A stretch of DNA of 64,000 nucleotides, taken from positions 79,914,430-79,978,429 of the forward strand of contig NC_077227.1 in NCBI RefSeq assembly GCF_027887165.1, read 5' to 3'. The notes beneath the pieces are model-generated. The model was not told where the DNA came from and ran no database searches. It worked only from the letters and a program-made list of their open reading frames with translations. The translations under genes and the position numbers were made by a program. Of the stretch, positions 1 to 64,000 are shown piece by piece. How positions within the stretch are numbered: position 1 is the stretch's first letter; every line of letters begins with the position of its first letter. This DNA is from Monodelphis domestica (taxonomy: Eukaryota > Chordata > Mammalia > Didelphimorphia > Didelphidae).

Positions 1-1655
1 TTTACCACAGTGAGGACCTGACCCTGGAGCTAAGGGTTGGGGGGAGGAGGTTTGCCCAAGGTATGGGGGTGGGGTGGGCCTTGTGGTTTGGAGGACTGAT
101 GGATGAGGTGTGTTTCTTAGTGCATCTCAAATCAATGGGACAATCAAAGGAGGGTAATGCTCCAGGTCTGATGTTTTGGGTTGGGAGTCCCGAGGGTGTA
201 AGGGAGCAAAGGAATTTCCCTGATAATGGTTTGCCTGAGTTTTGAGGGTACCATGCTCTAGCCAAAAAGATCCATCAGTGTAGAACCTCAGATCTGCCTG
301 AGGTGGGGGTCTCCTGAGGTGAGTTCGGGAGCCAGGATGCAGTCTGAGAAAGGTAGGCCATCAAGCTCTCCTTTGCCCAAGCTACTGGTTTCCCTTGGGA
401 GACTTCAGACAGAAAATCAAGAGTTCTAGGCACCTGCTTTCATCTAGGGTCTAGCTAACAAGTTCAATTCCATTTCTGCCAGTCTGCTGAGTGTGGGGGG
501 AATTAATCAGAGGTCCAACAGCATGAGGGATAGACGTCATCAGGGAAAAATCCAAAATAATCTTCCACTGTTTGCTTGTTGTTGTTTTTTTTAAACCAAT
601 TCAGAGGCAGCTACTATAGCTCTGAGACACAGAGGAAGCTCTTGGGGCAACTGAGTCAAATGATCTGTTCTGTGGTAACTTCCATGAGTCTGTATTGATT
701 CCCTGAGCCTTTCCTTCTTTTCTACCATAAGCAGGTGAGAAGAGAGGACACAGAATCAGCTTCAAGTACAAGTGGAAGAGTCAATAGAGGAAAAGGTAAG
801 GAGAGGATTTCACACTTTTGACTGGAGGAGTGAAAATTGACAGTGAGGTGAGAGACCTTTTCCTAAATGTATACAAGGTGGTAGGAGTAACAGGGAAGAG
901 CCACACCTGGAGCACGATGGACCGAACCTGGTAACATCCTGCCTATAATGAATGAAAACTTCTTCAGGGGAATGCATGGTCCACTATTACAACAATGGTT
1001 GAATATTACAACACGCCCAGGCATTTGAAAGAGGTGAGGGGAGCATGGGGATAGAGAGGAATGGATGATGTGCTGGTGTCAAATCAAGGGGTAGCAAAGA
1101 GAGGAAGGGGGGAGTCCTTCCACAGGGAAGAGGTGAGGAAGAGGAGGAAAAGACTGAAAAGAGGAGGAAAAGTAAGGGGTCTTGCTTCAAAGGTTAGAGG
1201 GGTTCCCACTGATGAGTAGAGAAAGTCTTATGAAGAGAGATGGGGACTTTGTATTGGCTGTGATATGGAGGTGTGGTTCTTGAAAAACATCTATTGATTC
1301 CACCTTAGGAAGGGAAGGGGTTTAGAATTCCTGAGGCAATTGGCAACTGAGAGAATGGGAGAGCTTGGACTCAGGGAAGATAATTTGAGGAATTGGGATG
1401 GAGGGAGAGAAGGTACTAGGAGAGAGCATAGATCAGGGGTTGCCTGCACAATCATGGATATAGTGTGTGAGGGGTCAATCTTTGGGTATCTTCTCTGACT
1501 CCTGAAATAATTGTCATTATTCTGGGAGTAAGACCTAATGGAAAAAGAAATCTGCCAGGGAAGGTCTACGTTAACATGGGAGGTTGACATGGGAGAAATG
1601 GGAACCTAGAATGGATTTCTTGGAAGTTTTGTGTGCATGAGAAATGTGGAGGGAT
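1..1655. other. Intergenic stretch, no gene recognised
   Basis: G-rich to mixed sequence with only short open frames (under 100 codons). None of them resembles a known protein or has convincing splice signals. I recognise no repeat here either. It could hold old, decayed repeats or an exon of a distant transcript, but nothing in the sequence supports a call. Confidence 0.4.
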
Positions 1656-1741
1656 ATAAAGGGGGAGGGGGGAAGGAGAGAGGGAGGGAGAGGGAAGGAG
1701 GGAGAGAAACAGAAACAGAGACAGAGACAGAGGGAGAGACA

Positions 1742-1812
<71 letters not shown>

Positions 1813-1866
1813 AGGGAGGGAGGGAGAGAAGAAGGGAGGGAGAGAGGAAGGGAGTGAGAGAGGGAA
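1656..1866. repeat. (GA)n microsatellite
   Basis: Purine-only low-complexity tract of AG, AGGG and ACAG units around a pure (GA)n core of about 60 bases near 1,747-1,806. Long open frames across it in several frames (Glu-Arg runs on the plus strand, Ser-Leu runs on the minus strand) are artefacts of the dinucleotide repeat. Confidence 0.95.
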
Positions 1867-4800
1867 CTACAATAGAGAAGATGGAAAGAGTAAAATACTT
1901 TTGGGGAAGGGATGCAAAAATGGCATTAAAAAAACTAATGAAGAGGACTAGTTGAAGGGGAGAAGAGGAATGGGGAACCAACTTGACTAAGGAATATAAA
2001 AAAGAGACAGGGAAAAATTATAATATACAGATAAATGGGGAAAATATTAATTAATAAGCAAAACCCCAAAGGGAAAGGGGTAACAAACAAGAGATGGTAC
2101 TAAAAGGACAAGGGGGAAAGAGCCATTGTGAAAAGGGCCCTCTTTAAAAAGTTCAAGATAAAGTAATTGACAGAATATAGTACCACATTTATAGCAACAT
2201 GGGAAGGGCATGAGGTAGAGCTGGACTAAATTATTTGAGAAACGGGAATTTCTACCAAAAGGAAATGCTTTTCCCCTCATTACCTTTCTTACAAATGGAT
2301 CCTTCTGAGTGTGAGGCAAAAGAGAAAAAAAGTGAACAGTCTTGTTGCCCAAGATAAGAAAAATCAGTTAGATGTAGCAATTGCAACATAGTACTTTAGA
2401 AGTATTAATTTATGAGGCATATAGACAGGAAGGAATAAATAAGGAGTAAAGATAATGAATCAAATAACAAAAGTGTAAAATAGAAAGAGAATTAATGAAG
2501 AGAACATGATAAATAAACTTTAGAGGAAGAGGCAATGTGTTTACATTGGTAGCACATACACTAAAAGGTGAAGAATAGAGAGATCAGTGGAGTGCCTCAT
2601 AAATTTAAGTGGAGGAGTTTTCCATATTTTAACAGTCTTTTGAAGTGAAATACATTAATAAAACTTTAAGAAAAGGAACAGAAAAAAATAAAAAAAATTG
2701 GAGATGAGGAAAGAGGTTTTAAATTAACTACTTAAAGGGGAGAAAAAAGAGAGAAAGGGTTAAATAACCAAAAAGGAAAAAAAGGAAAATAAAATAAATA
2801 AATATAACTCCAAAGCAATGAACAATTCTGACAACCCCAGAGCTCTGAGGGTGAGGGAAAGAAAATCTATGAGAATAGTTTTCTCAATGTAGATTAAGTG
2901 AATCTAACAAGTAAGGATGAGTACTGCTCTGAAAATCCTAATTTGGGCAACAACAACAAAAAAGGAGATATAAATAGAGGAAAATATAAACCTGACTCTA
3001 ATAATCTTAAAATGAATGGATTATCCAAACTAACAGGAAAAAGATTAGATAAGAAAATCTAGAAAAACCTGGAAAGCCAACTGGAAAACTACCAAAGTAG
3101 TTAGAAAGAATACCAAGATGTAGAAGACAATGCTCTTATGGTCACCACACAAAGCCATGGGCACAGACACCAATACTACACTGAGCCAACATCTGAAACC
3201 ATGGAACAGTGTCTCTAGTAAAATTACAAAGAATGGAAATTTTCCATGGAACTAAAGGACTTGGGATTCTATTTATACCTAGGGAATAAAACAAAAAAGA
3301 AATAGCTGATCTTTATTCCATTTAGAATTTATACATCCTCATTGTTGAATTTATTGGTATAAGATTTTCAGTTAAGTTTAATTTCTTCCATGATCTTTTC
3401 CAGTTTCACTAACATTCTTATCAAATAGGGAATTCTCCCATAAGTAATTTATATTTTCATTGTTGGATACTAGATTATTATGTTTCAATCTTTATGATTC
3501 TCTAAATTTGCTTCTAAATGTTTTAGCCAGTATTAAATGGTTTTGATGACTATTGCTTTATTATATAATTTTAAGTATAGAAGTACATAAAGTAATACAA
3601 ATTGAAGTAACAAGAGAAAGAAAACAATGAGTTAAGAAAACAATGCACCAAATAATAGCAACAATGTAAATAGAAAGAACAAATAAGATTAATGTGACAG
3701 AAATTACAAAGAACAAATTTGATTCCAAAAAAGAGATATAAAAAAATGCTTTCTAATCCTTTGCAGAGGTGAAGGGTCCAAAAATATGGACCACTCTTTT
3801 TCCAGATTTTTTTTACTTTAATATATTGACCATTTTTACATTTCCCCTTTGTTTTCTTTTCTTTGAAAAAATATCAATTATAAGGGATGGATCTCTGGGA
3901 GAAGAAGAAGAAAGATATAGAGGCAAATCTAGAAGATGTAAAAATAAAAGATATTAATAAAAGTTTATTTTTAAAAAGATTAAAGCTGGAATAAGAAGAA
4001 CTAAGTATAAAAATCTAATTATCACACAGCATTTTTTAAAATGCCAACAAAATTGATAAATTTTAAACTCATTTAATATACATTGCAAAAGAAAGGAAAA
4101 CCCAATTACCAAAATCAAAACTGAGGAGAGAATCTCTTCAAAAGGAAAAGCAATAAAGAAAATTGTCAAATTTCTAGATTATTTCCTATAGAGTACTTAA
4201 GTTTTTGGTAAATTTTTATTATTTTCATTTATATTTTCAATTTATTGGTATACATATGAGTTCACCCTGTGGACTGGACACAGTAGGTAAGAGAGATTGA
4301 CTAAAGACTATCAGGGAGAGGAGAAAAGGTGACTAAATCAGTATTTGTAGTTTTAAAGTAGATAGTCAACTGAAGGAGGCTATCTTCCCTTATGTGAGAG
4401 GAGTCACAGCCTCAATGTAGGCAATTTGGACATGCTCTAAAGGCTGCTTAAGGGTACCTTTATGCTGCCCAAATTATATATCAATTTTCTTATTCAATTT
4501 TTATCCTTTGGTATAAGTGCTATAGTATTATTTCTATTTGACAGATGAGGAAATTTCCTTGTCAACATCCACAATATATTTAAGAATTATGAAGCTGTTT
4601 CAACACATAAAGTATAGATAATTTTTGCCTCTCAGTCCTCCAAAGCCAAAACTTTTCAGGAATATACCTGAATATGAATAGAATATGAATATCCATTCAC
4701 CCTTTGTAACTTCTGCAGGCAGATTGTGTCCAGTCTAGAATGAACTCTGTCATGTCCAAGGGAAAAGCCCAGGTCTGTGTTTTAGATGGGAGCATCATGT

Positions 4801-4890
4801 CTGGGGACAATATGAAGACTGACCTAGAATATCTTTAATGTCAATGGCTCTTTACAGCATAATGTACTTTCCTTATTTGTGAGGTTTTTG
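1867..4890. other. A/T-rich stretch, no gene
   Basis: Very A-rich on the plus strand up to about 4.2 kb, with many short A and T runs. The texture resembles decayed LINE-1 sequence, but I cannot align it to a specific part of the element. The open frames are short and have low complexity. No gene is supported. Confidence 0.35.
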
Positions 4891-5450
4891 TTTTTGCTTT
4901 GTCAGATGGCATGATTGGAACTCTTGCTTTTTTTGATTCACCTGAGGCATAGTAAAATTTGTTCCAGCCCCTCATTTTTATTCAGTTTAGAAGTCTTGCT
5001 TTTTGGGGGTTTTTATATTATTCCATTTGTAATTTTTTTCTTTGTTTTGTTTTGTCACTCTCCCTTTATAAAGATAGGTCCTTTGTCTTTTTGGTTGTTT
5101 AAAATAATCTATTCTCAGGTTTATTTCTTCTCACCGCCAGTTCTGCCCTCCATCCCATTTTCATCCCTTCCCCTAATTTTAGTGCTTAACTTCTAAATTC
5201 CTTTTTCTTTCCTCTTTTTATCTAGTCATCTAATTTTTCTTCTCTTATTTTTGTTATGAGTTAACTTGTTTTATTTATTCATTTTTATTTGATTTCTGTT
5301 TTTCTAAAAAGGGCTTATTTCCCCCATTCTTATTAACTCTTTTCCCTGTTTGTCTATTATGAACTTTTTTCTTTGATTCATGATCCTTTTATTAACTTAT
5401 TCCTTCTTTAGTCTCTATTTTCATGGAATTTAACATTCTAAGTTAACTAT
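4891..5450 (-). mobile_element. Probable LINE-1 fragment (5' region), minus strand
   Basis: T-rich stretch whose reverse complement resembles the 5' leader region of marsupial LINE-1. The block around 4,900-4,970 (a Cys/Phe-rich frame, then the segment with gcatagtaaaatttgttcca) is the best anchor. It is old and poorly preserved, and its limits are approximate. Confidence 0.4.
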
Positions 5451-5504
5451 TAACTATATATAAGTTCCTTCTAAATAGTTTCTGTTTTGTCTTGTTTTCT
5501 CTTT

Positions 5505-5600
5505 TTTGAAAATTTTATTTAATTAGATGATTTATAATATTTTTTTCATGGTTACAAGACTCATGTTCTTTCCTTCCCCTCTCCCCACCTCCTTCCAGTA
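5505..5600 (-). mobile_element. LINE-1-type 3'-end fragment
   Basis: Block running aattttatttaattagatg, then catggttacaagactcatg, then a CT-rich run (tccttcccctctccccacc). The same block is seen at 29,486-29,579 and near 51,047-51,150. All three point the same way, with the T-rich end at the left, so the A-rich tail is on the minus strand. Confidence 0.55.
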
Positions 5601-7600
5601 TCTGACAGGCAATTCCACTGGGTTTTATGTTTTGTCTTGTTGATTTTGCTCTCTGATGTCTTTTGTTCTGTTGTGTTTTACCCTTAAAAATGCAAATTCC
5701 TGCCAGACTTAGAGAGGACCAAACTGTAGCAATTTTCTACATCCCTTATTGTACAGTTCATTGTTAATTCTTGCCCTTTTCATGATAAATTTTTTTCCTT
5801 ATTTGCCATGAAATCTCCTCCCTGGGTCCATACCTTCCTAGTCTTCTGGGTGTCAGTTACTTTGATTCCATTTTTTTCTTGAGACAAAGTCCTATCCAAA
5901 GAGGCACAGCACTTTATCAAAGATAGTGGTCTTTTTGTGGACCAAATTCCTGAAGATTATATGCACTAAAAAATTCTCATTTCCCATTATAGAATATCTC
6001 TTTCCCTTCTATGGAAGCATCCTTCAGTGAGACCCCCTTCCATTGCTAACTTGAGATTTCCCCTTCTTTCCCTGTTTCAGTTCTTCCCATTGGCACTATA
6101 TTTACCTGTCAGTGGGTTGTTGTGAGGCTTAGTGTCTCAGATCTGTTCCTCCATCATCAGTTCTTCCACTGAACTTCCCACTTTCTTTTTATCCCCTTGG
6201 GACTTTTTAGGAAAGACAAATCTCTTAGTGGCTCTTCTTTCTTTACTTTATTGCTGTTGTGGTTGTTGAAAAGTGATGAACTCAGAGTCATAAATTAAAA
6301 AACAGGAATATGACCTTAGAAAAGGAGAAATAATGAGGGAAAGGCATTGAATGGGATTGAGCCATGAGATTTTGGTTAAAAAACAATTTTCAATGTATTG
6401 TTTCTATAGCACCTGCTCCTCCCTTTCTAGGCTACCCTCCTGATCAATAAGAATAGGCTAAGTAAGACCCTAGAGAATTGATACCCCCATTGAAGGTATG
6501 AATTTGCCAGCACACCATTGAGTAGAGCACTAGAGACCTGAGTCACTCAAGGTCTGAAGTGGGAAAAGTAAAAAATGAGTTTTCTCTTACATACTTATAT
6601 TTGATATGCTATCCAATTAGATAACATGTAATAAAGTGTTTTGCTGTTATTATTTCTGTAATTCAAAGTTTGATCCATTTATTCAGAATTGGGTTAGCCT
6701 ACATTATGGTCTGTATTTTTTTCTCTATATTGTTATATTATTATTATTATGATGATGATGATCTATAAAGGATATATTTAGTAGTTTTACCTTTTTATAT
6801 TTACTCAAGATTTATTTGTGTCCTAGCACATGATGAGTTTCTTCATAAGGACCACAATCCTGTAAAACATATATATTCTTTAATGCTATAATTCAGTATG
6901 TATCATAGGACTTTTAAGCTTAATTTTTTCCAATATTATGTTTTATTCTATGGCTTCCTTTTTGTTATCTTTCTGTAAGATTTATCTGGCTCAAAAAGGG
7001 GAACATTAATATTAATAATTATTTTGTTCTAATCTGGCTTTTTGTGATTTGACTCTAGCTTTAATTCAGATACTGCATTGTGGTATACACACTCAAACAC
7101 ACATATTTAAGAATAACATTTCACTAATATTTTTAAGAATAATTTCATGGATTTTTCTTTCTGTTTATCTCTCTTGATGTATATTTTTATTGTTTATTTT
7201 TCTGAAACATGGACTATTACTTTTGGGTGTTTTTTTAATTACATAGTAAATTTTTCCTAACCTCTCTAGTCTTAAATGTGTTTCTTGTATACACAAATTC
7301 CTGATCTATTTTGCCATTTATTTTCTTGGGAGATATAATCCATCTAAGGTTCTAAGTTAGCTCTGTATTTTCCCTCAATTAATTATTTAGTGGTGGTTTT
7401 CCTCTTTCCTCATTTAAGTCTGTACTTGATCCCTGTGAGTTTTGCTTACCAGTTCTTCTCTATCATTATTTTTTTTCTCTTCTGTTCTAACCTAAAATCT
7501 AGTCTTTAAATCTTGGCCTCTATACATGCACGTCCTTTATTCTATGTCTCAAACAAGGTAGGATTTCTAGGACATATGAGCTTCATTTCCTCCTCTTTCC
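5601..7600. other. T-rich stretch, no gene
   Basis: T-rich sequence with no frame longer than a few dozen codons and no recognised exon. It contains a short (ATT)n/(ATG)n microsatellite near 6,730-6,765. Parts may be old LINE-1 in minus orientation, but I cannot place them with confidence. Confidence 0.35.
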
Positions 7601-7611
7601 CATCTCTCTAT

Positions 7612-7795
7612 TTATAGATTTGTAGATATAGAATTGGAAGAGACTGAAAAGAAAACAGTCATAGAGAAATTAAGTGACTTTCCCAGAGTCATACAGCTAT
7701 TATATATCATTATAAGGATTTGAACACAAGTTTTCCTGATTCCAAGTCCAATTTTTTGTCTACTATACTGAATTGCTTCTCCTATTCCTAAGATC
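7612..7795 (+). mobile_element. MIR/THER-type SINE
   Basis: Shows the conserved core of the MIR/CORE-SINE group: aagtgactttcccagagtca, then cagctatta, then gatttgaacacaag, and a 3' part reading ttccaagtccaa. The short minus-strand open frame across it is a chance reading of the SINE. Confidence 0.75.
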
Positions 7796-8614
7796 ACAGA
7801 TAATGGTCACCACTCCCTTAATCAGATAAAGGTGCTGATAAAGATAATATAAACATATTTATATTTGCTTTCTGAGTGAACTTTTTCTGATGGACTTTAC
7901 TTCCTGAGATCTTAGTTTCTGAATGAAGCAATGTATTGTGGTAGAAGCCAATGTTTCTCATAAACAACAAGATCTTCTTTTATTTATTTAATAGTTTTAT
8001 ATTTACCAGTTGCTCATTTTTGAAGCCAGAATGTCCTACATTAGGACTACTATTCCTCTGCTCAACATGGATGCTACTAGCTACTCTTGGCAGGTTCATA
8101 CATTTCCTCTAATGGTATGCATGCTGGGAAGCATCTCCCCCAAATGAAAGCCATATCATTGTGCCACTCTTTTATATAAATGGAGTTCTATATTCTCCTA
8201 TCTTATCCCTAGCTAGGGCAAGATACTTTTCCTGCTTTCCTCTGTCCTTTCCTTGTATTGCTCTCACTCAACTGTCCCCCAGTCCCAACCATGTCTAGCG
8301 ACCAAAGAAATCATTTTCCTCTCTCTGCTCACATCCAAGTTCCTTAGGAGTGCATTTCTGGTTTTTCTCTCTAAGCTGCTTCCTTTTTATCTGAATGAAT
8401 TTTAAATCACCTCACCACTCCCAACATATACAAAATGTTTATACACATATGTATGTGGTTGTACATTTGTTTATCAAAGTAAATAGATTTTAGTCCACAA
8501 AATTCTAATTCAATTCTTCTTACTTTCACATGGATTTTTCAATACCATTTATAATCTTTATCATTTCATTTTGTTTTTTCTTCAGCCCTCAATCAATGTA
8601 AAAACTAACTTTTT
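7796..8614. other. Intergenic, nothing recognised
   Basis: AT-rich unique-looking sequence. I see no exon, RNA gene or repeat that I can name. Confidence 0.35.
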
Positions 8615-9298
8615 TTAGTATTAAATTTTATTTTTTCCTGATTACATGTAAACAGTTTCCAACATTTTTCAAAGAATATTGAGTCTTGAATTCTTTCCTT
8701 CCCCACCAATGGAGAGAGTAAGCAATCTGATATAGATTTCATATGTGCAATCATGTAAAACATTTTTTACATATTAATCCTTTTCTGGAAGGAAACTCAA
8801 ATAGAAAAAAATTAAGAAAGTGGAAAAAAAGTTTGCTTTGGTCTAGATTCAGACTCCTTTCTCTGGAAGCAGATGGCATTTTTTTTTACCATAAGACCTT
8901 CAAGATTGTTTTGGGTCATTGTATTGCTAAGAATATCTAAGTTTTTCACAATTGTTCATCATATAGTATTCCTGTCACTATGACTAGTGTTCACACTGTT
9001 CTACTTATTTCACTCTGCTTCAATTTGTTTAAGTCTTTCCAGGTTTCTCTGAGCTCCTCCTGTTAATCATTTCTAAAATACAACAGCATTCCATTACAAT
9101 CATATGCCATAACTTACTTAGCCATTCCCCAATTGATAGATATCCCCTCACTTTCCAAATCTTTGCCCCTGCCCCCAAAAAGAGCTGCTTTAAATATTTT
9201 TTGTACATATAGGTCTTTCCCCATTTTAAAAAATTTCTTTGGGATATAAGCCTAGTAATAGTATTGTTCTGCCAAAGGATATGTACTGTTTTATAGCC
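8615..9298 (-). mobile_element. LINE-1 3' end, minus strand
   Basis: Matches from memory the 3' end of marsupial LINE-1 read on the minus strand. The blocks are: CT-rich terminal block near 8,690, cagatggcattt, cacaattgttcatcatatag, tccaggtttctctgagctcc, and ccattccccaattgatagat with the fragment calling itself against the plus-strand copy at 36.3-37.3 kb. The short open frames inside are not host genes. Confidence 0.8.
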
Positions 9299-9676
9299 CA
9301 TAAGGTCTTAGAGTGATGACAGGTTCTTGGCCAAGGTTGAAGAACCTCTAATGAAGTCCATGAAGAATCATTGAAATTTAAAGCTTTTATCAAGAGCTTC
9401 CTAAACTGAAAATGGGACATACAAGGGACATAAAAAATGGAAGCTTCTCACATCCTACTGGTAAAACTGAATGATGTAAAGAATCATAAAGAATTGGAAG
9501 TACTGACATAGATAGGCAAAATGACTGAAAGGCAGGACAGCTATTCTTCACTTCAGATATTTATATGCCAATGCAGAGTATGAAGTAATAACCGAAGTGA
9601 GATTGAGACTTTAAGGCAAGATGCTAAATGTTATCCTGTCTGGGACTCTCAAACATGCCCTTAAGAATGTGGAGTA
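9299..9676. other. Intergenic, nothing recognised
   Basis: Mixed sequence between a LINE-1 end and a candidate LTR. No gene or repeat is identified. Confidence 0.3.
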
Positions 9677-10263
9677 TGTTACATGATTAAAATCCTCTGG
9701 AGACCGTATCTTAATTTATAATTATTAAATAGTAAAAGTGGGCCAGAGAAAGAAAAGGCAGCAGCCACAAGTGGTTAGCTATTCCCTTAGCAGCCTCCTC
9801 CATGATCTGGCTGTGCCAACTCCAAGCCAGATTTTGGGTGTACTGGCACTCCCTTAGCAAGCCCAAAGCTAGATCACTCATGCTGGCACTCTCCTAGCTA
9901 GCTCCTCCCAAGTCAGTTGCACAGTCGGTCCATGGCGGTGCCAGTGCTCTCCTGGCCAGCTCCTCTGTCTGTGACTTTGAGGCAAGAAGACAGTACTTCC
10001 TTCTCCTACTCCAATTTAGGCTCCTCACAACGTTCCTTTCCTGAATCCCTCTGGATTGGAGGACTCTGACCTTAGGCTGGAGAAGAGGCGAGTCTTCTGG
10101 ACACCAGGAGTCATGATGAAGTCCTTAGAATGGCCACACGGCACCTATTCGCTTCTCTCAGTTTGGTAGGGAGGACTCCACTCATCACCTCAGAGAGATA
10201 CAGTTCAGAGGTTCAGAAGTAAGATTTTTTGCTTTAAAATAAAAAGGTTTTTTTAGGGTGCCA
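9677..10263 (+). mobile_element. Candidate solo LTR (endogenous retrovirus fossil)
   Basis: A block of about 590 bp that is richer in GC than its surroundings, starting TGTTACATG. It contains degenerate internal repeats of a gctggcactc / ccttagc / gctcctcc type. It has an AATAAA at 10,238-10,243, followed by a short T-rich end and a TGCCA-like terminus. This is the order expected for U3-R-U5 on the plus strand. I see no matching internal region beside it, so it is probably a solo LTR. Exact ends and family are uncertain. Confidence 0.45.
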
Positions 10264-11639
10264 AAAAGGGGGTACAGGCTAGTGTTAAATTTTCATAGGT
10301 AACATCTCATAACAATTATTATATTCATAATTTAATTTGAACTATATCTGAATAATATTTTTTATCACACATTAGACTGATTATTTTAATACCAGAGAAG
10401 GTAACAGAAATAAAACCACAGTAGACAAGTTGCCTGGAGGAAGGCTATTGGGATACAAGACATTTGTTCCAAGACATTTGTTCTCTTCACTGTTTCCCTA
10501 TTTGTTTTTAGATCAGAGAAACACACAAAAAAGATAATACAAGGGAAACTCTCCCAAGATACTAGACTATGTAACTGTGTCCTCCCCAAAGCCTAGAAAT
10601 TCATTTGGGTCTGAAACTTGCTCTAAACATGGCCAAATCTGTTTAAAGATAATAGATTTCAGGCCAGTCTAATGATCTATAACCCTTTCCTGCAAAGCTA
10701 CCTCTGCCTTTCCTGACACAGCTTTCTAATCACTTAAAGATACAAAAAATCCCAGATATACAGAGCCTAGACCTCTCAGACTTCATGGGGGGCTAAGACC
10801 ATGTGAGTTGCCATACTCTGATGATTTACTGATTAAACATGTTTCTATGAGAAGGCAAGAGAAGCCAAGTACACCAAAATTGAACTGAGTTACTATATGC
10901 GTATTGTACATTCATGATGTGTTAGGGCAAAGCAAACTCCTTTTTACCAAATGTTCAGTGTCTTACAAGTGCCTTATTTTGTCTCAAAATTGACCTTTGA
11001 CTAAGAGGATGATGGTGCTACGACCACATCTCCCACAGCCTTCTAAAAATTAAAATGTCTTGATATTATTATGAAAATAGTTGTGACTTCAAGGAATCAC
11101 TGAAAGGAATTCAAGGGAGCTCCAAGGGTGCCTAGACCATACATGCAGAGTGTGGGAGAAATAAAGACTTTGATATTAATCTTCCCCAGATTTTCAACTT
11201 TGAGATAGCACATTGGTTAAATTGTGTCTCATTGCAAAGAGAAAAAAAGTCACCCAAGCATAATGTCCAAATAAGATCTGGGTCTTCCTTGAAATAAACT
11301 AAATTTCTGTTATAAGTTAGGATAATAACTGGGTGTTTCTTGTCCTTTGAGTGATGATCTAGTTTCCAGTGCAGTATTTATCAATTCATGATAATATAGT
11401 TTCTTTCCACAGATAGTAACTAGTTGGATTAATATATGCATGGAAAGCACAGGGCTTTGGGCTTTCACCCATCCTCCTTTTTTAAACGAGTATTTTGCCA
11501 GGACTCCCTACTCTAATAGTCAACTCAGTGATGTATGTCTGCACACCCAAAGAAAGGGCAACAGAAGTTTGAATGTTACAAATTTTTCAGCCAATAAGGA
11601 TCACTTTTAGACCAGAAAAAGCTGCTTAGAGATGATAAA
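10264..11639. other. Intergenic, nothing recognised
   Basis: AT-rich sequence with short open frames only. No exon with splice signals or similarity that I recognise. Confidence 0.35.
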
Positions 11640-11850
11640 CTCTGGACTTGAAGTCAGGAAGTATTGAGTTCAAAACAGATAGTAAGTTAGTAGTTGTGTG
11701 ATTTGGGGTGTCATGTTAACTGATTTTCCTCATCTGTAAAATAGGGACCTACTTAAAATAGCACCTACCTCTTGGGGTTGTTAGGAAGATGAAACAAGCT
11801 ATTTGTATATACCTAGCACAAAGTAAGCATTTATTAATGTTTGTTATCTG
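11640..11850 (+). mobile_element. MIR-type SINE
   Basis: Typical MIR-like path: gacttgaagtcaggaagta, a degraded B-box region (gagttcaaaac), ttttcctcatctgtaaaata, cacctacctcttggggttgt, and a tail reading cctagcacaaagtaagcatt. The same family recurs at 57,600-57,830. Confidence 0.8.
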
Positions 11851-12240
11851 TCTATTAGAAAGTCCTCCTTCTGATCAGTGTCCAACTTGCATGATAATGG
11901 GCAACTAAGGGGAGAGAGAAAAAAAAATCAGATAGACAGAGCCATTAGAAGGAAAAAAAAAACCAGATGAGTTCTTGCTATGTCACAAAACTAGGTGTCT
12001 AACAACATTTTTTCTTGGGTGATAATTTCATCTTTCGTGAAAAAGAGGGAGCAATGAGGTTCATTTGCTTATCAGGGAGAAACTGGTGAAATAGCACTGA
12101 CAAGAAAATTAGGGGCATAAGACAATATTTTCAGGATAAGTGAGGAGGAGAATTCTAGGGATAATCTGATTGTATCTATTACATTTTAGAAAATGGGATT
12201 GTAGACATTTCAGAAGTAATATAGGAGAGTCTTAAAAGCT
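11851..12240. other. Intergenic, nothing recognised
   Basis: A-rich sequence before the LINE-1 that starts at about 12,241. No feature is supported. Confidence 0.3.
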
Positions 12241-13150
12241 AACATGGGAGCCAAGGTGGCAGAGTAAAGGATGCTCTTGCTCATCCAAACCCTCCACAAA
12301 AACACAAAAAGAACATAAATCACTTCAAAACAAAGGAAATCAGGAGGAACGTGTCTCACTAGATGAGAAAAGAGAGTATCTCAGGGAGTGCAGCATGCAT
12401 AGGAATTGGCAGAATGCTGAGAAGCCCAACTTATTGCTACATGGCCAGAGGCAATGAAGTGGCAGAGTGGGGACAATCCCAACCTGAGCCCAGTCTAAGT
12501 CACTCTGGCCAAGGCAGCTACATGGTAGAGGAGAGACAAGTGAAATAGACTTCACTTCTTCATATCCTGAGGCAGCAAAGTAGCAGAGTGGGGGACCAGC
12601 CCAGCTTATGGGACAAGCACAGGGAATGGAAATGCATTAAACAAAACAGTTGCAATCCTCCCCATAGAAAGCCAGATAGATGAGAACCAAAAAGCAAGGG
12701 GGAAAGGACAACAGAGAGACCTTTAGAAAGGTGGTCCAATTTGGAACTAGGAGGGCCAAAGGAGAGTATAAGGGAATATTCTCCAAAAGGGGTATAATTT
12801 AGAGAGGTATGAGGGATATGACAAAAAAGAAAGGAAAAGAAGTACAAACATTGAAGGAAAACAGAAGGGAGGGAAATACACAAATAGTAATTATGACATT
12901 GAATGTGGATAGGATGAATTCAGTCATAAAATGAAAATGGATAGCAGAATGTAGCACTAACTAAAAGTCAACAATATGTTGTTTATAAGACACATTTAAA
13001 AAGAGAGACACGTGTAAAAATAAAGGGCTAGAGCAGAATATACTATTCCTCAGCTGATACGAAGAAAGCAGAGGTAGCAATAAGGAACTCTGACAAAGTT
13101 AAAACAAAAATAGATATAATCAAAAGAGATTCACAGGGAAACTATATTAT

Positions 13151-13732
13151 TGTGCCCAGTTGCAGCCACAAATTAATATATTCATGGGTGGACACCTGAG
13201 AAGGAGAGTTAGAAACTGAAGGAAAATGGGTGAAGGGGGTAGAGAGAAAGAGGGAACACAACAAAGGAAGAAAGACTCAGAGACAAGACTTTAAGAGCAT
13301 AGGATCCAGTGTGCATGTTCCTCTGATAGTGGGGGAAAGAGAGAGAGAGAGAGAGCTACATGTGTCCCCAATCTTTTATTGGAGGATCAAGGAGTGGGGA
13401 ATGGGAGGTGGCTAATGGACATGTGACATGGCATAAGACTTAACATTGGCTCAACTGACAATTACAAGATCAAAGAGGAGGAATTTAATTAAGCATGTGA
13501 CCTGGTATGGAATGTGATCTGTCAAGGTAGGAACTAGGACCTTGTGGCAGCCTATCCAAGAATTCTTCTGATCTTTGGACTGAAGGTTTGGAAAGTGGCA
13601 AAAATTAATAGAGTGTCAATTAAATACATTGATCAAGAAATAATATGACCATGAGTCTGGTATATGAGCACATAGGTTACAATATTAATACACTGATAAC
13701 ATTTTCAAGATTAGTATATACCTGGGATAACA
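13151..13732 (-). mobile_element. Solo LTR inserted in LINE-1 copy A
   Basis: A 582-bp block with TG...CA ends that interrupts LINE-1 ORF2. The 6-mer tatatt lies on both sides (13,143-13,148 and 13,733-13,738), consistent with a target duplication of about 6 bp. On the minus strand an AATAAA (plus-strand tttatt near 13,376) sits where an LTR poly(A) signal is expected. A short (GA)n run lies near 13,337. No internal retroviral region is present, so this is a solo LTR fossil younger than the LINE-1. Confidence 0.6.
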
Positions 13733-13880
13733 TATATTTTATGTTAAGAAGTACCATAGATAATTGAAGCATTATCAATATTAAACCTATATGTACTAAA
13801 TGTCAGAGCATCCAGATTTTTAAAGGAAACAATAAACGAGTTGCACATGGAAACAGATAATAAAATAATAATAGTTGGTG

Positions 13881-14524
13881 TAATCAAGAGAAATGGCCAA
13901 AAACAGAAGAAAATCCGAGATTTGAAGAAGATGGATCCAGAAGGGGCAGATGGAATGTTCAGAGGACCTGCAGGGGATGGGAGAGAGTTCCATGTGCAAA
14001 GAAGCAGTTGGAGCCAGAAAGATTTCTGTTCTTCTGGTCTTGGACTCTGAGAAAGACACTGCTAGGAGAGACTTTTCCCAAATCCTTTTTGTCTGAACAG
14101 TTTTGAAGAAAGTTCTTGCCCAATTGAAGACACCTGCTGGTTTAGAGACTACATTCCCCTTAGGGTAAATAAAAAACCATTTTTCTGAAAAGACTCTTGA
14201 TCAAGCCCTCAACAGTAGCTTGAGGAAAGATATCAGGGACCTCCCATCTCTTTCCTCTACCCTCTCCCTTTTTTCCCTTAAAATTAAATTAAATAATTTT
14301 AGTGATAACAACATTGGGTTAGTCTATGTAATAGAAAGGAGAGCTTTAATTCATAAAGTATTAGAAAGCTGAAAGAAACTCAACTTACTTTTGAGGCTGG
14401 GCTGTGTGACTCCATTTAAAAAACTTGCTCAACTCCAAGGCAAGAGGGGCAGGAAGTATGACACTGAAATCAGTCCTAAACAACAGCTGCTCTTAGGTTC
14501 CTTCATCTCTCCAGTTCCCCTTTT
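13881..14524. mobile_element. Unidentified insertion in LINE-1 copy A
   Basis: LINE-1 ORF2 homology stops near 13,880 and resumes at about 14,525 (acatgggagactttaatctc), so the 640 bp between them were inserted. The block carries an AATAAA near 14,167 and could be another LTR, but I could not define clean termini or a target duplication. Family unknown. Confidence 0.45.
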
Positions 14525-14588
14525 GACTACATGGGAGACTTTAATCTCCCCTTCCCAGAACTAGACAAATCTAACAAAAATAAATAAA

Positions 14589-15201
14589 TGTGGAAAGCCC
14601 CCCACAGGGGACTAGACTGGGACCAGAGTTCCCCAGGTAAGGATGAAGGAAAATAATAGAGGAATAACAAAGGTGGAAATTATAGGGATCTGGCCTGTAG
14701 ATAAGGACAAGGGAAAAGATAAGAATCTAAATATAACAATTTGGAGTTGGAAGGATTTTGCCCACTGATGGCAGACAAATACAGTTTTTTTGCAGGCAGC
14801 TAAGGATTTTTAAAGGTACAGATCACAAAGAATGAAAGCATTCCATTGAGACAGGTCCTTGGGAAAGGGTTGAGGTAGTCCTTGAGAAAGTGCAACAAAG
14901 ATGGTAGATATGATACTTGGTGCAGGATAAGGATTCCAGGAATTAGGGTGAGAGAATATTTTCAAGAAATGTAGATAGGCACTTGGGGTAAGATTATGAC
15001 TCAAACACCATCCAAGATTCATGGAATGGTCAGCAACAGTATGTCTTTGCCAGCAATAGACATGTATTACTATGAGAGGCCTAAAGAAGGGGAAGGAGAG
15101 GGCACTTGGGCTCACTCTCGGACAGATTTTGAGTTTTAACCTCTTGACAGAGGGCCCTCAGATCTATATACAGATGAGCTCCAAGTTATCAGCCTCTGAC
15201 A
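14589..15201. mobile_element. Solo LTR with 6-bp target duplication
   Basis: A 613-bp block starting TGTGGAAAGC and ending CTCTGACA. It is flanked by a perfect 6-bp direct repeat AATAAA (14,583-14,588 and 15,202-15,207), and LINE-1 ORF2 continues directly on either side. A 6-bp duplication with TG...CA ends is typical of class II-like endogenous retroviruses. Because the target is AT-rich, part of the repeat match could be chance. The element's own strand is unclear. Confidence 0.65.
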
Positions 15202-15914
15202 AATAAATAAGAAGGAAGTCAAGATGAATAGAATCCTGGATAAGTTTACTATCATAGATATCTTGAGAGAATTGATTGAGAACATAAAAGAGTGTCCATT
15301 CTTTTCAGCAGTACATGACACCTTTTCAAGAAGTGACCATAAATTGCAACAAAAAGACATTATAAAATAAACTATAGAAAATAAAGGAAAGCAGAAATAT
15401 AAATCCTTTTCAAACAAAAATGTAATAAAAATTATATGTAATAAAGGACCATGGTAACAAAAGGCAAAAACTAATTGGAAAGTAAATAACTTAATCTTAA
15501 GAATAAGTGGACTAAAGAACAAATTAAATAATTCCATTAAGGAGAATGATAATGAGATAACATACCAAAACATATCAAAAACAGATACAATAAAAGCAGT
15601 AATTAGGGGACAATTATAACTCTAAATGCTTATATTGAAAAGAGCAAGAAAAGATCAATGAATTGGGAATGCAATTTTAAAAACTAGAAAAAGAACAAAT
15701 TAAAAACCCCCAACTAAACCCCAAATTAGAAATCCTAAAAATGAAAGATGAGATCCACAAAGTTGAATTTAAGAAAACTATTAAATGAATAAATAAATGG
15801 AAGAGTTGGTTATTTACAAAAATGAAAAAAAATTGATAAACCATTGGCTAATCTGATAGAAAAAAAACAAATTAACATTAAAGATAAAAAGGTGAACATA
15901 CCATCAAAAAAAAC

Positions 15915-16603
15915 CATAAAAATAGAATAGAATTGCCAAATGAAAAAAAAAAACCCACAAAAACTCAATGAGGAAAATAACTTCCTAAAAATTAGAATTA
16001 AGAAATGGAAGCTAATTAATCCATAAAACATCAGGATGTTTCCTGATGAAAGAAAATACAAAGAAGGAAAAAAATAGTAGTAAAATTGAAATACTTCACT
16101 GGAAAACTGAGCTGGAAAACAGATTTAGGAAATGCCAGCTAAGAATCATCTGAATACCTGAAAGCCACGATCAAAAAAAGAGCCTGAACATGTTATTATG
16201 AGAAATAATTAGGGAAAACTTCCCTGATATCCATAAACAAGTGGGGAAAAATAGAAATTGAATACACCAATTGTTTCCTAAAAGAGATAAAATAAAACAA
16301 AATAAAACAATGTGGGAGTATTATTATTAGTATTATTAATTAGCCTAATTCCAAAACTGCCAGGCTAAGGAAAAAGTACTACAAGTAGCCAGAATAAAAC
16401 AATTCAAATATTGTGGAGCCATAGTCAGGATCACAATGGACCTAACTGCTTCTGCAATAAAAGACCAGACGGCATGATATATGATATTCCAAAAGGCAAA
16501 AGATCTAGTTTACAATCAAGAATTCCATACTCAACAAAACTGAGAATAATTGTCCAGTGGGAGAAAAAATGACTTTTAATGAAGACTTCCAGGCTTTCCT
16601 GAC

Positions 16604-16634
<31 letters not shown>

Positions 16635-17286
16635 CAACAAAAAAAAAACCCAAACAAACAAAAAACCAGAGTGGAAAAGAAAATTCAAAGAGAAAACTTG
16701 TCACTCAAGAAACATATAGAAAGGTAAACAGAAAAGTAAAAACAGGGTTTCAATAAAGTTGAAATGCGTATATTCCTACCTGACATTCCTACCTGACAAG
16801 GTAATAATTGAGATACTTAAAATACCTATGATAGTTGAGATAATTAAAGTACACATTTAAAGCAGGGAGACACACATAGAGTAAAAGTAAGGGGCTGGAA
16901 CAGAATCTATTATGCTTAAGCTAAAGTTAAAAAAAAAGAGGCAGGAATAGCGATCATTACCCCAGACAAAGCAAAAGTCAAAACTGATCTAATCAAAAGA
17001 AAGAAGGAAAAAAATTACATCTTGATAAAAGATACTATTGACAATGAAACAATATCAATATTAAACATATATGCACCAAATGGCATAATATCCAAATTTC
17101 TAAAGAAGTTACATGAGTTACAGAAGTAAATGGGCAGTAAAATGTTACTGATGGAGGACTTTAACCTTCCCCTCTCAGAAGTAGATAAATCCAACCAAAA
17201 ATAAATCAGAAAGAAGTTGGGAAAGTAGAACTTAGGTTACATATGATGTATATATGGAGAAAACTGAATGGGGATAGAGTGGGTAT
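15915..17286 (+). mobile_element. LINE-1 copy B, left part (ORF1 and start of ORF2)
   Basis: From about 15,960 the sequence matches LINE-1 ORF1 (aaaactcaatgaggaaaata, then the conserved block near 16,380-16,560: gtagccagaataaaacaatt, gcataataaaagacc-like, gatattccaaaaggcaaaag). The inter-ORF spacer follows, and the ORF2 endonuclease region runs from about 16,850 (gggagacacacatagagtaa) to 17,286. There it is cut by the LTR element and it resumes at 25,167. It has no intact frame. A poly-A-like (CAAAA)n patch lies near 16,605-16,635. Confidence 0.75.
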
Positions 17287-17634
17287 TGTTAAGATTAAAA
17301 TTTAGTTTCTAGTAATAAAAGTATTATATTTTATGAGGTTTATTAAAGATTAAGAAATAGAGAAAACACAAAATAAGAAAGAATATGTCTAGGCCCAGAG
17401 AGCCCATTCACAATCACTCACTCTACATTCTGCCTGGTAGAGCCACGTGAACCCAGACGTGGAAGCCAAGGGAGGAGCCTTTGGAAGCAGAACCAGGAAG
17501 AGCACTCAGTAAGCTTTATCACCAGTTTAAATAGAAATTTTGATCTCGCACTCAGGGAGATTAGAGGGCATCTTGGGAAATAGAAGAAGGACCTCTGGGG
17601 ATTGAAGTCCGGGGTTCAAATCTCCATTTTTACA
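17287..17634 (-). repeat. 3' LTR of the 7.9-kb LTR element
   Basis: 348-bp LTR, left copy on the plus strand, which is the 3' LTR for the minus-strand element. It shares about 92% identity by eye with 24,818-25,166. Landmarks shared by both copies include agcccattcacaatcactca, gatctcgcactcagggagat and ggggttcaaatctccatttt. Confidence 0.85.
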
Positions 17635-19831
17635 TGCCCCCATTTGAGAAAAAGATTTTCCCCAAAGGATCATGAAAACACAATCAACTTAAGGATTACA
17701 ATAATTTGAGGATAAGAGGAAAAAAAGAACAAAACCAAATATTGCTGGATGCATTGACAAAAAGCCAGTTAGAGGGCAGTTTCCTTTGGCATGAAAGTAT
17801 AGATACAAATAAATGTTCAATCAACCACACCCAAAGTTCATTTTTGATCTTCTCATGCAGCTTGTGGTCTGGAGGCATCTTCATTTGTCTTTTCCAAACA
17901 GTTCAGTTTCTGGATTCGGAGAGGTAGCATGTTTCTTGACCTAAAATTCTTCTCAAAAGGAATTTAAACTTTGCAACTTAAAATAATAATATTTTTACAT
18001 TTCCCTGTTGAAAGGGTGATTGAAAAACACAGGATCACTTAGGGATGCATGGCTGAGTTATGAGGCATATGAATCAATTGGCAAGAGATATTAAAAAGAC
18101 ATCAGAAAAATCCAAAGAACAAAAAGAAAATTTCTGGATGAAAATATAGACTATCAAAGTCTTATGTGCAAAAATTTCGAGTAAAGGAAAAATAAATCTA
18201 TAACAGGTCCTTGAATCAGGGCCTAATTAAATGATCTAAGTAATGATGCATTTACCCAGTCAGTAGCCAGGACTACAGAAAGTTTGCCACACTATGAAAT
18301 ACAGAGAAGGGACCAGATTATAGGAGCCAAGTTTGGACATACTCATCTGTAAGTATTTTTCAGAGTGAGTGTGGACACATGGAAGGCCTATATCTTAACA
18401 AATGTTAAACATCGCAACCCTGAGTCTTCACACTAGGTTCAAGATCTTTGTATTGGCTTGGAAGTGCATCAATCCATCCTGGATTGGTTTACCTTTGGCC
18501 CTGTTCAATAGCTCTTTTGTGTATATTTTGTCCTGGAATCAGACAGAATCATTAAGTAAAGTCCCATAAATTTTTTTTAAACAATTAGTGGCATCATTTT
18601 TATAGTCTCAATCTTTTAGGGCATGCATTAGCAAATGTATTTTAAACTTACATTACTGCAAAATCAAAAGGTTAAAGAAAGTCTTGATGCTGGTGACATG
18701 TGCTTCAAACATAAAAAGGAGAAAAAAATAAAAAAAAACTGAAATAGTATATTGCACATGCAAGAAAAATATAATAAAAGAGTTTTTAAAAAATTCAAAA
18801 ATATAGCTTATAATCATTGACACACTGTGTCAGCTAAGAAAATATAAAATGCAAGGCTTTCTCACCAAAAATGAGATTCATTTCCTCTTCACACCTGGCC
18901 ATGATCCACTGTGAATTTCACAAGGTAATAGTTATTTTTTTAATAAAGAACATTAGTATAAATATGTAGATATCAGTATCCCCAAAACTCTCAATAGCCC
19001 AGTTAATTACAATAACAAACAAACCCACTATCATATTTCACATGAGTTGCTGTATGGCATTTTTTAAAGCCCATGAACTGATGGATATTTGTCACAATTT
19101 TTTACAATCATATCAAATCTTTCAACCTTGGTAAACATAATTTTAGACAAAGTAAAACTTATTTCGGGTTTAGAACATCATCAAAAAATCTAGATATCAT
19201 TCTGGTGGAAGTTAAGTAGTGAGCTGAAGAGTATAAATGAGAGGTGCTCCTTTTTTGGAGGCTTCTGGGGCTACAAATGCCCTGGGATTAACTGCCCAAC
19301 TTCCATTCACATTTTTAGAAATGTGGGAGTTGGGGGTTAAATTTGTATTTCACTTCAGCTACTAGAATGGGCCTTACCTCGTGTTAGGGGCAGGCAAAAA
19401 TGACCAGAGATTGTTAAGAAAAATTCTAAAAATCATGTCTAATGAACCCTTAAAATCCATTTGAGATAATTAGCTCTTTAAATTTTCCAAAAGTTGTTGT
19501 AGCACTTTTCTGATGGAGTCCATCTATCCTCTATGTGACAATTTACAAAGTCAAAAATAGAAAAGCTGTTTTTCTAAGGGCCTATTCAATGTTTGTTCAG
19601 TATGGTTATAGGGGAAAAGCAACAGAATATAACAGTAGTTAAATCCCAGTACATTAAAATGATTCAGTGTAACAGTATTGAATGCAGTAATATATGAACT
19701 TAAAATCACAAAGTTAAACCTTAAACAAAACAATCAGCAAAATGCAATAGAAATACAGAGATTTTTATAAAACACTAGAGTCTGAAATGCTAAAAATAAA
19801 ACCTCCAGTCTCTTTAAAGTTACTTGGTTTT
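17635..19831 (-). mobile_element. Internal region of the LTR element, no genes recognised
   Basis: AT-rich internal sequence between the 3' LTR and the SINE insertion. Open frames are short and I recognise no retroviral protein. The purine tract expected at the 3' end of the internal region is present at its left edge. Confidence 0.45.
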
Positions 19832-20016
19832 GTTTTTTTTTTATCCATTGACATGCCTATTGTCAGAAGGCAGAAGATTGGTAAGTAGTAGGCAATGGGG
19901 GTTAAGCGACCTGCCCAGGGCCACACAGCTGGGACGTATCTGAGGCCAGATTTTAACTGAGGACCTCCTGTCTCTAGGCCTGGCTCTCAATCCACTGAGC
20001 AACCCAGCTGCCTCCC
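19832..20016 (-). mobile_element. tRNA-derived marsupial SINE, minus strand
   Basis: Reads on the minus strand ggggaggcagctgggttgct, cagtggattgagagccaggc, a degraded B-box region, the conserved ccctgggcaggtcgcttaac, and the 3' part cttctgcc. A T-run at 19,832-19,842 is the A-tail on the other strand. It lies inside the LTR element, so it is younger than that element. Confidence 0.85.
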
Positions 20017-20540
20017 CAAAGTTGGCTAAAGAGTTGCAGGGAGCTGAATTTTTCCCCTGAATCTCATGTGAAGTAAATGAAATTATCAGTACAGTCAAAA
20101 GATAATCCTTTTAAAGTAACCGTGCTTTAAGTTCCTGTTTGGAAAAGCCTCTACCTTCTTTCCCTTTCTTTCTCCCCTCCTGTGATCCCCTGCCCCCAAT
20201 CCACATGGAGGCTAATCATAGCCTAAGGGAAAATTACCCCCATTTTTAACAGCTGATAGAAATGAGTCCTGGTCCTGAGCCAGAATTTCTGGGCCAGGCG
20301 GTTCATCTGTGTCCAGATTGCAGGCAGCAGGGCAGGCGGGCTGGGGCTGGGCCTGGGGCGATGAGCGGTCTGCTCCAAGGCTAGAGTTTGCTGGGCAGGC
20401 AGGTAGTGACTAGGTGAGTGAGATCTGGGTTAAACAGGTCCGGATTGCAGGTAGGCAGAAGCAGGCAGAAGCCGAGCAAAGCCAGGCCGGCGGGAAGGGC
20501 TCAAGAAAATCCGAAGCAGATGACTGCAGGCCAGAGCTAA
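20017..20540. other. GC-rich stretch of LTR-element interior
   Basis: Markedly richer in GC than the rest of the LTR element's interior, especially 20,270-20,530. Short repeated motifs occur there (a gattgcaggcag-type unit near 20,316 and 20,444, and gcaggcagaagc). It could be the leader region of the minus-strand LTR element or separately acquired sequence. No coding frame of note. Confidence 0.3.
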
Positions 20541-20555
20541 TCAAGATGGTTTTCT

Positions 20556-20716
20556 TTTTCTTTTCTTTTTCTTTTCTTTTCTTTTCTTTTCTTTTCTTTT
20601 CTTTTCTTTTCTTTTCTTTTCTTTTCTTTTCTTTTCTTTTCTTTTCTTTTCTTTTCTTTTCTTTTCTTTTCTTTTCTTTTCTTTTCTTTTCTTTTCTTTT
20701 CTTTTCTTTTCTTTTC
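20556..20716 (-). repeat. (AAAAG)n tail of the retroposon
   Basis: On the plus strand (TTTTC)n, about 160 bp and nearly pure, with about 30 pentamer units. It directly adjoins the left target duplication and lies 16 nt past the minus-strand AATAAA. The position identifies it as an expanded poly(A) tail rather than an independent microsatellite. The long Lys-rich and Phe-rich open frames across it are artefacts. Confidence 0.95.
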
Positions 20717-20732
20717 CTATGCCACACAGAGG

Positions 20733-20738
20733 TTTATT
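20733..20738 (-). promoter_or_regulatory. Poly(A) signal of the retroposon's source RNA
   Basis: AATAAA on the minus strand (plus-strand tttatt), with 16 nt between it and the A-rich tail. This is the normal spacing between a poly(A) signal and the cleavage site. Confidence 0.8.
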
Positions 20739-21813
20739 GCTGGCCAGTTTCAGGGTGTGATAAGAGAAAGGAGGAGATGAACAGAACAACTGAGTCCTAT
20801 GCTACCCCAGGTGTCATGTAGATACCTGAATTCCCTGCTAGCTTCAAAGGCCCAAAGCCTCCACCTGATCCCTCAGGCCAGAGATTCCATTCCCTGGGGA
20901 GAGTGTGCTGCCATAAAGAAGGACCTTTTTGGGGAACAGGACAAGAGACAGAGTTTGGGGATTTCCTGGCTGTCATGTCCCACCACCTAGCTTGCTTGCC
21001 TGTTCTCTTTGTGGCAGCTGGGGTTTCTTCTGGAGCCTCTGTGGGCCTGCACCAGAGCTGCCAGGCTTTATGAGCTGTGCTGAGTCTTGGTTTCTAAAGA
21101 GAAAGGGCGAGGTGAGCACTTGCTCCCAGGGCCATTTCCAGGTCACCCAGCATGCATACATTTTGATCAGATCACAATCAGAGCATTGCCCTTGGAGACA
21201 ACCAGGCAGTCAGTCCCTGAAGTTTCCAGCCACGGGGGCCCCCAGCTACAGTCTGAGCCCACAGTTCTGTCTGTAAGTCTCCCCACAGCTCAGACTCCGA
21301 GTTTTGACTCTTTGAAGTAGTTAGAGCAGCCAACTTCATCTCAGATAGCCAGAGTAGAGCAGAAATGACAATTGGGGCTTACTTGTCCCCCCAAAATTCC
21401 TTTTCCAGGCCTCGACGTCCCCAACTTTCAGAGCTTGGGGGATCTGGGCTCATGTGTCTACACACTGTCAGGAAGATTAGTCCCGATCTTGAGATTAGAT
21501 GTCACAGTGTCGGATCAAGTGCGCATAAGGACAACCTCCAAAGGTTGTGGTGCAGAGGCTGCATTTGGGACCTCTTAAGGTCCCTTTCAGGAGATTTCCC
21601 TGGACTTATTTCTGGAGACCAGATCAGCTCCCACATGGTCTCCAGTGTTCAGTTCCCATTTAGCACTGCATTTTGGGAAAGGTGTCAAGCTAGCCCTTTA
21701 GAGTGCTCATAGATGACCATCTTAGGAAAAGCCAATGAAGGAGATCAACAGGCAAGAAGATAGGAGGAATGTGACAAGGAAATCACTTTAAAAGACTGAT
21801 ATATATTAATTTA

Positions 21814-21914
21814 AGGTCGCCAAGGAATTCAGCTATGTAATTCCTTAATGAAAACTCAAGTCAGCAGTCAACCTTTTATGGAGTTTAATTACAAACAGGA
21901 GGAAGAAAGGTATT

Positions 21915-21976
<62 letters not shown>

Positions 21977-22690
21977 GAATAGGGCTTAAATACCCCCTCT
22001 GTTTAGGCTGGGCCAAAAGGCCCAAGCCCTTAGATAGCTGAGGCAAAGAAAAGAGATCAGTCCCTATCACTCACGTGACCAAAATGGAGAAACAGTCTCA
22101 GGGGCCTCCACCTCCAGCTTCCTTCAGAGCAAGCTTTTCAGAGCACCACCTCTCAGAGCAAAACCTCTCCACCCCCTAGTCCTCAGACCCCGCTATCTTT
22201 AAGGAAACCATCCAGGTTCCCTCCCCTCAGTTCTCACATCTACCAATCACTGTCCATGTCTTCTCTGTGCCAATGGTGGCTCTAGCTTAACCCAGGACCA
22301 CCCAGAAGTCTGTGGCTTTGCACATGTCTGTTGAAGGTCATATTCTCAAATAATTAAATCTTGATCCTTTGCTACAGCCCTTCCTAAATCCTGTTACCCT
22401 GAGTAGGGTGGAGATTGGAAGTTCCAAGACCTGGTTCTGTCATTCCAAGTATCTCTATTGTATCAATTCTAAAATCAATCGTGACTCAAGAACTTCCTGT
22501 TCTATGCTTAAGCATAGGTCAAAGCCTTTCCATTGTTCAGCAAAAGGTTTCTGTCCTAAAGTAATCTTAAGTAAGGAGCAGAAGGACCCTCCCATGCCAA
22601 GGGGGGGTTCACATTCCTATAGACTATCAGTAGGAAATTTTTCAAGTATGAAATTTCCCAATGGTGAAATTTCCAACATTTATAAGTCTA
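21814..22690 (-). mobile_element. LTR-like block inside the retroposon
   Basis: Begins ggtcgccaaggaatt and continues with a block (ttttatggagtttaattaca, then a gaggaagaaag stretch, a (GA)n run at about 21,916-21,973, ttaaatacccc). This parallels the solo LTR at 56,671 (ggtcgccatgg, tggtggtttatttacaacag) and, more loosely, the one at 54,664. Same family and same orientation are likely. Whether it was part of the original transcript or inserted later cannot be settled by eye. The right limit is approximate. Confidence 0.5.
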
Positions 22691-22849
22691 AGAAATTTTA
22701 AGGTTTACAGAAGGCATGATTTTTCTTCAAGACATGAGGCAGACGCTCTTTGTGGTGAGAGAAACCTCCTTCCTTGCTGCATCACCCTAAAGATGGAGAC
22801 ACAGGTTTAGTCCCCCCATTGGGAGTAGAGTCTATATCTCTTCAAAGTG

Positions 22850-23830
22850 GGGGGGGGCCTGCCAAAAGGCCACAGCTGAGAATGCCCCAAAGGCAATGCA
22901 GGCCTGTGTAGTAATTACTCCAGCAAAGGATGCTCCTAAGACAGTCTCAGGTGGCAGTAATGCAGGTGCAGCTAGTGATCCCCAGAAGGTGGCTCCAGAT
23001 ACAGGCACAGGCAATCAATTCCCAAAAGGCAACAGACATACAACTTGTATCTTTACATAATGGGAGGTTCCTCCCAAACCAAGCCTGAGGTAGAAGTGGT
23101 AATTTCAAAAGAAGAACTGGAGGCCCAGGTGGTGATTCCAGAAGGTCACAGAGGCACGGTCGGGCTACAGTTTCCAAAAGAAGCTGGAAGCATGGCGATC
23201 GATTCCACAAAGAAAAGATGGACTCGTGGAGAGGTGACTCTTATAACAAATGGCAATCCCTCGAAGGAGACCAGGGCATAAGTAAAAGATAGAGGCCCAA
23301 ATAGAAATTCCCCAAATGAAAGCTGGCTCCAGGTGAAGGCAGACCATCATTCCAAATGATACAAGCACAGGCTGTAGCTTCCCAAGGAAGATCCAGGCCA
23401 TAAACTTCCCTGGCCTCAAAGGCAACAGAGACCCCAAGTGTAGCTTCCCTCCCCCCAAGGACCAACACAGAGGCTGTGGCTCCCTCTAAAGAGATGGAAG
23501 GCCCAGGTAATAATTCCCAGAAGGCAATGCAGGCACAAGTGGTGATTCCCAAAAGGTAAATCCAGGTGCTAGAAGCACAGGCTGTAGCTTCCCAGATGTG
23601 ATTCCAGAGGAAGATCTAGGCCATAAACCTCCCTGGCCCAAAGACAACAGATGCCCCAAGTGCAGGCCATTCCCCCCAGACTCCCAGGACCAACACAGGC
23701 TGTAGAGCAGGGAGTAATCCCCCCCCCCCAAAGGTAGCAACACAAGATGCAGGTACAAGTGGTTAATTCCTGGGAGACAGAACTGTATGGAGAGTGATTG
23801 CCCAAATACAAGAAGGAGGCATAATAAGGT
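22850..23830 (-). repeat. Degenerate VNTR of the retroposon
   Basis: Repeated, diverged short units of roughly 40-50 bp built around aaggcaatgcaggc (22,890; 23,521) and ggtggtgattcc-like segments (23,112; 23,540). There is also a larger duplication: gcacaggctgtagcttccca at 23,365 and 23,575, each followed by ggccataaac and an accaacacag segment, giving a period of about 210-225 bp. Short open frames with repeating Trp-Glu/Gly-Lys-Leu-Gln motifs on the minus strand reflect the repeat, not a protein. Confidence 0.75.
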
Positions 23831-24029
23831 CTAGGCACGAGTGTGCACTTCCCCAGATGGGGTGATGGGTGGCGGTGGAAAGTCTTCAATTTGGGGGTGG
23901 TGGTGCTGGCAGTGGGGGTGGAGGATGAAAACTATGTCTTCAAATGGAAAGGTGGAGGTACCGGTGCTCATTTCCCAGGTGCAGTGAAGGCCCAAATGGA
24001 AGCTGGCTCCATGGAACTCGTGTAGCCAT

Positions 24030-24665
24030 CAGTGTGGGAACAAAGTGGGGGGAGGGGGAGGACAGTGGCTGCCTGCCATCTTGCTCTTCCTTTGTGGCCA
24101 CAGCCCGCCATTCTGGTTTTCCATCTGATTCCACAGCTGGGCCCATGTGGCACTACTTTTGCTGGTCAGCAATCCCCCAGGCCACCATGTGGCTCCTGCT
24201 GCTAGCCCTGAGCGTCTCAATTTCTCTTCTGTGGATGAGGTATCCCTGTGGGTCCTTCAGGGGCAAAGCAGGCTGGCCTGCCTACTGCGTGTCCGGCCCA
24301 CTGGCTTTATTCTGATTCTTCTGCGAGGTCTTCGTGCCCAGTGCTTGGTCACCGGGAAGGCCCACCTGTGACGGACCCTTCCGGACCCTTCAGCAGTGGT
24401 GTGACGGTGGCGGCGGCAGCAGACCCCCGCTGTCACTCAAATGGACAGGTAGATGGCGGGATGACCACCTCTGCTGCGGGCAACAGTAGGCTGTGATTCT
24501 GGCAGCGGATCTTTGGGTTGCCAGCAGCCACCGACCTTGGCTCTCCCAGAGTCACCCGCATCGCCTGGGATGAACAGAAGGCTGGGGGGGGCAGGTGGCT
24601 TAGGCCCCGCTGGGTGGCAGAGAGCCACCAAGCAACCAGCTTCACTGCCTGCTTGCCGCCTACTG
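24030..24665 (-). other. GC-rich 5' part of the retroposon
   Basis: CpG-containing sequence about 640 bp long, forming the minus-strand 5' end of the retroposon. It includes gtggcggcggcagcag and several CpG clusters, in contrast to the AT-rich elements around it. Such a segment could act as the source element's promoter (inference). Open frames of 60-120 codons occur on both strands, but none is recognisable. Confidence 0.5.
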
Positions 24666-24817
24666 TCAAGATGGTTTTCTAAAAAAGCATCTTGGAGAAA
24701 CGTGGCTTAAAAACCAAACAAACTAGGCACTAGCTATTAAAGGCTGAACTTAGTTACAGTAGACAAAAGATCAGAAGATTGAGGGTATTTCATTTTTCCA
24801 AAGTGGTTAGCCAAAAC

Positions 24818-25166
24818 TGTTAAGATTAAACTTTAGTTTCTAGTAATAAAAGTATTATATTTTATGAGGTTTATTAAAGATTGAGAAATAGAGAAAATAC
24901 AAAATAAGAAAGCACGTGTCTAAGCCCAGAGAGCCCATTCACAATCACTCACTCTACATTCTTCCTGGTACAGCCTCATGAGCACAGACATGGAAGCCAA
25001 GGGAGAGAGCCTTTGGAAGTGGAAGCAGGAAGAGCACTCAGTAAGCTTTACTGCCAGTTTAAATAGAAATTTTGATCTCGCACTCAGGGAGATTAGAGAG
25101 CATCTTAGGAACTAGAGCAAGGACTTCTGGGGATTGAAGTCTGGGGTTCAAATCTCCATTTTTAGA
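24818..25166 (-). repeat. 5' LTR of the 7.9-kb LTR element
   Basis: 349-bp partner of the LTR at 17,287-17,634. It is the 5' LTR for the minus-strand element. It is followed on the plus strand by the GTAT target duplication and then LINE-1 ORF2. Confidence 0.85.
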
Positions 25167-26371
25167 GTATATACTTTTTTCACAGTAGTACATGGCACCT
25201 TCACAAAATCTGACTATATAATAGGGCATAAAAACCCAATAACCAAATGTAGAGAAGCAGAAATATTAAATGTGCCCTTTTCAGATCATAATGCAATAAA
25301 AATTACATTCAAGAAAGGGCAGCAGAAATATTAAAAGTTAATTGGAAATGAAATAATTTTATCCTACAGAATGAATAGGATTAAGGACAAATCATAGAAA
25401 TAATAAAAATTTTCATTAAAGAGAATGATAATGAGGGGACAACATCCCAAATTTATGAGATGCAGCCAAAGCTGTGCTTAGGGGGAAATTCATCTCTAAA
25501 TGTGCACATCAATAAAATAAGAGAAAGAGCAGATCAATGAATTGAATAAAAAATAACAAATTAAAAATCCCCAATTAAAGACCTAATTAGAAATTCTGAA
25601 AAAACAAAGGGGAGATTTATAAAACTTTAAGTAAGAAAACCATTGAACTAATAAATAAGAAAAGGAGATGGTTTTATGAAAAAATAAATAAAACAGATAA
25701 ACTACTGGCTATTTTGATTTTTTTTAAAAAAGAAAGAAGAAAATCAAATTGCCAGTATCAAAAAAGAAAAATGAAAAATTACAACCAATGAAGATGAAAT
25801 TAAAGTAAATTGGGATTTATTTGCCCAACTATATGCCAATAAATCTAACAATCTAAGTGAAATACATGAATATTTATAAATATATAAACTGCCTAGATTA
25901 ACAAAAGAGAAAACAGAATACTTAACCCTATCACAGAAAAAGAAATTGAACAAACCATCAAAGAATTTGCTAAGAAAAAATACCCAGGGTCAGTTGGATT
26001 CACAAGTGAATTCAAACATTTAAAGACCATTCAAGGAAAAGTTCACTCCAATTACTATATAAACTAATTGGAAAAATTGGGAAGGAAGGAATTTTGCCAA
26101 ATTCCCTTTATGATATAAATAGGGTACTGATACCTAAACCAGGAAGAGAAAGAAAACTTCAGACTAATCTTCCTCATGAATATTGGTGCAAAATTTTAAA
26201 ATAAAATACTATGAAGGAGATAACAGTATTATATCACAAGAATCATACACCATTTGATCAGGTGGATTTTATACCAGAAATGCAGGGATGGTTCAACATT
26301 AGGAAAACTTATCAGTATAATTTACCATATCAATAACACAATTAACAGATACCATATGACTATCTTGGCAG
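25167..26371 (+). mobile_element. LINE-1 copy B, right part (ORF2 endonuclease to RT)
   Basis: Continues the LINE-1 ORF2 that stops at 17,286. Landmarks in order: ttcacagtagtacatggcac, ttcagatcataatgcaataa, gatgcagccaaagctgtgct, aattaaaaatccccaattaa, gaaattgaacaaaccatcaa, a (S/P)G-region block near 25,985, and the RT block gatggttcaacattaggaaa near 26,288. There are many stops and small indels. It ends abruptly near 26,371, where minus-oriented LINE-1 sequence begins. Confidence 0.85.
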
Positions 26372-28495
26372 TTTTCTTGATATCATATGCAGTTATCAGC
26401 TTCTACAATTATAATTTTTAAGGAATTATTTTCTTCAATGAGTTTTTGAACCTTCCCCCCTCCCCAATTTGGCCAACTCTACTTTTTTTCTATTTTCATT
26501 ATGTAAAAATTTGCACCTCTTTCACTATTTACCTAATTCTGTTTCTTGAGGTGTGCTTTTCTTTCATATAGTTTGTGCTTCTTTTACCAAGCTTTTGTCT
26601 TTTTATAGTTTTTCTTGAATTGCTCTCATTTCTTTCCCCAAAGTTTCATCTACCAGTCTTATTTGATTTTTAAACATTTTTAAAAACTCTTCCAGGAATT
26701 CTTGTTGGACTTATTATGTTCAGTTTGAATTTTTTTTCCCCTTTGAGGCTTTGTTTGTAATTGTTTTGACCTTGTAATCTTATGAGTTTGTGTTTTGATC
26801 TCCCTTGTCACCACAGTAGCTTTTTGTGATCAGGTTCTTTGTCATTTGCTCATTTTTCTAATTCACTTCATGACTTTGAATTTTATGTTAGTTGGGCTCT
26901 GTTCACCTGGGATAGGGAATCAGTGAGGTACTGTCTCAAGCTTCAGGCTTTATCAAATTGCTGTTTTGTCAACTAGTTCTAGAGGTTTAGATGTTTTTGG
27001 TGAATCCAAGGTGGTGTGATCCAGGAAGGATTCCTGATCCCTTGCAGTCACTAATTGTTATTGCTCCTTGGGGTCCCTATTCCCTTGTGATCAAAAGTGC
27101 TCCCCTGCACCTTGGAACTGCAACCTGGAAGGTGAAATGGTCAATGGAATTGCCAAACAACACCTAGTGCTGGCACAGGGGTCCCTTGGAATCTCTTTCT
27201 AACCAGTTGTCCAATTCTCTTACCCTCTCTAGGCTAAGAGCTTTGGAAGGAATCAAATGATTCTAAAATTCTCCCTCCTTATTTTCCAGGCCACATTTGT
27301 TTTTGATATCAGATTTATTTAAATTTCCTTCTTTTTCAATTCAATTGATTTTAATTTTTCTTGACTTTTTTAAAAATTTAATTTAATTTTTAAAAACCCT
27401 TACCTTCTGTCTTGGAGTAAATACTGTATATTTCCCTTTTTTTTAAACCCTTACCTTCTGTCTTGGAGTCAATATTGTGTATTGGCTCCAAGACAGAAGA
27501 GTGGTAAGGGCTAGGCAATGGGGGTTAAGTGACTTGCCCAGGGTCACACAACTGGGAAGTGTGAGGCCAGATTTGAACCTAGGACCTCCCATCTCTAGGT
27601 CTAGCTCTCAATCCACTGAGCTACCAGCTGCCCCCTTGACTTATTGAAGTCATTGATTTTTATTAGATCCATTCTAGTTTTCAGGGAGTCCATTTCTTAA
27701 GTAACATTTACCAATTTCTCTTCTAAGTTATTTATTCTCCTATTCTTTCCTCCATAGCTTCTATTTTATTTTTTCCCTTACTAATATTTCTTCTACATAT
27801 ACATGTAATCTTTTTAGAAAATCCAGTTTTGTCTTTGAGTCTCTGCTTGTAGTTATAATGAAGCTAGATTTATAATTTTTTATATTAGTGATTTCATTTA
27901 CTCATCTCTCCAGCTATATTAAGTTCCTAGATTGGGACTTTGTGTCAAAGCCAGACTCCTACCTCTTACTACATTTCTGGTGGAATGGTGAGCCTTGTTT
28001 AGATTTGGGTCTTCTGGATTCCTGAGCTGACCTCTCCCTCTTCGAATTAGGTTCCTCTGGATCTTTGAGGTTCAGAGTAATAGATCTTTATGGTTTTTTC
28101 CTGGAGTTTCAAGAGAAAGAATCTCAGAGCTTATGCGTCTGAGTGATATATCACACCCTAGCTACTGCATGTTATACATTGGTTGCTGTCTGCTGCCATA
28201 GTTCAGAACCTCCAAGTTTCCTTTCTAAGGAGAACCTTCTGCTATATCCAGATACAGATACTTGCAGTTTACACGTGTCCTTTCTAGTAGCCAGAGAAGT
28301 CCTTTTTCCTATTGCTAATGGGCTAGACAGACTTCTTATGCAGTGCTGGGATGAAAGAAGTCACTGTAGATTGTTCATGGATTTTCTGAGCATCATCCAG
28401 TCTGGTGAGAATTTCTGGGTTTTGCTGAAGTAGGTGTGTGGGAGGGAGCTGGGGGGATTGCCTCTCATTCAGGCAGCCACTTGGCAGAAATCCCC
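26372..28495 (-). mobile_element. LINE-1 5' half (leader and ORF1), minus strand
   Basis: T-rich sequence whose reverse complement resembles marsupial LINE-1 ORF1 with its coiled-coil region (about 26,380-27,300 and 27,640-27,900) and leader. The 5' leader ends at 28,495 with ggcagccacttggcagaaat on the plus strand, the kind of block seen at the 5' end of marsupial LINE-1. It is interrupted by a SINE at 27,397. It is a separate insertion or an inverted piece relative to copy B. Confidence 0.6.
27397..27637 (-). mobile_element. tRNA-derived marsupial SINE, minus strand
   Basis: Near-complete copy. Plus-strand landmarks are acccttaccttctgtcttgg (present twice, at about 27,397 and 27,449, a short tail duplication), gaagagtggtaagggctagg, aagtgacttgcccagggtca, cagatttgaacctaggacct, and caatccactgagctaccagc. 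It is inserted into the LINE-1 at 26,372-28,495. Confidence 0.9.
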
Positions 28496-29468
28496 AGGAA
28501 ATTTACATTTTCATTAGAGGAAGATAACACAAAAGGAGAACTAGAAGGAGGGGATTGTTTGTGCAGAGTGGCTTGGTGAGGAGGCTTAGAAACCTAGAAA
28601 AATAAGGCATTCTCTCACTTATAAAAGTCAAAGGACCCAAAGCTGAAACCTGTCATTGGTTGAGAGGTGGAAGTGACGGGACAAGCAAAGAAGGCATAGT
28701 TTTGCAATAGCCCCCAGAACAAGAGTAATTTGTCCTTTGAGACTTGGTTTAGGAGGCTAAGGCTCAAGCTATGAAGTGGCTTTAGTAACCCACGGCATAA
28801 AGAAGCCAACTCATAAGGAGTCAATACTTCCCAAACTTGGTGGGCGCCCCACCGCCATCCTTATATCCAATACACCCTGATGACCGGGTGATGCAGCCAG
28901 ATGGCAAGGACACTTGTTTTTCTCATATTCATCCTCAAAGAACTTAGTTTGTGTTTGAAAAATACCTGCGGAATGATCCACTTTTGCATCATTCAAACTG
29001 GGTTACCTAATGTGGGGTTGGATATGCTCAGGGCTGCCTCCCCACTCCTAGCTTCTATTTCTTTCAGGCTTAAAATGACCCCTCTCCTACTTCTTATTCA
29101 GGGTATTATTTGCCATAAGGAGATGCAGCATACAGCAGGAAAGTTAGACTCATTCATGTACAAGTGTAAGTTCCACTTCTATAGGTAATACCTATACACG
29201 CCCTTTGAGAACAACAGTCCTACTACACCACACACCACACTGAAATGTCTAATGACACTATCAAACTCTTTAAAACGCCCAAGCAATGCTATGAACACCC
29301 AGACGAATAACATTTAAAAAGTGAAATTGCTCCTGAGAAAAACGAATTTACACAGACATAAGCCTTATTCTCACTTGGGAGGAAAAGAACAGGAACAAAA
29401 TTTTCTTTGCCTAGCCAGCTAGTAAATTTCTCTACTAAAATCCCCGTGATACTATGTCGCCGTATGGA
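28496..29468. other. Intergenic, downstream of CCNJ, nothing recognised
   Basis: Unique-looking sequence with no recognised repeat and no exon. Short open frames on both strands are unsupported. Confidence 0.4.
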
Positions 29469-29596
29469 GATGACCCTAGGTTTTTTGTTTTTTAATTCAT
29501 TTAATTGATTTAGAATATTTTTCCCTGGTTATATGATTCATATTCTTTCCCTCTCCTTGCGTAGCCGAGTAATTCCAGGGATGACCCTAGGTTTTT
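29469..29596 (-). mobile_element. Very short LINE-1-type insertion with 17-bp target duplication
   Basis: A perfect 17-bp repeat gatgaccctaggttttt (29,469-29,485 and 29,580-29,596) brackets only 94 bp. The insert reads as a LINE-1-type 3' end on the minus strand, with its T-rich edge at the left corresponding to the A-tail. On the minus strand the target reads TTTT/AAAAA, the standard LINE-1 endonuclease site. It is a severely 5'-truncated copy. Confidence 0.9.
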
Positions 29597-29995
29597 AAAA
29601 GAATACACATTGGGGCATGTCCTGCTAAGCTGGAAAGGCTGAGCATAGATCCAGGGATAAGATCAAGTCTATGGGCCAGGAAGCAGTCTGATTAAATTCA
29701 GAAAGGTCTATCATCAGATTAATCATAAAGTGATCAATTCTTTAGCCCCAGGGGCTCCTGAAAAATGAAGGAACTCAGAACCATGATGGAGCTAATAGAA
29801 CAGTTTGAGAGAAAGAATTGAAATGAAGACACCAAAGGAAACAGAGATATAAAGTTTCAGTAAGTCTCATTTTAACTTGGCCCCTGCTCCCTGCCCTTCT
29901 GCCTCAATCTCTGGGTTGCCTTTTGCCTTTCCTCTCCTGTCTTTGTTCTTTATTTTTCAATTCCCTACTTGCTTTCGCTTTTGGAAAGCAAAAAC

Positions 29996-32881
29996 TGCAT
30001 AATTATACTTTATTTAAGATGCATTTGTTATCCTCTGCATCTAAACACTGAATATAAGAATAGACCACAATAAGTTTAATGAACTGAGTTAACTAAAGAC
30101 AAATGTGCACAATTACTGCGTAATACCATTTCTGGACTGATTTCTTTTTATTATTTGTAAATATAACTAAATAAACAAGTCTGACTTATAGTTCAACATA
30201 GTTAGATGAAATCACAAGTATACATCAAGAGCTCATATTTAATCAAATACCAAAGCCATAGTACTCAAAACTAGTTTTATTGTAAAATTCCAAGTGCATA
30301 GCACTCATCTAGATTCCATTGTTGTGGACTTTTGCATTATAAGCACTATTTGGAATTAATGCCATAACACACACATACATTTTGGTTTGCAGTCTGACAT
30401 TTAGTAGTGTATTTCACTGGACTTTGGTGAAGCCCTCTTCTATATAAAATGAATCTGTTCACAGTACATGTTTTGATGGTCTTTGTACTCAAGAGAAACT
30501 CAGACTAAGCAATAAGTTAAATAAAACAAAACAAAATTCCAAGGCAGCAAGCAATAATGAATTGCTTTTAAACTGAAACCTGAAGCTTTAAAATAGCCAA
30601 ATAAAAAGGGGTATGCAGCAATGATAACCAATTATTTAATTCCATCCTTAAAATCAATCCACTATTAGTTGGCTGTCTGAATATAAGACTGGAAATTATT
30701 GAATTCTTTTTAAAAAAGTACTCTTCTGCAACAAGAATGACATTTAAACCAATAAAAGCATTTGACAAGACGTTAAGTTATCATAGGCACCAGCACCAGC
30801 TGTTGTTTCAAGTTGGGATCTCTATCCCAAAACTTTACATTCATCACATATCGAGGTAGTTAAAATATTAAAGGCTTGACTTAAGGTTGCAGTACTGTGA
30901 AATATGAATATGACAAAGTTTCCTTTTGTGTCAACTTCCCCCAAATCAAGTTTTCTCCAGGCAAGAAACTTACAAATAAGCAAATATGAATAAACAATGT
31001 TGGAGGTGGGGGGAAGAGTTAATTTTTTAAATGGCACTTTAAGAAAGCACACCTTCCATAGTGAATGTTTTAGTCTTAACCTGAGTATTGCTTTCTACTA
31101 AACTTACTACAGAATGACTAAAGCATCTTAAGCACAGTTTATTCTTTTAAGGAAAAAAAAGGAAATTGTCTCAAACACTTACTTCACATATGTAGAACTA
31201 CCACCTGCATCAAGAATTGACATTTTCCTGGGAGTTTCCCTTCCTCTGCCAAGTCCCTTCCCTATCAAGGAGTACCTCAACTACTTTGACTCCTGCTGCA
31301 TACCCATATCTTGGCAATCATATTGACACTGAAAATTTAGCACATAAGACGGCAGTCAATTATCTGCCATGTGCATTCCTTTCCATGGAAGTGCTACTTA
31401 AAAAAAACTTCTTTAAAGAACTTACTCATTTTTAAGCAAGGAAGACACCCTCCACCAAACCCCCCTCTCTCTGCCCACAAAGAAAATATATGTAGCTAAC
31501 AGCATAGTTATTGTAATATATTTATTTTCTCCCTTTTAACTTACTACCTGCCTGCCCACCCCCTCCCCTGAACACTCCACATCCTCCAAGTTGCCCTTGT
31601 GGCCATGATTACTGCTTTATCCACCCACTAATAAGGCAGTGGAATTTTAGAGAATAAGCCAGTCCTAGTACTGTACAAACCAGCTGCCATTAAAGCAATT
31701 TTCTATAAGCGCCCTTAAATAACATTTATTAGTTGGATCCAAAAGTTAGTTATAAATCTCTGTCTCTTGTGAAACAGAAAGTGCCACCTGGCACAAACCT
31801 GAGAACCTTTCCTTACAAATACTTTTTTAGGCTCTGCATTTTGTAATTGTGCTACCGCTTGAAAAAATAAAAGAACCTCGAACTACCAAATTTGGGGATA
31901 AATCAGATTGACTTAGGAAATACAAAACCTACATATAGACATATAAAAATGAACCACAGGTATAACCATTTTATCTGTCCTGCGCTATAATCCTATATTC
32001 TCATTTGAAAGCAAATGGAAATATTTTGGCCTAATTATAATTTATGAACATTTATAAATTCCTCTGGCTGTCAATGCTCTCAATATCGCACAAGCATGCT
32101 GCATTACAGTTAAGTGTTTCCAAGCAGTGCAAATTCCCTGAGTTAGTATGTGTTTTCATCTAAACTTGAGGCAATGATGTGTATTAAAATCATGATTTTA
32201 TAAATGGAGACAAATTTTGCCCTTGATCTCAATCTGTATGTCCAAATACACATACTATTTGTAAGAGGAAGTTATGTAAAATAATTTCTACTAATGAATT
32301 TAGTAGTTTTCTATAGCACAGACTGATGATACTGCAGCATAGCACTCAATGAATCTGAATGTAGTCAAAGTTCATCTAGAAATCAAGTATGTTATTCAAA
32401 ATCAGAATATACAAAAATGACCTCTTCAAAAAGTAATACTGCAAATTTCCTTCATACAAAAACCATTTGGCAAGTCCACAGAAAAGTGGTTTCCTTGAGA
32501 TTAATGTCAGTATAAAGTTTATCGTAAGACAAATGCCATTATGATGAATTATGAACTGTTCCAAATGCTTTTTTTCTTTTTGGTAATGAATAATGCTTGA
32601 AATAATTGGACCTTCATTTGGGGTTTGGACATTTTTGCTCTACAGATTCTTGTGGACATAACATGCAACAGATTGGACATGTTCATAAGTATTACTTCAG
32701 TTTTCCCCATGAATACATGATGCAATGAAAGGAATACTTTAATTTCAATTTGTGTGGGTTCAGTGTTTGAAATCTTGTCTCCATTCAGCTCTGCTTTCCA
32801 TCTGAATAGAGCTCCTTCTCTTAATCTAGGTCCTTAGAGGTGATGAGAATAGTCTGGATCAATGCTTATGCTGACAAATCC
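29996..32881 (-). other. CCNJ: CCNJ 3' UTR
   Basis: Runs from the stop codon to a predicted cleavage site at about 29,996. It is 2.9 kb, AT-rich and free of any repeat I recognise, in sharp contrast to the flanks and introns, which fits a retained regulatory UTR. Additional AATAAA motifs on the minus strand at 31,521-31,526, 30,276-30,281 and 30,147-30,152 could give shorter forms, and one at 29,949-29,954 a slightly longer one. The length is inference, as no transcript evidence is available. Confidence 0.6.
30009..30014 (-). terminator. Predicted CCNJ poly(A) signal
   Basis: AATAAA on the minus strand, followed 13 nt later by a CA dinucleotide (cleavage near 29,996) and at once by a T-rich element (gttttt). 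This is the best-formed poly(A) site downstream of the CCNJ stop codon. Confidence 0.6.
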
Positions 32882-33296
32882 TCACCTCTCAAAGCATGGA
32901 GTGACACAAGGATAATGTTCATTTATTTGATAACTCCTGTTATAAGAAACACTAAGACATGGCTTAACCTCTACTGGTATTGCCAGGGACATGCCAACAC
33001 CAGTCTGCACATGCCCAAGGCCTTGAACGTTGGTCTGTAAGCCGGAAGGACAAGTCTGTAAAGTGTAGGTTGAGGTGTGAGTGCTGGTAGATACTATCTG
33101 TTGGCAGTTTTGTTGCTCTGACACTGGATGGCGATACTGCAGTGAGCTCTGATGTGGCTGATGGAGATACTGAGGCTGCTGGATGGGGATGGGTCTTGTC
33201 GTTTGGGATGCAGGGTGAAACACACTCAGCTGACCTTGCTGGGGGCCAGGCTGTCCTTTCTGTTTGTTTGCTTCTTTTACATCATTATCGTGGGCA
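32882..33296 (-). CDS. CCNJ: CCNJ coding exon 5 (residues 247-384 and stop)
   Basis: 415 bp, acceptor ...TATCTTAG, first base completing Ile247, then [12 protein letters not shown]. The tail is rich in Gln, Thr, His and Tyr ([17 protein letters not shown]) and ends [17 protein letters not shown] with TGA at 32,884-32,882. The Ser/Thr stretch near [10 protein letters not shown] looks one residue longer than the human one I remember. The open frame before 33,296 is intron. Confidence 0.97.
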
Positions 33297-36200
33297 CTAA
33301 GATACAAAGAGACAAAATACCCAAGTTATCTTAAATAATTAAGTATTCATTGCTTCATAGACATCTTACCATAATAATTCTAAAAAACCTTTAAAAAAGA
33401 TAAGTTTGGCAAAAGACATACCAATAAGCTGATCTCATATGACTGATTCTACCAAATATGCTCTCCAGAAAATAACTCATTTTAGAATTTGACAGTCAAG
33501 AGAGGAGATTGTATGTAGCATGTGGTCAGATATGTACACTAGACTTAGGGAAGCAAAGTTTTAAAAACTTTTTAAATTTGGAGAAAGAAAGGAGCAGGGT
33601 TGGCTAAGTGGACGAGAGGCAGGCACAGAGATAGAAGGTCCTGGGTTCAAATTTGACTTCAGACATTTCCTAGCTGTATGACCCTGCATGAGTCACTTAA
33701 CCCCCATTGTCTAGCCCTTACCACTCTTCTGCCTTAGAATCAATATACAGTATAGATTCTAAGATGGAAGGTAATGATTAAAAAAAATTTGGAGGAAAAA
33801 GATCACTGTGATTTTACAGCTTGACACTATAAAATAAAGGAACTAAAGATTCTGAGGAATGGGTTATTCCAATGAGAAAGAAGAGGAAGAGATATCTACA
33901 GAGAACAACATAGCAGTAATACAAGATCTCTTTGATAAATTCAGATTTTTATAAATGTACTAAAAAACAGGCACAGAACCAACCTGAATGAGAAATATAA
34001 TAAAGGAATCTAAATATAATAGGAAAACTCAGTAGTATTCCTTTATTGATGTAACATTTATTTAGTTATTCCTCAATGAGCATCTAATTCATTTTCAGAT
34101 CTTTGCTCCCACAAAAATTGTGATGTAAACAGTCTGCCATACATGAAGCATTCTATCAGTGAAGGGTATAGACATGTTAGTCATTTTATTGGCAAAATTC
34201 CAAATCACTTTCCAGAATGGGCATGTTAATTTGTAAGCCTTACCAACAATGGATGAAAACAGAGAAACACAGACTATAGTGAATTGATACGAAGATAAAA
34301 TTAAGAGCCAGAAAAACAATAAGCAAATATGCAGAGTGACTACAATAATGCAAATGGAAAGAACATCCACAAAACAATCAAAATACAATGTTGCATAATT
34401 AAAAGATAATAATAAAAATCTAATTTTTAATTTTTTAAAGAATAAAAGGAAGCCAGAGGACAGCTGTGTTGCTCAGTGGTTTGAGGGCCAGGCCCAGAGA
34501 CAGGAGGTCCTGGGTTCAAATCTGGCCTCAGACCCTTGCTAGCTGTATGACCCTGGGCGAGTCATTTAACCCCCATTGCCTAGCCCTTACTGCTCTTCTG
34601 CCTTGGAACCAATACACAGTATTGATTCTAAGGTGGTAAGTACAAAGTTTGGGGGGTTGTGGGGGGAAAGAAGGCTAGGAAGTCAGTGTGGTACAATAGA
34701 AACAGTCAATATATTTGGGTTCAAATACCACATACCATGTGGTCATGTTTAGCCATTTATACTATAATTTGGTTTACTTGTTTGCAAAGGATAGAAGGTA
34801 TCATTTGGTAAGGATAGGTGAGGACTGGATGCTATGATTTCACTGGTATTGGGAACTCCCAAACAAGAAATCTACTTCTAACAAGGCAGGTCAATATCTT
34901 TTCTATAACTTATAATAGCTAACCTTTATGTGAGATTTATTATGTTTCAGGCACTATGTTAAGCACTTTAGAATGATTATTTCATTTGATCTACACAACC
35001 ACCCTGGAAGGTAGCTGTGATTATTTTAACCCTATTTTACAGCTGAGGAAACTGAAGCAGAGGTTAAGTGACTTGCCCAGGGTCATACAGCTAGTAAGTC
35101 TGACGCTGGACTTGAACTAGGTCTTCCTAACTCTAGGACCAATGCTCTGTTCACTGTATCACTTAGCTGCTCCTAACTTACAACTTCTAGTATTAGAGTT
35201 GTCTGGGACATTCATTCGTTAAGTGACTTGTCCAACATCACATAGCAGTAGGTTATCAGAGATGGGACTTGAAATCAAGGCTTCCTGGTTCTGAGGCCAG
35301 CTCAGTATTTCATTAGGCTATGGTGACTTTCTCATCTGTGAATGAGGATAATGCTAACATTATCTAGCTCACAGATTTATTGTAAAGAAAGTTGTTTACA
35401 AATATCAAAACACTGCATACATGTAATTTAGCATTGTGTGCACTGATGAGAGAGAAAAAATAACAGAATTACTCATCTACTTTTTTTCTGTTTTCTCTAT
35501 CAAGGGGAACAATCTTCAGATGGAAAAAGATAGAACAGTCACAGTAAAGAGGAAATTAAAACCCAAGATAAGTGAGCTGATTGTAAAAGTACCTGTTAGC
35601 CCATAAAGTTCAAATTACCTGACCAGATTGCAGAATACAACCTATAGCGCTGAGAGAACTTGCAGATGTGATTGCTAAATGTCTATCTGAGATCTTCCTG
35701 TGACTATGAAGGTGCTAGCCTTAAGAGCAACGATGCCTCAATTTTTCAAAATGCTATGAGGGCCGATTCTGAAACTAGACTGATATCTCCTCTAGTAAAG
35801 TTCTAAAGCAGACTGCTTTCTAAGTTTTTTTAAAAAGCAGCAATCAGTAAGACCTGGCCTAAGGCCACCTGACACAGATTAAGGGAATACTGAGGACAAA
35901 GTATGTATGAATTTCAGCAAGGTGTCAGACAAAGTCTCTTCTAATATCTTTGTGGTCAAGATGAAGTAATCGCAAGTTAGGCAATGGTGGCCCCTACAAA
36001 GTATGTGTGAGAACAGGAAACAAAGTCTCTTCATCACAGGTCAGAGCTATGGAGGAAAACAACTGTTGTCCACCTATTATTCAGACCAGGCTAAGAAGGT
36101 TTGCATGCATCTGATTCTTTGGCTAATATTAGCCATGGATCCCCTTTGCAATTTTATGCCCCCAAAAGTATAGTCAGGGACCCTACCTGGCTTCTAGGGG

Positions 36201-39200
36201 CAAGGTTTTTCTAAAGCCCTTCATGAAAATCAACAAATTATAACAACAAATAACTTAAAATTGGTTGTTTCTAACTTGTGCATAAGGAAAAAATTAGAAA
36301 ACATTGTGATTTAAAATACTATCTAAATTTATGCCCAAAAAAGAGATAGAGTAGTTATTAAAAGATGTAAAATGAATAATTTTGATTATATTAAATTAAA
36401 AGACTTTTATACAAACAAAATTAATCTAACCAAGATGAGAAGAGAAACAAACTGGGAAAATTTTTTAATAACAATTGTTTCTGATAAAGGTCTAATTTCT
36501 CAAATTTATAAAAAATTGAGTTAAATTTATAAGAATACAAGATATTTCCCAACAGAAAAATGGTCAAAGGAGATGAACAAGCAATTCAGATGAAGGAATT
36601 GAACTCGCCATTTAGAACAGTTTTTCATATGATTATTCACTCTTCATTAGAGAAATGCAAATTAAAACAATGCTGAGGGAGTATCTCATACCTATCAGAT
36701 TGGCCAATATGGAAGTAAAGGAAAGTGGTAAATGTAAGAGGGGTTGTGGCAAAATTTGGACACTAATGCATTGCTGGTGGAGTTGTGAATGGATCCAACC
36801 CTTCTGGAGGGCAATTTGGAATTATGCCCAAAGGGCAATAAAACTGCATACCCTTTGATCTTGTAATAATACTACCACCGTGTTTGTATCCCAAAGAGAA
36901 AATTAAAGAGGAAAAGACCTACTTGTACAAAAATATTTACAGCTACTCTTTGTTGTGGTGGCAAAGAATTGGAAATTGAGGCGATGTCCATCAATTGGGG
37001 AATGGCTGAACAAATTGTGATACGTGTTGGTAATGGATTATTATGCTATAAGAAATGGTAAGCAAGATGATTTCAGAAAAAGCTGGAAAGATCTGCAGGA
37101 ACTGATGCAGAGCAAAATAAGCAGAACTGGGAGAAGGTTGTACACAATTGCATGATGATTATCTGTGAAAACTTGGCTACTTTCAGCAAAGCAATGATCT
37201 GAGACAATCCTGAAAGACTTATGATAGGGAATGCTATCCATCTCCAGAGAAAAAACTCTTGGAGTCACCTTCAAATCAGTGTATTTTTAATTTTGCTTCA
37301 GGGTTTTGGTCACATAAAACTTTGCTCTTATAACAATAACCAATATGGAAGTGTGTTTTGTATGACAATAAATAAAATAAAACATTATCTAATTCAAGAA
37401 ATTACAACTAAACTGCAAATACAAATAAAGAGGCTTACATCAATAATCGTTCAATGCACTGCACCAGGAAATCCCAAGAATAGGCAGTTAGGCGATGTAA
37501 TCTAGTAGGCCACGTTGGGGAAAGACGAAGAATGATTCTTGATGAAGCCACACAAGCAGCAGCTACTAGAGAAGGTGCATAATTTAGAAAGGCATAATCT
37601 GTGAAGACATCAAGAATGAATTTAAGTAACAGAAAGTACACAATCACCAACTAACATCTAAACAAATTACTAGAATCAGAAGCTTACCTTGCAGTGACAC
37701 TTCCAAAAAATAATCAGCATACTTTGCCATGTACAATTTGGTTTTTTCCAGACAAACCATTGGCCAGCCATCATGCAGATCTGTTTCATGTACTGCTTCA
37801 GAAAGATAATACTCAATAAAATGGGCAGCTGTCGGAAGGCAGAGGTTCCACTGAAATGTTTCTAATAGCAGTAGTTCCATGTGTAGCAAATTTTGTTTTG
37901 TTAATACTAGATTCATGTTAGTCATACAACCAAGGCTGTTCAGCTGCTCCAGTTTAGGCACGCTATCTTCCTTTTCTTCAAATTTACCTTGGAGAACAAA
38001 AACACAAAAAGAAATTATTAGACAGCAGGAAATTTTAGTCAGCCAATGAAATGTTATTCATCTGTTGTCAAAATGCAATCCCCTTGATTCAAAGAAAAAG
38101 TCCCTTCCTCCTAAAGCATATAAAACATGGTATTATCCTTTCCTTTTCCTTCTGGTTCAATAGATCAACTTATGTAGTTGATCATTTTCCTCCCAGAATT
38201 CAGAACTATGGAATGTAGTAAACATTCAGATATTTTAATGAATTATGAAAATGGAGCTATACATCTCTGACCATTTCTATTTTAATTTTTAAAATGATGA
38301 ATAGGAGGAGTTAAGAAAAACCTGTAAAGACTCATATGAACTTGTGAAGTGAGCAGAACAAGAACACTGTATGGAGAAACAGAATTAATTGTATGATAAT
38401 CAGATGCTCAATGGTGAAGGACTAAACTATTATCAGCAATGCAAGGTTCCAAGATAATCCCAAAGGACTCATGATGAAAAATGCTACCCATAGCCAAAAA
38501 TTATCTGTTGGAGTCTGACTGCAGATCAAAGCATGTCTTTTTTTTTTTTTATCATATGAGTGATGTCTTCTGTCACGACATGATGAATATGGAAATATTC
38601 ACCACATGAAAGCATGGTATAATTATATCAAACTATTTACAGTGGGGGGGGGGGGGCACGGGGGGAAGGAGAAGAAGAACCTGAATGGCAAAATGTCAGA
38701 AAATTGCCAAAAAATGTTTCTACATGTTGCTGAAAAAAAAATTTTTTTTAATTAAAAGATTTAAAAAAACCAACACATTTCATCCTTACAAATAAATTGA
38801 AAATTTTGCACATCACAACTATCTGAATAGATCTGAAGAAATTAGATTTTCTCCCTCTCCCTGCTCCAAAAAAAAAAATAGAAATAAAGAATGGTTGAAG
38901 TGAAGGGACCTCAGGTATTATTCTGCCCAACCCTCTCATATCAAAGATTAAAAAAACAGGCTCAGAGATGTCAAGTGATTTGCTTAAGACAAAGGTTCTT
39001 AATTGGGGGGGGGCAGGATGTCATGAAACCCTTTGGCAATTTAAGTGCATAAATAAAACATAGCATGACAAGGTAAACTTATTATAGTTACCAATTTTTT
39101 AAAAGTTAAGAGGTTCTCTGAAATATATTCACAAACCCTAGCTCAAGGTTTATGTCTAAAGTTATATACATCTTGCTAGGAACAGAACCAGGACTCAGAT

Positions 39201-42200
39201 TCAGGTTTCCTGACCTCTAATTCCATATTCTTCCTAGTATACCAACTATCAATCTCTTGCTTTTTCAATTGCTAAATTAAAAATAAGATTTAAAAAAGAC
39301 AGAAATGACAATTTCATAGAACAACAAAGTCTCAGAGGTCCTAACTTCCTTTTGATAAAAACTGGTTTAGATCCACATGCAAAGAACTCTCTTTCCTAAT
39401 TCCTCATCCTTCAAGAATCACTCCTCTAGGAGACAGTTAAATTTTCTACTGCAGTTTTCAATTATTCAAGGTATTCAAGGCATCTTTAAATAATCATAGA
39501 ACTTGGGAACAACCTGAAGAATTCATCTGGTCCAATTTGCTGCCTGCATCCCAGTAAGATCATCATTCCCATTTTATTAATGAGGCAATGGAGATTAAGT
39601 CCTTAAGACTATCTAGGAAATAGTAGAAAAGAAACCAGCCTTTCTGTTTCACTGAACCACATCTTCTACCTTCTGGTGCAGTGCCTTCACTACCATAAAA
39701 TGTGACTTTATGTTCAAGTGAAAAATAAGCGACAACATTAGCTTCAATAGCTCCTCCATAACTGTTACCATAGTATATACCACATCACAGCTATACAGTT
39801 TACCATGAACATTTATTAAAATTTCTCCTTCCAATTTTCTTGCTCACATTTAACAGGTGAAACTTAAGTACATCAAAAAGTCATGGACTCATTTTATGTA
39901 AAACTCCTATATATTATTTCTGGTAGGAATTTGAGACAATGTTTACAATTTAGAATTTTCAGACAATTAATAAATACTTACTCCAAATTAGCATGCTTAA
40001 ATTTTCTAAGCTTTAAGCTAGCAACACCTGTTTCTAACCAGGGGGCTGCCTTAAAATACTTTACCTAGAAGATAATTATTCAAAATTATTATAATATGAA
40101 GAGAGAGGGCATTCGTTTAATGGTCTCATGCTAACAAAATGAAAATCAGAATGAGTAATGAATTAGAAATGCAAATCAGAACTCTACCTTGCCAATTAAA
40201 GTAGCAATAATACTTGCCATGTACTTCAAAGAACAGTTGTACACATTAATTAATGAGAGGTTTGTGTTTGAAGTTGTTTAGAAGAAAGATATTCATTATT
40301 AGGACACAGTGTTAACTGAGATTTTGGTACTACACTGCTTAATTCAAAGAGCAAGAATGCTTCATATTACCTCTTTAGAACTTCGACCATCTAAACCAAT
40401 GACAAGGCTACTAATTTTATAGCTGAAGAAGAGAAGGTAAGCAGGTACTTTGCCCAACATTACAAAAGCTACGTATCACTAAGAACAGAAGCTGAGGAGC
40501 CAATCTTTCCAAACCAACCTCTAGACTTGAAGATCAAAGCATAACAACCCCATTTCCCATGCAATATCATAGTACCTGAGTAGGCAGGGGCTTGTTATGA
40601 AACCTGTATTAATAAGCATTTATAGGAACTTTATATTTACCAAGTAGTTATTAAATAAGTATATATTTCATAACTTACTGTCTTTAGAAAGGCAGTATAC
40701 ATTTAAATAGCCACCTTTGGGATTTTTGCTTTGCTTCAGATGAATTTTGGGAGAAAATTTTTTTAATTAAAAAATTTATTAATATATCACAGCTACCTAT
40801 TTCAGGATGAGCTAGTTTAAAAACAAACAAACAAAAAAACATGGGCAAAAACCTGGAAAATTCTGAACTGAGAATTAGCATTGTGTTTCCTTGAAGTTCC
40901 ATAAGTACAAAGTCACTGTAGATAAGGGCAAAAGACCTTGGCTTTTGGCTTCATCTAGCTTCTGAAGGAACACTAAAGTGCTATATGAATATGAACTGAA
41001 GTCATTTTGGAGGGAAACAAAAAAAAAAGATGAGCTAATTATTAAATGTTCTGGCCACATAAAAAAAATAATTCCACTTTTCCGTACAGCCCAAATGCCT
41101 GCCATAAGAAAGGTACAATGGGATCTACTTGTGAACCCCAGAGACCATGTCTATGTTGGAACTTAAAAAGCATCTGAGTTCTATTATAAGTCAAAGAGGA
41201 TGGGATTGAATGTGGAATTCCCTAGAATGATCCTAGATCAGAAACCATGAGAATGAAATAGTAGGCAAATGCTATATGGCTGTCCAAATGAAAATATATA
41301 AAAATTCAATGTAATAAGCATTTATTAAGGAGCTACATGCCAGGTATAGAGGACACAAAGATGAAACAAAAAACTCCCTCAAGGACCTTACATTCTGGGG
41401 CGTAAGGGGAGCACATCTCCAACAATCAGAGGATCAGGAAAAGCTTAAGGAACTGAAGCACCATTGAAGACCTGCATCTTCCACCTGGTACTATGTCTAC
41501 CTGCAAGTACCAGGGCCTTCCTACCAAAACACTAGCCAAACTACTTCTCCAGTTGACACTGCACTTCAACAATCCACAGTGTTAAGTCTTGGACTGCCTT
41601 TGCCAAGGTCTCAACATCATCTTCTAGGCCAAAGATTCTTAACCCAGGGTCCATGGATGACCAGGATCCATAGAGACTTCAGAGAATCCTTGAACTTGGA
41701 TGGGGAAAATGTTTTGATAACTTTATTTCAATTTGATATTCCTTTATATAATTCTATGTATTTTAATATATACATTTAAAAACTTATGTTCAGGCTGCCA
41801 TAGGAATCCATAATACAAAAAGCAACCCCCAGCGCTATGTCCCAAGATTAGAGGTTTTTACTTCACACATACTTTCTAAAAGTGTGAAGGGGGGGTGGTG
41901 GTGGTGGTGGTGGGGAATGTAGTTCTTTTTCACCCAAGTCAAAATCTAGGGTTTGGGATATGGTATGGTTGGGGCCACTAGCATTTATTAACCTAAAACA
42001 TCTATATGGGTCTGAAATGCTAGGAATGGAGAAATAGTGGCCTTTCTGGGTCATCATTTTAAGGTCTGTCAGATTTCTCCTTCTTTCTGTACCTCTCCCC
42101 ATCCCACAAGGGAGGAAAAGGGACTTCAGAGTATAGGCAGCACCAATCCCACTTTGATCTGAAGAGGACAATTCACATTTCTGTAGTATTACAAGTTTTA

Positions 42201-45200
42201 AAAAATGAACTTCTCACTATCCAAATGAAATGCCAATGTTCTAAAAGGTTAATAACAAAAACTCCTATTTTGTTAATACTTCATGTGTGTGGCCTGATAA
42301 AAACAACCTGAAGGATTATATTAAACCACAAAGGCTAGTCTGCCAGGCTAGCTGAAGTCTCAAGAAAAACAAGCAGTAGAGAGGGCAGTTAGGTGGCACA
42401 GTGGATTGAGAGCCAGGCCTATTGGAGGTCCTGGGTTCAAATGTGGTCTCAGACACTTCCTAGCTGTGGGACCCCTCATTGCCTACTCCTTACCACTCTT
42501 CTGCCTTGGAACCAATACACAGTATTGATTCTAAGATGGAAGGTCAGGGCTTTAAAAAGAAAAAACAAAACAAGCAATAGCTCTGGACATCAAAAAATTA
42601 AAAGTTTACCTTAAAGAAATGGTCTATCTCTATAAAATGATCATTTTAATTCTAATTAGGTTGTCAAAAAACCTAGGGCCAGCCCAGAGGCCTGTGAAAA
42701 ATTGCTTTCCCCTTCCACAAATACATGATCTCTTTTACATACAGATGTCTGTGTTAAGTAATTATAACTTACTTGAAGACTAATTGTTAGTAGATAAATG
42801 AGAGCTTTTTCTTTGTCTCCTCTGAGAAACAAAAAAGCTCTGGGAACAACAGATTAAGTTTGGGTGAGAAGGCAATTTTGTGTATGGGATGAGAAATGGG
42901 GCAAGAGTTTAATTCAACAGAAGCCAGACCCCAGAAGAGACCTATTTATTTCAAGAGTAGCCCAGTCTGAATAGCAAAGAAGGCTGGGTTCCAGAAAAGA
43001 CATGCAGGAAGCTCTTAAGTGGCTAGTGCAGAGGAATTAAAAAAAAAAAAAGACCAGGAATATAAACATGGAATAAGACAAAATACTCTAAAAGCAGAGG
43101 ATCTGAGTGACCAGATAGACATGCCTAGGCTAGTTTCAAGCCAGATGGGCATCTCATAATTTAAGAGGAAACAACAAGGTAACTTAGACTCTACTAGAAA
43201 GTAGAAGTTCAATCAAAGAAGACCTGAGACCTAAATTGGATAATACGGGACTTTATGCAGAAAAGTAATTAAAGAGTTGCTACAAAGCTCATATCCCTAC
43301 TTATTCTCATGACCCATATTTAAGTAGTTTCAGTAGCTACTTGGTAAAAATGCTGGGCCTGAGATGATGTTGTCATCATAACTCACTAAGACAAGCAGAG
43401 GATGATGGCTCCAAGATCTTAGCCTCCAAAAGAAGGTAAGCCCTCCCTCAGGTGCTGGTGGAAATATGACTACGCTTTGCTATGATGACATCAAGAATAT
43501 GCATAGTAGAAATACAAGCCATTTAAAAGTCTCAATTTATGCTTCCATTCAGCCTTTTAAGAGAAGTAAGCAGCAGAATTAACTAAAAGATGTCTCAGTG
43601 CTGATAAGCTATGAAATAGCTCAGGGATGGATTTCTATCAATATAGAGATATAGCAAGACATCCAATATAATCTATTATCTACTGATAATGTCATTTGTT
43701 GGACATCATTTACCATATAGTTAGGCAAAGCTGAGGCTAAAGGTAGACAGGAGCTAGGTGCTAAATTTGCTTTCTACACAGATACAACTGTACCACATGA
43801 AAGTATCACCTACCATGTACCCCATAGATCCCTCTCTAAAAGGAGATAATACAAGGTTCTTGATCAGAGATTATGTAATAATCATCCAAATTCATCTTAT
43901 TACAAAATAAACAAGAAGGGATATAAATCAACTACAACACATCAAAGTTGATCTTTATACCAATAGAAAACTGTTTCCAATTTTGTCAAGAGTACAAACT
44001 TACTTGCTAGAAGCAAACAGGAAAGTGCAACTAAATGCAACTGCTGGATAGAGATGTCATATCGATCCATAAAGAGGTCAAGCAAATAGACAGCAAGATG
44101 CCGAGCTGCAGGGCAAAGAGTGAAGCGATTGCTCACAATAGCAATCAGATCTGCAAAATACCGCCTGAGATTTAGCTGAGGTGACTGGCCTTTATAGGTG
44201 GGCAACTTCAGCTCCTAAAATAGAAGCAAGAACATTTAGCATTAAACAAAACTCAGATTATGAACCATTTGAACCAATGCAAATATTTTATACCAAATTG
44301 CTTTTAAAAGGTTAAATGATATACTATTAGTTATTTCCAATGTCTGAAACACTGAGTAAAACAGAAGGAAATTGAGAAAGCATTTAATAAATGGCATAAG
44401 AATAAGCTTTAATAAAATAATTATTCATTTCTAACATTTTAGTGTTCCTTGATCTCTTCTATGACCTAAAAAGTGCCTTGGCTTCATAGGCAATTCAAAT
44501 TCAAAGTAATAAGAAGGATGCTCTAAAAATTTGTTCTCATGGAATCTCATCCAAATCTCACATGTCTTATGAAAAGTTTGCATTCCAGTAAGAGGACTTA
44601 AAAAAAAATGAAAATTATTTTCACTTTCTTCTTGATTTCCATTATAAAATCAGTAGTATCTCCAGTCCGGGGAGAGGGAAATGGGATCACAAAACAATAT
44701 ACTTTCAGATAGGAAGGAATTATAAGCGTATTGAGCTGAAGTCACTGTTATAAAAACACAAGTTTGGGCAAAACAATGTTTAAAGGGCAATTAATTCCAA
44801 AGGAACTATATAATAAACATGAGGCTAGCCAAAAAATGTTATATCAAGATTAATTATAATATATTTAAACCATTATGCAGTGACCCTTGGCAAATCATTT
44901 AACTTCCATTGCCCAGATCATACCACTCTTCTGTCTTGGAACCAATCATAGTATTAATTCTAAGACAGAAGGTAAGGGTTTAAGAAAACAAAACATTATG
45001 CAAAACTACATTGCATATCCAAAACTACTGCATTACACTGAGTACATATCTGTTGATTACAGTAACCAATTTTATCATAATTTGGCCATTGTAATACACT
45101 AATAACTATGTTTTCTGGAAGTCTAGTCCACATTAGTAGTCTCCCCCATCCCCTTTTTTCTCTTTTACTATTAGATAAATAGATGTATAAACAAAAATTT

Positions 45201-47507
45201 ACTTAATTTGTATTGAAAATAGCTGGCTCTAGAGTAGGGCGAAATCTGTAGAGTAGGTTCAAATCTGGCCTTAGACACTTGTAAGCTGTGTGACTCTGAG
45301 CAAGTCACTTAACCCCCATTGCCAAGCCCTTACCACTCTTCTGCCTTAGAACTAATACCCAGTATTGATTCTAAGACAAAGTAGGGGCTTACCAAAAAAA
45401 AAAGTATATTGTAATATTATACACAAGTGCCTATTAACACCAACCAGGTAACACATACTTGTCTGAAAGCACGTTAAAGTATGTTCTCTTTAGGTTTTAT
45501 AAAGTGAACAAGTTTCTCATCTCCAATGCTCTAAAATCTAAAGACTACATTTACTTAAGACAAGGAAGATTTGTGTTAATCACTCAATATCCATGTATAC
45601 TGGCTGGAGAAAAAATGACACAAAAAATTGTAACAATTTTATCACAAACACAAAGACTGTCAATGACTTAAAAACCCAACCCATCTCACAGTAGCACAAA
45701 CTATGATAGACAACCTTCAGATTTGGTTTAAGTATCCAAAATAAAGGAATACAACAAAGTATATTTCTTTAAGCTTTAAAGCTTCTTCTCCCGTACTTAG
45801 TAATAGTACTTCTCAGTAATAAACTTCTTTCTCAATTTTTGATGCTCTCCATTCCAATTATCAGTTCCTTCTCAGATAATCCCAAATTCCATCCTCCTCA
45901 AGTGGTTTAATTATTTTAATAGGATTAAAGTAAAGGCAGGTGACATCCCTAAGCATGGGAACAGCTGATGAAGCTTGCAAACTAAGAATTTCCTTAAACT
46001 TATCTCCAAAAAGTTGGAATATTCTCTTTTCAGTTTCTCTAAAAATTACTATTTATTTAGAAGTCCCTAGCCTTCAATATCCTTCTAGAACTCTAGTAGA
46101 AGACTTAACAAAAGAGGGAAATGGCAGAAAAACACCCAGAAAAAACTGTCCCATAATTGTGATCTTAATACATTCATATTCATATGTCCCACTCACTGGG
46201 AAAGTAAATTGGATATAGTAAGTCAGTTTCTTGGAACTCTGAGAAGAGATTAACTTCAATTCTGTGTAAAAAATAATTTAAGTACTAGGGATAAGGACAA
46301 GGTATTCAGGATACAAAGATAAAATAAATCAACTGCAAGTCTATACAAATAAAATTGGAAATTGTAAAAAAGATCTAGATTAATTTGTACTTCAAGAAAA
46401 ATCTATCAAAGTTTATATAAAATAGACGCATCCATAGGTACTCTCATCATTTGTACCCAGCAGGTGCAATGTCATTTTGAAGGAAAGATAAAAGTTCCAA
46501 CTGAAAATGAAATTCATAAAAAAAAAATCCCTAAATTATATCATCAATTTTCAAAGAGAAAAATCAGCAGTTCTATTCAGGAGTTTCCTAAATGGACTAG
46601 GCATAGAATAGTGTTTTTCCTTGTTCTTACACTTAAGTAAGACCCAGACCTAAAAATGAATAGGAATTAAAAGCATTTAAGATCTGAAATAATGGAGAAA
46701 AACCTTAATAATCTTTAATAATGGAGAAAATGGAGTTGGAGGTGGTTCACTGGTAGACAAAAGGACTTTATACTTTAAAACATATTTTTTTAAAAACCAA
46801 TCTCTGACTACACCAGTAAATACATATTGTTGAATTGATTATAACAATAACTATACTGGTCTATTTTTCTACTTCCTGCAATACATCTATGGATTCAGAA
46901 TTCCATTGTTAGTAGAGTTCTCAGGATCTGAATGAAGTATCTGCTCTTTCCACCCTCAAAGGCTGCCTTTATAATTTTTATTTAGTCTCCAAGGAGCAGA
47001 GCAAGAACAATATAAATTGTTAAGGAATTATTTTATGTATTAAAACCTTCAAAACTGTACACACCTAAGAAAAGTGAAAGGGACCTAACTAATACTCAAA
47101 AAAGAAATATAAGTCTCTTGCTTGCCCCCATCCCAAAAAGTCATTTTAATTGCTCTTTCTACAGCTGACTGTTTAACCCATTCTAGAAACAGAGAAGACA
47201 AGAACCATCTTGCACTTTTTGGTGAAGGCTTTTTCTTATGGACATGTTTTTGGATACAGGCCAGTATGGACTAAAGGAGCTGACCAGAGAACTAGGTAAA
47301 TTCAGCTATTTTCCCTTTCCTGTCCTACAATGAGCCTATATCTGAGAATCTTGCTCCTCAAGCAAGAGTAGATTTTTTGTGATTGATAGATTAACTGAAT
47401 TAGGCCACCTGAGGAGATGGAGAAGCATTCAGGATTACCTTGTATCGGAGTGCTTGATGAATATCAGCAGCCAGCTGTCCTTTCCACCACTGCCCCTCCA
47501 GCTCCAT
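32882..47507 (-). CDS. CCNJ: Cyclin J, five coding exons, 384 residues
   Basis: Coding exons on the minus strand are 47,507-47,439; 44,214-44,004; 37,987-37,688; 37,598-37,439; and 33,296-32,882 (stop). Each junction has GT/AG ends and the phases match, giving one open protein of 384 residues. The start is [20 protein letters not shown], as in human cyclin J. Residues about 40-145 form the N-terminal cyclin fold ([15 protein letters not shown], then [17 protein letters not shown]). Residues about 147-247 form the second fold, and 248-384 are a Gln/Thr/His-rich tail ending [11 protein letters not shown]. Cyclin J is a poorly studied member of the cyclin family. The Drosophila orthologue acts in oogenesis and associates with a Cdk. 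Identity is nearly complete through the cyclin folds and lower in the tail (remembered human sequence). No defects are seen; the gene looks intact. The promoter is CpG-rich, as expected for a broadly expressed gene. Confidence 0.97.
33590..33788 (+). mobile_element. tRNA-derived marsupial SINE, plus strand
   Basis: In CCNJ intron 4 (between coding exons 4 and 5), antisense to the gene. Landmarks are aggtcctgggttcaaatttg (B box), gtcacttaacccccattgtc, accactcttctgccttagaa, and an A-rich tail after 33,779. Confidence 0.9.
34040..34255 (-). mobile_element. LINE-1 3'-region fragment, minus strand
   Basis: Degenerate minus-strand match to the LINE-1 3' end. It contains a tagttattcctcaatgagca block, a ttgctcccacaaaaattgtg block and ttccagaatgggcatgtt. 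Old; limits approximate. Confidence 0.55.
34450..34645 (+). mobile_element. tRNA-derived marsupial SINE, plus strand
   Basis: In the same intron. Nearly full length: ggacagctgtgttgctcagt, aggtcctgggttcaaatctg, tatgaccctgggcgagtcat, ggaaccaatacacagtattg. Well preserved, so fairly young. Confidence 0.92.
34905..35178 (+). mobile_element. THER1/MIR-type SINE, nearly full length
   Basis: Classic MIR-like order: caggcactatgttaagcact, ttcatttgatctacacaacc, attttacagctgaggaaact, gttaagtgacttgcccaggg, cagctagtaagtctgacg, and a final cacttagctgctcc. The 3' region with a CORE domain is well kept. Confidence 0.9.
35205..35335 (+). mobile_element. MIR-type SINE fragment
   Basis: Short partial copy (ttaagtgacttgtccaacat, cacatagcag, gacttgaaatcaaggcttcc) directly after the previous SINE. 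Confidence 0.6.
36335..37290 (+). mobile_element. LINE-1 3' end, plus strand
   Basis: Clear match to the remembered 3' end of marsupial LINE-1: gacttttatacaaacaaaat, tggtcaaaggagatgaacaa, gagaaatgcaaattaaaaca, tgctggtggagttgtgaatg, ttggaattatgcccaaaggg, tggcaaagaattggaaattg, tcaattggggaatggctgaa, tatccatctccagagaaaaa. The terminal A-tail is not obvious. The open frame at 36,655 lies within this and is not a host gene. Confidence 0.9.
37439..37598 (-). CDS. CCNJ: CCNJ coding exon 4 (residues 194-247), alternative acceptor
   Basis: 160 bp, acceptor ...CACAG, encoding (D)[19 protein letters not shown] through [10 protein letters not shown](I), donor AT|GTAAGC. The intron between exons 3 and 4 is only 89 bp. 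A second in-frame acceptor, CTCTAG at 37,567-37,566, would start the exon at 37,565. That drops 11 residues ([11 protein letters not shown]) and joins Gln193 to Val205. From memory, the two human protein forms (372 and 383 residues) differ by exactly this segment. Confidence 0.96.
37599..37687 (-). other. CCNJ intron 3, 89 bp
   Basis: Short intron between coding exons 3 and 4, GTAAGC to CACAG. Its shortness, together with the competing acceptor 33 nt downstream, makes this junction the likely point of alternative splicing. Confidence 0.9.
37688..37987 (-). CDS. CCNJ: CCNJ coding exon 3 (residues 94-194)
   Basis: 300 bp, acceptor ...CCAAG, beginning GT to complete Ser94 and continuing [20 protein letters not shown]. 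It ends [11 protein letters not shown] plus one base, with donor G|GTAAGC. It covers the end of the first cyclin fold (ASKFEE motif) and the start of the second. Confidence 0.97.
38310..38560 (+). mobile_element. LINE-1 3'-terminal fragment, plus strand
   Basis: Contains gaagtgagcagaacaagaac, a cagcaatgcaaggttccaag block, caaaggactcatgatgaaaa and gttggagtctgactgcagat, then a T-run. These are the last few hundred bases of a LINE-1. Confidence 0.8.
38641..38668. repeat. Poly-G run in intron 2
   Basis: A G-homopolymer run of 13, then CAC, then further G. Potentially unstable in assembly and able to form a quadruplex on the strand opposite CCNJ. Confidence 0.85.
38885..39245 (+). mobile_element. 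MIR-type SINE interrupted by a DNA-transposon-like piece
   Basis: The SINE halves are 38,885-38,998 (gggacctcaggtattattct, acaggctcagagatgtcaag) and about 39,150-39,245 (aacagaaccaggactcagat, gtttcctgacctctaattcc). Between them lies sequence beginning ggttcttaattggggg that resembles the element at 41,628. Confidence 0.5.
41628..41800 (+). mobile_element. Old hAT-type DNA transposon remnant
   Basis: Begins aaagattcttaacccagggt, then tccatggatgaccag, then atccttgaacttggatgggg and atgttttgataactttattt. This resembles an old mammalian non-autonomous hAT consensus (remembered: ttcttaacctggggtccatg, tgaacttggatggg). The far end is not visible. Family uncertain. Confidence 0.45.
41886..41914. repeat. 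(TGG)n microsatellite
   Basis: Short G-rich triplet run (gggggtggtggtggtggtgg and on). The Pro-rich minus-strand frame over it is an artefact. Confidence 0.85.
42380..42562 (+). mobile_element. tRNA-derived marsupial SINE, plus strand
   Basis: In CCNJ intron 2: gggcagttaggtggcacagt, ggattgagagccaggcct, aggtcctgggttcaaatgtg, tcttctgccttggaaccaat, with a small internal deletion relative to the other copies and an A-rich tail. Confidence 0.92.
44004..44214 (-). CDS. CCNJ: CCNJ coding exon 2 (residues 24-94)
   Basis: 211 bp, acceptor ...TTTTAG, donor A|GTAAGT, ending after the first base of Ser94. It encodes [20 protein letters not shown] and onward through the first cyclin-fold helices to LSCLLLA. 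It holds the helix-1 region equivalent to the MRAIL block of other cyclins ([15 protein letters not shown]). An apparent reading into the intron (SKFVLLTKL) is not real. Confidence 0.97.
44878..44998 (+). mobile_element. tRNA-derived SINE, 3' part only
   Basis: 5'-truncated copy in CCNJ intron 1 (between coding exons 1 and 2): gtgacccttggcaaatcatt, accactcttctgtcttggaa, ttctaagacagaaggtaagg. Confidence 0.85.
45235..45403 (+). mobile_element. tRNA-derived SINE, plus strand
   Basis: Partial copy with B box (taggttcaaatctggcctta), gcaagtcacttaacccccat, agtattgattctaagacaaa, and a final A-run at about 45,393-45,402. Confidence 0.88.
47439..47507 (-). CDS. CCNJ: CCNJ coding exon 1 (residues 1-23)
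   Basis: ATG at 47,507-47,505, with G at +4. It encodes [20 protein letters not shown] plus RYK and ends in phase 0 at the donor GTAATC. It is too short for an ordinary open-frame scan; I found it by searching for the conserved N-terminus. The upstream end of this exon, within the 5' UTR, is not determined. Confidence 0.95.
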
Positions 47508-48150
47508 GGGATGGGATGGGAAGCTTAGCCAGATCCAACAGCTTCAGTCTACATGCATATATATATACATACACACGGGGAACTTACTGAGAACATTGGG
47601 ATGCAGTTAATCCCTCCACCCTGAAAATCTGCTCAAAAATCAAAATCCTGATTCTCTCAAAATCTTACTTAGAAACCTGATCAATTCATAGGAACAACAC
47701 TTATTAAGCACACCTCAGGCACATGGGTTAAGTTTTGAGGATTCAAGGACAAAGCAGTCCCTGCCATTAAGTAACTTACAATCCACTGGGGGTGGGGGTG
47801 GGGGTGGTAATAATTAGAGGAACGAGAGATCATTAACAACTTAAGGTATCAAGAAAGACTTCATAAAAGAGTGGTGGAATTCAGCCTTAAGCAGTCAGGG
47901 ACATTAGGAGCTGGAGTGAAGGAAGGACGTGGGGGGAGGGAGAAGGGAGCCTGTCCTAGAAAAGGCACTTAAGTGGGAGATGGGATGCTGAGCTAGGCAG
48001 CGGCCAGCATGACCAGAACCAGCAGCTGGATGCAGCCGAACCTGCTGGCACCATGGGCAGCGGCCGCCTATCCAATCAGTAACACTGATCTATAAGGATG
48101 TCTGAGGGGTAGCAAGTGCTAGGGGAGAGTGGGAAGGAGGGTCAAAGGAG
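47508..48150 (-). other. CCNJ first intron, proximal part
   Basis: Holds a short AT/AC microsatellite (47,553-47,577), a fragment related to MIR-type tails (47,697-47,790) and a (GGGGGT)n patch near 47,789-47,807. The acceptor that joins the 5' UTR exon to the ATG exon must lie just upstream of 47,507. Candidate AGs occur at the minus-strand readings near 47,552 and 47,526, but none stands out. Confidence 0.4.
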
Positions 48151-48560
48151 CCCACAGTACTGCCTCTGCCTACACAAGGCTTCCGTTCTATCGGGAAGGC
48201 AATTCTTTCCCATCAAAGTAAATATAAAACACATACATACAGACACACACACACCCCTCCCCAAACCCTAGATTAAACGCGTCACTTAGTCTTTGGACCT
48301 TAAGTGAGGTACTGGGAAGCCAAAGCTCAGAATGAACCTTTCTCGGCCCTCACAGGGCTTACGTTCTATCGGGGAAAACACCCCCTGCCCACGGCAGTAA
48401 ATAGAAAATGCGTGCCCAAGGATAACTAGTTCTCCGCTACGAAGTCAAGTACTAACTGGGTGCGGGGGTGCCAAGCCCCAGAATGAAACCGCCCCTGCCT
48501 TCACGGGGCTTCCATTCTTTTGGGAAACCCCAGGCTGGCAAGGGAAGTACGACATGCACA
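48150..48560. repeat. Three related tandem copies next to the CpG island
   Basis: Similar segments recur in line: caaggcttccgttctatcgg near 48,175, cagggcttacgttctatcgg near 48,353, and cggggcttccattcttttgg near 48,504. Spacing is about 178 and 151 bp. Each copy is followed by an A-rich stretch and the later ones are preceded by a ccaaagc/ccaagcc...cagaatgaa block. The unit resembles a SINE 3'-region fragment also seen, more weakly, at 41,330-41,410. Confidence 0.6.
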
Positions 48561-49320
48561 CTTTTTCTTGCACTCTCAGCCTGCTATCTGGGAGAGTCGG
48601 AGAGCCATACAGAAAGATGGACCAGGCGAGTGGGTGCGGGGTGGTGGCTGGGCGAGGCTTGGAGCCGGGAGCCGGAGTGGGACAAAGGGCCCGCCCGCCA
48701 GGGCCTCCTCTCCCACGCCGGTGGCTCCCTCACCCTCCTCGTCTCCTTCCTTCCGTCACTCACCCAAAATCCCTGTGCTCACTGCTCGGGCCAGGGCCCG
48801 ACTCATCGTGCACGGGGGCCTCCGGTCCTCCAGGCTCGGCTTCAGCCCCGGGACTAGCAGCTCTCGCCGCTCATTGTTAAAGGGCCGGGGGAAGCGGTAG
48901 TGTGTACAAAGCCAGCGCTGCGGCACATGCTGTACGCGCCTCCGCCAATCCTGTGTCGCCTTACAGCGGAGTCGCCCTGGCACGTCCAATCAAGAACTGC
49001 AGCCTGGAGATCCAAGTACTCTACTTCAAGCGTCTATTTGGTAACTCTGAGGGCGCTTTAAGGACCAGGCATGCTCAGTTGGACTACACGAGCTGGGCTG
49101 GGGCGGGGCACTCCTCAGCGGCGGTGACGGGGACGGTGACGGTAGTAGTGGTGGCTGCTCCTACTGCTACCGCGCCGCCCCCGACACCCCGGCTGACTTT
49201 TTGACTAGGTCCTGGAGCGGAGGGTGGGGTAGGGCGGGGCATAAGGAGGTGGGTAAGTTTAACTCTTGCCGAACCGCAGGCGACGCGGACGAATTGTTTG
49301 GCTCTACCTAAAACCCAGCT
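48500..49320. promoter_or_regulatory. CpG island and CCNJ promoter region
   Basis: The only sizeable CpG-dense block in the window, GC-rich with frequent CG (for example around 48,640-48,900 and 49,080-49,310). It contains two CCAAT boxes (48,938 and 48,986 on the plus strand, so inverted with respect to CCNJ) and GC-rich Sp1-like boxes (gggcggggc near 49,230). There is no TATA box near the likely start. The island extends well to the right of CCNJ's first exon, so a divergent transcript is possible. Open frames across it in several frames are the usual consequence of GC content. Confidence 0.75.
48764..48935 (-). other. CCNJ: Probable CCNJ 5' UTR exon
   Basis: A good minus-strand donor (ATTTTGG|GTGAGT) lies at 48,764-48,758 inside the CpG island. 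It is the best candidate for the end of a non-coding first exon that splices to the ATG exon near 47.5 kb. The 5' end shown is a guess, placed just below the first CCAAT box. An unrelated open frame on this strand (77 codons) overlaps it but does not join the cyclin frame. Confidence 0.4.
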
Positions 49321-49539
49321 GGCAGGGATTTTCTGCTTTCTTACCATTTCACACTTTTGAGATCTTTTGGCCAACGCTAGGAATGATACATGTGTTTGCA
49401 TAAGAGGATATCAGTCGTGATTACACATGTATGCATTTCATACATTTGTACACACATAAAAATATATAAAATGAGTGATGTTAAATACTTGGGACACATC
49501 CAAATGAATGTTGTTCCCTTCTAAGTAAGACGCCTCAGG

Positions 49540-50095
49540 AAGTCGACTGTATGTACACTTTTATTCAGTTCAGTTCAACTTATCGAGCCTTGTCAACCTT
49601 GAAAAACCGACTCTCTAAAGTCGTTAGGAAGAAAGTCTTTCATCAGGACAAGGAAGACAATGCTTTGATTGGCCACTACATAGAGTCAAGTGCCAGACGC
49701 TACACAGAAACAAAACTCTGGGACTCGGGGAACACTGTCTCCAGGAAAAAGAACCCTGAAAGGAGATTTTCCAAAGAGCTGAAGAACTTGGGGTCCTTTA
49801 TATCCTCTGGAAAATGAAGAACGGGAAACCCACACTGATTACAAGAAGGCTTGGTAAAGAGGCTATATAGCCAGAGGCTGGGATACCAGGCAGTGGCCGA
49901 AAATAGTAGTAGTAGTCTCTCGGTAACCGAGGATGACGATTGGGAAAAACTTCTAAGACAAAATTGGTGATTGAGATTTGATTATTTCTATCACTTCTAT
50001 ACAAGAGGCTTAATGGATGCTTGGGATTACATTGTTCAGTCTAAGACAAGGTCAATCTGGGACTTCCTTTAAGGCAAGTTTCCAAGGGACAGAAG
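49540..50095 (-). mobile_element. Candidate LTR fossil upstream of CCNJ
   Basis: On the minus strand a TATA-like motif (ggctatatagcc at plus 49,859-49,870) is followed about 300 nt later by AATAAA (plus tttatt near 49,560). This is the order of an LTR's promoter and poly(A) signal. The plus-strand 88-codon frame at 49,551 is then fortuitous. A fragment of the unclassified repeat seen at 52,362 (tagtagtagtctctcggtaa) lies at 49,903-49,940. Ends not defined. Confidence 0.3.
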
Positions 50096-50457
50096 AAAAC
50101 TTGGGTATTCCATAAAACCAAGTTGAACAGTGGCTAATATTATAAAGAAGTAAATAAGTGAAAATTAAAATATACAAAATTTAAAAATTTTAAAAACCAA
50201 CAGTGAGTAAAGTATTGTGCCAGGTGCTGGGACAAAAAGACAAGAAGGAAACTGCTTGAGATATACACATAATAAGAAATTGGAAGGGTTGGAAGCAAAG
50301 CAGAGGACTGAGGAAGGAATTTTTTAACTAGGAAGATCAGGAAAAAACACCTCTGGGAGATATATGTACCAAGCTGAACCTTGAAGGATAGTGAGGAAAA
50401 AAAAAAACTAATAAAAATCTGACATTTTTACAGTGCTTTGTATATTTGTGATTTTTT

Positions 50458-50568
50458 AAGCTTTTTTTTTTTTAACATTTTGAATTCTAAGTTTTCTTTC
50501 CTCCTTGGCCCCATGGAGAAAGCAAGTAATATGATCTCAGACATGTGAAGTTATACTAAACATAGCTT
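50458..50568 (-). mobile_element. LINE-1 3'-end fragment, minus strand
   Basis: T-run, then aacattttgaattctaagtt, ctttcctccttggccccatg, gagaaagcaagtaatatgat and agacatgtgaagttatacta. This is the terminal part of LINE-1 with its A-tail on the minus strand. Confidence 0.75.
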
Positions 50569-50579
50569 TAAGGGTTTTT

Positions 50580-50770
50580 TTTTTTTTAAGGTTTTTGACT
50601 CTTGAGACAACCCTTCCAAGTGAGTACTTGCAAGTATTCCATCCATTTTACAGATGAAGAAACTCAAAGAAATTAAGTGACTTGCCCATGGTCTATTACT
50701 AGTGTCAGAGTTGGGATTCAAATTGATGGATCTCCCAACTCCATGGCCTCTGATCTTAGAGGTGAAGGGG
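50580..50770 (+). mobile_element. MIR-type SINE
   Basis: Landmarks are attttacagatgaagaaact, aattaagtgacttgcccatg, a tattactagtgtcagagttg block and gggattcaaattgatgg. Moderately preserved. Confidence 0.8.
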
Positions 50771-51046
50771 TGCATCCTAGCCATGAGGGACAGACAACCG
50801 GAATGAATGAGTGGGATATAATCTGTGCCTTTCTCATAAGAAGTGTTTCACCCCAATAGTTTCAAGAACTTAGATAGTGGTCAGTATTTTCCTTCATTTT
50901 AGAACACCTTTGGCCTGGCCATTTTGAATTTCAAAGACCTTAGGGATAAAGTAGTTAACTCACTTATCTTTTAAAAATGTCAAAGAAGATTCCTGTTATG
51001 ACCTGAGTCTGGCAAGAACAAAGGAAGGGAAGTGGGGAGGGGGGAG

Positions 51047-51155
51047 GTTTTTTTTTTTCCCCCATTTGAATTAGTTTATTTAGTCAATTTAGAACAATAT
51101 TCCTTGGTTACAATAATCACATTATTTCCCTCCCTCCCCTCCACCAACGCACAAT
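51047..51155 (-). mobile_element. LINE-1-type 3'-end fragment
   Basis: T-run at the left, aattagtttatttagtcaat, attccttggttacaataatc and the CT-rich block ccctccctcccctccacc. Same family and direction as 5,505 and 29,486. Confidence 0.6.
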
Positions 51156-51223
51156 TTTATTGGGTATTACTTGTGTCTTTGATCAGAACCTATTTCCATG
51201 TTGTTGTTTGCACTAAGATGTTC

Positions 51224-51430
51224 ATTTAGAGCAATGGTTCTCAACCTCTCAATTTGTAGCAATGATGGACATAATGCATATCAGGTATTTACATTCTGAA
51301 TCATAACTGTAGCAAAATTACAGTTTTGAAATAGCCACCAAAATAATTTTTTGGTTTGGGGTCACTGCAACATGAGGAACTGTATTGCAGGGTCATGGCA
51401 TTAGAAGGGTTGAGAATCACTGATTTAGAG
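51224..51430 (+). mobile_element. Non-autonomous hAT element (SPIN-like) with 8-bp target duplication
   Basis: 191 bp (51,232-51,422) with terminal inverted repeats caatggttctcaacc and ggttgagaatcactg. It is flanked by a perfect 8-bp duplication atttagag (51,224-51,231 and 51,423-51,430), which is diagnostic of hAT transposition. The interior (gtagcaaaattacag, caacatgaggaactgtatt) matches my memory of the non-autonomous SPIN elements. Those are known from the opossum among other tetrapods and were spread by horizontal transfer. SPIN assignment is from memory; hAT assignment rests on the sequence. Confidence 0.85.
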
Positions 51431-52350
51431 TCTACATCCCCAACCATATCCCAGGAGGGGGGAGTTTTTATGATTAGAAGATCCTACAAATTGGGTCTTT
51501 TAACTCAGTACTTTGACATTCCGTCAGCCTCTCAACTCTGTGAACTTATTGCAGTGCTGGGGTCCACTGTTCATGACCCCAATCTTCTCATGAGCCTATG
51601 GAGTTATTTGTCACATTGAGAAGTTTGAAGGGGAGCAATGGGAAATAAAGCTGAAAAGGTAGGTTGGAGCAGAAAACATTAAATACCAGGCTCAGAGGAG
51701 TTTGTATTCCATCTTGGACATGTTTTGAATAGGGGAGAATCATGATCAGCCTTAGGAAGAGAATTTTGGTAAAATGGGGAATTTTAAGAAAAATTTGAGA
51801 CTGAAAGTAGAGAAAAATCAATTAAGAGATTATTGAAATTGTTCAAGCAAGTAGGGATGAGTGCCTAAGCCACAGGTAGATAAGAAGTAGGGAAGAGGCA
51901 GAGGTGAGATGGGGAGGTAGAACTGACCAGATTTGATATCTGATGTCAAGGATGAGTCTCAGTTTTGTATTTTAAACATGGATGACTGGGAAGATGATAG
52001 TGTGTGGTATCTTTGAGGAGGAGGATTAAAGTTTTTTTTTTTCTTATATTTCTTCCTATTGTTTAAGAACACCTTTGGGAATTGCTTTCTGGGCCTATGC
52101 ACATTTGACACTTTGTTTTATGAAACCTTCAAGCAGCCCTCCATCACCCTAGGTAGGATTAGTAGGATTGTCCTAGATTGAACAATAAATCAAGTACCCA
52201 TCCATCTCATCCTAGATAGGATTAGCAGATCTATCCTTTTTTGTCTGAAAAGTTTCTCCCCCAGGCCTCTCCCAGGTAGTCTAGCCCCAGGCTAGAATTC
52301 TCTTTTCCCTGGCCATCATGTAATCTAATCAGCCTTCTTTCCTTTCTTAT
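51431..52350. other. Intergenic, nothing recognised
   Basis: Mixed sequence without a recognised exon. A short repeated ctaggtaggattag / ctagataggattag motif lies near 52,148 and 52,211. Confidence 0.35.
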
Positions 52351-52765
52351 ATTCCCCAAAGTAGTAGTAGTCTCTAGGTAACCGAGGATGACTATTGTCT
52401 TTGTGTGTTTTTGTGCACAAAGACACTTGTGCATGAAGATTTAAGTGGAAAAGTGGATGCACAGAGACAGTCCCACTCTCTCGGCGTTGGAAGCCTGGGT
52501 CCAGTGGCACGAAAAATTGTTACACCTGGAGACTTCCTCAGCTGCATTGGATGGCCGTGTTGTCCTTTGTGCTCCAATACCCCCTAAGCACTCCACAGTG
52601 CTTTGCTGCGTCGCCCTCTCAGCCGTTGAACCTTCTTATTGGTTTCTTCCTTCTGTTCGGCCGAAGCAAACTTCACATGCTGGGTGAGCAAGGCCCCCGT
52701 TTACCAGGGGTCTACGACCCGATGGCTACCCTCACAAATTCCCCAAAGAGTATTCCCCAAAGAGT
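52351..52765 (-). mobile_element. Unclassified interspersed repeat, probably a retroposon
   Basis: 376 bp (52,362-52,737) that is richer in CpG than its surroundings, flanked by the 11-mer attccccaaag (52,351-52,361 and 52,738-52,748). The right side carries a second adjacent copy (52,752-52,762). The left edge is (TAG)n, which on the minus strand is an (ACT)n-like tail. It has no poly(A). The first 37 bases (tagtagtagtctctaggtaa ...) recur at 49,903-49,940, so this is a family. The tail and duplication suggest mobilisation by a LINE of the RTE or CR1 kind rather than LINE-1 (inference). Overlapping open frames of 60-112 codons on both strands are not recognised. Confidence 0.55.
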
Positions 52766-52954
52766 ATATAAGATACCCCCCCCCCCCAATTCTTTAGTTT
52801 ATGGAAAATTCCCATTCTTGGCATTTCCCTCAGAAATAGTGTTCCCAGAGACCCAGAGCTTGATTCTGTGTGGCATTATATGTGTGTGAAGTAGAAATTG
52901 TGGAGACCTTGAAAATTTCAAAGTACACCCTCTTTAACCACTATTCAAAAATAT

Positions 52955-53534
52955 GACCAGGGAAAACCATCACTTAAAATATAATGCTTTATTGAGAGAA
53001 AGAGAGAAATAGTGTGTGTGTGTGGGGGGGAGGGGGCACTGACTCAGGCCACTAACTCAAGACAATGCCACCACCCCCTAAGGATTTACTGAGAAAATGC
53101 AGGGGACTTTCGCAAATCATTTGCCCAAGACAGAATGCCCCCAAATTCAAAGAAAAATCCATTATTTAAAGGAGAATCCTGATATAATAAAGCCTCTCTG
53201 AAGGGATTATATATACAGGACAGGGATATTATACAAAGAGAGGAGTTCAAGACTAGATTGCCTAGGGGAGGGTAGATGTTTTACAATGGGTACAATGTTT
53301 ACACGTATCATTCCAGCCATAGGGCTTGATCTACTGGGAGAAACTCCTTAGACAAAACAGTCTGGGATGAGGTCAAGTTCTAGAATAAATGTCTTTTGTC
53401 CTATAGGGAGAAGGGTAGGGGTAGGGTAATCTTGTCTTGAAGGGAGCTTGATGGGGGGAGAAGGGAGAACCAGCTTTACTTAGATACTAATAACTATTAC
53501 CTTGAGAATAATACACTAATTTCTCACTCCACAG
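52955..53534 (-). mobile_element. Candidate solo LTR fossil
   Basis: Block with AATAAA on the minus strand near its left edge (plus tttatt at about 52,990) and a short GT repeat. A TG...CA reading is possible between about 52,955 and 53,534. No internal region is visible. Family and exact ends uncertain. Confidence 0.4.
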
Positions 53535-53689
53535 TGTGTGTTTGCATGTGTGTATATGTGTTTGTGTGTGTATGCCTCTTTGTGGTGGCCACAAGAACAT
53601 TGTCTCCCTTGTCCTAATTAAAGATGTCTTCGTAACTGCTTTAGTGGTTCTATATTTTTCCAGGTTGACAAATTCTTAGAATCAAGGGT

Positions 53690-53880
53690 TTAGGGCAAGA
53701 CTTAAAGGTTATGGGTCTGATCTCCTTTTACAGATGAACAAACTGAGGAAAGGGAGGTGAAATTTTCTCAGGGTCACAGAGGCGGTAAACAAAAAAGCGG
53801 GGGACTGAATCCAGTAATTGTAACTGTAAACTCAGTGCATTTTCCAGTTCACTACACTGCACTCCTCTGGATCTCTTTAG
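53690..53880 (+). mobile_element. MIR-type SINE
   Basis: Contains ccttttacagatgaacaaac, tgaggaaagggaggtgaaat, tctcagggtcacagaggcgg, and a final cagttcactacactgcactc. Old copy. Confidence 0.65.
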
Positions 53881-54660
53881 TGGCAAACATCATCCTTTGA
53901 TGATTGTTCCAAGTTCTGAAAATAGCTATGAGTTATTTGGGGCCAACTGTGATAATTTTAGGGATCTAATCGAGTAATACCATTTCTGGTTATTGATAAA
54001 GTGTGACTCTGAGGTCCATCCCATGTAACTTGTAAACTCTATAAAAACACTTCCCCAAAATGAATTCCAAAAAACTTTTACTAGTGATAACATCACTGGA
54101 ATAAGTGTTTAGTCTTGTCAGATAACTACTTTGAAGGATAATATTCATTTGGATATGTAAATTGTATGTGAGAGAGACAAAGACTTAGAAAAGATATTCA
54201 TTACAGACTTTACATGATGCAAGTGCTTCAACATGCATACACCAGGGGGTTTCTTCTATATTGTCTATATATTTTGTGAGGACATCTCTCCTTGGATATT
54301 TTAGACTAACTCCTGGATAGAAATGGTTAAAGGCTTGGTCAATGGGAATAAGTCTATGTATTCCCCTTTGTTTAAATCCCTGACATAGCACTAAACACAA
54401 CTTGGTAAATTCTTTTTGACATTAAGGATAAATGATGAGGTATCTGTATGCAGATTATTTATTTACATGGCATTAGAAATTTGAGAATTTTTGTTATCAA
54501 TTTACTTAAAATATAACCATTCAGAATGAAGGAGAATTTCAATTCAACAAACATTTAACTCCCATGTATGTACAAAGCATTATGCTAGCTACTGAGAATA
54601 CTATAAAAACAAAAATCTTCACTTTGTGTAGGGGAAAAAGGGTTATTTTTAAAAAGGTTG
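53881..54660. other. Intergenic, little recognised
   Basis: AT-rich. The segment at about 54,550-54,620 (acatttaactcccatgtatg, caaagcattatgctagctac) looks like a MIR-type SINE remnant. No gene. Confidence 0.35.
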
Positions 54661-54663
54661 GAG

Positions 54664-55560
54664 TGGTCACCAGGAATTAATGCCAAAGAGATTTATTTTA
54701 CAATGTATTTACAAAATATAGAGAAGAATGAAGAAGGAAATCAGAGAGAGGATAGGGTAAGATATCTAGCCTAAGCACTAAATAACTTACTTCTGGCCCC
54801 TAGCTCAATTCGGGCAGGGACAGAGAGAGTTGGTTTTTAGCTGGCCTTGGCAAAGCCAAAGACCTGGGGAAGTCTCTTCAGAAAAATCCAGCAATACAAG
54901 TCAGCTTTTTCACTCACCATTTGTCAGTTGAAAGGAAGAGATTTTAGAACAACCTCACCAGGAAACAGGGTCTCAGGTCCAGGCAGCACATTCTTCACCA
55001 GCCTCCACTTCTTAGAACGAAGAACTGCCAGTAGAACTCCCAGTAGAACCCTCTCTTCCAGGAGGTTCAACTCCAAGTGAAAGTTCCAAGTTGAACTCCC
55101 AGTAGAGCTCCCAGTAGAACTCTCTCTCCAAGTGAGAGTTCCAAGGCAAACTGCCCTCAGGCAGTTGTCACTCCCTTTTAAAAGCACTTTCTTTTGCATC
55201 ACTTCCCCTAATTTTACTTCTACCAATCACAGTTGACATTTTTGCTTTTAGGACTGCCCAGGGGCAGTCAGTTGATTTTGCTTCTCACCCACCATTTCAC
55301 ATGTGGGTCACAGACCTCCCACTTAATGTGTGAAATGGGGTGTTTATACCTTTGGTGATTAAATCTAAAAAATGGGCAGATCTCCCCAAGACTGCAAGTA
55401 GGGTGTTTACACTTTTGGTGATTAAATCTATAAAACAGGCAGGGATTGGTTATAATTTAATCTTCACAATCAGAGGAGAGTTCATTAACTTCATTGTTAT
55501 AATCAGGGGAGAGTTAGATTTAATTTTCACAACTTTCATAGAGATTACATTTTATCAGGA
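54664..55560 (-). mobile_element. LTR fossil, family A
   Basis: Begins near 54,664 with a tggagtggtcaccaggaatt block, followed by agagatttattttacaatgt (AATAAA on the minus strand). A run of short repeats follows (gtagaactcccagtagaac-type units, about 55,018-55,140). The far part has two copies of a gtgattaaatctaaaa block (55,355 and 55,418). The left edge parallels 56,671 and 21,814. It appears solo, on the minus strand. The right limit is approximate. Confidence 0.6.
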
Positions 55561-56670
55561 GATAAACATATACATAAAATAAAAACAAGGCATTTAATGA
55601 GAGGATACTAACCACTGCTGGGATCAGGAAAGGCTTTGAAAAGGAGTTTGCCACTTTTGCTAGAGAGAGAGATTTCTCGGCAGTTTTTACATTCTTGAAG
55701 GCATATATACATTTGCTAACAGTGAATGAATAAACAGCTGTGAGAGCATATAAACTCTTACCTTGTATTTCATTCTCTATTTCCCTACTCTTCTTCACTC
55801 CCACAACTTCAGATTTGAGAAAAAAGGAGTTGCTGAAATTATTGTATTTTTTGATAATAGCAAGAGAAATGGGTAGCCTTAGTGTTACATTAGTGTAAAA
55901 GAACCAGAGGAGGGTCTATATTATATACGGGTTAGATTATGATTTACAAAAAGACACAGATATCAAGGGGGAGAGTGAATTAGAAATATAATTAGCAATT
56001 CTGATGCATTATCAGTCTTCCTTTACCCCCAATTAGTTTGTATTTACAAATATTTTATATTGATTTGTGTTCATTCTGTTCTTTCCCCTCCTAGAATATG
56101 TTTGTATCCTTAGCACCTAAAACAATACCTTACAAATAGTAGGTGCTTAAAATTTGTTGAACGAATGAATGCATAAATATCTTTCATAATGAAACAGGAT
56201 CCAAACTGTTGTGGGTTATAACTTTAAAAAAAAAAAAAAACCTTGACTTGCCATCTTAAGGACCATCATTTACTCTTCTCCTTTCGGAGAGCCCAACTCC
56301 TATCAAAAGCTACTAGGTTCATTACTACCAATTTCATACCTCTCACCAGGGTTTGTTGGTAAGTGGTTTTCCAGAAAAAAATGCACATGACCTTCCTAGA
56401 AGTTTAATCTGCCTTATTGACATATGCTCCATCAGATTCTTAAAATTAATAAATCAACAAAATAAACTGTAATTTTTCAGCATTGGTTAATTTCCAAGGT
56501 ATACAAATACTGAAAATTTAACAGCTTTCTGGAAGAGCTAGTGTCAGGTGGCTCCAGTACCCTTCAGTTTAGTTTCTAACCCTACCTGTCACCTGAAGCT
56601 TTTCTCTTCAAGATTACCAACAGTGTCCTTTAGGGGTAAAATTTAGGGTTGAACTGAATATATTTTTAGT
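55561..56670. other. Intergenic between two LTR fossils
   Basis: AT-rich, no gene recognised. A short SINE tail-like piece lies at 56,110-56,175 (aacaataccttacaaatagt, aggtgcttaaaatttgttga), and an A-run at 56,226-56,240. Confidence 0.4.
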
Positions 56671-57245
56671 TGGTCGCCATGGATTGGAATTCTAAATCCC
56701 AATGAAATACTCAACTCATAATGGAATTTTATGGTGGTTTATTTACAACAGAAGGAAGAAATTAAGAAATGAGAGGAAAAGGGAAGAGCTGCTCCAGCAT
56801 AGTCTGAACTAGGCAGGAGTTCAGAGGCCTCAGCCAAGGCATCTCTCCAGAAGTTGGTGCCTCCAGAAAAGCCAAGGAAAAGAGAAGTCAGCCTTATAAC
56901 TCACCATGTGATCATCTAAGGGAAGCAGTCTGAGGTTTCACACTCGAGCTCCTCCATGATCGACTTCCATGGCCAAGTCCCTCTCATAGGAAGTGACGTG
57001 AAATATAAAGGCAGTCTTTATGCCACTTCCTGTGTCTTACATGAACCAATGGTGGCTTAAACTTGGCTTTGGATGGCCCAGTGGGTCAGTCAGTTGTTTC
57101 TGATTTGCCACTTGCTAGCACATGTGAGTCATAGACCTTCCTCCCCTACACTTAATCCTTAAGTGGGGGTATCTACATTCCTGGTTGTTAAAATTCTAAA
57201 GACTAAGCAGGGTGGAGTAAATCTAAAATTCCCATGCCTCAACTA
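56671..57245 (-). mobile_element. LTR fossil, family A
   Basis: Left edge ttggtcgccatggattgg, then ttatggtggtttatttacaa, with an AATAAA on the minus strand near 56,738. Further in, tgaaccaatggtggcttaaa matches the gccaatggtggctctagctt block of the copy at 21,814. It ends near tctaaaattcccatgcctca. Solo, minus strand. Confidence 0.6.
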
Positions 57246-57349
57246 CTAAACTCATTTCTCCCCCTCGTTTTCATCTTACCTTTCTGTAGCTTTTGGCACT
57301 GTTAGCCATCCCCTTCTCTTGGGTATGCTCTGCTTTCTAAAGTTTCTAT

Positions 57350-57377
57350 CACTCCCCCCCCCCCCCCGCCCCCCACA
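57350..57377. repeat. Poly-C run
   Basis: About 15 C, one G, then six C. Length-unstable and a likely place for assembly error. Confidence 0.85.
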
Positions 57378-57599
57378 TTAGAGTGGTTCCTTTTGTCTTC
57401 ATGACCTTTGAGCTTCTTTTTGGGCTTTCTTCTCTTTCTATATTCTTTCCTTTGGTGATCTCATATACTTCACTGGGTCCAAGAATCTGTATCTGTATTC
57501 TCATAGCTCCCAAAATTTATATATTTACTTTGAATCTTCCTTTTGAACTCTAGCCCTGAATCACCAACTCTCATTGGAATCTCAAATTCAACAGAGTGC

Positions 57600-57832
57600 T
57601 GAGCAATCTAACCTCACTTACTAGCTGTATGACCCTGAGCAAATTACTATTTACTATTACTATTATAAATACATCTCTATTTGCCTCAGTTTCTTTAACT
57701 ATAAGGTAGGATCATAATAGCATCGATTTTCCATGGTTGTTTTGAGAAATGATTATTGTTGAAAATGAAATAGTAATTATAAGGTGCTTAGCACAAGTGC
57801 TTGGCACATAAAAGGCATTTAATAAATGCTTA
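57600..57832 (+). mobile_element. MIR-type SINE
   Basis: Contains cttactagctgtatgaccct, gagcaaattact, tgcctcagtttctttaacta, gtgcttggcacataaaaggc and atttaataaatgcttattct. It carries a small (TAT)n-rich insertion in the middle. Same family as 11,640. Confidence 0.8.
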
Positions 57833-58139
57833 TTCTCTTGGTCTCTCCCTTCTCCCTTTTCAAGTCCTCTTCTAAACTTCTCTATAGCTTTGCAAAGTGC
57901 TCTGAACTTCACCCACTGGCTCTTTAAGCCTCCTTCCAAGCCCTTCCCTTGGATCCTTCAAGATCTTTCCATTGGCCGATAGGCTCCATTGTCACATCTC
58001 CTGGCCTCTGATTTCTGCAGGTCAGGAACCTGGCCCACCACACAACCCTGGCAGACTCATACTCATGACTCTGTGACTCCCACAATTACTCACTGGGGTG
58101 AATCTTCCAGGATTGGACTGGGTTGGAGGTCCCCCAGAT
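57833..58139. other. Intergenic, nothing recognised
   Basis: C/T-rich sequence without a recognised exon or repeat. Confidence 0.3.
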
Positions 58140-59000
58140 ATTTGGTTCACACATGATCATATTTGTCTTTTCTTATAGTGTAATAATATTGTTATATTGA
58201 TTTACCACAATTTGCTTTGCCATTCCCCAATTGATGGCTATCTATTTGGTTTCCAGTTTTTTACTAGTACAATAAATAACAACTATAAATATTTTGGTGT
58301 ATATGTGACCTTTTTTCTTTTTTAATCCTTGGCTGCCTTGGTGAATATACCTAGCATACCATATCTGGATCAATGGATATAAAATTTTTAGTCTCTCCCC
58401 CTCCCAAACTAATTCCAAATATCTTTCCAGAATGGTTGTACCAATTAAGTACTTCACCAATAACGTGTGTCTTTTTTTTTTTTTACCAACTCCAACACTG
58501 ACTGTTCTCATCTTTATTCTAATTTTTGTTGCCTTTATCAATTTATTGGATGTTGGGTATTATTCTGGTCACTATGATTTTGCATATTCATAGGCCATCT
58601 TCTTACTAGTAGCCTTGTTGTCAGGATCAGAAACAATAGACTCAGAATCTTGCATTTCTCTTAGCAATTTGAATTTTTTATATGGTTGTTAATACTTTGC
58701 AGCTGACTTGTTTATTCACATCTTTTGATTTTTTTTCTATTGCCAAATTGTTCTGGTAGTTGCCTCTCTATTTTGAATATCCAATCCATTTCAGAGATGT
58801 TCGACACAAAAGTTTATTTCCAATATATTATTTCTCATTTTATGTGAGTTGACTTAATTAGTGATAAAGTATTTAATTTTCACATGGCAAAAATTATTTA
58901 CTGTATTTAATCTTAGATTAAGAATTTCCCCCTGATCCTTACTCATGAAAGTTCTCTATCCTTATTGAGATCAATAGTATCTTCCAAGCTACCTTGGTTT
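58140..59000 (-). mobile_element. LINE-1 3' region, minus strand
   Basis: Contains a ttgccattccccaattgatg block, actataaatattttggtgta, tctttccagaatggttgtac and caacactgactgttctcatc. These are the known LINE-1 3'-end landmarks in reverse order. Diverged more than the copy at 36.3 kb. Confidence 0.75.
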
Positions 59001-59287
59001 AAATCCTCAGAGTTAAACATACTTTTATCTCACTCATTCCCCCCCCCCTTTTTATTGATTTATTCATATCCTTCACCTCTATTCTTTTCTTTTGCATGTA
59101 ATACTTTAGTTTAGCTTATAACACCTCTAATATGTAATATTATAATAATTTCATAATTCATCTCCCTGTTTGTTTTCTACTGTGTGTACCAGCCAACTCT
59201 TGATATAGTATTCCAATGCCTTCCTATAAATCTTCAATAACTCTTCCAAGTAGTTTCTGCCCTGTAGTGTTTAATACCTTTCCTAAG

Positions 59288-59332
59288 AGGAAATAATAAT
59301 AATAATAATAACAACAACAACAACAATAATAT
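59288..59332. repeat. (AAT)n/(AAC)n microsatellite
   Basis: Compound triplet run of about 40 bases. Confidence 0.9.
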
Positions 59333-62300
59333 CATTCCTCCAATGGAACTTATCTTGGCAAAAGCTGCTTCATATACAACTATGTTCAGATCCTAAAATG
59401 TTATTATACTCTGTCAAATGCTGTTGGAGAAAATGTTTGTTCATGAAACTTATAGTAAAGAAGTAATCTTCTAAAAATATTTTTTATCATTTTAACATGT
59501 TTTAATTGGCCTGCAAATTGGATTTGCAAGTTTTTCTGACATTTTAGGCTAAGTATGCCCATTTCCTTTTCAAAAATCCTTTGAGATATTAGGGCTATTT
59601 TGTCATTTATTTCTTTATTAAGTATAATTTCTGAATTTTGAAAATCTGAGGATTTTTAATTACCTCAGCATCTTCAACTCTTTCCTTTTCCTATTTTATT
59701 AGCTCCTTTATTTCATTTGTTATTTTGCATAATCTAGGCTTAGAGATGAAAGGTTTAGTTTAAAAATGATTGCCCTGAACTCATTGACAATATGTTGTTG
59801 CATAATGGAGCTAAGGGTACCATTCAAAAAATATTGTCTGTAACTAATGAGATTCGTTTTCCATTTTATGATATACAGATGTACAAAATATTCATGTTGT
59901 AAACCCATTTTATGAACATTCATGGTTTACCTGTTTTAGTGGTCTATATTGAAACATTTCTAGCAGGTATAGTATTGGTTATTTTTTATTTCAATCTATT
60001 TTGGCTTTCTTTGGTACCTAATAGAAAGGAGAGACACTTTCTGCTCCTTGTTATCCTCTAAACTAAACTGATCATCACACTGGTTTTCAGAAGGATGTGC
60101 TACCCCATATGCTTTTTATACTTACAACAATGGTTTCACCATAGTCTTAACTCAAATAGTATTTCCAGAGCTCACTTAGCCAGCATTTCAGAGTTCCTGT
60201 CAGGCCTTCCACACTAGTTTATTGGTTTCAGGGCACACAGAATCCTTGCTATGCTGCACCCTAGTTGACATTCTCTTATTTTTCCTGTTTCCCATCTCCT
60301 TATGATAGTAGGTTGTATTTCAAGGAGATTATTATTATTATAATGACATTACCTTTCTGAGGTTCAATTCACTCCTAAGTAAAATGAAGAGATTAGATAT
60401 TCTCTAAGAATAACTTTCTAGTAATAGTGCTCTGTGATTCTTCATTCTCACCAAGACTTTTGAAGGAAAAGAGAAATATGCTCTTGGTAAAGTATTGATT
60501 AGACACACATTTAAATGTTTTTAATGAAAACCTGACAGTTCTGCTTAACTCATTTTGACACTTCTTAAATATTTTTCTTTGGTTCACATTTTAAATTATG
60601 CATATACTGTCTGGTGCAATATAATTTTAGCATTCAAAAAGGAAATACGATAAAAATAACTTTTGCCACTAAAAATTGCAATTTGCTAAATAGGACTAAA
60701 CCAAGCATGTTGAAAATATTTATAGTGTAATGTTACCAATGTACTTAAAATTGTATTTTTATTCTTATATTCAATTTAGTTGCAAACATGCTTATACATC
60801 AGCTGTAATAAACTGAATTAATGGGGTCTCTAAAGTTCTTCAAAAATCTAATCTTATTTATAGGCATCATTTTGTGTTCTCTCTATCAAAGTGGAAGTAT
60901 TACTTCATTAGGAAATGATATGGGGATGTTATAGTGGTTCTAGACATATATGAAAAATTTTAACTAGTTCTCTGTGTTTGAGCATTTTCAATTTCCACTT
61001 TCATAGTGGTAATAACACTTTTCTCCACCTCTCTATGCATACAAAGAGTTCAAGCCTGGCCCAAGACATAATTCACAGACTCTAGAGAAAGGGCCCAATG
61101 TGAATTGTTAGCTTTAGAACTTCTAAGAGGCACATATTCACAATTTGGTAAATTCTCTCTAGAAGATTTCAGGAGAACATTTGGAGTGTGTCCCTCTCAG
61201 CTTGTGTTTGTGGCCTGCCAAGACCCATTAAGTGAGAGATTTCCCCTGTCTCCTCCTGTGTAAAATGGATCTGTGTTTCCTGTTCTGGATTTATGACTAA
61301 GAGCCTATTCCACTGGACCCCTAACAAAAAAAAATCATCTGCTTATTCAAATAAGTCACTAAGTAACATTTCAGCAAATGGTAGTGTTTTCTTCTGTAGC
61401 ATGTGAAATTCAAGGACATATATATGATGACTTACTTCACAGACCTTTGGCCACACTCTTTTCATAATCTCCTCTCTACCAGAGAAGCCTCCCCAATGCA
61501 GGTAGAATTTTGTTGAAGTGAATGTGGAAGAACCTTCCCACTGAAGAAGGTAGATTTGAAATTTAGAGTACATCTCCTCCATCCCCACTAGGCTCTGAGA
61601 ACTTATCAGAATTCATGGTGCTTCCTCCTGGATATTGACACTTCCTGCTCTTTGAAAACTCCCAAAGGGAGACTCCTGCCATAGTCTGAACAGGTATTTG
61701 AACATTTGTATTGGAAAGAGAATTTGTAAGTATTTAATTCTGCTGTATTTCTATATTTTTAGGAAAAATGTCCTTGTCCCCTTGTCCCCTATTCCCCTCT
61801 TTCAGCTGGTAGGCAGTAAGCCAGGGGCTTTAACACCAACTTCACATCAACAATGTGAAAGTTTCTCTATACCATTGTAGTTCAGTTACCTCCTTACTAG
61901 AATTATAACTGCTGACCTTCAAATAGAGTTTTTACTGCCTAAAGGACCCCCCCCCCAAGGGACTTTTCAGTAACTCCAGAGGATTCCCTATGGTCTCTCT
62001 CAAAGAACATAGTGTAAATTACCAGAGTGCAAGAATTCTTGGGAGAGTCATTGAATGGGTTAAATTCTTTCCCTAATTTGAAGATCAGTACCAATCCTAG
62101 AACATCAAAATTCAGAGCAGGGAAGCTTCCTTTTCTTCTTATAGGGAACCCAGGAAATTGCCTTTTAGACACTGCAAGAATTTAACATTTTAGACACTGG
62201 TTTCATTTGTTGCTTTTCATTGATGGCGAACCAAGGAAGCCAAGTAGATCCAAATAGATAATATGTTATTTGGATATGCATGAATGTATACAGCTAGGGC

Positions 62301-62650
62301 AAATTCTGTCTGGGGAAATTCAGAAGAATGAATACCAGTTTGGTACACAGCATTGATTATTGATTGTAAATCAGTGTATGGCAGCTGGATAGGAAATCCT
62401 GAAACCTGGAAAAAATAATAAGCATGAGGATAGTTTGGAAATATTACATAAAAGATCAGGTGCTACATTTCACAGAATCATAGAACCTCTGAGGTGAGTT
62501 GAAAGGTACCTTAATAATCAATCGGTCTACCCCATACCTAAAAGTATATCTTGATCAGTTATTTTTCAACCTTTCTTTGGAGCCCTTTACTGAGGAGGAT
62601 CTCGCTATGCCCCCAAACAGTCCTCCTTCTGTTAGATAACCTTAATTGTT
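59333..62650. other. AT-rich intergenic stretch, no gene
   Basis: More than 3 kb of AT-rich sequence with only short open frames (up to 81 codons), no recognised protein, and no clear repeat. A C-run at about 61,948-61,956 is the only low-complexity feature of note. Parts could be decayed LINE sequence or conserved noncoding DNA; nothing here decides it. Confidence 0.4.
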
Positions 62651-62654
62651 AGCA

Positions 62655-63290
62655 AGTTCTATTATTAAAGGCCACTAAAAGAAAAAATTCAGATATTATA
62701 GAGCCACAATTAGAATTACACAGGACTTAGAGTTTCTACCTTAAAAGATCACAAATCTTGGAATATGATATTCTGGAAGGCAAAGGAATTAGAATTCCTA
62801 AAATCACCTAACCAGTGAAACAGCATAATACATTAAAGCAAAAAAATGGATTTTAATGACTTTGAGAACTTCCAAGAATTCTTAATGAAAAGACCAGAAC
62901 TTCATAGAAAATATGACATTCAAGCACAAGGCTTAAGAGAAGTATGAAAAGGTAAATAGGAAAGAGAAAATGTAAGGATTTAATAAGGTTAAATTTTTAA
63001 GATGTGTACATTTTTATATGAGAAGACCATACTTATAACTCCCATAATCTTTATCAATATTAGGACAATTAGGAGGAATATTCATAGATAGAGGGGATTG
63101 TGAATTGATGGGAAATATTAAAAAATTTTATGGAAGGAAAAAAGAAGACTGCACTGGGAGAAGATGGAAGGGAGAGATAAAATGGGATGAATTATCTCAT
63201 ATAAAAGAGACTTGAAAGAATTATTATATAAGAGGTTAGGATGGGGATATATGGCAGGTATGAAGATAGAATTGACTCTCCCCTTGCCTA
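62655..63290 (+). mobile_element. LINE-1 ORF1 3' end and inter-ORF spacer, plus strand
   Basis: Landmarks of ORF1's end are gagccacaattagaattaca, tggaatatgatattctggaa and ttccaagaattcttaatgaa, then gaagtatgaaaaggtaaata. The spacer that precedes ORF2 follows. The corresponding part of copy B is at 16,400-16,740. The frame is broken. Confidence 0.75.
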
Positions 63291-63299
63291 TTTTTGAAT

Positions 63300-63900
63300 T
63301 AATCAACCAAAGTTTGAACACTCCTACTTGGCACTAGGTGGAGGAGTTCGCAAGCCACTTAGAGAGCTCCACCCTTTCAACTCAATCAGTCAGAACCTTG
63401 TGAATCCTTTGATAAGAGTTTACACCCTCATAGGAGGAGAGGTGGAACCTACAAACACTTCCCACCCTGGGCAGTGCTAAGCAAATTTAAAGTCTGAAAT
63501 TGATGCCTGTAAAGTGGAGGAAGGGTCAGAAGTGACATATAAAAGGACTATAAAAGATGATGAACTTCTTTTGTGACGGGTCTTGGTCCTGAATCTTGGG
63601 TATGGAGGAGCTTGGACCTGGGACTCTGGCTCTTGGACTGCTTCTGGTAAGATTGCTCCTGGATCTTCTCCTGGTGAGTGAAAAGCTGACCTTCCTTTCC
63701 TGACTTCTGAAGAGTTTAGTTCTGGAGAGGTCTCCTCTTCTTGGAGGAGGTTGTGTGGGTTGAACCCTTGCTTAATTCAAGACCAAGTCCTCCGGCTGAG
63801 GGGTTCATGAGCCTTGGATGGTTGAGCTTGGGACTGGAGCAACATTTAGGGTGATAAGTTAGACTTCTTACTCTACCCTTTCTTTTATTTCTCTATTTTC
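63300..63900 (+). mobile_element. Candidate LTR at the right edge
   Basis: GC-richer block after the LINE-1 piece with a TATA-like box (catataaaagga near 63,535), then a region of repeated cttggtcctgaatcttgg / tggacctgggactctgg / ctggatcttctcctgg units. This layout looks like an LTR or the 5' end of an LTR element on the plus strand. The rest of any element lies outside the window. Family not recognised. Confidence 0.35.
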
Positions 63901-64000
63901 ATTCTGTTCACCTTTTTTTGTAAACAAAAGCAGCTAAAAGTCATTTTGACTTGGGCTATATTAATTTTAAAATCAGAGACCATAGTATTATCTTAAAATT

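Follow-up and report, generated by a model that had tools for sequence, protein, structure and literature searches.

The window, that is, the whole 64-kb stretch of opossum DNA analysed here (G000:C1:79914430-79978429, with position 1 at C1:79914430), lies on an autosomal contig, C1. It carries a 4.1-kb insert on the minus strand (20541-24680), and the parts of the insert are given in Table 1.

Table 1. Parts of the insert, by window position
Feature	Position	Strand	Basis
3' copy of the 15-bp target duplication (TSD)	20541..20555	-	repeat match and all-starts control
(AAAAG)n 3' tail, ~32 units, presumed to descend from a poly(A) tail	20556..20716	-	TRF, sequence
AATAAA poly(A) signal, also present in the parent	20733..20738	-	sequence
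Exon 4 of the parent RNA, portion after the LTR	20720..21769	-	95% to C9:777749-778801
Solo LTR, TGT...ACA, 940 bp, nested in exon 4, carrying an (AG)n run	21770..22709	-	LTR-family matches; parent without LTR
Exon 4 of the parent RNA, portion before the LTR	22710..22745	-	parent alignment
Exon 3 copy, 1416 bp (parent 6097 bp), degenerate 32-bp repeats and one higher-order unit	22746..24161	-	parent alignment
Exon 2 copy	24162..24311	-	parent alignment
Exon 1 copy, GC-rich	24312..24665	-	parent alignment
5' copy of the TSD, at the TTTTTT/AGAAAA nick site	24666..24680	-	repeat match

The insert is bounded by a perfect 15-bp direct repeat, TCAAGATGGTTTTCT. To control for chance, every start in the window was compared at the spacing of the insert (59845 starts, 16 of which are the insert itself). 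A 15-bp match occurred at 0 of the 59829 other starts, and at least 12 bp were shared by 45 of them. An earlier control on a random sample had given 15-bp matches at 2 of 3000 starts, the positions of both being unrecorded. The nick sites of LINE-1 (L1) follow a TT/AAAA-like consensus, and the minus-strand 5' flank of the insert, TTTTTT/AGAAAACC, is a site of this type. At the opposite end, the poly(A) signal lies 16-17 nt ahead of a nearly pure tail of 161 nt, as measured by TRF. The GC content of the insert start, the copy of exon 1, is 0.634. The flanking repeat, the L1-type target, the minus-strand signal with its tail and the GC-rich start had all been described in the first-pass annotation, and all are present.

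Just past the TSD on the 3' side of the insert, positions 20300-20540 are GC-rich and contain short GGGCTG and AGGCAGAAGC repeats. Elsewhere, 48601-49400 is the sole CpG-island-like stretch of the window by the criteria used, and a 159-codon open frame at 48401-48880 had no Pfam match.

A spliced parent locus on the X

The blocks of the insert match C9:768938-778801 of the same assembly (3.586 Gb, 13 contigs) in order and on a single strand. This locus is made up of four exons and three GT-AG introns, and the copy lacks all three introns. The junctions are GGTCAG/GTAGGG..CTGCAG/AACAAAG for intron 1, GACCAG/GTAAGC..TTACAG/AAAAAG for intron 2 and AAAGAG/GTACTG..TTGCAG/TGTCTG for intron 3. The parent exons measure 362, 141, 6097 and 1086 bp, giving a spliced RNA of 7686 nt; those of the copy measure 355, 150, 1416 and 1083 bp, the last figure being net of the LTR and of a 3-bp overlap. 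The A-rich tail is missing in the parent, where no run of at least eight A was found within 300 nt past the poly(A) site. The first-pass annotation had proposed L1-mediated copying of an RNA and a search for a source locus with the same parts; the spliced parent is such a locus, and the lost introns, the tail and the TSD at an L1-type site support the copying.

Five aligned blocks, from which the middle of exon 3 was excluded, show 152 differences between copy and parent over 2569 bases. In the same five blocks, a parent CpG corresponds to TpG or CpA in the copy 24 times and the reverse occurs 9 times, as would be expected once a copy has been moved out of a CpG island. Small gaps run in both directions, and the copy has one 9-bp piece in exon 1 and one in exon 2 that are missing in the parent. 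The island lies at C9:769000-769800 and the start of parent exon 1 sits on its edge. The 5' end of this exon was set solely by the start of the copy; its position at the island edge fits a transcription start and is no proof of one. That the parent is transcribed, and where its RNA begins, we infer from the retrocopy, and the copied RNA was probably close to full length.

The parent lies in gene-dense surroundings near one end of the X. Pfam supports three neighbouring genes: one with a TBC domain (708.8 kb), one of chromo/pre-SET type (756.5 kb) and one with an ANF-receptor domain (790.6 kb). By their peptides we take these to be TBC1D25, SUV39H1 and a metabotropic glutamate receptor, with a presumed WDR13 at ~760.7-762.3 kb, whose peptide gave no Pfam match.

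In the spliced parent, the longest open frame has 237 codons and lies inside the repeats. The sense strand holds 17 frames of at least 100 codons, and Pfam matched none of the five that were scanned; the antisense strand has no frame of at least 150 codons. A protein-coding parent was rejected on the longest frame and the Pfam result, and for the same reasons the parent RNA is called noncoding, which, judged by its frames, it appears to be.

RSX is the lncRNA of marsupial X inactivation (PMC12221971, PMC11112854). It resembles the parent in being X-linked, noncoding (the parent apparently so) and rich in tandem repeats. An opossum RSX qPCR primer from PMC12221971 has a single exact match, at C9:48858219, and for this reason C9 (89.4 Mb) was taken as the X. 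The match lies 48 Mb from the parent, and neither of two RSX primers occurs in the 20-kb sequence of the parent locus. The identity of the parent with RSX was rejected on these primer results. Titles and opening lines of abstracts returned by the literature searches contained no mention of the parent gene.

The nested LTR and the comparison with SVA-type elements

The first-pass annotation read the element as a marsupial composite retroposon of the SVA/LAVA type, and the reason for the resemblance is the solo LTR nested in it. Searching the assembly with the whole insert gave 2720 candidates at first look, and 40 of them were scored. Besides the window and the parent, these comprised 38 sites where the LTR block alone (query 1945-2904) was matched, at 89-98% identity; 26 of the 38 start at query base 1957. 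Judged by these matches, the LTR is that of an abundant endogenous-retrovirus family. Six other copies were read. Four of them lie between matching flanks of 4 bp (GGTT, ACCC, GAAG and CAGG), and two are preceded by a shared purine-rich tract, AGGGGGGAT, as a provirus would have before its 3' LTR. Apart from simple repeats and the insert itself, the only other match within the window is a 73% relative of the LTR block at 56653-56761.

Parent exon 4 is uninterrupted at the point of LTR insertion and holds no LTR remnant. The flanks of the LTR in the window read GCCTTC[LTR]TTCCTCC, compared with GCCTTCCTCC in the parent; the duplication would be CTTC with one C lost, an imperfect match at three of four bases. 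Since the LTR is absent from the matching parent exon, it most likely joined the copy after retroposition and was never part of the copied RNA. The LTR-family block proposed earlier is real; its supposed role as a component of that RNA is not supported.

A different history would have the RNA copied once from an allele that already carried the LTR; the present X locus would then either have shed the LTR since or be only a paralogue of the locus that served as template. The 152 differences leave room for a template not identical to the reference parent, and the imperfect duplication around the LTR also speaks for such a history. Against it stand the intact parent exon 4, without remnant, and the assembly, where no second paralogue was found. 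We regard this history as very improbable.

If the insert were one member of a family, dispersed copies with shared ends would be expected, as the first-pass annotation had proposed. With the LTR excluded, the 5' 1955 bases gave three candidates in the insert's own assembly; all were scored, and they fell only in the window and at the C9 parent. The 3' 1053 bases gave two candidates, both scored, which were again the window and the parent. The 3' search is the stricter test because 5'-truncated relatives would share the 3' end. With the parent array as query, both of two candidates were the parent and the window copy. No dispersed copies beyond these two were found in this assembly; very common words are passed over by the search, which makes these negatives strong and not absolute. 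The searches show a single copy and one multi-exon source gene, the very outcome that had been named beforehand as refuting the composite reading in favour of an ordinary retrocopy.

The insert shares with the SVA, LAVA, PVA and FVA elements of hominoid primates (PMC4432496) an L1-type insertion, a tandem-repeat middle and, in the case of SVA, a retroviral piece towards the 3' end. The same paper defines SVA by a 5' CT-hexamer/Alu-like region. Unlike those elements, the insert has no family that was found and no detected region of this kind: the copy begins with parent exon 1, TRF listed no hexamer array in the insert, and Rfam gave no match at gathering score in the whole 64-kb window. Its LTR is most likely a later arrival and its repeats are those of parent exon 3. 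The retroviral piece was most likely no part of the mobilised RNA: parent exon 4 is without it, and the LTR family has its own insertion signature. No marsupial SVA-like family is mentioned in titles or opening lines of abstracts returned by the literature searches.

A L1-mobilised marsupial family with a GC-rich 5' part, a central VNTR and an LTR-derived 3' part would predict the order of parts and the L1 hallmarks seen in this one copy. It is contradicted by the lack, in this assembly, of a second dispersed copy of the 5' part, the 3' part or the parent array, by the origin of the parts as spliced exons of one gene, and by the separate, later LTR. We consider such a family extremely improbable. 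The composite-retroposon reading is therefore given up, since the 5' and 3' parts match only the window and the parent and the LTR is separate. Of the fallback offered with it, a long noncoding RNA ending in LTR-derived sequence and copied once, the single copying from a spliced parent holds, and the LTR ending most likely does not, the parent being without one.

We are nearly certain that the insert arose as one processed retrocopy of an X-derived RNA that was spliced, polyadenylated and apparently noncoding, and that it later received the nested solo LTR. In such a course of events, LINE-1 proteins would have acted in trans on an RNA present in the germline and, through target-primed reverse transcription, placed a copy of it on C1. 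In this copy the poly(A) tail would then have turned into the (AAAAG)n microsatellite, and CpGs would have been lost. Later, a retrovirus would have entered exon 4 of the copy and been reduced by recombination to a solo LTR. Over the same period, the exon-3 array of the parent would have grown from ~1 to ~13 higher-order units, with the copy retaining the earlier array. The event looks like ordinary LINE-1 retroposition. Like other processed retrocopies made by LINE-1 in trans, the insert has spliced exons, a poly(A) signal and tail, a TSD, an L1-type nick, a single copy and a multi-exon parent. Unlike typical ones, it derives from an array-bearing RNA that is apparently noncoding, instead of from an mRNA, and it contains a nested solo LTR.

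The exon-3 repeat array

Exon 3 of the parent is a nested array, with 32-bp units arranged in higher-order repeats, mostly of 287-332 bp (about 290-330 bp). There are 13 higher-order anchors in the parent vs one in the copy. The copy is collinear with parent exon 3 except for two large gaps of ~3.2 and ~1.4 kb, together ~4.65 kb. Additional introns were rejected as the cause of these gaps, because a junction scan with the best ungapped placement per copy position gave no GT..AG pair at their edges. TRF did not list the array part of the copy, and elsewhere in the insert it listed two short repeats (10 and 15 bp) and the (AG)n run. Gap-free repeat families of two to five copies lie at ~22873-23770, so that the degenerate VNTR noted earlier in the middle of the element is real and indeed degenerate.

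A further array, of 33 bp in 19 copies, lies in parent intron 3 (C9:776859-777486) and is ~70-74% like the exon-3 repeats. The same kind of repeat thus stands on both sides of a parent splice site, and the intron-3 array is missing from the copy.

Twelve of the 13 parent anchors were compared. The first 11 units have a mean identity of 98.8% over 118 bp, and the copy unit is 90.7-91.5% identical to these 11 and 94.9% to the twelfth. Since the 11 units are closer to each other than to the copy, the array probably grew after retroposition. This is the simplest reading of the unit comparison; a homogenised old array or a loss in the copy would also fit.

The shorter exon 3 could instead have arisen in the copy, through a deletion or through a template jump while the RNA was being reverse-transcribed. 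This explanation concerns the array alone and is compatible with the retrocopy. The gap ends lie inside similar repeat units, which favours recombination or slippage, and continual homogenisation would give the same picture of the parent units. The closeness of the 11 extra parent units to one another, greater than that of copy to parent, fits later expansion instead. We hold shortening in the copy to be the unlikely course, with a substantial chance left to it. If it did occur, the claim of an older state would be undone and that of copying would stand. With expansion of the parent as the preferred reading, the copy may show the parent's array as it was earlier, when it was shorter.

With these results, one candidate SVA-like family that would have arisen independently outside the primates drops out, and a solo LTR nested in a repeat-bearing retrocopy can mimic an SVA-like element. 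The mildly new part is the parent gene, which lies on the X, contains a repeat array and is apparently noncoding. We tentatively suggest, at somewhat less than even confidence, that it makes an X-linked lncRNA, apparently not described before, whose higher-order tandem-repeat exon is reminiscent of RSX/XIST repeat domains, that its array has expanded ~10x in the recent opossum lineage, and that the autosomal retrocopy preserves its earlier form as a fossil. The insert thus points to an X-linked, array-bearing, apparently noncoding opossum gene, and the copy offers an internal reference point for repeat expansion.
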